This document shows, in pieces, positions 1 through 34,779 of a stretch of DNA of 34,779 nucleotides. The stretch spans positions 1 through 34,779 of IMG/VR virus record IMGVR_UViG_3300001213_000197. The stretch is one strand, 5' to 3'. Every line of letters begins with the position of its first letter. Within the stretch, counting starts at the first letter, position 1. Under the pieces are notes generated by a model, which was not told the origin of the DNA, did no database searches, and saw nothing but the letters and a program-made list of their open reading frames with translations. Origin of the DNA: a virus. The translations under genes were made by a program, and so were the position numbers.

Positions 1-754
1 GGATTATAGTTATTTCATCGAAGGAGCGTTTGAGCAAGTCTATCTGTTCTACGGAGATACTTGCTCCTAAAGTTGCTACCGCCGCAATTCCAACTTGTCC
101 AAGCCTGATAGTGTCGAAACTAGACTCGACAACATAGACATGGGGGCTGGTCCATACTCTATGTAGATTGAAAAGTAGCCTTGATTTTTGAAGTCCCCTG
201 CTATTGTTGAAGCGTTTGCCACTGACACTCCTTCCAACAATTCCAGCGAGACTTCCATTTTGTGTATGTATGGGGATTGCGACCATTCCCTGAGTAGATG
301 AGAATCCAAGTGTATAGTCTTGAATGGACCTATCTGAAATGTTCCTTGAATGTAAGTAGTCACTTCCCTCACCCCATACCTGAGAATGTAGTCTATCAAT
401 TATCGCTTGATCGAAAGGCGTAAATTCTTCCTCATCCAAACAACCGCTAATCAATTCTGTAATATTATAATCATATTCACCGATCAACCTTTTGGCTTGG
501 AAGTAGGAAATCTTGTTTGCCTTCATCACAAGATGAGTAAGATCGGTAGTACTTTGACAACTAAAACAATAGAACAAGCCGGATTCTTTATCTACCTCAG
601 CGGAGGGGGTAGAATGATTGGAATGATAAATACAAAATACAATAAAGTGACTAGAGATTTCAGATGCTATTCTGATGCCAGACTTGTTAAGGGCACTTCT
701 GACTTGTTGTTCTGAATATATATCGGTCTTGTTCCTAATAGGCCCACCAGACAT
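1..754 (-). CDS. dnaG: DnaG-type DNA primase (3' end beyond the left edge)
   Basis: Primase that would lay RNA primers for phage replication. The reading frame opens right after a TGA and starts with ATG at 754, preceded by AAGAGGA about 8 nt upstream. The 251 visible residues contain a CHC2-type zinc ribbon (C41-x2-H44 ... C63-x2-C66, in the contexts FCIYH and FYCFSCQ) and then a Toprim-like segment with VYVVESSFDTIRL (E210 as the expected acidic residue) and ATLGASIS (228-234). The Toprim DxD motif would lie just beyond the edge. The usual Toprim EG is ES here. The frame is open through base 1, so the C-terminus is missing. The gene overlaps the preceding 106-aa gene by 88 nt and follows the DnaB-type helicase, so it sits in a replication operon. 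Zinc-ribbon and Toprim calls rest on motif recognition. Confidence 0.85.
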   Translation of the reverse strand, partial: MSGGPIRNKTDIYSEQQVRSALNKSGIRIASEISSHFIVFCIYHSNHSTPSAEVDKESGLFYCFSCQSTTDLTHLVMKANKISYFQAKRLIGEYDYNITELISGCLDEEEFTPFDQAIIDRLHSQVWGEGSDYLHSRNISDRSIQDYTLGFSSTQGMVAIPIHTQNGSLAGIVGRSVSGKRFNNSRGLQKSRLLFNLHRVWTSPHVYVVESSFDTIRLGQVGIAAVATLGASISVEQIDLLKRSFDEITII

Positions 755-987
755 TCAGCATTCCTCTTCCCAACATAGGTACCGTAAACAGACAATTGAA
801 ACTTGTAAGTACTACCGTTGTAGTGTAGGGTCCAGTCGTCGTCAATTTCGAGCCGCCTGACATATCCCTTCTCCTTCATCTGCTCAACCATATACCTCAA
901 CACAGTTTGACGAGTACCGGCAAAGTATCTATCATCTAGAAGTTCACCATACTCGTCAAACCTGTGAATTCTTCTATGGTTAAACAC
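667..987 (-). CDS. Small replication-operon protein, unknown function (106 aa)
   Basis: Small charged protein between the helicase and primase genes. I do not recognise the family. The N-terminal part is basic and rich in aromatic residues (NHRRIHRFDEYGE), the middle looks like a helix followed by beta strands (DDDWTLHYNGSTYKFQLSVYG), and there are no membrane segments. The start is taken as GTG at 987 because a perfect extended -10 (TGATATAAT, 1002-994) ends 6 nt before it and there is no Shine-Dalgarno sequence, which fits a leaderless mRNA; TTG at 990 is the alternative. The 3' end overlaps the primase start by 88 nt, which is long for a phage, but both reading frames have independent support (own promoter here; zinc ribbon and ribosome binding site for the primase). 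Confidence 0.6.
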   Translation of the reverse strand: MFNHRRIHRFDEYGELLDDRYFAGTRQTVLRYMVEQMKEKGYVRRLEIDDDWTLHYNGSTYKFQLSVYGTYVGKRNAECLVGLLGTRPIYIQNNKSEVPLTSLASE

Positions 988-993
988 CAATAG

Positions 994-1002
994 ATTATAT
1001 CA
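994..1002 (-). promoter_or_regulatory. Extended -10 promoter TGATATAAT for the 106-aa gene
   Basis: TG-A-TATAAT on the minus strand, just inside the 26-nt gap after the helicase stop. No -35 match at 17 nt. The start codon GTG follows 6 nt after the -10, so the predicted transcript begins at or next to the start codon. Confidence 0.5.
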
Positions 1003-1012
1003 TTTATATGTC

Positions 1013-2239
1013 TTATGAAGTGGCATCATCGAAATCCATTTCCTGATATTGAAAAATGCCTGAGTTGAAATCACAGTCAAGAACAAAGTCAGTTAATGGC
1101 CCATTCCTATTTTTCCTCCAAGCAACTCCCATGATAGGAGAATTGTCTTGTCTTCCTACTGCCAACATGAAATCACAGTCATAGGCCAACTGCTTTGACC
1201 ATGCTACCTGCCCAAGTTCAGGAATGGTATCCATATTCGTAGCATCAGCAGGAGTAGCACTAACTACTCCAAGAATTGGTACTCCTGTACTCATGGCAAG
1301 TAGTTTCAGTTCTGTTGATAGGTTCTTCAACTTGACTGTCTCATTACCATCAGACCCGACATCTGGGGCCATCAACTGGAGGTAGTCAATGAATACAATG
1401 TCTGGATTGTATTCCTCAATCTTGCCTCTAAGCGCAGAAGGACTGAATCGACTATAACTATCATTTGAAATAATCGGGAAGATGTTCTTGCCATCAAACC
1501 TCTCAGTAGCCCAAGCCTTGAACTTCTCAACATCAACATCACCCCTCTGGAGGTTTCTCAGTAGCCATTCTCCACTACCGGCCACGGTATAGACCCTCGC
1601 CCTGACCTCTGCCTCCGTCATTTCAAGACTGACATAGAGAACCTTCTTGCCCATATCCCACGCATTGACAGCCATCAGGGTAGTTAGGAAACTCTTACCC
1701 CTACCGGGATAACCAAGGATCAGTCCCAACATACCGGGAACTACCCCCGAAGGTAGGAAGTCATCAATGCCGGGAATACCAAACTGAACACCATAGACTC
1801 CCCGCTCATTCAAAGCACGAATTCTTTCAATATGAGCAATGGCATCATCAACATCAGTAGCATCCAAGTCCCTGATGTCTGAGGTATCCTTCTTGAGGAT
1901 AGCCGAAGCCGAAATCATAGAATTGATTGCCCCGGCCAACTGACCATCCTGAAGCCTCTCAGAGGTTTCCCTGAGAATATCCCTGACCTGTCGTTTCATA
2001 TAGAGGTTCCTAAGATCCTCAATATGATGTTTGGTTGAGCCAACGTCAGTCATCAACCTAATGGCAAACTTATCATCAACAATTCTTGCTGGTGGCAAAT
2101 CCTTGTTCTTCTGGTAATACTCAATGACGAAATTATAGACATCGCCATAGGCATCAAACACATCAGGAGACACCTGTAGGAATGATGCCATGTCCCGATC
2201 CTGTAGAAGAGCACTGATAGCAGCAATTTCCTTGTTCAA
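1013..2239 (-). CDS. dnaB: Replicative DNA helicase, DnaB type
   Basis: Hexameric 5'-3' replicative helicase of the RecA/DnaB family, 408 aa. Residues 1-110 fit the small helical N-terminal domain that contacts primase; the ATPase domain starts near 150. Visible motifs: Walker A GYPGRGKS (176-183), a catalytic glutamate in VSLEM (E206), Walker B IVFIDYLQLM (281-290) and a C-terminal basic WRKNRNG that fits the arginine finger/beta-hairpin region. Start is TTG in a TTGA overlap with the stop of the preceding 105-aa gene, with GGAGAG upstream, so translation is coupled. It is part of the leftward replication operon with the primase. Somewhat shorter than bacterial DnaB (about 450-470 aa), as is common in phages. 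Confidence 0.93.
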   Translation of the reverse strand: MNKEIAAISALLQDRDMASFLQVSPDVFDAYGDVYNFVIEYYQKNKDLPPARIVDDKFAIRLMTDVGSTKHHIEDLRNLYMKRQVRDILRETSERLQDGQLAGAINSMISASAILKKDTSDIRDLDATDVDDAIAHIERIRALNERGVYGVQFGIPGIDDFLPSGVVPGMLGLILGYPGRGKSFLTTLMAVNAWDMGKKVLYVSLEMTEAEVRARVYTVAGSGEWLLRNLQRGDVDVEKFKAWATERFDGKNIFPIISNDSYSRFSPSALRGKIEEYNPDIVFIDYLQLMAPDVGSDGNETVKLKNLSTELKLLAMSTGVPILGVVSATPADATNMDTIPELGQVAWSKQLAYDCDFMLAVGRQDNSPIMGVAWRKNRNGPLTDFVLDCDFNSGIFQYQEMDFDDATS

Positions 2240-2553
2240 CTATCTCTCCATTCCTTCGCAATTTTCCTGAACTTACGCCGTTTGGCGATATCTTCCTCTA
2301 CAGACTTGGACTCACTGACACATTGATCGGCAATGTATGTGAAGGTTTTCCAGTCATAACGCTTGCTTGATTTGAAATACCACTGTACGGCTCTCTTACA
2401 ATCCTCAATTCCAAATGACTGGACCAAATCCCTAGCGGCCCATTTCTCTTTGGCAATATTGAGTAGTGGAAGATGGCCAGTATGTTGTTTGTATTCCTCC
2501 CTGAACAAAGAAATCAATTCACTAGCCTGCTTGGCTTCCTGCTGTGGTGTCAT
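2236..2553 (-). CDS. Small helical protein upstream of the helicase, possible helicase loader/accessory (105 aa)
   Basis: Predicted all-helical, highly charged protein ending in a basic, lysine/arginine-rich tail (AKRRKFRKIAKEWRDS). It contains an aromatic block (VQWYFKSSKRYDWKTFTYIADQC). No ATPase motif is visible, so it is not a DnaC-like AAA+ loader. Its position immediately upstream of and overlapping the helicase gene (TTGA, 4 nt), and its ATGA overlap with the preceding gene, suggest a helicase partner or DNA-binding accessory protein. This is inference from context only. The start ATG at 2553 has AAAGGG directly upstream. Confidence 0.7.
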   Translation of the reverse strand: MTPQQEAKQASELISLFREEYKQHTGHLPLLNIAKEKWAARDLVQSFGIEDCKRAVQWYFKSSKRYDWKTFTYIADQCVSESKSVEEDIAKRRKFRKIAKEWRDS

Positions 2554-2729
2554 CCCTTTACTGTCCTATACTTCCTTCTCAACTGTGGACGATAACCTGA
2601 TCTGACAAGTTCCTGATATGCCTGACCATATTTATTCTCAAGACCCTGCGCTGTTCTACCCCCAGCATTTTGAAGATCATTCCAAGCCTGTAGAAGCCGA
2701 CGCTCAAGATCACTTCTGTCCAAGACCAT
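2550..2729 (-). CDS. Small basic protein, unknown (59 aa)
   Basis: Short arginine-rich protein (DRSDLERRLLQAWNDLQ ... RPQLRRKYRTVKG), helical by appearance, family not recognised. The ATG at 2729 is chosen because GAGGAG sits 4 nt upstream; an in-frame ATG at 2741 is the alternative (63 aa). It overlaps the end of the preceding gene by 20 nt and the start of the next by 4 nt (ATGA), so it is embedded in a tightly coupled cassette of small genes leading into the helicase. Its basic charge would suit nucleic-acid binding, but nothing in the sequence proves it. Confidence 0.6.
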   Translation of the reverse strand: MVLDRSDLERRLLQAWNDLQNAGGRTAQGLENKYGQAYQELVRSGYRPQLRRKYRTVKG

Positions 2730-2907
2730 CACGCTCCTCATTCACCCGATCAGTCAGATGCTTCTGAACAATTTCCTCAAGCCTATTGATAGCATCAATA
2801 GGATCTTCATAGTTCCTGACCTTATCCGTGATTCCATAGTCAAGACGTAGGGATTCAAAGTTCCCCAGATTAACAGTCATTCCAGCACTTACGGTTACAT
2901 CAGCCAT
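2710..2907 (-). CDS. Small conserved-looking protein, first gene of the replication operon (65 aa)
   Basis: Begins with a beta-like segment (VTVSAGMTVNLGNFESLRLDYGIT) followed by an amphipathic helix (DPIDAINRLEEIVQKHL). The pattern T-V-N-L-G-N-[FY]-E-S resembles small proteins I associate with phage and mobile-element replication regions, but I cannot name a characterised family. Start ATG at 2907 has a strong ribosome binding site, AAGGAG, 6 nt upstream. It is the first gene after a consensus promoter (2964-2936), so it leads the operon that ends in helicase and primase. Confidence 0.65.
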   Translation of the reverse strand: MADVTVSAGMTVNLGNFESLRLDYGITDKVRNYEDPIDAINRLEEIVQKHLTDRVNEERDGLGQK

Positions 2908-2935
2908 ACTCTCTCCTTCGATTGGTCGGAAGGCC

Positions 2936-2964
2936 AGACTAGCACAAGATCATCTTTCTGTCAA
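2936..2964 (-). promoter_or_regulatory. Consensus promoter of the replication operon (P1)
   Basis: On the minus strand: TTGACA (2964-2959), exactly 17-nt spacer, TAGTCT (2941-2936) preceded by TGC, giving an extended -10. The predicted transcription start near 2929 leaves a short leader carrying the AAGGAG site of the 65-aa gene. The spacer contains AAGATGATCTT, an odd palindrome, and the block ATGATCTTGTG, which recurs at the same spacing in the rightward promoter at 3726-3754. Confidence 0.75.
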
Positions 2965-2986
2965 GGGCTACCCGCCACCTTGGGGA

Positions 2987-2996
2987 GGATCGATCC
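2987..2996. repeat. Palindrome GGATCGATCC, possible operator
   Basis: Perfect 10-bp palindrome, partly extended by flanking G and C runs, lying 22 bp upstream of the -35 of P1. It could be an operator or part of a hairpin ending the upstream tRNA transcript, but it has no T tract. Chance occurrence cannot be excluded. Confidence 0.3.
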
Positions 2997-3090
2997 CCCA
3001 CAATGCCTCTAGAACGCTCCAGACGCCCCTAGGAGCCTCAGAAACCCATAGGGTGGACCCGACTGCCAACTCGACCATTCTGAGCCTTAG

Positions 3091-3110
3091 AGAGCCGTAC
3101 AGAGCCGTAC
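3091..3110. repeat. Tandem direct repeat, 2 x AGAGCCGTAC
   Basis: Two exact adjacent copies of a 10-mer just 3' of the tRNA (on its strand). The rest of the gap between 2965 and 3117 shows no gene: all six frames are short and lack start and ribosome-site pairs. Confidence 0.45.
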
Positions 3111-3117
3111 AAAAGAT

Positions 3118-3191
3118 TGGCCTCCGTGGAAGGAGTTGCACCTTCATCTCCCACTTGACAGCGGGCGCATTACTAGATATGCTACACGGAG
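3118..3191 (-). tRNA. Atypical tRNA, probably tRNA-Asp(GUC), with encoded CCA
   Basis: Minus-strand cloverleaf. Acceptor CTCCGTG (3191-3185) pairs perfectly with CACGGAG (3128-3122), followed by discriminator G (3121) and encoded CCA (3120-3118). D arm is GCAT-ATCTAGTA-ATGC. Anticodon arm is CCCGC-TGTCAA-GTGGG (one G-U pair), then a 4-nt variable loop AGAT. T arm is GAAGG-TGCAACT-CCTTC. The anticodon loop has only 6 nt: reading T as position 33 gives anticodon GUC with position 32 missing. G73, G10-C25 and GUC are known aspartate identity elements. Departures: A18 instead of G18 and G55 instead of U55 (both would form the usual G18-psi55 contact). It starts 24 nt after the secreted-protein gene and is probably cotranscribed with it. 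It could be a degenerate or specialised tRNA. Confidence 0.6.
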
Positions 3192-3215
3192 GACTTGCTA
3201 GTCTAAAGATTTAGA

Positions 3216-3665
3216 TTAGCGGCCACGGCGGGTAAGTTCTAGAGTCTCACTGCATGAGACTCCTGTTCCAGCAACTCGTAGAGTGACCCGAACATTGTCA
3301 GCACCGCGTGGAATGGCGACTGATCCCTCAACATCACCACGACGATCTAGACGAACCCAAACTGTCTCGTCACCACGACCATTACGGGTATCGAAGTTGA
3401 CGTTGTACCAAGCAAGACCATTACGAACAGAAGTATTTGCCTCAATGTCTAGAGAACGACGATTCTGATCTAGATCAATACTACAACGACGAGCATTGCG
3501 ACGATCATTACGATTGTCACGACGGTCGTCGCCATCCCGGTTCTCTACTCCGGGGCGATTATTACGGTTACCTTCATCAGTATTTGCAGACGCTAGAGAG
3601 GGCGTCATGAATATTAGCGCGGTTGCACCAAACAGTGCAGCATATGTACAGGTTCTTTTAACCAT
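3216..3665 (-). CDS. Secreted Arg/Asp/Asn-rich protein with signal peptide (149 aa)
   Basis: Residues 1-27 form a classical signal peptide: basic start MVKRT, hydrophobic core AALFGATALIF, and an AXA-type site SLASA before N28. A low-complexity stretch follows, very rich in Arg, Asp and Asn (GDDRRDNRNDRRNARR), then an approximately 90-residue beta-rich domain with two cysteines (RRCSID and VSCSET) that could form a disulfide, as in Ig-like extracytoplasmic folds. Family not recognised. The start is ATG 3665, not an upstream in-frame codon at 3701, because a consensus promoter (-10 at 3678-3673) ends 7 nt before it, predicting a leaderless mRNA. The gene stands alone between control elements, unlike its operonic neighbours, and looks like a host-interaction or acquired (moron-like) gene. 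That role is inference. Confidence 0.75.
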   Translation of the reverse strand: MVKRTCTYAALFGATALIFMTPSLASANTDEGNRNNRPGVENRDGDDRRDNRNDRRNARRCSIDLDQNRRSLDIEANTSVRNGLAWYNVNFDTRNGRGDETVWVRLDRRGDVEGSVAIPRGADNVRVTLRVAGTGVSCSETLELTRRGR

Positions 3666-3672
3666 GATGCCA

Positions 3673-3701
3673 ATTGTACCATAGCATGGGCGTTTTGTCA
3701 A
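3673..3701 (-). promoter_or_regulatory. Consensus promoter of the secreted-protein gene and tRNA (P3)
   Basis: TTGACA (3701-3696), 17-nt spacer, TACAAT (3678-3673) preceded by TGG. The predicted start site falls on or next to the ATG at 3665, and no Shine-Dalgarno sequence is present between them, so the mRNA should be leaderless. Confidence 0.8.
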
Positions 3702-3725
3702 GTATGTCCCAAATTTCTTGCCCTC

Positions 3726-3754
3726 TTGACAGGATTATGATCTTGTGGTACGAT
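3726..3754 (+). promoter_or_regulatory. Rightward promoter (P4) sharing the P1 spacer
   Basis: TTGACA (3726-3731), 17-nt spacer, TACGAT (3749-3754) preceded by TGG. It diverges from P3, whose -35 is 24 bp away. Over -35 plus spacer start it matches P1 in TTGACAG and in ATGATCTTGTG at identical positions. It is the best rightward promoter in a window where all genes run leftward; the transcript would start near 3761. Confidence 0.6.
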
Positions 3755-3760
3755 ATGACC

Positions 3761-3900
3761 GTAAGGGGGGTTTGGGGGGATCAGGGTTGTTGTTGGTTTT
3801 GACTTTGGTTCTTAGGGTTTATAGGTAACAGGAGCGCAGCGACTGTTACGTTGAGCGTAGCGAAACAAAACTCTTATATATATACTACCCTGATACTCTT
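3761..3900 (+). ncRNA. Candidate structured non-coding RNA from P4
   Basis: The DNA downstream of P4 has no credible ORF (an ATG at 3755 is upstream of the predicted start site and its frame stops after 15 codons). It can fold: ATCAGGGT (3780-3787) is perfectly complementary to ACCCTGAT (3887-3894), closing a domain of about 100 nt. Inside it GTAACAG (3825-3831) pairs with CTGTTAC (3843-3849) around an 11-nt loop. No clear T-tract terminator follows; the 3' end is a guess. If it reads on, it is antisense to the 168-aa gene at 3940. The same DNA is the 3' untranslated region of the leftward late operon, so the structure might act on that strand instead. Confidence 0.4.
3832..3863. repeat. Direct repeat GAGCGYAGCGA x2
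   Basis: GAGCGCAGCGA at 3832-3842, exactly the loop of the GTAACAG/CTGTTAC hairpin, and GAGCGTAGCGA at 3853-3863 just outside it, differing by one base. The 21-bp periodicity (two helical turns) would suit side-by-side protein binding. Confidence 0.45.
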
Positions 3901-3939
3901 GATTCCTCTTTATGAATATTATAATATAATATATATGTA

Positions 3940-4446
3940 TTACATTGAGTCATTCCACAGAGGAACTAGTTGTCCCTGCTTGTTCTTCTTATAAGTTACA
4001 TACCCTCTAGCAAATAGTTTCTTCAACTCATAGGCTGAGGGGGTTCCTTTACGATCTTTATACTCTAGGAGTATAGATAGATCAATAAGATCATCAAGGG
4101 AGAAGAAGGCTAAACTACTTTGCTTTGGAGGGGGTTCTCCAACCTTACCCCTCTTAGGCTTGATCCCTAACTCCTTACAGTAGTCTGTAAAAGTATCTGG
4201 GGGAACCTTGAGGATGATCGAAGCCTCAACTCTCTTGATCGCTGGAGAGCCTTTCTGCCAATCAGCCTTTGAGATGTATACGTTTCTTAGGTTTCTACTA
4301 TCCCATACCAGTAGTGGATCACGACCTTGAATCTTCATATATAGGGAGTCGTTGAATATTCTACGAGTACTAGTTCTTTTGAAGATGTCTCTCATGACAT
4401 CATCGAATGTCTTCCACCTATATGACGTATGGACATATATTCCCAT
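3940..4446 (-). CDS. Unknown protein paired with the HNH endonuclease (168 aa)
   Basis: Basic soluble protein without membrane segments or a family I recognise. The N-terminal third is rich in Arg and aromatic residues (RWKTFDDVMRDIFKRTSTRRIFNDSLYMKI); a proline/lysine linker (KPKRGKVGEPPPKQ) near residue 100 separates it from a C-terminal helical part ending in a basic tail (YVTYKKNKQGQLVP). This two-part layout would suit DNA binding but nothing is diagnostic. Start ATG 4446 has GGAGGA 6 nt upstream. It overlaps the HNH gene by 29 nt, so the two are probably co-expressed. It is the last gene of the late leftward transcript before the control region. Confidence 0.75.
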   Translation of the reverse strand: MGIYVHTSYRWKTFDDVMRDIFKRTSTRRIFNDSLYMKIQGRDPLLVWDSRNLRNVYISKADWQKGSPAIKRVEASIILKVPPDTFTDYCKELGIKPKRGKVGEPPPKQSSLAFFSLDDLIDLSILLEYKDRKGTPSAYELKKLFARGYVTYKKNKQGQLVPLWNDSM

Positions 4447-4708
4447 TTAGTTCCTCCAGTGTTCTATTACCCTTGAATGAATTACAGCGAGCATGTGCTG
4501 GTCTTATATTATCCAATGAGTGACTACCCCCACGACTTAGAGGTATTAGGTGCTCAATAGTTGCCGCCTCACAACTAGGGAATCGTTCTGACCTGTCAAT
4601 GACTTCCTGACATATAGCACATATCCAATCATAGAGTTCAAATACTTCTAGGTGGCTTATATTCAATTTGGATTTGTAGTAGATACGTCTACGTCTACTA
4701 CCGTGCAA
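4418..4708 (-). CDS. HNH endonuclease (96 aa)
   Basis: Small HNH/McrA-type nuclease. Basic N-terminus (GSRRRRIYYKSK), zinc knuckle half C30-x2-C33 (WICAICQE), then the active-site block IEHLIPLSRGGSHSLDNIRP (H53, N67) and AHARCNSFKG (C75, N76). This is the beta-beta-alpha-metal core that cuts DNA with a divalent metal. Start is TTG at 4708, overlapping the preceding gene by 11 nt, without a clear ribosome binding site, so expression may rely on coupling; later in-frame TTG codons are possible starts. Known roles for such phage proteins are packaging-associated nicking (usually beside terminase) or homing. Here it lies after the tail genes with no terminase nearby, so the role is open. Confidence 0.85.
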   Translation of the reverse strand: MHGSRRRRIYYKSKLNISHLEVFELYDWICAICQEVIDRSERFPSCEAATIEHLIPLSRGGSHSLDNIRPAHARCNSFKGNRTLEELNGNICPYVI

Positions 4709-5168
4709 GGCCGGGGCCTATCGCTATGACATGAACATGTACCCTTTCCTCTTGTCGAGGTGATTCATTGAACTTAAACTTTCCATAAACAGCGGTCTGT
4801 GTTATCTTATGTAGCCAGATAGAGTTTGATGAGATAGTTCCGCCATCAGTTGTATCACAATATGGAATGGCCATGACAATTGGGATGGCATAGAACTCAG
4901 TATCAAACTGAACACTCCAGTTAACACGTTCCAATGATTTCAAACTGGTCACTGGTTTGAAGGGGCCGAGGCTCTGTGTTTTACCAGTCCAGATAACTAC
5001 ATCATCTGTTTGAAGTTTGTATCTAGGACTGCCATCCAATGATGACATTGATCTTTTATCTGATACCAGTTTAGCATTTATCTGATTGAGATATGTGGTG
5101 AGACTGGTGAGAAAAGTCATGTCAATAGGCTCACCGGCCACTGGAACTGGAATGTTCTGCAAATCCAT
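4698..5168 (-). CDS. Tail-tip/fibre protein with lectin-like C-terminus (156 aa)
   Basis: N-terminal 45 residues look helical (TFLTSLTTYLNQINAKLVSD), like a short trimerising or attachment segment. The rest is beta-rich: WSVQFDTEFYAIPIVMAIPYCD ... WLHKITQTAVYGKFKFN ... VHVHVIAIG. The spacing of V-x-F-x-x-x-F-x-x-x-P-x-V resembles the H-type-lectin-like domains found at the ends of phage tail fibres, so a host-surface-binding role is plausible but unproven. It lies at the end of the tail gene series, preceded by GAGAGGG about 11 nt before the ATG. Confidence 0.65.
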   Translation of the reverse strand: MDLQNIPVPVAGEPIDMTFLTSLTTYLNQINAKLVSDKRSMSSLDGSPRYKLQTDDVVIWTGKTQSLGPFKPVTSLKSLERVNWSVQFDTEFYAIPIVMAIPYCDTTDGGTISSNSIWLHKITQTAVYGKFKFNESPRQEERVHVHVIAIGPGLAR

Positions 5169-5183
5169 CTTTTAACGCCCTCT

Positions 5184-5315
5184 CTAGTTTGATCCTGAAT
5201 AACGGTCAAACATCTCTATATATTCGTAGTCAGAGAAATCACTTGACTTTATAACAAGTATGAAGTCTGAATAACCCAGTCCTATTTCGTCTAGAGAAAT
5301 GTATTCTGTTGCCAT
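5184..5315 (-). CDS. Small coupled tail-module ORF (43 aa)
   Basis: ATG at 5315 lies in a TAATG overlap with the stop of the preceding structural gene, the same coupling used by neighbouring tail genes. The ORF fills the only otherwise empty 146-bp gap in the tail cluster. The product is short and acidic, rich in Asp, Glu, Ser and Tyr (MATEYISLDEIGLGYSDF ... SDFSDYEYIEMFDRYSGS). No family recognised; it could be a tail-tip accessory or virion decoration peptide. Confidence 0.5.
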   Translation of the reverse strand: MATEYISLDEIGLGYSDFILVIKSSDFSDYEYIEMFDRYSGSN

Positions 5316-6247
5316 TATATACCATTCAATCTGTACTCGGCCTTTACATATGCCTCGTAATCGGTTTTATATAATACATTTTGTAACTTTCTATGGGCCA
5401 CAGTTGTCCTTGATGTATACCCGCCCGAATCTGGTGTGATCTTCATACTGCCAAAAGCAAAGACTAGTGATTCAGCAGTGGCAAACTTCACTTGACATGA
5501 AGTAATCTGCTTGGTGAACAGATCAATATAGTTGGTAGCAGTTTTGATACGAGTCTGGAAGACAAATGGCATTGGTTTTCCTCCCAGACTCAACTGATAT
5601 ACCTCATTACATTCTTGATCATTTCCAAACTTATAGACACCACCACTGTTCGTAAGTTGTTGTGTATAGACAACACTGCCAGTGGAATGATAGAATGTTA
5701 TTGTAACGGTAACTGGTGAGGCAAATGATGAGGCATTGTGAATGGTGAATGGAAGTGCCAATATATCGTTAGATCCATAACCACTAAAATTGATAGTACT
5801 TAGATATGTTCTTGGTGTGGCATTGTTGGTTAATAAATAGCCATCATTGGTAAACCTATGGACATTAGAAGGAGTAGTAATAGATGCTGTTGACCATTTA
5901 TTGTCCGAAGAGACACTGACAATATTGGACTGTGTACTAAATCTGCCATCAGTTCTAAATGAAATCAGCGCCACATTGTTTGCCATGTATCTGGCCACTT
6001 GAGTTGCCTGACCATTGAACACCAAGTTTGTCTCACCCTCCTGAGTTAGCACACCGGGATTAACAGCAGTCATCTCATCAACTATGTATGGACTATGGAA
6101 TCTATCCAGTGAGGAGGATGTGTTTATTCCAGTATTTGGATTGCTATCATATATAAGGTTAAGTCCAAGTGCTATATGAGTACCTATTATTGGCTCTACC
6201 CCAACCAATACATTATTAGCCAACATCTTACCGGCATAAGTTAACAT
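5315..6247 (-). CDS. Minor tail / virion structural protein (310 aa)
   Basis: Beta-rich, Ser/Thr/Asn-rich protein without transmembrane segments, typical of phage tail-tip or fibre proteins. The middle (VTVTITFYHSTGSVVYTQQLTNSGGVYKF) reads like a beta-sandwich. No enzyme motif is visible. Start ATG 6247 overlaps the previous stop (TAATG). Position within the tail cluster, four genes after the tape measure, supports a structural role; precise function is not determined. Two cysteines are present but spaced without a recognisable motif. Confidence 0.65.
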   Translation of the reverse strand: MLTYAGKMLANNVLVGVEPIIGTHIALGLNLIYDSNPNTGINTSSSLDRFHSPYIVDEMTAVNPGVLTQEGETNLVFNGQATQVARYMANNVALISFRTDGRFSTQSNIVSVSSDNKWSTASITTPSNVHRFTNDGYLLTNNATPRTYLSTINFSGYGSNDILALPFTIHNASSFASPVTVTITFYHSTGSVVYTQQLTNSGGVYKFGNDQECNEVYQLSLGGKPMPFVFQTRIKTATNYIDLFTKQITSCQVKFATAESLVFAFGSMKITPDSGGYTSRTTVAHRKLQNVLYKTDYEAYVKAEYRLNGI

Positions 6248-6825
6248 TACCCCTCCTCACCCACACACTGAGTAGTATTTATTTTTTGAATATTCTTAGT
6301 ATAGAACTCAGCAACTATATCATATCTACCTGCCGTGTCATTAAATTCAAGTACCAATACGTTCTGGTTATTAATATAGGCATTCTTGACAAGAGGTATG
6401 ATTGGACTGATCACCTGTCTCCGCGATCCATCCCTACGAATACTATTGACTATTCCACCAACGCCATTGTCATCTTCCAGACCCTCAATGGTTTTATTGT
6501 TCAGGTATTGATACAACTCAACACTTGACAATGCTTTGAAGGCGGCAACAGTATCGGCATTCCTAGAGTCTATTTCTGCTGTTCTGTGTGTGGCAATGGG
6601 TAGTTCTGAGCGGGCAGTGCGAACGATTACTTTCTCTGGAGCAGTTTTGGCTGGAGGCTTGGGAGCAGTTTTGGTTTGAGCCGCCTTTATTTTCCTACCC
6701 TTCTTTGTAAGCACCCATTTCTTATCACTCTTGTCATATCTCCAATGCTTTTTCTTTGAGTAATTGATATGGCCCTTTCTAATATACCTTGGCTTCTTCT
6801 TCGGCTTCTTCTCTAGTTTAGCCAT
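6247..6825 (-). CDS. Tail-module protein with lysine-rich N-terminal tail (192 aa)
   Basis: The first 60 residues are extremely basic (KLEKKPKKKPRYIRKGHINYSKKKHWRYDKS) with a Pro/Ala/Lys linker (KTAPKPPAKTAPEK), followed by a mixed globular C-terminal part (VAAFKALSSVELYQYLNNKTIEGL ... NVLVLEFNDTAGRYDIVAEFY). The C-terminal part looks like a small alpha/beta structural domain. The basic tail could contact DNA, lipid phosphates or acidic tail proteins; this is speculation. The start at ATG 6825 is chosen because it forms a TGATG overlap with the stop of the hub gene; upstream GTG and TTG codons in frame are less likely. Confidence 0.65.
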   Translation of the reverse strand: MAKLEKKPKKKPRYIRKGHINYSKKKHWRYDKSDKKWVLTKKGRKIKAAQTKTAPKPPAKTAPEKVIVRTARSELPIATHRTAEIDSRNADTVAAFKALSSVELYQYLNNKTIEGLEDDNGVGGIVNSIRRDGSRRQVISPIIPLVKNAYINNQNVLVLEFNDTAGRYDIVAEFYTKNIQKINTTQCVGEEG

Positions 6826-9800
6826 CACCAATCACCAGCATTCCATATTTCCCTTGATGGTAATTCTACCAAACTGACTGTTGTGTCAGAGCCAGTCTGT
6901 GATCTACCAATAGATATCTTTCTTATCATGAATCTCTTACCCTCAGCATGAAAATGAACTGTTTTAGTTTCATATTCGTTTTGAGTAGGGTTTCGATTAA
7001 CTATCCTTGCAGCCTTTATTTCAGTTGTATATGGAATATCATAGTCAACTTTTACTATATCTCCAACCTGTAAGTGTGGGGTTCCAAAGGTTTTGACTTC
7101 CAATCGTAATCGTTCCATTCCAACAAAGCCACTGACCCAGTTCATGAATTTCAGAGCATATTGTCTGTTCTGTATATACATTGAGGAGACTTCCATCTTG
7201 TTGGTTTCAAGTATTGATCGTTTTGCCAACAAATCGTTACGTCTTTTTATTCTCTCATCATAGGCAACTAGTTGACTGCTACCGTCATAATTACCGATCA
7301 GATAATCATCAAGTCTTAGTGACTGCTCCTTGTTGTCAGCAAATGTAAGGCCATAGATGGACAGAGCCGTACTATCTATCAATGCTATTGAAGCATCTGA
7401 CTGGGCAGACACAAGCATTGTAGCACTGAATGGACTGGCTGTGTAATGGCTTACACTATAGGCTCTATCATTGAATGGCATCTTGGCTACTGACGATGCG
7501 AATGCTGGGTACAATGAGAACTTGGCTTCTATTTTACGACACTCACGGGCAATCGCTCCAAACTCATCATAATATCTATTACGATTGTCCTTACCACCCG
7601 CCAGATTGATGGTGTTCCAAATCTCAGATGGAGAGAATGCTTTGAATTCTATAGCACGGGTACCTATTGTCTGAGGATTTACTATAAGTTGAAGGCTCAG
7701 TGCATCATTACCAATGGCATATATATGCTCAAACTGTAGTGTTGATTTTCCACGAACAAATAGGCCAACCTCAGTATCTTGATATCTCAAAGGGAGATAG
7801 CCATTGGCACCGGGAATGTCCTCTACAGTGCCAACCAGAATATCATTTACATATAGATAGAACCTACGAATTACGCCTGATGGGTTTGTGCTGTTTGGGA
7901 CTACCTTATACTCTTTCATCTCTACTGCCAAATCATATACATTTGATGCTTCCGGTATTAACCTACCACGATTATGTTGTGATCCGGTGGTTACCCTTAC
8001 ATCCATATATGTTGAGAACAGTTTTACGGCTACATTATATTTACCACCCGTATTCTTAAGGGTTCCTCTGTTGATTTTATAGAAGTTTATATTCGGAAAT
8101 ACAATATCCTTGACTGCTGGATTGGTAACTGAATTATCAAGACTGGAAATTTCACTGCTATATGAACCATCAAGAGCCGCTATTTCAAAATAATATCCAT
8201 CATCAGATAGTCGTGTTCCACCTATTCTTGAACTGAAGAATACTAAGCCACCACCAGAACCATATACGGTTTCGGTTTTTGCTTCATCACCCTCACCAGT
8301 AGTATATGTTCCCAGTTTTGCTGAACCTAATGGTGTTTGTTGAGCCTTATCCTCTGTTGGAGTTGCCTTTTCAATACCCACAATTCCTATACGAGTACCA
8401 AATACGGAGTATCCATTACCCGTAAGTTTCTTCAACCTCATGGTAACTTTATCCACAGCCGCATCTGGAGGACCAGCAATGGTCAATGCTGACGACCTCA
8501 TAATGCGTTTATCCTTTGATAGTGCCGTAGCACTCTGAGGTGTTATGTTTGCTGGGTTCATTCCAATCGGGGAGTATTGTGAGTGAATAGGGTTGTACAT
8601 GAAGTTGCTTATCTTAGAACTTCCTGTGGTGGTGGCTCCGAAAACACTGCCGACTATTGTAAAATTACTCAGTGCCATATCTCCATATATTGTGTCATAG
8701 GCAGTATCACTATGGTAATAGGCTGTTGCTCCAAGCCAAGTAGTAGGTTCAGCCTCATGTGTCATTATAGGAGTGTTGTATACTCCCCGGCCATGCCTTC
8801 TAACTCTTATGGCGCTATTTATTCCTTCAAGTTCTGTCCATATTCTCAATAGGCCAGTGGGAACACCTATTTGATCATTGTTGGTTGTTTGCTTAAACCC
8901 TACTCCTCCCCGTAATTCTTCAAGGTGATTGGCCGATGTCACCCAATGTAATTTGCCAGCAATAGAATACTGCTTGGCATCATAACGAATCACCTCTCCA
9001 TCAATCATGAGAAAGCCCTCATAGTTTGGTAGTAGACGGCCCCATAACCCTACATCAACAATGGCATTCTTTACAATAGTTGTTTCGGTACTTGCCAATG
9101 GATCATATACTGGAATAGCATTGGTCAGTCTAGTGTTTAATACTGCTACCCCCAACGATGACTGCTCAAGTTCTGAGGCATCCCATAATGGAGTGACTTT
9201 ATAGCCAAGTAGGGCACCCTGCTCTCCTAGTTCATATGATGCGTTTTGATTTAATGGAGTGAAATTCAACATCTCCGCTCTTGCAAGTTCCCTATTGGTG
9301 AATTTAATCTCTGCGTCAGCAACAATATCAATTGAGGCACTATCTATGCTTTCAATGTTTGGACGAAGGTTCCCCATTTTCTGACCTCGTAGAGTATATA
9401 TTGCATCAGTACCAAAATGTTTACGAGGCATCACAACAAAATTATTGTACTCGTCAAAGAACATGGCAGACTGAGTTGCCACTGACAATGCCTGTAGTGC
9501 TTCTGCCACATTCATTTCCTCACTTACAAAGTAATAGGGAATGATAGTTTCTACTGATGCAAGTCCATCCTTGTCCACTCCTTCACTGAACTTGAACATA
9601 TAATTAGTGAAACCAATTGTGTCAAGCACAGTGGCAACGGCCTTGGACAGTGAGCATTGTTTCAAAACTATATTCGGACAGTTACGTTCTTCAAAGTAGA
9701 ATGTTAAGTCTCTTAGGTCCGTAGAAGTTACGTCCGTTCCAGATACGACTGTCGGAGTTCCAGTGGCATAAAGAACTTTACATGGAATACAATAATGCTT

Positions 9801-11210
9801 TGGCTCGGGTAGATCAGTACAATGAATTATTTCACATAATATAAACTTGGAGTTCTTGTTTATACGATCCGCCAAGAGAGATCCCTTACCAGTGTTATGA
9901 TCAAATGCTATCTCCTTGTTCAGAAGCATGTCTATATTCGATATATTAATTGATCCACTAGATACTGACATATCTCCAACTGGTAGAACATTATCTTCAG
10001 AAATTGCCTTGTCCAGTGAATATGCCTCAACATTATTGGAAATATCTACCACAAGTCGAGGGGATAGTTCAATCAACTCAAAGGGTCTGAATGGGGAGAG
10101 CATTGTCTGAACCACTATGCGTAAGCCATACATCAATTTGAAATCTGAATATTGTCTATACATACTGTTGGCAGGGTTATAGAATGTTGGATCAACTATC
10201 TTCTCTATGGCATAGTTCTTTGGATCAAGTAAAGAATCTATTGCTGTCCATTCACGCCTCATTGCTCCGTGATTGACCCATTTACTTCCATCATAAATAT
10301 ATAGAGTACCCAGTTGTATATTATTAGCACCCACCGAATATGCATCACCATGAGTGGATATCAGTGGGAGATGTGCAACAGTTGGAACCTCTCCACGATA
10401 TTCAAGTTCATGGTATAAACTGGGTGCTGGATTAACAATCATATAAACAAGATCAAGTGTGCCAGTTTCAGGATTTAGTATGTCTTGGTCAAAATCCATG
10501 AAACTATATATGTCTCTCCAAGTGTCAACATCCAGATATTGAATCTTCCACTCCCTTGGTATTGTTGAATTATATGGATTGCTCAATGGATCAGTTCCCA
10601 GAGATTTACTTCTGTTGAAGAATTTACCTATGCCAGTTTGTATCTTTACAGTAATTTTGTTTGCCGGTACTGGTCTATTATAAACAATAAAAGGATTAGC
10701 ATTTTGAATGGCATAGGCGGGTTGGGCATTGGAGTTAGAGGTTAGATTAGTTCCACTAGATAGGCCAGTCGTTCCAGTGGTCCATGAAGTCCAATACTTG
10801 AACTCGTCCTTGATTGATGGTACATAGTACCTTGGCCTACGAACCGATTTGAAATCATCAAGATATACCTGTTTGGTACTGAATGGCATCACTGTCTTCA
10901 GTATTCCGCTTCTAGGTCTGAACTCAGTAAAACAATCGGCTAGATTGAAGTAGTCAGACTTTGGACGCTTACCAAAAAAAATCAGTTCATCCTCTGTTAT
11001 AGACTTACGCATCTCAGTTGTTATGAAATCATGCTTTACATATGTGTTTGGATCGCCAAGCCATTTGTCTGTCACTTGTCCAGCCTTGAACACTCCAAGA
11101 GCATTGACATTAGTGGGATCGTTTTGGTTCAACTCCACAATACAAAGGGCCTCGATATCCAGTGTCTGACGTGTATCTACATATTCAGATAGTACTGTAT
11201 CTCGATACAT
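6825..11210 (-). CDS. Large tail hub / tail-associated protein (1461 aa)
   Basis: Very large beta-rich protein immediately after the distal-tail-type gene, the position of the tail hub or Tal/tip protein in siphoviruses. The central part carries features of a concanavalin/LamG-like sandwich (DVRVTTGSQHNRG ... RRFYLYVNDILVGTVEDIPG), suggesting a glycan- or surface-binding module. The C-terminal region has GDIVKVDYDI and a long predicted helical stretch before it (YDERIKRRNDLLAKRSILE), reminiscent of hub proteins that close the tail tube. No lysozyme motif is evident. The start ATG at 11210 has GGAGGA 5 nt upstream and forms TAATG with the previous stop; an in-frame start 33 nt upstream would overlap the previous gene and lacks a ribosome site. 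Confidence 0.75.
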   Translation of the reverse strand: MYRDTVLSEYVDTRQTLDIEALCIVELNQNDPTNVNALGVFKAGQVTDKWLGDPNTYVKHDFITTEMRKSITEDELIFFGKRPKSDYFNLADCFTEFRPRSGILKTVMPFSTKQVYLDDFKSVRRPRYYVPSIKDEFKYWTSWTTGTTGLSSGTNLTSNSNAQPAYAIQNANPFIVYNRPVPANKITVKIQTGIGKFFNRSKSLGTDPLSNPYNSTIPREWKIQYLDVDTWRDIYSFMDFDQDILNPETGTLDLVYMIVNPAPSLYHELEYRGEVPTVAHLPLISTHGDAYSVGANNIQLGTLYIYDGSKWVNHGAMRREWTAIDSLLDPKNYAIEKIVDPTFYNPANSMYRQYSDFKLMYGLRIVVQTMLSPFRPFELIELSPRLVVDISNNVEAYSLDKAISEDNVLPVGDMSVSSGSINISNIDMLLNKEIAFDHNTGKGSLLADRINKNSKFILCEIIHCTDLPEPKHYCIPCKVLYATGTPTVVSGTDVTSTDLRDLTFYFEERNCPNIVLKQCSLSKAVATVLDTIGFTNYMFKFSEGVDKDGLASVETIIPYYFVSEEMNVAEALQALSVATQSAMFFDEYNNFVVMPRKHFGTDAIYTLRGQKMGNLRPNIESIDSASIDIVADAEIKFTNRELARAEMLNFTPLNQNASYELGEQGALLGYKVTPLWDASELEQSSLGVAVLNTRLTNAIPVYDPLASTETTIVKNAIVDVGLWGRLLPNYEGFLMIDGEVIRYDAKQYSIAGKLHWVTSANHLEELRGGVGFKQTTNNDQIGVPTGLLRIWTELEGINSAIRVRRHGRGVYNTPIMTHEAEPTTWLGATAYYHSDTAYDTIYGDMALSNFTIVGSVFGATTTGSSKISNFMYNPIHSQYSPIGMNPANITPQSATALSKDKRIMRSSALTIAGPPDAAVDKVTMRLKKLTGNGYSVFGTRIGIVGIEKATPTEDKAQQTPLGSAKLGTYTTGEGDEAKTETVYGSGGGLVFFSSRIGGTRLSDDGYYFEIAALDGSYSSEISSLDNSVTNPAVKDIVFPNINFYKINRGTLKNTGGKYNVAVKLFSTYMDVRVTTGSQHNRGRLIPEASNVYDLAVEMKEYKVVPNSTNPSGVIRRFYLYVNDILVGTVEDIPGANGYLPLRYQDTEVGLFVRGKSTLQFEHIYAIGNDALSLQLIVNPQTIGTRAIEFKAFSPSEIWNTINLAGGKDNRNRYYDEFGAIARECRKIEAKFSLYPAFASSVAKMPFNDRAYSVSHYTASPFSATMLVSAQSDASIALIDSTALSIYGLTFADNKEQSLRLDDYLIGNYDGSSQLVAYDERIKRRNDLLAKRSILETNKMEVSSMYIQNRQYALKFMNWVSGFVGMERLRLEVKTFGTPHLQVGDIVKVDYDIPYTTEIKAARIVNRNPTQNEYETKTVHFHAEGKRFMIRKISIGRSQTGSDTTVSLVELPSREIWNAGDW

Positions 11211-11842
11211 TAGACTTCCTCCAACGTCATAGATACATCCCATAGGTCTAATGAGTATATGTCTGATCCAACTTTATACCCGCCACTTCTACCGACTACA
11301 TCATATGAGAAATCAGAACATATAACTTCATATACTCTGGAATACCCATTGATAAATTCTATTTCCTGAATTGATGGATCGACATTGTTGTCGATATTGA
11401 TGAAGGCCCACATAGAGCCTCTATGCTTTTGCCACCAGTCAAGCATTTCAGCGCCACCAGCGCCACCATCAACAGTGAATTTGGCACAACGATTCTTGTT
11501 AGTTACCCACCAAGCAAAGCCACCATGATTTGAGTATGATCGTGAAGGTATATTATCCCATGATAGTGGAAGAGTCATTTTATCGGCAATGAAGTATGAG
11601 CGCATATCACCATTGATCATTCTTCTTTGGTCACCAATCCTTTGTACGCCAAAATCTGCCGATGATCTATTATGATCTGATAAGAATATATAATCAATCC
11701 CCTCAACACCTTCTGGAAGCCATACCTTGTAATTTGTTGAGTAATGATATTTACCGGGATTATTAGATAGAGTAATCAAATTAGGACGTGAGTATTCCCA
11801 TCTAGTACGAAAATAATCAATTTGCTCTTGGTCGGTTGCCAT
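11210..11842 (-). CDS. Distal tail-type minor tail protein (210 aa)
   Basis: Sits directly after the tape measure and before the large hub protein, the usual place of the distal tail (Dit) protein that links tube and tip. Sequence is mixed beta with many aromatic residues (WWVTNKNRCAKFTVDGG, EMLDWWQKHRGSMWAFINID) and a C-terminal DIYSLDLWDVSMTLEEV typical of tail proteins with a D-x-W-x-V-S strand. Start ATG at 11842 follows AAGGAAG and overlaps the tape-measure stop by one base (TAATG). The family assignment rests mainly on gene order. Confidence 0.65.
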   Translation of the reverse strand: MATDQEQIDYFRTRWEYSRPNLITLSNNPGKYHYSTNYKVWLPEGVEGIDYIFLSDHNRSSADFGVQRIGDQRRMINGDMRSYFIADKMTLPLSWDNIPSRSYSNHGGFAWWVTNKNRCAKFTVDGGAGGAEMLDWWQKHRGSMWAFINIDNNVDPSIQEIEFINGYSRVYEVICSDFSYDVVGRSGGYKVGSDIYSLDLWDVSMTLEEV

Positions 11843-14800
11843 TACTTCCTTCTTACCTTACTGTTGGTTGCTCGCTGTATTTCTCCCATTACCACTCTTG
11901 CAACTTCACGGGCATCACTGGCCTCACTGATGTTCAGTACCATATCATAGTTATTATACACTGGTCCCTCAACACTACTATTTGATGAGAAATCTTGTGG
12001 AGATATTCCAGCATTCATTGCAACAAGAGGTTTGACACCAATTCTATCAACAGCACCCTTATTCATCACAAACTCACCGGGAGTGAGCATGGATGGAACA
12101 GTATCCTTGTTCCCCATACCGGGAATCAATCCACCATTCTTATAATTTAAAATGTGAGCATGGTTAAGATGTCGATCAGTGTCAGACCTTGATCCACTAT
12201 AATGACTATATGGCCTCCAACCATCCCATGAACCATAACCAGTAACACGATCATCAAAAATGATACCTTTGACACCCAATGGACCCTTCCACTTCTCAGC
12301 CCACCTAGCAAGTTCCCATCCCTGAGCATTACCAGCACCCTTATATGGCTTTGATGGCCAGTAGTCAACTGCCTTACCGGAGCCGTGCTCACCATTACTC
12401 ATATAAGTAGTTCCTCTGGCCCACGGGAAAGCATCCTTGACATATCTCATCATTCGCACAGCACTTGGCTTTATCCAACTGGCACGTTCTGCTGACATTC
12501 CACTTGGACCGGGTTCACTAGTTGCCAAACCGGGAATAGGACCACTGGGAATATATGTTGCGCCTGTGCCCATAGCCCAAGGAGCGGCAGCAAATGCTCC
12601 ACTCATAGCGGATTTCATCTTAGGTTCTTTGGCTAGTTTTTCAAGTGCTGGATTAAGAATAGCATCAAGGAATGGAACCTCACCACCAGCAGCAAATTTG
12701 TGCATTCCATAATCTGCTGGGACACCCTGATTCATTCGTCGTAGATTCTGAGCACCGATCCTGTCTACCGCCGACTTTCTCATGACAAATTCGCCGGGAG
12801 TTAGAAGTGCTGGAACACTGTCTTGGCCACCAGTACCGGGAATAGTACCACCAGTAGCAAATGTCCCACCTCCCGACGTTGGCCCAGTGCCATTCTCCTC
12901 ATTCTCCTTTTCCTTTTCCTTAACCCAATCGTCATATGTTGGAACTTTTCCAGTCTTAATGTATTCCATAGCAATTGCTAAAGTGTTGGCCAAGCCACCA
13001 GCAGGAATGACAGCGTTCCATTTGTCATATACTTTTTCACTTCCCGCCAGCATTGCGCTAATATCTCCTTGCAAGTCAGATATTTGTTGTTCTGCTGCGG
13101 CAAGTCCATCTTGCCATAAAGTTATGTTGGAATTAATTTTTTCACGAACAGCATCAATTCCCTCGCCCTCAACTTCGTATTTCTTTCGAATAACTTCAAC
13201 TTGTGCCTCTAGTTCTGCAACTATTGCCTTCTCTTCATCAACTCTTGCCTGAGCAGCAGCCAACGAGTCATTGGCCGATTGCAAAGCAAGATCCCTCTGA
13301 CGATTCTCCTCATCAATACCATTGATATTGGCCTTTTGATATTCAAGATTAGTTCTAGTTGTATTTAGCATCAAGGACATAAGATCGGCTTTACGCTGTA
13401 ATGGTTCGACCCTTTTTTCATTTATGTTATAGATTTGATCTTCATATGCAAGAATCTTCTTCTCACGTTCAGCAATCTTCTTCTCAAGATCACTTATAAT
13501 CTTGTCTTGTTCTGGAGTGGTATTGCCAGCGCCCTGTCCCTGAGTTTGCTGTAGTGCTCTATCTTGTAGGCTAGCACTATATTCAGATACATTCTGGTTG
13601 GATTGAAGCATAGACTTAACAGCACTGGTAACATCGCCCTGTGCCAATGCCGATGCTATATCAACAGATGTTTGTTGTTGTTTATTGATAAACTCATGTT
13701 CAGCCCTGATACGAGCAAGGATTTCTGCCTGCTTCTCATAGGCATCATTTACTTCTTCTACCTTTTTCTGTGCCTCTTCCTGAATATCATTGATCTTACG
13801 CTGATCAAGTTCATTGAGTCTGGCAAGATCGTCGGCCTTTTCTTGAATTGGGGCAATAACCTTCAATTGAATGGACTGAATCTTGTTTCCAATCTTATCT
13901 ATCTGATATTGAGCATCGGCAAATGAGTCGATAGATGTTCCAAAGGCTTTATTAAACTTTTTAACGAATTGACCCAGCACTCTTTCTTCAAGATGAATAC
14001 GAGCAATAGTAAGATTTGCCTCAACCTGAATAACTTTTTGTTCTTTTTCAACCTGAGCCAAAGACTTCTGAGCATCCTCAAGACGATCAACAACTGCCAG
14101 TGCCTGCTGTGCCTCACCTATTGATGTTTCAAAAGTGCTTTTTGCCGTAAGTGCTTGTTGCTGCATACCAACAACAGCCGCCAGAGTATCTTGTTGTTGA
14201 ATTGACAACTCATTTATATCAATTCCCTTTGAAATAAGCATCATGGCATTTTGACTTAATTCAAGGGGATCTATGCCAGAGGCATTAGCCTCTATAACCC
14301 ACTCATCAAATTTCTCCTGACTATACCCCTTCGCCTTACCTTCCTCCGAAGTCATATAGTCTTGAACAGTTTTATATGCTGTGCCTCTAAATTCATCCAG
14401 CGCCTTCTGTGCGGCCTCTATCTCTGCCTCTATTCCACCTGTTAGTGCTGCGGCTAAACCCTCCTCTAACTGGAAAAGTGTTTGCTCGGATGTGCCATAC
14501 AAATATTGAATATCTGCCAAAATTCTTGCATAGTCTTTAGCACTATCAGCACTATTTATTAACATATCTGTTAAACTATTAAGTGCTACAGTATAAGCAA
14601 TTGCTGATTCACGAACATTTTTGTTTAGATCATCATATAGAGATAGAAGGTGCTCATACTTAGTAGTCCCACTAGGCGGCATAGCAGGGGTTGGTACTAC
14701 TGCGCCGGGACCGTAACCACCGGGGCCTTGTGTCGCAGGGCCACCGGGAGGCTGTCCTGTACCATAGCCATCCGGTCCCGCTACTGCGGGAGGACCAGCC

Positions 14801-17800
14801 GGTGGCTGTGGGGGGAGACTTTCCTGTGGTGGTGGTGGTCCTGTAGGTGCGGTCAGTCCAGTTCGCAATTCCATACGAGTAGTATCAATTTGAAATCCAA
14901 TATCACCAAAAGTTAGAAATAATTCTTGTAACTGTTTCTTTATCTCTTCTGGAAGTGGTACTTTGCCACTAATCAATCCAGCCTTCAATGAGGCTGGTAG
15001 TTGTTGTAGGAAAGCATCCAATATAATTTGGATGTCAGAATCTTCCATTCCTCTGCCACGCATTTCTAAGGTTAAGGCTCTGATTTCACTGTCAATACCA
15101 AGATACTGTCCACGCTTTTCCTGCTCGACCAAATCATTGATTCTCTTGTTCCATGCTGAATCAGGGCTGTTCAACTGCTCACTCAACATGGTGGCAAGTT
15201 CTGCGTTTCCACCAGACAATGCTTCCACTAATCCGGTACTATCAAATATGCTTCTATTACCACCCAAATTATATTGGTCTGTAAGTTGTTTTCCAATCTT
15301 GTCCCAAGAGGCAGCAGCATTTTGGGATGAGTCTATTGCTTCCTTCATGGCTTTAGTATTAGCCTTGACCTGTACCACAAAGCCCGCTAATGCTCCTGTA
15401 GCGGCACCTATTGCTGCCCCCCAAGGACCAAACATCATGCCCAAGCCAGCCCCTGTAGCACCCCATGACAATGCTTTACCGGCCACATCTCTGGCTCCAC
15501 CACGCTCATCACTAATGGCGTTACCTAGAGCACCACCAGCAAGTCCTAATACAGCACCACCAACCATTCCAGCACCTAGACCATATTTGGCATACTTGCC
15601 ACCAACAGCATTTTTAATACCAGAGAATCTTCCAGTGGCGGCTGTTCTTCCACTTAGATCACCCTTACCAATGATACCCGCCAAACCGCCACCCTTTGAA
15701 ATGTTATTACCAAATAGCATGACAGCCGTACCGGCAATGGTAAGTGCATCCCCAAATTTGCCAAGACTGTCAGACAGTCCAGTAAACTGTCCTGTTATCA
15801 TTGAGAAAGCAAAGAATATTGATGATGGATCAAACGGCATCTTTCTTCTTCTACCGCTATCATCATCATCGTCAATCGTAACTGGTACTGGCTTATTCCT
15901 ACCCCTACCGGGATCTGCGCGTTCAATCCTTGCTATAGCATTCGCTCTTGCGGCCTCTTTATCAGTCTCCCCACTGACAGTTTCAAACTTTCTGTCTACA
16001 AATTTAGAGTCATAATGAGATAGAAGAGCACCGGCATATAGCCCAGTACCACCAGAGAATATGCCTTTCTTCTTACCCTCAGCAAGCGCCCGTTTCTCTG
16101 CATTAACAACTGCATTACCTATGGCTACCTGTCCAGTTGGATCAATGATATGTCGGCCCTTTGAAACATCTTCAAGTGCTCTTTCTGACATGTTTATGGC
16201 ATGTTCTAATTGCTTGAACTCATCACTGGTGCTGTCAAGCAGCATCTGCTGCTCTTTCATTGCTTTAACACTTAGATTGATTTCATGCTCAACAGCATCG
16301 AATTGCTTACCCATCTTGGACAGGTCTTCATATAGTTGATTAATGGCATGTTGGTCATAGACTATGTTTTCAGGATGAACCATTGGCTCACCAGTTATAG
16401 GATCTTTATCTGGACGAACAAGGTGAGAGGCATCAACCCTCGTCTTGCCTTCCTGCTCATACGTCTCCATCATTTTCTTTATGGCTCTATCTCTAAGTTC
16501 TATTTCGTCATAAAGAATACCCTTGACATGTTCTATTGCAGTTGCAAGATCAGGAACCCAACTCTTTAAATCATCAATAAGTTCTGGTGATGCGCCCTGC
16601 TTAATTAGTTGTTCATTTACGGTACGCTTTCTGCGAGTTCCCCCAGCAAGCAAACTCAATGTTCCATTATTCATAGCATTGAGAATGCCACCGAATTTCC
16701 TAGACGCCTTCTTATTAACTACCACTTCTCCGGGGGTAAGCATTGCCGGAACAGTATCTTTATTTCCTGTACCCGGTACATATCCACCAGTAGCCCTCTG
16801 AATAGCGGGCATGAACATACCCTTAAGCCTACCCGTTGGCGCTTCCCTTATATTGAATGGTGATCTAGTTTTTTCGGTAGTGCCCTGCTGTTGAGAAATA
16901 TGCGACTGCTTTCCTCCAAAAAGATTCATGTAGATGAAATTGTCATCCATTAAATTACCATAGAATGATCTTCCAGAACCTTTTGTACGCCACTCCATAA
17001 ATTTGTCAAAGATGATTTTATTCAATAAACCTGTACTTGGTCGTGGCTTCATTCTCTGTGCAGCAACAGTAGAAATTGGATGATTTTTAGTTGAACCCAA
17101 TACATTATTTATCAAGTGATTATCCCAAATTAGATCACCTTTATAATTCCAAGGCTTGGTTCCTTTGCCACCCTTCAACATTGCCTCGTTAAGTATTTTT
17201 TGCCTACTGGAAGCATTTACATGTGATTGGTCCCATTGAGTGTAGTCCATACCGGACTCTTTAATTGCCTGACCAATTACTTTATTTTGACCAAGTTGCT
17301 TAAGAATGCCAGACATCACTCCGATTTCTGTGGCCTTATATGCAAGAAGATTTGTCTCAGCATCATTTTTAATCTTTTGCAATTGGCTTGGATCACCACT
17401 AGCCTCTGCCTTGGCTATCTTTTCTTCGGCGGCCTTTTGTCTTTTTGCAGCCAAACGTGTAAGTTGTGGAGCACCACCTCTGGCAAATCCTTGTAGTGTT
17501 CCGGCATTCATTGCTGCTAGTGTTGAGGCATTGGCTTTGGCTGCTTTTGCATTGACAACAAATTCACCGGGAGTTAGAAGAGCAGGAACAGTATCCTTAT
17601 TACCGCTACCCCCGACAGTTCCACCAGTGGCATAGCGCCGCCTTGCGGTTGGTCTAGGTTCATTGAATGCAGACCCAGTTGCTATTGCCGCTGCCTTACG
17701 CTGTTCCCACAGCCTTACATTCTTTTGGAGTAGTTTATTCTCAGCAACCAGTTGGGCATCAACCTTTGCAAGACTTTGAACAAGCGATAGATTCTCTGTA

Positions 17801-19389
17801 GCAACCCAAGCCGTATCCTTGCCCCAATTTCTAAGCCAGTTTACAAGTTTCAAGCCATTACCCAAAAGGTTTTGAACTTGGCCAACAAGCATCAGGAACA
17901 ATGGTGCGGCTACGCCAACAATAGCGGTGAAACCAATAACCACCTTCTGTAGGAATGATGGCATGTCATTGAACTTATCAATTACCTTGGCCGCTCCTTC
18001 GACCAATGGAGTTATGAAATCTAGAATAACCTTGCCCAATGGAGCGAGAGCGGCCTTTAGCCGTGTTACTGCTGCCTCAAATTTGGTCAAACTGGACTCG
18101 CCAAGTTTTCCTAATTCCTTCTGAGAAATCAGTGCCGCTTCAAGTTTTCCTGTAGTGGCAACATTCTTTGCTTCTAGAGCCTGAGTGCCCTTACCAATAT
18201 TTGAAAGTAGAGCATTCATACGAGCAAATTGATGCTTACCGAACAATTCTTCAATAACCTGTTGCTTTTGAACCTGTCCAAGTTTGTTCAATGAATCGGC
18301 AAGAGTCTCTACAACGAATATAACGCCCTCACCATTCTTTTCAGATTGTGCCCATAGTTTAGGAAGTGACACACCTATTGACTCTAATGTCTTTGCGGCC
18401 TCTTTTGATGGATTTAGTAGTGAGCCAAGACCAGACTTCAAGGCATTGGCACCTTCAGCAGCAGTAACACCACCCTCTCGTAGTGCTGCCATGAACACAC
18501 CGAGGTCTTGAATGTCACCACCCAGCCCTTGGACAACAGTGGCAGCCTTTGGAATGGCAGTGGTCATGTCATCCATAGTTACCATTGTCTGGTTTTCCAG
18601 TTGGTTCAGGAAGTTGATGGATTGACCAAGTTCCTGATTGGACATTTTGAATGTTGACTGCATTGCTATGGTTGCTTCCATAGCCTTCTGCATTTCAAGT
18701 TGTCCAAGTACGGACAGTTTGGTAGCACTCTCTACCTGTGAGGTTAACTGCTGACCCTTGAAGCCTGCCCCAGCCGCCTCTGCCGCTAGTCCAACAGTGT
18801 CGGCAACTGCTACACCATACTTAGTCCATTCAAGAGCCAACTTCTTGACGCTTTCGGCCATTTCATTTGTTTGCTCTACTGAAGTAGAGATATCACCATA
18901 TACCCTCTTGAACTTGACCAACTCTTTTTCAAGATCAGAGAATGACTTTACGGCAGCACCAGCGGCAATGGTCAATGGGACAGTAAAACCAACAACCAAC
19001 TGCCGACCAGCCCACTGAGTATTCTTACCCATATTGATCATAGCGGTAGCATTGTCGTCAAGGATCTTCCTCTGTATGCGAAGCATTTCATTTTGCTTCA
19101 ACATACCCTTGATAAATCTATCCTGATCACCAAAGTTATAGCCTCTGGTCATTGATGCTACACGACTTTCGGCTAATTGATTCATTTGCTTATCAAGTTT
19201 TATGATAGTTTGCTTGGCACGAATGTCACCAGTTAGGAGTTTTGAGGATGCTTTGCCAGTATTCAATGCTTGATTCAGTCTAGCGGCACTAGACTGAGAG
19301 GTAGAGATTTGAGTATTCAATGCTCTGATCTGATTCTGGACAGCCTTGGCATTAGTCTCAAAATTAATGATCACATCAAGTTGGGCCAT
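11842..19389 (-). CDS. Tape measure protein (2515 aa) with embedded peptidase-like domain
   Basis: Sets tail length and is ejected at infection. Residues about 140-460 match the phage minor-tail/tape-measure core (SFSDLEKELVKFKRVYGDIS, VADTVGLAAEAAGAGFKG, GVFMAALREGGVTAAEGANA). Hydrophobic stretches lie near 478-505 (VIGFTAIVGVAAPLFLMLVG) and in the Gly/Ala-rich region about 1257-1335. A Pro/Gly-rich linker is near 1510-1580, and a long coiled coil covers roughly 1740-2130. Four cassettes of the type GG-x-PG-x-G-x-x-D-[TS]-VPA-LTPGEFV-x-x-K-A lie near 587, 865, 2175 and 2413. Between the last two is a metal-peptidase-like domain (about 2300-2412) with GEHGSGKAVD and DRHLNHAH. At about 0.15 nm per residue the length predicts a tail of up to some 375 nm. 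GGAAGAA precedes ATG 19389. Confidence 0.93.
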   Translation of the reverse strand: MAQLDVIINFETNAKAVQNQIRALNTQISTSQSSAARLNQALNTGKASSKLLTGDIRAKQTIIKLDKQMNQLAESRVASMTRGYNFGDQDRFIKGMLKQNEMLRIQRKILDDNATAMINMGKNTQWAGRQLVVGFTVPLTIAAGAAVKSFSDLEKELVKFKRVYGDISTSVEQTNEMAESVKKLALEWTKYGVAVADTVGLAAEAAGAGFKGQQLTSQVESATKLSVLGQLEMQKAMEATIAMQSTFKMSNQELGQSINFLNQLENQTMVTMDDMTTAIPKAATVVQGLGGDIQDLGVFMAALREGGVTAAEGANALKSGLGSLLNPSKEAAKTLESIGVSLPKLWAQSEKNGEGVIFVVETLADSLNKLGQVQKQQVIEELFGKHQFARMNALLSNIGKGTQALEAKNVATTGKLEAALISQKELGKLGESSLTKFEAAVTRLKAALAPLGKVILDFITPLVEGAAKVIDKFNDMPSFLQKVVIGFTAIVGVAAPLFLMLVGQVQNLLGNGLKLVNWLRNWGKDTAWVATENLSLVQSLAKVDAQLVAENKLLQKNVRLWEQRKAAAIATGSAFNEPRPTARRRYATGGTVGGSGNKDTVPALLTPGEFVVNAKAAKANASTLAAMNAGTLQGFARGGAPQLTRLAAKRQKAAEEKIAKAEASGDPSQLQKIKNDAETNLLAYKATEIGVMSGILKQLGQNKVIGQAIKESGMDYTQWDQSHVNASSRQKILNEAMLKGGKGTKPWNYKGDLIWDNHLINNVLGSTKNHPISTVAAQRMKPRPSTGLLNKIIFDKFMEWRTKGSGRSFYGNLMDDNFIYMNLFGGKQSHISQQQGTTEKTRSPFNIREAPTGRLKGMFMPAIQRATGGYVPGTGNKDTVPAMLTPGEVVVNKKASRKFGGILNAMNNGTLSLLAGGTRRKRTVNEQLIKQGASPELIDDLKSWVPDLATAIEHVKGILYDEIELRDRAIKKMMETYEQEGKTRVDASHLVRPDKDPITGEPMVHPENIVYDQHAINQLYEDLSKMGKQFDAVEHEINLSVKAMKEQQMLLDSTSDEFKQLEHAINMSERALEDVSKGRHIIDPTGQVAIGNAVVNAEKRALAEGKKKGIFSGGTGLYAGALLSHYDSKFVDRKFETVSGETDKEAARANAIARIERADPGRGRNKPVPVTIDDDDDSGRRRKMPFDPSSIFFAFSMITGQFTGLSDSLGKFGDALTIAGTAVMLFGNNISKGGGLAGIIGKGDLSGRTAATGRFSGIKNAVGGKYAKYGLGAGMVGGAVLGLAGGALGNAISDERGGARDVAGKALSWGATGAGLGMMFGPWGAAIGAATGALAGFVVQVKANTKAMKEAIDSSQNAAASWDKIGKQLTDQYNLGGNRSIFDSTGLVEALSGGNAELATMLSEQLNSPDSAWNKRINDLVEQEKRGQYLGIDSEIRALTLEMRGRGMEDSDIQIILDAFLQQLPASLKAGLISGKVPLPEEIKKQLQELFLTFGDIGFQIDTTRMELRTGLTAPTGPPPPQESLPPQPPAGPPAVAGPDGYGTGQPPGGPATQGPGGYGPGAVVPTPAMPPSGTTKYEHLLSLYDDLNKNVRESAIAYTVALNSLTDMLINSADSAKDYARILADIQYLYGTSEQTLFQLEEGLAAALTGGIEAEIEAAQKALDEFRGTAYKTVQDYMTSEEGKAKGYSQEKFDEWVIEANASGIDPLELSQNAMMLISKGIDINELSIQQQDTLAAVVGMQQQALTAKSTFETSIGEAQQALAVVDRLEDAQKSLAQVEKEQKVIQVEANLTIARIHLEERVLGQFVKKFNKAFGTSIDSFADAQYQIDKIGNKIQSIQLKVIAPIQEKADDLARLNELDQRKINDIQEEAQKKVEEVNDAYEKQAEILARIRAEHEFINKQQQTSVDIASALAQGDVTSAVKSMLQSNQNVSEYSASLQDRALQQTQGQGAGNTTPEQDKIISDLEKKIAEREKKILAYEDQIYNINEKRVEPLQRKADLMSLMLNTTRTNLEYQKANINGIDEENRQRDLALQSANDSLAAAQARVDEEKAIVAELEAQVEVIRKKYEVEGEGIDAVREKINSNITLWQDGLAAAEQQISDLQGDISAMLAGSEKVYDKWNAVIPAGGLANTLAIAMEYIKTGKVPTYDDWVKEKEKENEENGTGPTSGGGTFATGGTIPGTGGQDSVPALLTPGEFVMRKSAVDRIGAQNLRRMNQGVPADYGMHKFAAGGEVPFLDAILNPALEKLAKEPKMKSAMSGAFAAAPWAMGTGATYIPSGPIPGLATSEPGPSGMSAERASWIKPSAVRMMRYVKDAFPWARGTTYMSNGEHGSGKAVDYWPSKPYKGAGNAQGWELARWAEKWKGPLGVKGIIFDDRVTGYGSWDGWRPYSHYSGSRSDTDRHLNHAHILNYKNGGLIPGMGNKDTVPSMLTPGEFVMNKGAVDRIGVKPLVAMNAGISPQDFSSNSSVEGPVYNNYDMVLNISEASDAREVARVVMGEIQRATNSKVRRK

Positions 19390-19776
19390 TTATTTCTTCC
19401 ACCATTCGCTATCATCTGAATTGAAATATGTCAAGCCTTGGCCTATGCCAAAGCCTTCCATCTGTGCATTCTTACCTGACAATGCCAAGATATCACTAGA
19501 GTCCTTAGCCAAGCCTCCACTGAATGCGCGGGCCTTGATGTCTTCCCAAGTGGTGTTCTTTCCAGAACTCTCATCAAGATCAATACCCTTGAGGGCAGCA
19601 AAGAATTTACGATTATCGTAATTGTTCTCTCTCACAGCATTTAGTGTGGCAAATATTTCTGGCATTGACATATTCTCTTCCAACTCGTCATAATTCTTCC
19701 ATATTCCGAGTAAGAACACCTCCGATTCATATTTAGCAAGGTCCAAGTCACTCCAACCTTGGCCCTCGCCTATCGG
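19390..19776 (-). CDS. Tail assembly chaperone, frameshift extension (T part of GT)
   Basis: Open frame downstream of the G gene with no good start of its own: the first initiator-like codon is a TTG at 19746 without a ribosome site. It is joined to G through the -1 slippery heptamer at 19782-19776; continuing in -1 frame gives ...DDASPN-PIGEGQGWSDLDLAKYESEV..., 128 residues after the shift, for a GT fusion of 229 aa. The chaperone pair loads on the tape measure and directs tail-tube polymerisation. The T part is acidic and helical, ending NSDDSEWWKK, and stops immediately before the tape-measure ATG (TAAATG). The position between major tail protein and tape measure is diagnostic. Confidence 0.85.
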   Translation of the reverse strand, partial: PIGEGQGWSDLDLAKYESEVFLLGIWKNYDELEENMSMPEIFATLNAVRENNYDNRKFFAALKGIDLDESSGKNTTWEDIKARAFSGGLAKDSSDILALSGKNAQMEGFGIGQGLTYFNSDDSEWWKK

Positions 19777-20078
19777 TTTGGGGAGGCATCATCAAGGACA
19801 ATTCCTGAAGCCCCTTCAACAATCCGATACATGGTTGGCAAGTCTAGGAACTCTTCAAGTTCTTCTCTTGTTATTCCTTCTTTTGTGTACTGTCTCATTG
19901 CTATTTCACAACAATCAATAAGGATGTCCAGTGACTTAACATTATCTGAAACGACATCTTCAAGACCTTTGATTATCGTCATAAACTCTCTCAAGTATTT
20001 AATTTTCAATGGCTTACATTCAATTTCTTTACCATCGTCCAATTCAATCTTAATAATATCAACTACAGTTGTAGCCAC
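19770..20078 (-). CDS. Tail assembly chaperone (G)
   Basis: 102-aa protein directly upstream of the tape measure region. The N-terminal beta part (VDIIKIELDDGKEIECKPLKI) and helical remainder (YLREFMTIIKGL, EELEEFLDLPTMYRIVEGASG) fit the small tail assembly chaperones. Start is GTG at 20078 with a perfect AGGAGG 7 nt upstream. The stop TAG at 19772-19770 lies six bases after the slippery heptamer, so most ribosomes make G and a fraction makes GT. The gene has its own extended -10 promoter (20111-20103) immediately after the terminator of the major tail gene. Confidence 0.85.
   Translation of the reverse strand: MATTVVDIIKIELDDGKEIECKPLKIKYLREFMTIIKGLEDVVSDNVKSLDILIDCCEIAMRQYTKEGITREELEEFLDLPTMYRIVEGASGIVLDDASPNR
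19776..19782 (-). promoter_or_regulatory. Programmed -1 ribosomal frameshift site C CCA AAC
   Basis: Minus-strand heptamer CCCAAAC in the form X-XXY-YYZ relative to the G frame (TCC CCA AAC CGA TAG). A -1 slip lets both tRNAs re-pair on CCC AAA and moves ribosomes into the downstream frame, which is open from here to the tape measure gene. The genes and position match the conserved G/GT frameshift of long-tailed phages. Confidence 0.85.
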
Positions 20079-20102
20079 TTACTCCTCCTAGGGTTGTTTG
20101 CA

Positions 20103-20111
20103 ATTATAGCA
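20103..20111 (-). promoter_or_regulatory. Extended -10 promoter TGCTATAAT for the chaperone/tape-measure operon
   Basis: TG-C-TATAAT on the minus strand, 8 nt after the end of the major-tail-gene terminator stem; no -35 match, and the -35 zone lies within the terminator. The predicted leader (about 18 nt) carries the AGGAGG site of the G gene. Confidence 0.65.
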
Positions 20112-20119
20112 TAAAGTAA

Positions 20120-20143
20120 AACGGACCCCCGAAGGGGTCCGTT
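20120..20143 (-). terminator. Rho-independent terminator after the major tail protein
   Basis: Perfect 10-bp stem AACGGACCCC/GGGGTCCGTT with a TTCG tetraloop on the minus strand, followed by TTACTTTAT (TTTT counting the stem end). It lies 18 nt downstream of the major tail protein stop and should limit read-through into the less abundant tail proteins. Confidence 0.85.
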
Positions 20144-20161
20144 AAACTAATACGACTATTA

Positions 20162-20839
20162 TTATGTAACTGTTACGTTAGGTACATAGGTACGATCAAC
20201 AATTTGACCATATCGGCCCTGATTGTCTGGTAGTAGTCGGAACGATACATCGAATACAGATGCTTCATCACGCTTGGCTGAAACAGTAACGCTTTCAATT
20301 GAAAGCACTCTGTAAGCAGTGTAAATGCGCTCGTTAGCCTCTCCAACTGCACACTCACCTTTACCAGCACCTACAGCAATCAGTTGCTTCTCTACCGGAC
20401 ATTCACCTAGTTCTCCTGAAGTTAGGTCTAGAACTTCTGATGGTGTATCCCAGTTTCCAGTTGTTGCTCCATCAAGTTGGTATAGTGGTCCAGCAGACTG
20501 TACTTGCTCTGTTGATGCGATAGCAAATGCAAGGTTCTCCAGCGTTGCTTCTGCAAATGAAGTGTTAAGGGTAACTGTCATTCCAGACTTGTACATCTTT
20601 GCTACGTCAAGCAACTGGTCAACCTGCACCTCTCCAAACTCAGGAGCAAACTGTAGTTCAAGACCGTTTGATGTGTAGCCAACATTTCTCCAAATAGCAC
20701 TGTTAGTTGTGCTTGAAAGAGTTTCCTTGTAAGAAGCATCGTTTGCGCTTGGGGCTGGAATAGTAGCATCTTCGTCAGCAACAAAGATAGCGGCAGCACC
20801 AACGATAATATTGGCTTTGTTTCCTCTAGTATATGCCAT
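20162..20839 (-). CDS. Major tail protein (225 aa)
   Basis: Tail-tube subunit. Size, position between the head-tail connector genes and the tail chaperones, and beta-rich composition (KSGMTVTLNTSFAEATLENLAFAIAS; VTVSAKRDEASVFDVSFRLLPD) fit siphoviral tube proteins, which form stacked hexamer rings around the tape measure. It has a strong ribosome site (AAGGAG, 8 nt before ATG 20839), its own extended -10 promoter upstream and a strong terminator downstream, as expected for one of the most abundant virion proteins. Codon choice seems more uniform and G+C-richer than in its neighbours, also consistent with high expression. Confidence 0.85.
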   Translation of the reverse strand: MAYTRGNKANIIVGAAAIFVADEDATIPAPSANDASYKETLSSTTNSAIWRNVGYTSNGLELQFAPEFGEVQVDQLLDVAKMYKSGMTVTLNTSFAEATLENLAFAIASTEQVQSAGPLYQLDGATTGNWDTPSEVLDLTSGELGECPVEKQLIAVGAGKGECAVGEANERIYTAYRVLSIESVTVSAKRDEASVFDVSFRLLPDNQGRYGQIVDRTYVPNVTVT

Positions 20840-20885
20840 TTCAATCTCCTTTCATATAAAATATTGGCGATTTCCTCTGGCCATA

Positions 20886-20894
20886 AGTATACCA
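20886..20894 (-). promoter_or_regulatory. Extended -10 promoter TGGTATACT for the major tail gene
   Basis: TG-G-TATACT in the 71-bp gap before the major tail gene; the -35 region is weak. The predicted leader of about 40 nt contains the AAGGAG site of the ATG at 20839. Confidence 0.5.
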
Positions 20895-20910
20895 TTATTT
20901 ATATCTTTTT

Positions 20911-21393
20911 CTAGCATAGAATGTAGTTTACTTCAAATGTTATATTCACCGAATATGTCTGTCTGAGGCTGTCTCTACCGGACGCTTGTGTGAGTTGCCA
21001 CACATCAACATTGGTTATTCGATATTTCTCTATATCAAAGTCTATTGCTTCTCCATCCCAGAAACTGAACATGTGAACCATAGTCTCTCTAATCTCTAGG
21101 ATTTCGGGTATCTTTCCAACCAGTGTGTATATAACCTGTTCTCTGCGCTCTCCAAAGACTTGTCTGTTAGGCTGTAGCGATATTGAATCATAGAGGAAGT
21201 ATGGCTCACTATCCCATGCAATATCTCCTGCGAAGTTATCCGCTACTGGAAAGAATGGAATGAAATCCTCTCCATACTTCAATCGGTATTTATTATACTT
21301 ATTGTTGAACTCCATGCTTTCATCAGGTTCATTGAGTGCTGGATCTTCTTTGAGTTTACCCCATATGTATTTATTTAATTCTAATGCGATCAT
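20911..21393 (-). CDS. Tail terminator / tail completion protein candidate (160 aa)
   Basis: Small alpha/beta protein just before the major tail gene, where the tail terminator or tail-to-head joining protein normally lies. Segments such as ALELNKYIWGKLKE at the N-terminus and QTYSVNITFEVNYI at the C-terminus (alternating beta strand) match the layout of these hexameric ring proteins, but identification is mainly positional. ATG 21393 is chosen because GGGAGAGG lies 5 nt upstream; a longer in-frame start at 21429 has no ribosome site and would extend the overlap with the previous gene beyond the present 23 nt. Confidence 0.65.
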   Translation of the reverse strand: MIALELNKYIWGKLKEDPALNEPDESMEFNNKYNKYRLKYGEDFIPFFPVADNFAGDIAWDSEPYFLYDSISLQPNRQVFGERREQVIYTLVGKIPEILEIRETMVHMFSFWDGEAIDFDIEKYRITNVDVWQLTQASGRDSLRQTYSVNITFEVNYILC

Positions 21394-21955
21394 AGAAACC
21401 TCTCCCGTCACGATACCCGCCAGAATCACTGAATTGGGAAGGCTTGACTGTTCCGCCGCGAGTGTTGATCATAATGTTTCGTCTAGCAATAAAGAATTCT
21501 GCAAATGTCCTTCCAAAACTTCCAGTGGTATGGACTCCACCGGGCTTGAATGTAAACGATCCAGTCCTGAACTCTTCATCACCTATAGGGACATTCTTAT
21601 CTGTTTCAAATGTAACCATGTCTCCGCTCTCCATCATCTCTGCCTTATTGGTAAACACATGTCCATTATCATTTGGGGTGACGGATGGCAGAAACTCATA
21701 CTGAATCAGAGCACTGTTTCCGGCAGGTAGAACTCTTAGTGAAAACAATCTGGCACCTGAATCTCCAACAGAATTCCATTCATATACATGATGGAACTTA
21801 TGGGGATTCGCTCTTGCTAGAGCATCCACATATAAGTTGAATTCTTCTACCAATATAAAGGCAGACTTCATTTCTTGTTCACGTTCACTTTGTTGTATAC
21901 CCCGAAAAAAGCCATTGAAATATCCTAACAAATCGCCACTCTTAGATAATTTCAT
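21371..21955 (-). CDS. Neck / minor head-tail connector protein (194 aa)
   Basis: Lies between the stopper candidate and the tail-terminator candidate, the position of HK97 gp10-like neck proteins. The N-terminal helical part (LLGYFNGFFRGIQQSEREQEMKSAFILVEEF) is followed by a beta-rich region; a Gly/Arg-rich C-terminus (RGGTVKPSQFSDSGGYRDGRGFYDRIRIK) is notable. No enzymatic motif. The ATG at 21955 overlaps the previous gene by 14 nt and has no obvious ribosome site, so it is probably translationally coupled. Confidence 0.55.
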   Translation of the reverse strand: MKLSKSGDLLGYFNGFFRGIQQSEREQEMKSAFILVEEFNLYVDALARANPHKFHHVYEWNSVGDSGARLFSLRVLPAGNSALIQYEFLPSVTPNDNGHVFTNKAEMMESGDMVTFETDKNVPIGDEEFRTGSFTFKPGGVHTTGSFGRTFAEFFIARRNIMINTRGGTVKPSQFSDSGGYRDGRGFYDRIRIK

Positions 21956-22397
21956 ATGGCACCGGCATAGGTATGTCTTGTGACTGATCTATAGACCTAT
22001 AAATTTGAGTATCAAAATGTAGAACTTCTCCGAATGGGCCTTCAACTGGAGTTGACCCTCTCAATTCAAATAGTGTGGGCAAGCCCTTTCTTGGTCCAGC
22101 AGTCTCTATTCTATTAGGATGCTTGAAGCCAATCAAAACTTCTGAAGCAGAGTGAAGATTGCCATCACTATCTATTCTTAAGTCCTCTTCTGTTTGTCCG
22201 TTATATATTTCTTCCCAAGTATTCTGCTGACTTACATCATACATTCTTCGCTGCGTTGGAATAAAGTAACCACGTTCCATTCGATCATATACCCATTGTC
22301 TATGCATGCTACCATAACTATCTTGTGACTGTATTGAGTAATAAACCCAAAATTCATCTGTGTAAGATAGTGAGTCGATACACACATAGGGTAACAT
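21942..22397 (-). CDS. Head-tail stopper candidate (151 aa)
   Basis: Third connector-type gene after the capsid gene. Beta-rich with many aromatic residues (SYTDEFWVYYSIQSQDSYGS; GEVLHFDTQIYRS), without recognised catalytic motifs; size and order fit the head-closure (stopper) protein that seals the portal channel. It starts directly after the stop of the adaptor gene (TAAATG) with a weak AAGGTG upstream. The assignment is by synteny, not by a diagnostic motif. Confidence 0.5.
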   Translation of the reverse strand: MLPYVCIDSLSYTDEFWVYYSIQSQDSYGSMHRQWVYDRMERGYFIPTQRRMYDVSQQNTWEEIYNGQTEEDLRIDSDGNLHSASEVLIGFKHPNRIETAGPRKGLPTLFELRGSTPVEGPFGEVLHFDTQIYRSIDQSQDIPMPVPYEII

Positions 22398-23267
22398 TTA
22401 CAACACCTTCGGTCTTATTGAACCCAATACATATTTAGATAGTATATTGTCAACATAAAGATTTCCCGTACCACCAATAACTTCTGGCATGTAGTAAATA
22501 GATTGACCACTGGTTCTCCAACTCTCTATGTATTTATTGAAGTATCTATTATTACCACAAGCAATATCATTGATAAGCAATAATGTTACCAGTCGAATAT
22601 CATTTGGTATAACTGGCCATCCAGCCTCAACATCAAAGACATAATCCCAGCCAAATTTGAATTGTGGACTGTCATATCTGTTGTACCAAGTAATGCTGTG
22701 TTCCATACGGTTGTCAGTATTGAAACCGGCATCCCTAACCACTCCATATAGATTAACCCACGGCTTATAGAAAAAGTCCCCTCCATCTTCCCAAACAACC
22801 ACATTGTTTTCTCTTACTGAGAATACTTTGTTTATACGGTCGTCAGTAGTGGCAAAGTCACTACCATTTCCAACAACGTGAATATCTTTACGAGTAAAGA
22901 TGAACTCATATCCAACAATCGAATTTATGAGTTGTCTGGCAACGTGCTCATATTCTAGGGCTTGCTCTAAATTGATCTTACCTTTCATATAATCAACCGC
23001 TGCCTGAGCATCAACATATGGTCGAGTCGATACTACGCTGTCCAAGTACACTATATTGCCAGAAATAGTAGATACTTCTAGCGCAAACCATCCATCATAC
23101 TTGGTATATTTTTCTGGTAGTTGAATCGTTAGGACACCATTGACATCAGATATCAGAGGATTGTCTTCATGATCAATTACCTCCAGATGATTCTGATCAA
23201 TCATTCGGATGAGGTAGAGAGTGTTGGGTGATAGTGTTACGGCAACAACTCCGGTCAATGTCTCCAT
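22398..23267 (-). CDS. Head-tail adaptor with extra N-terminal beta domain (289 aa)
   Basis: The C-terminal two thirds resemble gp6/gp15-type adaptors that form the ring under the portal: helix EQALEYEHVARQLINSIVG, a beta region, then helix RLVTLLLINDIACGNNRYFNKYIESW and a C-terminal helix YVDNILSKYVLG. The first roughly 85 residues form an additional beta-rich segment (TGVVAVTLSPNTLYLIRM ... GWFALEVSTISGNIVYLDSVV) that ordinary adaptors lack, perhaps a decoration or capsid-contact domain. ATG 23267 follows 6 nt after a TGATATAAT element with no ribosome site, so the mRNA is predicted to be leaderless. It is the first gene after the major-capsid terminator. Confidence 0.6.
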   Translation of the reverse strand: METLTGVVAVTLSPNTLYLIRMIDQNHLEVIDHEDNPLISDVNGVLTIQLPEKYTKYDGWFALEVSTISGNIVYLDSVVSTRPYVDAQAAVDYMKGKINLEQALEYEHVARQLINSIVGYEFIFTRKDIHVVGNGSDFATTDDRINKVFSVRENNVVVWEDGGDFFYKPWVNLYGVVRDAGFNTDNRMEHSITWYNRYDSPQFKFGWDYVFDVEAGWPVIPNDIRLVTLLLINDIACGNNRYFNKYIESWRTSGQSIYYMPEVIGGTGNLYVDNILSKYVLGSIRPKVL

Positions 23268-23273
23268 GAAAGA

Positions 23274-23282
23274 ATTATATCA
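23274..23282 (-). promoter_or_regulatory. Extended -10 promoter TGATATAAT for the connector genes
   Basis: TG-A-TATAAT on the minus strand, 12 nt after the end of the capsid terminator stem; its -35 region would lie in the hairpin and shows no match. The ATG of the adaptor gene follows after 6 nt, predicting a leaderless mRNA. Confidence 0.7.
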
Positions 23283-23294
23283 TAGAAACGTAAA

Positions 23295-23320
23295 AGAGGC
23301 TCCCCGTTGGGGGAGCCTCT
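23295..23320 (-). terminator. Rho-independent terminator after the major capsid protein
   Basis: Perfect 11-bp stem AGAGGCTCCCC/GGGGAGCCTCT with a 4-nt loop, followed on the minus strand by TTTACGTTTCT (TTTT counting the stem end). It starts 17 nt after the capsid stop codon. Confidence 0.85.
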
Positions 23321-23337
23321 AGTACTATTCAATTTTA

Positions 23338-24402
23338 TTATGGTGACACTAGGTCAAGAGCCAGTGAGGCTGCATGAGTTTCTTCAATTGCAATTCCGAA
23401 ACGTGCATACACAGTATATTCAACTGTGTCCTTCTTTGGCTTGAACTCGTTGTGTACGGTGATATCTCTTTGGAATCCCCAGATGTTATTCTGTGGGAAG
23501 GTTAGGAGAATTACATCCTGTCCATCGTTGCCCAATAGAGGAACTTCCTGTAGTGGGATACCAATAACGCGGTAGCGCACTGGATCACCAATAACATTGG
23601 GAACGTCGCCATCAATAATACGAGTCCGTAGTTGTTCTGATGTTAGGTTACCAGTTACACCAAGGGTGTTCAAGGTGTCTGTGAATGCATTGGTTGATGC
23701 ATAGAAGCGTAGGTCACGCTTTACTCCACGGAACTTCCGAGGAATAGCCTTGACCAGTGCTTGATAAACCTCAACATCAATCTCAGCAGGAATCTCTACA
23801 ACAGCCTGATTTGGATCAGCATCAATAGCATCCTTATACTTCTTTAGGAAACCGTCAGTTCCAAGGATACCTAGGAACGGATCAGCACCTGTAACAGCAT
23901 TGATGGCTAGATCCTCAAGATCAGCAGCGAACTGAGCGGTCATACTGCGAGCAATATGATCCTCCAGTGCGTTGCCCTCAATGTTGTCCTCCAAACCTTC
24001 AGTTGAGACTTCCCAGTCCAAACGAACTTTACGAGTTGATAGTTCGATCTTGGAGAAGTTCACCTGAGCATTGGTATAGGTTGCATCGGCCTGTGCTGCT
24101 GCTCTAATTACTCGCTCACCAACACCGATCTTATTAAGTTCGGCAGTGTTGGCTCGTAGAGTCAGACGACGACCCTCCTTGGACCATACCATGTTGTCCC
24201 ATAGGTACTCAATGAACTGGCGAGACTGCTCAGGACGAAGGATACCACCACCTTGCGTACCGGAGAATACTGCTGGCTTACCGGGGGCAGAGCCACCAGC
24301 AAACGTACCAACATCTCCAGCAGGAGGTGTGGTAACAGCATGTACGCCACCCGCCACAACTACACCCGCAGTTGTTGCTTTTTCAATTACACTTTCTGCC
24401 AT
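23338..24402 (-). CDS. Major capsid protein, HK97 fold (354 aa)
   Basis: Main head subunit. The sequence shows hallmarks of the HK97-fold family: an N-terminal arm, a segment resembling the E-loop/spine (QVNFSKIELSTRKVRLDWEVSTEGLEDN), a spine-helix region (ALEDHIARSMTAQFAADLEDLAINA) and the P-domain/A-domain strands (RRFYAST-like LRFYASTNAFTDTLNTLG, RYRVIGIPLQEVPLL, VILLTFPQNNIWGFQRDITV). The first 50 residues are Gly/Pro/Ala-rich and probably flexible. It follows the protease gene after 19 nt with a strong AAAGGAG site and is followed by a strong terminator, as expected for a highly expressed gene. Confidence 0.85.
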   Translation of the reverse strand: MAESVIEKATTAGVVVAGGVHAVTTPPAGDVGTFAGGSAPGKPAVFSGTQGGGILRPEQSRQFIEYLWDNMVWSKEGRRLTLRANTAELNKIGVGERVIRAAAQADATYTNAQVNFSKIELSTRKVRLDWEVSTEGLEDNIEGNALEDHIARSMTAQFAADLEDLAINAVTGADPFLGILGTDGFLKKYKDAIDADPNQAVVEIPAEIDVEVYQALVKAIPRKFRGVKRDLRFYASTNAFTDTLNTLGVTGNLTSEQLRTRIIDGDVPNVIGDPVRYRVIGIPLQEVPLLGNDGQDVILLTFPQNNIWGFQRDITVHNEFKPKKDTVEYTVYARFGIAIEETHAASLALDLVSP

Positions 24403-24421
24403 TTTATTTTCACTCCTTTCT

Positions 24422-24949
24422 TTAGAATTTCGTTAATAGGTCAGCGGAGAGGAACCGCCCACCCCATATAGATTTCTCTATCTTTTCTTCCTGAACGACC
24501 TCGCCAAGATCGCCAGACTTACGGACAGCGGTATCAGCCTCTACTGATTCAACTCGCTTGTCAAACTCTGATACGGTTGACTTGACTGCTACTAGATCCT
24601 CTTTTAGGCTATCTACCCCCGAAGCGGTGCTGTCAAGGTTTCCCTTCAATTCTTTTAGTTGCTCAACAATCTGAGAGAAAATCTCATTTGTTTTCGTATC
24701 CCTCTCCTGAATGAGAGCATTCAATTTGTCCAACGCCTCCGTCAAGATATTTGCGTCATTGACTGCGCTTGCAGCGGCCTCAACAGGAGGCTCTGTAACG
24801 GCCTCTTCCGTCACCCCGGCAATCTCTACCAGTGGCTCGCTCGCAGGCTCCTCAGCGGCGCTCACAGGCTCCACGGGGGCGCTCACGGGCGACTCTACGG
24901 CTGCCTCTACAGGAGCATCAACTGCCACGCTATCAGTTACTTCTGCCAT
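24422..24949 (-). CDS. Nested in-frame scaffold protein (175 aa)
   Basis: Inside the protease gene, codon 179 is ATG preceded by AAAGGAG with a 9-nt spacing, and its first codons (ATGGCAGAA) copy those of the capsid gene downstream, which has AAAGGAG at 10 nt. Initiation here would release the Ala/Pro/Glu-rich and coiled-coil half as a free scaffold, in the manner of lambda C/Nu3. The start falls exactly at the boundary between protease domain and scaffold-like region. Confidence 0.55.
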   Translation of the reverse strand: MAEVTDSVAVDAPVEAAVESPVSAPVEPVSAAEEPASEPLVEIAGVTEEAVTEPPVEAAASAVNDANILTEALDKLNALIQERDTKTNEIFSQIVEQLKELKGNLDSTASGVDSLKEDLVAVKSTVSEFDKRVESVEADTAVRKSGDLGEVVQEEKIEKSIWGGRFLSADLLTKF

Positions 24950-25483
24950 CTTCTCCAACTCCTTTTCTTCTATATTGTTTGCGATATCAGAGAAATGACT
25001 AACAGCCTTTTCAATGGAAGTGATATTAGCAAATGGATTGGCAGGATTATCAACTAGAGATAACTCAGATAGTTCATAGTCCTTGATTACTCTCACAGTA
25101 TTACCATTATCATCTATAACTGTCTCTGAATCTAAAATGTCACCAGCAATGCTAAAACCATTTAAGGTTCCATCAATAACTTTCTCCCAAGTATCGGGAG
25201 CGCCTTTAGAAATATATGTTCGCACAAAAATTCCGTCATATACTTTGTTAGTAACTTTATCAAAATACTTTTCTACGCCAAATGACAATACCCGGCCAGC
25301 AGCAATCTTGGAGTGTAACTCTCTAACATTTCCTCTAAAACGCTTGAATGCTTTAATGGAACCCTCCGTTGATACAACGTCTTTCTGCTTGTCAAGATTA
25401 TCTAATGTGGCAAAGCCAGATACTATTCTATGCTCTTTGTCCACTTTAGCAAATGGCATATTGTATATAACTTTATCATTCAT
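24422..25483 (-). CDS. Prohead protease fused to a scaffold-like C-terminal half (353 aa)
   Basis: Residues 1-165 resemble the XkdF/prohead serine protease group: MPFAKVDKEHRIVSGFAT, H57 in RELHSK, S111 in NGFSIAG and ELSLVDNPANPFANI (140-154). This enzyme trims scaffold and capsid proteins during head maturation. Residues 180-353 are Ala/Pro/Glu/Val-rich then coiled coil (LTEALDKLNALIQ, QIVEQLKELKGN, DLVAVKSTVSEFDKRV), typical of scaffolds. ATG 25483 is chosen because it is 7 nt downstream of TGGTATAAT in the gap after the portal gene; a longer in-frame start would overlap the portal gene by about 100 nt. No ribosome site, so leaderless. Confidence 0.8.
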   Translation of the reverse strand: MNDKVIYNMPFAKVDKEHRIVSGFATLDNLDKQKDVVSTEGSIKAFKRFRGNVRELHSKIAAGRVLSFGVEKYFDKVTNKVYDGIFVRTYISKGAPDTWEKVIDGTLNGFSIAGDILDSETVIDDNGNTVRVIKDYELSELSLVDNPANPFANITSIEKAVSHFSDIANNIEEKELEKMAEVTDSVAVDAPVEAAVESPVSAPVEPVSAAEEPASEPLVEIAGVTEEAVTEPPVEAAASAVNDANILTEALDKLNALIQERDTKTNEIFSQIVEQLKELKGNLDSTASGVDSLKEDLVAVKSTVSEFDKRVESVEADTAVRKSGDLGEVVQEEKIEKSIWGGRFLSADLLTKF

Positions 25484-25490
25484 GAGATTT

Positions 25491-25499
25491 ATTATACCA
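25491..25499 (-). promoter_or_regulatory. Extended -10 promoter TGGTATAAT for protease-capsid transcript
   Basis: TG-G-TATAAT in the 22-nt gap after the portal stop; a 4/6 match to the -35 consensus (TTCAAA) lies 17 nt upstream. The start codon of the protease gene follows after 7 nt with no Shine-Dalgarno sequence. Confidence 0.7.
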
Positions 25500-25505
25500 T
25501 TAAAA

Positions 25506-27032
25506 TTATTCTTTTGAACCTTCACCCTTTGGATTTCTACCGGAGACTGTAGAAGTACTGTCAGAGTTATTATCCACCCTTGTTTTATCTCTTTCACGAC
25601 TACCATTTGCCTGAGCGTTCTGCTCTGCCTTGATTTGAGGTTTTGGTTCTACTATGTCATCTCCACCAGACCTAGCGGGCATTCCCAACTCATTTCTAAC
25701 TTCGTTGGGAGTAACAATTTGGTTACGAATTAGTCGCTCATAAATTTGAGACTTGGACAATTCATCAGTCAATGTTAATTCATTCAAGTTGAATGTGACG
25801 GCATCAGTCTTCTCCTTAATGATTTTATTGATAGCACTCTCAAATATTCTTTGTGTAGGAACAACCACCTGTTCCTTGAACATTCTATCTGATGATAATG
25901 CAGAAGCAATGTTAGAACCACTTCCACCACCTACCCGCGATTCTGGAACACCATGAGCGATCAGAATATCTAACTTATTGCGCTCACGATAGTTTTCCCA
26001 TGCTCCATCAAGTAACGCATCATCTACTCTATGCAATTTGAACTCAATTGGATTTCCCATTGGGTCTTGTGGTAGTGGCATGAACAGTGTTCTGTGAGGA
26101 TTACCTCTAAGCGAAGATTGTAGGAATTTGAATAGTTTGTCCTCTGCCGTAGCACTTAGGCGTCCACCAGTAAGAGTGGCAATGTATCTTGGGGTTGCTG
26201 AGTTGTCAAAGAACTTCACATTGTATTGAGAGGCTAAACTATCACCAACAATTGCAGTTGCTGCACTCACAGAATCTGGCACTCCATAGAATGTTGATGT
26301 GGGTGAATACTTCTTCAGATGGATCAGTTCATTTGGTCGTGGATCACCAGTTATTGGTGACGGATTTTGTGCTCCAAAGTTCCTGAAGAATGTAACAGAG
26401 TTTCCAACTACCTGAACAAAGCCATCACGCTTACGTCTTATTCTAACCGTTGATGCTGGAATATGACCTAGATAGCCAACCTCTCCAGTTACAGTTCTAC
26501 CAACTTCTAGGTATCCATTGCCAATTATTTCAAAATCTTTGGCTACCCGATCAAGAGTCTCCTCAAAATCGTCAGAATCATTCAGGCCATTGAGCCATAA
26601 TATCAACTGACTTTTAAGTTTGTCAAACTTTCGTTGAACCTTTTCTGTTCTTGTGTCACTCTCTATTGCCTGAATTTTAGTAGTTGCCAATTCAGATAGA
26701 TCAAAATTGTAGCCAAGCCCAACAACATTCTTCACCTTGGCATCAATAGCGGAATGATTTGTAGATGATATATCATAAAAAGATACCAGTTCTTCAAAAT
26801 TGTATGGCGGGGTCGCAAGGTCAAACAATCCATATCCATTTTTGGCATAGTAGGCATCCTCAGCATTCTGTGACTGTGCCGAAGCAGCCTTGCTTATTTT
26901 TCTTTTTGTGTATGGCGATAGACCATTGAATGACTTGAAGAAGGACGGACCCTGTTCTAGTGGATCAAAAAACTTTTGAACCTCCATTGGTTTTGGAGAG
27001 GCAATATCTACAAACTCTTCGTTATCATTCAT
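25506..27032 (-). CDS. Portal protein (508 aa)
   Basis: Dodecameric ring at the capsid vertex through which DNA is packaged. It shows portal-like features: an N-terminal helical/stem region (SFYDISSTNHSAIDAKVKNVVGLGYNF), the wing (VTGEVGYLGHIPASTVRIRRKRDG), HLKKYSPTSTFYGVPDSVSAATAI, and the C-terminal ELTLTDELSKSQIYERLIRNQIVTPNEVRNELGMPARSGGD, a hallmark stretch of HK97/PBSX-type portals. The C-terminus is polar and disordered-looking. ATG 27032 is chosen from an 8-nt ATGAATGA overlap with the preceding gene; a longer in-frame start would overlap it by 68 nt. No terminase gene is adjacent, which is unusual. Confidence 0.88.
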   Translation of the reverse strand: MNDNEEFVDIASPKPMEVQKFFDPLEQGPSFFKSFNGLSPYTKRKISKAASAQSQNAEDAYYAKNGYGLFDLATPPYNFEELVSFYDISSTNHSAIDAKVKNVVGLGYNFDLSELATTKIQAIESDTRTEKVQRKFDKLKSQLILWLNGLNDSDDFEETLDRVAKDFEIIGNGYLEVGRTVTGEVGYLGHIPASTVRIRRKRDGFVQVVGNSVTFFRNFGAQNPSPITGDPRPNELIHLKKYSPTSTFYGVPDSVSAATAIVGDSLASQYNVKFFDNSATPRYIATLTGGRLSATAEDKLFKFLQSSLRGNPHRTLFMPLPQDPMGNPIEFKLHRVDDALLDGAWENYRERNKLDILIAHGVPESRVGGGSGSNIASALSSDRMFKEQVVVPTQRIFESAINKIIKEKTDAVTFNLNELTLTDELSKSQIYERLIRNQIVTPNEVRNELGMPARSGGDDIVEPKPQIKAEQNAQANGSRERDKTRVDNNSDSTSTVSGRNPKGEGSKE

Positions 27033-27372
27033 AGTCCCATCCACGGCGCTGATATTCCTCATATGCTTTGTGTTCATCCTCCCATGCACCAATATCTGAT
27101 TCGCTTGGTATTAGTCCTTCCAGCATTCTATCCAGTTCTTCTGAATGCCTCATTTCACTAACTCGTTGTACTCCTGCAATAAATGTGGCCTTGCCCTCTG
27201 GAGCACCATAATACTTTGCTGCTTGTGTTATTTTGTTCATGGACTCAATGTCGAATGGCCTGCCCGGAATGTTCATTACATTGCCATTTGAGTCGCTAAA
27301 TATCTTTCCATTGTCTAGTTCCCATACATAAAGACCCCACGGAGCATTGCTTTTGACAGCCTTAATAACCAT
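27025..27372 (-). CDS. Unknown protein upstream of portal (115 aa)
   Basis: Small acidic protein, mixed alpha/beta. The first half reads as beta strands with a Gly/Asn-rich turn (GLYVWELDNGKIFSDSNGNVMNIPG), followed by helices (DIESMNKITQAAKYYG ... ERRGW-like end EEYQRRGWDYE). Family not recognised. Start ATG 27372 is 6 nt downstream of TGATACAAT without a ribosome site, predicting a leaderless mRNA. Overlap with the portal start suggests coupled expression and a head-related role. Confidence 0.65.
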   Translation of the reverse strand: MVIKAVKSNAPWGLYVWELDNGKIFSDSNGNVMNIPGRPFDIESMNKITQAAKYYGAPEGKATFIAGVQRVSEMRHSEELDRMLEGLIPSESDIGAWEDEHKAYEEYQRRGWDYE

Positions 27373-27378
27373 ATGGAC

Positions 27379-27407
27379 ATTGTATCATATAATTATGGTA
27401 GTGTTAT
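27379..27407 (-). promoter_or_regulatory. Extended -10 promoter (ATAACA-17-TACAAT) for the portal transcript
   Basis: TG-A-TACAAT (27387-27379) with ATAACA (27407-27402; 4/6 to consensus) at 17-nt spacing. It overlaps the end of the large structural gene. The ATG at 27372 follows after 6 nt. Confidence 0.65.
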
Positions 27408-30400
27408 GCGAACTACCTGTCTGGGTGTTGGACCAGATGTTATAGAGGTTGATGATAAAACTGTGACAGCAGAGTCGTCCCAGTCTATTCCCATTTCCTC
27501 ATCGAAATCACTGTTCCTTGCAAACACTCCATAATCAGTTAGACCAAACCTAGAGGCAAATAAATTGCTGGGAGTGACAGGTATAGTATGTGAGGCTATA
27601 TAGTTTAGTACGGCCTTGTCACTAAATTGGGTTAGTTTGACACTATAACTATCAGGAGAGAAGAATCTTGCCCTTGCCTCTCTATTTATCATTATGTGAA
27701 CTAGGTGCCATCTAGCAACTTCTACCTGTCCATTTAAATTAGCATCAACATATATTGAGCCTATTGCCGGATTATCCAAGATTATGTTTGCCCTCTGATA
27801 GTCAAGTCTAAGGTCGGGATCTGTTTGCACAATTATGTTGAAAAACTTGGCCTGACCATTTAAATCAAAGTACCTAACAGTTCCCAATAGTTCCTGTTTA
27901 TTAGAGTCTGTCTTGAATGTTTCATTTCTCCAATACATATAGAACGATATGGCAACTATGTCTTTAGTACTGCTCAAGTAATAGTTGATCGGGAACATTT
28001 TCTTATTTATCTCATCAGCATGGGGATAGAATCCCAGTTCTCTTGACATATAATTTGACTGGACTTTCTCTCCAACGAGATGTGTTGAGAATGGATGGTT
28101 AATATTTACATCTGTGCCAGTACCTATTACTATGCTTGTGCCTGTTCCAACAGTTACTACATTGGCGGGGCTGTCTCCTGATGCTACCCCCAAGAATTCA
28201 AATCTGTTGAACACTGGCTTTATGGTGGACAGTGAGAATGTTGACAAGTGAACCGCATATCGTATAGCATATTGTAGAATGCTGATGTTCTTAGGAATTC
28301 TTACCGCATATCCATCAAACAGTTCCCATCTAGTGTCAAGAACACTGTTTGGAGATTGCTGAAAATCAATGTACCCACTGGTGGTTGCTCTCTCCACCTT
28401 CAATGTCTGATACTTCTTACTTGGCCACCTAGATAAATTATCCAATGTGATATATGTCTGTACTGGTGGATTGGTAAACCTGCCAAGCGTTGGAACACTT
28501 GTGAATATGTTGATGCCCATTTGTGAGTATTCAGTGTCTTTGAACGATTCATAGGCATCATCATAATGACCAAGGGCAACAGGCTCAACCAGACTGGCAA
28601 GCGCACTGTCTACATAATCATCCATTTCCTTGTATGTCATATATCTCGTTGCTAGGTTCGACACAAATTGTGGTGACTGGGTTTGGTCAAAATACATCAA
28701 GAAATCTAGGTCTGGCTTTCCCTCAACCATAGTTGCAAAGTTTGCTAATGGCAACAAAATATTCCAATATCCAGCCGCAGCAATATCCATCCTTCCATTG
28801 TTGACATAGAGCATGTAATTCAACTTGCCCAATATATCTAGACCAAACTTAAAACCGATACCGTCAACAATTGGATCATATTCAACTTCTATATCATTCA
28901 GCAACATGATGTCTTTTGTAGCACACCCCATGTATCTCAAACTTACATCATCCGTAAAAGTTATTCTCAAATCGTTGTTGCCAAACAGGGCCGCTATATT
29001 TATATTGGCATTGGTTGATAGTTTGTCAAGGTCAAGCATTATTACAAAATCATTCAGTGTTGAGGAGGTTTCCCACCAGACAGTGGGTGTTGCTACAGCA
29101 TCTTGTTGAATGGTTGCATATATTCTATGTGTGTATACATTGTCTACATGGCTTGTTTGCTCTATTCTAAAGTCACCTATCAATGATGATATCGGAGAGG
29201 ATACTCTGAACAGTAGGCCATCATGACATTCATATGTTGTAATGCCAATAAAGATGTTTGATATGTTTATGTCAATGTCATTCAAAGTGATCGTTGACTG
29301 TGATTGTGGTGACAACTGCATGTAATATGACGAATAGTCTGGATCAGATACATGAACCACGCTCGTAGTCGCTGCTTGTGGAGTGATTGTTGGATATTTA
29401 TAATTTGGTATAGAGATTGTATTGCCTACACTAACTCCAGTTCCAACACCGTCAGAGAACTTATCTGTCAATGGGAATAGATGTTTGGCCGTATAATTTG
29501 TTGATGATCCATCAGCAACATAGATCCTGTCATATTCAGAGTTTGCTATAACATCATTGTAGGACGGACCATAGGAAATGGCATAGTGGTATTTTTGAAG
29601 ATCCTGTTTTAAAGGCTCCGCATATATGACAATCGTGGACATATCAACATATTTGAATAGTGGGGAACCATAGAAGAGTATCCAACTTCCTTTTAAGTCA
29701 CCAGCGGTATCCTTGGGACCACTTTTGTCAACAGACAGTACAAGGTTTGTATCTATGTAAATATCAAATGACTGTTCTTCATCAACACATACAACATACA
29801 TTGGTCTTGCCCACTCGCCCATTTGATAGTTATCTATTTGTCCGTATCCGTGGAGGTATAGGTAGAATGCATCCGCTGTAAGTCTTACTATTGCTCCATT
29901 TTCCCCGCCAATTTCCATGATGGTGTTTTCGTAATGGGTGGACTCCATTGGAGCATCAAGGTTTGCCAACTGTAAATCTGCTATGAGAATGTTCTCATCA
30001 GAACCAATAGACATTGTTACCAGTGATGGAGGTATAGTCTCTGAAACAAAGAAGTTTAGTTCGTAATGTCTCCAGTCTGTTTGGAATTCATTACTGAATT
30101 CAGATGTAAAGGCACCAACCACGGCGGCTGGTGTCAACACCTCAACTATTGAGGAGCCATCCTGAAAATTGAATGTCAGCGTTATATCATTATCTATGGA
30201 AGTGTTAACAACTCCCAAGGAAAACTTATAGTTAGAACCACCAGATAACATAAATCTATCTCTGAAAGTTATCTTTGGAGAGACTGTAGTTTTCTCAAGT
30301 CTAACAGTGTTGAGCATCCCCGGATAAGCACTGCTATCATTAACATGGACGGCATTGCCAGAGTTAATAGTAAACTCTCCACCGATCTGTGTCAATGTGC

Positions 30401-30872
30401 TAATTGTTCTTGGTAGGATGTTGGTTGCGGACAGTGCCGCATAAGGCTCAAGGTTGATCCAGAACTCAATACTTTTGGCACTGTTAGTCTTGCCAGTCCC
30501 AAGATTGTAACTTGGCACCAACAGTATAGGTTCTTCCTCAGTTATCACATCTGAAACCATTTTGAAACGCACTCTTGGCATTCCTCCATAGTTCATTGGA
30601 ATGCCCATAGAGAAAGGCATCTCTGTATATAGGCCATTCTTACGATTCAGGTAATATGCACTACGAGCCGAGGTTGTGTATGAAGACACAATCTCATATA
30701 GATCAAAATCTTCCTGATTGAATACCTTGAATGTTGATGGCATGTCTAGAGGAGTCTTGTTCAGACTTCTACCCTCAAGATTGTTTTCCATGAAAATGTC
30801 ATAAATTGCTAGAGCATTGTTGACAGACATGCTTGCAGATAACTGATTGAAATTTGAAACAGTGGCAGACAT
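27393..30872 (-). CDS. Very large beta-rich virion protein, LamG/concanavalin-like modules (1159 aa)
   Basis: No enzyme motif. Repeated beta-sandwich-like segments suggest laminin-G/concanavalin-type domains: SAKSIEFWINLEPYAALS, SFDIYIDTNLVLSVDKSG with GSWILFYG, and near the C-terminus AISFYMYWRNETFKT ... GSIYVDANLNGQVEVARWHLVHIMIN. Such folds bind sugars or surface polymers in phage fibres and decoration proteins. Position is odd: between nucleotide-metabolism genes and the portal, far from the tail-tip genes. ATG 30872 lies 8 nt after TGCTATAAT with no ribosome site (leaderless prediction). It could be a head fibre, a second receptor-binding protein or a minor tail protein; the sequence alone does not decide. 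Confidence 0.7.
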   Translation of the reverse strand: MSATVSNFNQLSASMSVNNALAIYDIFMENNLEGRSLNKTPLDMPSTFKVFNQEDFDLYEIVSSYTTSARSAYYLNRKNGLYTEMPFSMGIPMNYGGMPRVRFKMVSDVITEEEPILLVPSYNLGTGKTNSAKSIEFWINLEPYAALSATNILPRTISTLTQIGGEFTINSGNAVHVNDSSAYPGMLNTVRLEKTTVSPKITFRDRFMLSGGSNYKFSLGVVNTSIDNDITLTFNFQDGSSIVEVLTPAAVVGAFTSEFSNEFQTDWRHYELNFFVSETIPPSLVTMSIGSDENILIADLQLANLDAPMESTHYENTIMEIGGENGAIVRLTADAFYLYLHGYGQIDNYQMGEWARPMYVVCVDEEQSFDIYIDTNLVLSVDKSGPKDTAGDLKGSWILFYGSPLFKYVDMSTIVIYAEPLKQDLQKYHYAISYGPSYNDVIANSEYDRIYVADGSSTNYTAKHLFPLTDKFSDGVGTGVSVGNTISIPNYKYPTITPQAATTSVVHVSDPDYSSYYMQLSPQSQSTITLNDIDINISNIFIGITTYECHDGLLFRVSSPISSLIGDFRIEQTSHVDNVYTHRIYATIQQDAVATPTVWWETSSTLNDFVIMLDLDKLSTNANINIAALFGNNDLRITFTDDVSLRYMGCATKDIMLLNDIEVEYDPIVDGIGFKFGLDILGKLNYMLYVNNGRMDIAAAGYWNILLPLANFATMVEGKPDLDFLMYFDQTQSPQFVSNLATRYMTYKEMDDYVDSALASLVEPVALGHYDDAYESFKDTEYSQMGINIFTSVPTLGRFTNPPVQTYITLDNLSRWPSKKYQTLKVERATTSGYIDFQQSPNSVLDTRWELFDGYAVRIPKNISILQYAIRYAVHLSTFSLSTIKPVFNRFEFLGVASGDSPANVVTVGTGTSIVIGTGTDVNINHPFSTHLVGEKVQSNYMSRELGFYPHADEINKKMFPINYYLSSTKDIVAISFYMYWRNETFKTDSNKQELLGTVRYFDLNGQAKFFNIIVQTDPDLRLDYQRANIILDNPAIGSIYVDANLNGQVEVARWHLVHIMINREARARFFSPDSYSVKLTQFSDKAVLNYIASHTIPVTPSNLFASRFGLTDYGVFARNSDFDEEMGIDWDDSAVTVLSSTSITSGPTPRQVVRITLP

Positions 30873-30880
30873 GATACCAA

Positions 30881-30889
30881 ATTATAGCA
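30881..30889 (-). promoter_or_regulatory. Extended -10 promoter TGCTATAAT for the 1159-aa gene
   Basis: TG-C-TATAAT only 1-2 nt after the hairpin at 30917-30891; no -35. The ATG at 30872 follows after 8 nt without a ribosome site. Confidence 0.7.
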
Positions 30890-30890
30890 C

Positions 30891-30917
30891 AGAGGGGGCC
30901 TATAATAGGCCCCCTCT
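30891..30917 (-). terminator. Strong hairpin after the thioredoxin-like gene, probable terminator
   Basis: Perfect 12-bp stem AGAGGGGGCCTA/TAGGCCCCCTCT with a 3-nt loop, 5 nt after the stop codon. It lacks a proper T tract (GTGCTATAATTT follows), so termination may be inefficient; it may also stabilise the 3' end. Confidence 0.6.
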
Positions 30918-30922
30918 ATTTG

Positions 30923-31195
30923 CTACTCTCCTATGAAATCATAGAACTCTCTCATTGGCATTGCTCCTACATGTCTTGATACTTCAACACCATCCTCTAT
31001 CTTGATAAAGGTTGGAACTGAGTGAATGCCATATTCTAAAACCTTGCCATGATTCTCAAGGTCACTGGCATCAATCAAGGTCATGTTGTATTCTTTATTT
31101 TTAGCCGCATAGAACAATGGCAACATTGCACTACATGATCTACATGATGGTGTCTTAAACATCAAAATTTCAGATGAGGCAACTGTCGTTTGCAC
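30923..31195 (-). CDS. Thioredoxin/glutaredoxin-like protein, likely reductant of the RNR (90 aa)
   Basis: Small thioredoxin-fold protein. Beta-strand EILMFKT leads into the redox motif C18-R-S-C21; a cis-proline motif SVPTFIKIEDG and a terminal MREFYDFIGE helix complete the fold. It would reduce the C-terminal cysteine pair of the ribonucleotide reductase encoded immediately upstream. The GTG at 31195 is chosen: GGAGAAA lies about 8-9 nt upstream and it keeps the first beta strand; this gives a 26-nt overlap with the reductase gene. Alternatives are TTG 31210 or ATG 31162, the latter cutting off the strand before the CxxC. Confidence 0.8.
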   Translation of the reverse strand: MQTTVASSEILMFKTPSCRSCSAMLPLFYAAKNKEYNMTLIDASDLENHGKVLEYGIHSVPTFIKIEDGVEVSRHVGAMPMREFYDFIGE

Positions 31196-33170
31196 AGTAT
31201 CTTTCTCCAATCGCTTCTAGGTTGTCAACTCCGTCATAAATTCCAGACCAGTCAATCTTGAACAATGACATTTCGTATTCTTCGTATTCTTGTTTTGTGA
31301 TTGATGTGTATGGCTGTTGGGCATAGACAGTGTTTCCAATAGGTAGGAAAGAGGCTGTCTTTAGTTTGCCCTCATACATTCTCAGAACTCGTTCAACATC
31401 CTCGCTCTCATTCTTGGGATCAAAACTGATAGTTACCGATACTGCATTATCGGCCCAACAGGCTTGGGCTTCTGCTGCTAGATGTACCTTCTCATAGATA
31501 CTAACGTCCTTCTCACTTCTTGAGAATGGTACAGACATTGGGAAATACACTACTGTTGTATTCATGGAATAGTCATCAGGTTCCATTTTATACCCCGCCG
31601 CCTTGAACATGTGTAGCATGTTATCAGAGTTGGCAAAACGAATTGCTCGTAGATAATGATTACCTGCTGGTGGCCAATGAACGCCGGGAGTTGAGCCTGA
31701 CAGTAGACTTACCGATCCTGATGGCTTTACGGTTGTAGTCTTAATGGACTGCCTAATTCCAAGCCACTCGCTATATACAGTATCATAGCGTTGAACTTCA
31801 GCGTACCCCTCATTAGCCCACTCACGAAACAGAGACAGTCCATGATCTTCAACGAACCCAGCAATGCCGGTAAGCGATGTACCAATCCTTCTATTCCTCT
31901 GAATAACGGCATTAGTTTCTGGCCAATGCGTTGGTAGAAGCGTGACTGTCTTGGCGAAGAGGTAGGCAAACTTGATTGTTCGTAGGAAGTCATCAATGGA
32001 TTCATGTCGTCCAAGGTGGACTTCGACCAAGTTGCATAATTCGTATGACTCAAGGCTGATTTCTGCACAGGGATTCGTTCCCATAACTCTGTGATCTTTA
32101 TCATTTCGGATATCATTTGTTCTACCATATCCTCTCATTGTGTCGAGCCAGAGAATGCCGGGTTCTCCATTGTCGGCAATTCGCTCAACGACCTTGGCAT
32201 AATCAAGGTTATCCTCAACTACCAAAGTGTTGTTGCTCATCCATCCCCATTCAGCACGCTCAGGGTATTTCTCATAGTCTTTCAATGAGATGAATACGTC
32301 ATCATTGGGATCGCCTAGAGCAATAGTAGCACTTCGTCTTACGTTACCCGCCACGACACAGGTACCAATTAAATTGACGATATCAACAATAGTGCGGCTG
32401 TCAAGTTTTTGATTGGCCCTACTATAGAAAATATCACCAAGTTGATCATGAAGTTTCATCAGTGGAAGGTGTCCACTTGATGTACCACCAAATCCACTAA
32501 TAGGTTCGCCAGCCTCTCTAATTTCTGAATAGTTAAAGATGACTGGCGGGGTATCACGAAGATAGGTGTTGATCCTCATCACAACAGACTCTACCCATCC
32601 CTCTCTAGTATCAGGAATGGTATAGACTATAGGAGACTTAGAGGGCAGTCTGACCTCTATATTACGGGCATCGGCCTTAGTATCAAAACCAACTCCTACC
32701 CCCAACATAAGGGCATCCATAATCCAACCAAAAACTCCACCGGGATTGTAACGATCAATGTCACCAGTGGATACAAATGAACAATTATATAAGGCTGCTG
32801 CTACGCCCCTCTCATGTACGAAGTCTGACCCCATCATCCACAGCCCTCTACCGGGCGGTGTCCACTTCAACGTGAAGAGCCTGTCAAAGGCTTCCTTGGC
32901 ACTGGTCTGAGCCTTGTTGGAGTTCCAAGGTAGACGGTTCTTGTGTGCCCAATCCTTCTGAATGGAGTACATACCTTCAATAACTCGTCTGCATACTTCA
33001 TACCAACGCTCTTTAGTTCCGTCTTCCTTGAGACGACTATATGTTCTAATAAAGGTCAACTCACCTAGAGAGTTGCCTGCCGCATCTTCAAATCCAAATG
33101 GAGATGTCTGGTCTTTATAGTGAGCAATGAATTCGTCACTCAGTTTAAACGATAGCAAAATAACCACCAA
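31170..33170 (-). CDS. nrdJ: Adenosylcobalamin-dependent ribonucleoside-triphosphate reductase (class II)
   Basis: Makes deoxyribonucleotides for phage DNA synthesis using coenzyme B12 to generate the radical. It resembles the monomeric Lactobacillus leichmannii-type enzyme. Visible: GNSLGELTFIRTYSR at the N-terminus, redox cysteine C130 (LYNCSFV), active-site loop GTNPCAEISLES (N366, C368 as the thiyl cysteine, E370), second redox cysteine C379 (ELCNLVE), the phosphate-binding PSGSVSLLSGSTPGVH and the C-terminal shuttle pair C659-x4-C664 (YCANDSCLI). About 666 aa versus 739 in L. leichmannii. The start is uncertain among TTG 33170, GTG 33167 and TTG 33158. A consensus promoter lies upstream, and the thioredoxin-like gene overlaps its end. 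Confidence 0.9.
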   Translation of the reverse strand: MVVILLSFKLSDEFIAHYKDQTSPFGFEDAAGNSLGELTFIRTYSRLKEDGTKERWYEVCRRVIEGMYSIQKDWAHKNRLPWNSNKAQTSAKEAFDRLFTLKWTPPGRGLWMMGSDFVHERGVAAALYNCSFVSTGDIDRYNPGGVFGWIMDALMLGVGVGFDTKADARNIEVRLPSKSPIVYTIPDTREGWVESVVMRINTYLRDTPPVIFNYSEIREAGEPISGFGGTSSGHLPLMKLHDQLGDIFYSRANQKLDSRTIVDIVNLIGTCVVAGNVRRSATIALGDPNDDVFISLKDYEKYPERAEWGWMSNNTLVVEDNLDYAKVVERIADNGEPGILWLDTMRGYGRTNDIRNDKDHRVMGTNPCAEISLESYELCNLVEVHLGRHESIDDFLRTIKFAYLFAKTVTLLPTHWPETNAVIQRNRRIGTSLTGIAGFVEDHGLSLFREWANEGYAEVQRYDTVYSEWLGIRQSIKTTTVKPSGSVSLLSGSTPGVHWPPAGNHYLRAIRFANSDNMLHMFKAAGYKMEPDDYSMNTTVVYFPMSVPFSRSEKDVSIYEKVHLAAEAQACWADNAVSVTISFDPKNESEDVERVLRMYEGKLKTASFLPIGNTVYAQQPYTSITKQEYEEYEMSLFKIDWSGIYDGVDNLEAIGERYCANDSCLI

Positions 33171-33192
33171 CTTTCATTTTTCGTAGGTTGGT
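33166..33192 (-). promoter_or_regulatory. Leader hairpin covering the RNR start codons
   Basis: ACCAAC (33192-33187 on the minus strand) is perfectly complementary to GTTGGT (33171-33166), which contains the candidate TTG/GTG starts of the reductase gene; the loop is 15 nt. Because the first arm sits at the predicted 5' end of the mRNA, folding could mask initiation. Confidence 0.3.
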
Positions 33193-33196
33193 CACC

Positions 33197-33225
33197 ATTC
33201 TACCATCATTTTGAGCACATGTCAA
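33197..33225 (-). promoter_or_regulatory. Consensus promoter of the RNR operon
   Basis: TTGACA (33225-33220), 17-nt spacer, TAGAAT (33202-33197) preceded by TGG. The -35 overlaps the stop codon of the glycosyltransferase gene. Predicted start site near 33190. Confidence 0.75.
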
Positions 33226-34262
33226 GCCGCCAAGATCGAGTTAACTTCAACAAGTTTAAAGTCGCTAGCCAATTGGGGGTCGTCAGGATGGAGCGACAAT
33301 CCTTGATTCAGGTAGTCTATCGCCCTTGAAAATTCCATATTGTTCATGGCAGCCATTGCCGCCTGACTATAGGGCCTTGGCCCCCAAGCATAGTCCATTG
33401 ATATAAAATCATATGGTTCATCTATTATATCAAAAGCCTGATCAAAATATTTCATCGCTGGCTCCCACTCAAATCTATTTGAATGATACCCGGCAATGTC
33501 TATCAAAGTCTCTCTTCGATTGCCATACTCCAAAGACCTCTTGAAATCCTCTAGAGGATTGATACCACAAAGACCCATATATCTGTAAATGTCTGCTAGT
33601 TCCAAATTAGTTATATGATTCTCAATAGATAGTACTCGTAAGAATTCTCTATGAGCATCTTTAAGATTCTTGAGATTGATCAGTTCTCGGGCGTACAACA
33701 TTCCGTAGCGCACATCATCTGAATATCTCCTTGACTGCCTTTCCAGTTCTTCAATGTAGTTTCGTTCTTTCAACATGTCTGGTTCATGTATTACCTTTAT
33801 ATTTAGATAGTCTACTACTTCATCGCTACCCATAAAATTTAGACGCTCATGAATAGTGTGCGACCAAAAATATCCATGACGACGGTGCATTCTGTTAGCC
33901 CAATAACGTAGAGGATTGGAGCCATTGGATATCAATGACATATGATACTTGGGCCTATCTACAAATGGATTGATATCAATATCTCGCCAACCATCAATTA
34001 GATATTCATCCAAATCTAGTGCCAGACAATAGTCAACATCTTCTGGGACAAGTGATAGGGCGGCATTTCGTGCCAGATCAAATCTCCAAGGATTGATTAT
34101 ATGTCGATATGTTTTGATATCCATACTCCTTGCCATTTCAAAAGTTCTATCCGTACTTCCAGTATCAAGAATGATAATCTCATCAGCATCTTTACAGGAA
34201 TTAAACCATCTCTCTAAATGCTTCTCTTCATTCTTTGCTATGGCGTAGACCGCTATCTTCAT
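33222..34262 (-). CDS. GT2-family glycosyltransferase with C-terminal TPR repeats (346 aa)
   Basis: N-terminal GT-A domain: MKIAVYAIAKNEEKHLERWF, DEIIILDTGSTDRTFEMA (nucleotide-binding region) and the metal-binding DxD-type motif ALDLDEYL (about 81-88). After about residue 195, helical pairs spaced like tetratricopeptide repeats (ARELINLKNLKDAHREFLRVL; WEPAMKYFDQAFDI; FSRAIDYLNQGLSLHPDDPQ). Fusions of this kind transfer sugars to surface structures or proteins; in a phage they may modify virion proteins, host surface glycans or DNA, none of which the sequence settles. ATG 34262 overlaps the preceding gene by 4 nt (ATGA). The downstream gene is its paralogue in the TPR half. Confidence 0.85.
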   Translation of the reverse strand: MKIAVYAIAKNEEKHLERWFNSCKDADEIIILDTGSTDRTFEMARSMDIKTYRHIINPWRFDLARNAALSLVPEDVDYCLALDLDEYLIDGWRDIDINPFVDRPKYHMSLISNGSNPLRYWANRMHRRHGYFWSHTIHERLNFMGSDEVVDYLNIKVIHEPDMLKERNYIEELERQSRRYSDDVRYGMLYARELINLKNLKDAHREFLRVLSIENHITNLELADIYRYMGLCGINPLEDFKRSLEYGNRRETLIDIAGYHSNRFEWEPAMKYFDQAFDIIDEPYDFISMDYAWGPRPYSQAAMAAMNNMEFSRAIDYLNQGLSLHPDDPQLASDFKLVEVNSILAA

Positions 34263-34779
34263 TGCTGCTCCAAAAACTCTAAATTGGCGAGTAGTCTTTC
34301 ATCGATAGGGCTATATTGTAACGCAAATTTGGTATATTCCAATGCCAATGCTGTATCTCCATTATTGTACGCCGCAACAGCACCTATGTCATATGGTGTT
34401 CCATCCCATGCATATGCTTCAGAGATATAATCAAATGGACGTTCCTCAATAGTTAGGGCCTTCTGAACACTGTCAAAACATTCTTTCCACATCTTTTTAT
34501 AATAATACACAAGTGCTAGGTCTACCCATGCCTCTCGTCTATTCGCTTCTTTAACTGCCTGTTTTAGATAGTAAATCTTTGACCCTGTTTCAAGAGAGCA
34601 TTTGGCCATGAATCTATAGGCAGCGGCTCGTTCAGCATCCCAACGAGAAAGTGTCAAGAACCTTTCAAACTCCTCAATGGCTTCTGCAAATTGTCCATGA
34701 TAGAACAACTCCCTAGCATAATAGAATGAGTTTCTATCATCTTTGGGATCTTCCTTGATGGATAACTTCAATAAGTCAA
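34259..34779 (-). CDS. Second GT2-TPR glycosyltransferase, C-terminal part (5' end beyond right edge)
   Basis: The open frame continues to the last base of the window, so the apparent TTG start at 34771 is not trusted. The visible 173 codons correspond to the TPR half of the neighbouring gene: YYARELFYHGQFAEAIEEFERFL aligns with LYARELINLKNLKDAHREFLRVL, and RPFDYISEAYAWDGTPYDIGAVAAYNN aligns with EPYDFISMDYAWGPRPYSQAAMAAMNN. The GT-A domain is expected just outside the window. ATGA overlap with the next gene shows coupled translation, so the two enzymes probably act together. Confidence 0.7.
   Translation of the reverse strand, partial: DLLKLSIKEDPKDDRNSFYYARELFYHGQFAEAIEEFERFLTLSRWDAERAAAYRFMAKCSLETGSKIYYLKQAVKEANRREAWVDLALVYYYKKMWKECFDSVQKALTIEERPFDYISEAYAWDGTPYDIGAVAAYNNGDTALALEYTKFALQYSPIDERLLANLEFLEQQ

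What the first reader, a model, noticed from the sequence alone, without database searches (positions are those of the whole stretch)
2936..3754. Two opposed promoters share an identical -35 and 11-bp spacer block
P1 (minus, 2964-2936, replication operon) and P4 (plus, 3726-3754) both read TTGACAG, four variable bases, ATGATCTTGTG, one variable base, then a TAnnnT -10. That is 18 of the first 22 bases identical at the same spacing, while the other TTGACA promoters (3701-3673, 33225-33197) lack the block. A shared spacer element between -35 and -10 is what a repressor or activator operator looks like, so one regulator may control both replication and the rightward RNA.
Basis: seen in the sequence. 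Interest (0 to 1): 0.65.

Follow-up and report, generated by a model that had tools for sequence, protein, structure and literature searches.

The report
Twin phage promoters around inserted cassette
Two outward-facing promoters in an uncultured actinophage-like genome really do share an unusual 11-base spacer, probably because one is an inverted copy of the other; shared control by one protein is possible, but no relative carries the block, so this is a modest and mostly ordinary finding.

Summary
P1 (2964-2936, minus) and P4 (3726-3754, plus) read TTGACAG-N4-ATGATCTTGTG-N-TAnnnT, 19 of the first 22 bases identical. The 11-mer occurs nowhere else in the window, and 13/17 identical spacer bases is not chance (about 7e-5 per promoter pair; 0 of 200 shuffled windows). 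Part of the block, TGn, is an ordinary extended -10. P1 does drive a replication operon (DnaB helicase, DnaG-type primase). P4 heads no ORF of 60 aa or more, but the RNA starting at its predicted +1 folds into a 154-nt hairpin, best scored exactly at that start.

In 59 distinct relatives the replication promoter lies inside the C-terminal codons of an upstream MerR-like HTH gene. Its -35 and -10 codons are frozen; its spacer codons vary. In the window that embedded promoter has decayed, and a lineage-specific insertion (~2966-3939: tRNA-like gene, secreted-protein gene, P4 RNA) separates HTH gene and operon. P1 and P4 form inverted arms bracketing the tRNA and secreted gene. I favour inverted promoter duplication, with the block kept as extended -10 plus a possible operator. 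The shared-operator claim is unproven: no relative carries the block, and only distant relatives (helicase about 45% identical) were found.

The parts
2936..2964 (-). P1, promoter of the replication operon: TTGACA-17-TAGTCT with TGn extended -10
   Evidence: conserved promoter position upstream of the phrog_5189 gene in relatives
3726..3754 (+). P4, rightward promoter TTGACA-17-TACGAT with TGn extended -10
   Evidence: best RNA fold starts at its predicted +1
2943..2953 (-). shared spacer block ATGATCTTGTG in P1
3737..3747 (+). shared spacer block ATGATCTTGTG in P4
2940..2965 (.). left arm of the 26-nt, 85% inverted repeat containing P1
3725..3750 (.). right arm of the inverted repeat containing P4
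2966..3939 (.). segment absent between the HTH gene and the replication operon of relatives L053 and L054: tRNA-like gene, secreted-protein gene, P3, P4 and P4 RNA
   Evidence: synteny
3121..3191 (-). tRNA-like gene with encoded CCA; one base short in the anticodon loop
   Evidence: Rfam RF00005 47.6 bits; not reported by ARAGORN
3216..3665 (-). small protein with a signal-peptide-like N-terminus, no known relatives; transcribed from P3
3673..3701 (-). P3, TTGACA-17-TACAAT, no shared block
3761..3914 (+). predicted non-coding RNA from P4: long irregular hairpin with paired ends, -54.4 kcal/mol
3940..4446 (-). MerR/excisionase-like winged-HTH protein, candidate regulator
3998..4026 (-). decayed remnant of the coding-embedded replication promoter (TTGAAG-17-GTATGT)
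   Evidence: window codons compared with relatives
2710..2907 (-). first gene of the replication operon, 65 aa, phrog_5189
1013..2239 (-). DnaB-like replicative helicase
2..754 (-). DNA primase (CHC2 zinc finger, DnaG N-terminal domain, Toprim), cut by the end of the record

Best explanation
P1 and P4 are two host-type sigma-A promoters (TTGACA -35, 17-bp spacer, TGn extended -10) related by inverted duplication, at the borders of a cassette (tRNA-like gene plus secreted-protein gene) that this phage lineage acquired between its HTH gene and its replication operon. Ancestrally the operon was driven by a promoter embedded in the 3' coding end of the HTH gene. After the insertion that promoter decayed and P1, next to the operon, took over. 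P4, the sister copy, transcribes a ~154-nt structured non-coding RNA in the opposite direction. The TG at the end of the block is read by sigma as an extended -10. The remaining bases (G next to the -35, and ATGATCTTG) stayed identical while the four bases between diverged, so they may also be an operator through which both promoters respond to one protein; the MerR-like HTH protein encoded next door is the obvious candidate. Shown: the sequences, non-chance similarity, operon content, insertion relative to relatives, the embedded promoter in relatives and its decay here, the HTH fold (moderate confidence). Inferred: duplication, P1 replacing the embedded promoter, the ncRNA, and any protein binding.
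For: Spacer identity beyond chance. The similarity extends as a 26-nt inverted repeat whose arms bracket the tRNA-like gene and secreted-protein gene absent from L053 and L054. Promoter orthologue in 59 distinct relatives: Leu TTG 59/59, Thr ACA 56/59, Gly GGT 59/59, Ile ATA 57/59, with variable Arg and Gly codons in the spacer; remnant TTGAAG-17-GTATGT in the window. P4 RNA: z -3.5 over an unselected 200 nt, matched or bettered by 8 of 315 sampled windows, and the best start among 14 tested is exactly the predicted +1 (z about -5), on the P4 strand. Leaving out TGn, all three spacer mismatches fall in the four bases between the blocks: C(4,3)/C(14,3) = 0.011, hand calculation, post hoc.
Against: Similarity stops at the promoter edges, so a duplication would have to be old or very short. 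There are only two copies in one genome and no close relative, so neither descent nor selection can be shown directly. The P4 RNA has no detectable homologue and other windows fold equally well. The -10 of P1 (TAGTCT) is weak.
Confidence: 0.5

Rival explanations
1. Shared operator: the spacer block is a binding site for one phage or host regulator, for instance the adjacent MerR-like HTH protein, that switches the replication operon and the P4 RNA together. The similarity is selected, not inherited.
For: The block is more conserved than its neighbours. A MerR-like HTH gene lies next to P1/P4 and next to the replication promoter in about 60 relatives, and MerR-type proteins classically bind in the promoter spacer (own knowledge). 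In two relatives where the replication promoter lies outside coding sequence the spacer is a long dyad: L053 ACTCCTCA-CTA-TGAGGAGT, p 0.002; L142 group TCACAGA-CT-TCTGTGA, p 0.008.
Against: The spacer is free to vary in 59 relatives. Dyads in relatives differ in sequence and none recurs elsewhere in its record, where searched. P1 has only a 5-bp dyad (p 0.12) and P4 none. Classic MerR operators need 19-20 bp spacers; these are 17.
Confidence: 0.28
2. Generic promoter sequence and coincidence: both are good extended -10 promoters and the rest of the block matches by accident.
For: TGn is shared by most strong promoters here; the full pattern occurs in unrelated phage lineages and in Clostridia and Acidobacteria MAGs; the block alone is not enriched in the window.
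Against: After allowing for TGn, 13/17 identity has probability about 4e-4 per pair; 0 of 200 shuffles reach it.
Confidence: 0.15
3. The inverted repeats are recombination or transposition ends (an invertible segment or a small mobile cassette with outward promoters).
For: 26-nt inverted arms 759 nt apart around cargo absent from relatives; TA on both outer sides of the matching core.
Against: No resolvase/invertase or tyrosine recombinase domain found in the record (the record is a fragment); the arms coincide exactly with promoter elements, and the TA is part of the -10.
Confidence: 0.06

Closest known systems
Cluster A mycobacteriophage operator/stoperator system (L5, TipsytheTRex; PMC9283540)
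   Same: A short asymmetric site near promoters, with TTGACA/TGTCAA in the site, in a phage probably of actinobacteria.
   Different: Those genomes carry many sites (26 in TipsytheTRex); here two. Stoperator-like 13-mers are no more frequent than chance here (17 found, 15.6 expected; consensus from my own knowledge).
MerR-family spacer operators
   Same: A MerR-like HTH gene sits beside the promoters; relatives have dyads between -35 and -10.
   Different: Spacer is 17 bp, not 19-20; no dyad in P4; binding untested.
Replication region of Stanwilliamsviridae (Streptomyces phages Blueeyedbeauty, BillNye)
   Same: Similar order of tail genes, HNH, HTH gene, small genes, DnaB helicase and primase; BillNye has an HTH protein of the same predicted fold.
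   Different: Helicase only 35% identical; no embedded TTGACA promoter seen at the equivalent place of Blueeyedbeauty; no insertion like 2966-3939.
Extended -10 sigma-A promoters
   Same: TTGACA, 17 bp, TGn, TAnnnT at both sites.
   Different: The additional identical spacer bases (ATGATCTTG) are not part of the consensus.

Membership tests
sigma-A extended -10 promoter | -35 near TTGACA, 16-18 bp spacer, TGn before TAnnnT | tested here: met
sigma-A extended -10 promoter | transcription start 6-8 nt after the -10 | not testable with these tools
   no RNA data; the RNA fold optimum at 3761 is indirect support
Cluster A stoperator system | many copies of a 13-bp asymmetric site across the genome | tested here: not met
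   17 with up to 3 mismatches against 15.6 expected; block itself only twice
MerR-type spacer operator | dyad between -35 and -10 with 19-20 bp spacing | tested here: not met
   17-bp spacers; best dyad in P1 5 bp (p 0.12), in P4 3 bp
MerR-type spacer operator | MerR-like HTH regulator in the locus | tested here: met
   Foldseek PDB top hits RacA/MerR but weak (E about 0.1, prob 0.99); BFVD E 3e-8, 5e-6 BillNye HTH protein; HTH_17 in relative L053 just below cut-off
Shared-regulator operator pair | site conserved at orthologous promoters | tested here: not met
   absent from orthologous promoters in 59 distinct relatives; no close relatives available
Shared-regulator operator pair | protein binding or response to block mutation | not testable with these tools
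   needs bench work
Invertible or mobile cassette | recombinase encoded nearby | tested here: not met
   no PF00239 or PF00589 in the record; record is a fragment

The most novel reading that the evidence does not exclude
A phage MerR-like protein reads a 17-bp-spacer operator to switch on, together, the replication operon and an opposed structured RNA whose locus (G-rich start, GCGNAGC mini-hairpins, AT-rich tract at 3874-3945) acts in replication, for example as an origin-priming or origin-opening transcript.
Probability: 0.08. Interest if true: 0.6.

Novelty: new member of a known kind. Interest (0 to 1): 0.3.

Why it matters
If the two promoters are co-regulated, they tie phage DNA replication to a new non-coding RNA and point to the MerR-like protein encoded next door as the switch. 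Even without that, the comparison shows how a replication promoter hidden inside the coding end of a regulator gene in many relatives was replaced when a cassette was inserted behind that gene.

Tried and rejected
Stoperators: no excess of sites. Block as a genome-wide element: only two exact copies, near-matches at chance level. P4 counterpart in relatives: the antisense TTGACA sites seen there at about 320-350 nt lie in the HTH motif codons of a subset and look like a coding by-product. P4 RNA in Rfam, in phage records, by a single-sequence covariance model: nothing. The weak pattern match in record G021 (L051, TTGACAACAGTCCGATCTTGAGCTAGACT) lies in unannotated short-ORF sequence and I made nothing of it. 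Exact-pattern hits elsewhere: unrelated phages with no protein similarity to the window, and MAG contigs. Close relatives by DNA: none among phages. A coarse structure scan (16 shuffles, 50-nt steps) did not pick out the P4 RNA, probably because its ends were cut.

Full report
The observation. The 11-mer is found exactly twice in the record. Near copies are not enriched.

Chance. A position-specific model built from 47 dissimilar spacers of TTGACA-17-TAnnnT sites in the fetched DNA gives 7e-5 per pair for 13/17 and 5e-6 for a run of 11. If both spacers are required to carry the TG of an extended -10, the figures are 4e-4 and 2e-5. With seven such sites, hence 21 pairs, the match is unlikely by chance. 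No dinucleotide shuffle of the window produced one (0 of 200). The 26-nt inverted repeat that contains the match would not by itself be remarkable in 35 kb; its coincidence with two promoters is what counts.

The phage. The record is a 34.8-kb virus record of the IMG/VR kind, probably a fragment. It has a DnaB-like helicase, a DnaG-type primase, portal, protease, major capsid, tail genes and a ribonucleotide reductase, all leftward. Its nearest named relatives for the helicase and the capsid protein are Streptomyces phages, for the helicase of the Stanwilliamsviridae, at about 35% and 41% identity. No DNA-level relative was found among phage records.

Relatives. A helicase profile fetched 80 loci (45-48% identical), to which I added records L053 and L054. 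In 82 of 83 sequences, the window included, the 65-70-aa phrog_5189 gene that begins the operon was found. In most, a TTGACA-17-TATACT promoter lies upstream of it inside the last codons of the preceding gene, which encodes ...QELTRRMGDGILTYTK.... Across 59 distinct sequences the -35 and -10 codons are frozen (Leu TTG 59/59, Thr ACA 56/59, Gly GGT 59/59, Ile ATA 57/59), while spacer Arg and Gly codons vary. So the replication promoter is real and probably ancestral, and its spacer is not a conserved operator across the family.

What changed here. In the window the same codons read TTG AAG ... GGG TAT GTA: the embedded promoter has decayed. Between the HTH gene and the operon lies about 1 kb absent from L053 and L054. 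It carries a tRNA-like gene with one base missing in the anticodon loop, a small protein with a signal-peptide-like N-terminus and no known relatives, its promoter P3, and P4. P1 lies at the operon end. P1 and P4 face outward and bracket the tRNA and the secreted gene. That P1 replaced the embedded promoter, and that P1 and P4 are inverted copies, is inference.

Relatives in which a promoter lies outside coding sequence are instructive. L053 has ACTCCTCA-CTA-TGAGGAGT and the L142 group TCACAGA-CT-TCTGTGA in the spacer (dyad p 0.002 and 0.008); L140 has a weaker one (p 0.12). P1 has AAGAT-G-ATCTT (p 0.12) and P4 no dyad. The L053 and L142-group dyads do not recur in the parts of their records searched. 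L142 keeps the embedded promoter as well. This leaves room for lineage-specific control in the spacer, but not for a conserved regulon.

The P4 product. Downstream of P4 there is no rightward ORF of 60 aa or more before 6286. The RNA from the predicted +1, 3761, folds at -58.4 kcal/mol over 200 nt, z -3.5, 0 of 200 shuffles; 8 of 315 sampled windows reach that z. Trimmed to 3761-3914 the fold is one long hairpin with paired ends and 14 G-U pairs. Among starts every 10 nt from 3701 to 3831, z is by far lowest at 3761 (-5.2), and the opposite strand is weaker. The trimmed z is biased by the choice of ends. No homologue was found, so the RNA is a candidate only.

The candidate regulator. The 168-aa product of 3940-4446 aligns with the 170-180-aa proteins of relatives, which carry an HTH_17/MerR-like motif. 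Its model (mean pLDDT 74) matches RacA/MerR-type domains weakly in the PDB (E about 0.1) and phage HTH proteins in BFVD (E 3e-8; 5e-6 for Streptomyces phage BillNye). P4 reads toward the 3' end of this gene, so its transcript, if long, would be antisense to it. Whether the protein binds P1 or P4 is untested.

Verdict. A true, non-chance similarity between two promoters. The likeliest reading is inverted promoter duplication around an acquired cassette, with an extended -10 that accounts for part of the block and a possible but unproven common operator.

Noticed in passing
L109, L054 and 57 other distinct relatives; example L054:4354-4382: The replication-operon promoter is embedded in the C-terminal coding sequence of the upstream HTH gene, with frozen synonymous sites at the -35 and -10.
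   Followed up: yes
L053:2715-2743 and L142:3428-3456: Promoters whose whole spacer is a 7-8 bp-arm palindrome, different in each lineage, each a single copy in the DNA searched.
   Followed up: partly
window 3121-3191 (-): tRNA-like gene with encoded CCA that Rfam accepts and ARAGORN does not report; the anticodon loop is one base short (UGUCAA).
   Followed up: partly
window 3665-3673 (-): P3 lies so close to the start codon of the secreted-protein gene that its mRNA would be leaderless or nearly so.
   Followed up: no
window 3832-3842 and 3853-3863 (+): Two GAGCGNAGCGA elements (each with a GCGNAGC mini-hairpin) 10 nt apart inside the P4 RNA; the doublet is common in unrelated phage contigs.
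   Followed up: partly
window 3874-3945: AT-rich tract next to a G6-TTT-G6 stretch (3765-3779), reminiscent of a transcription-dependent origin.
   Followed up: no
L059:13165-13193 (+): Consensus promoter TTGACACCTTCACAAAAGGTGCTTATAAT in relative G006 with a 6-bp-arm dyad overlapping its -35 and spacer (p 0.03).
   Followed up: no
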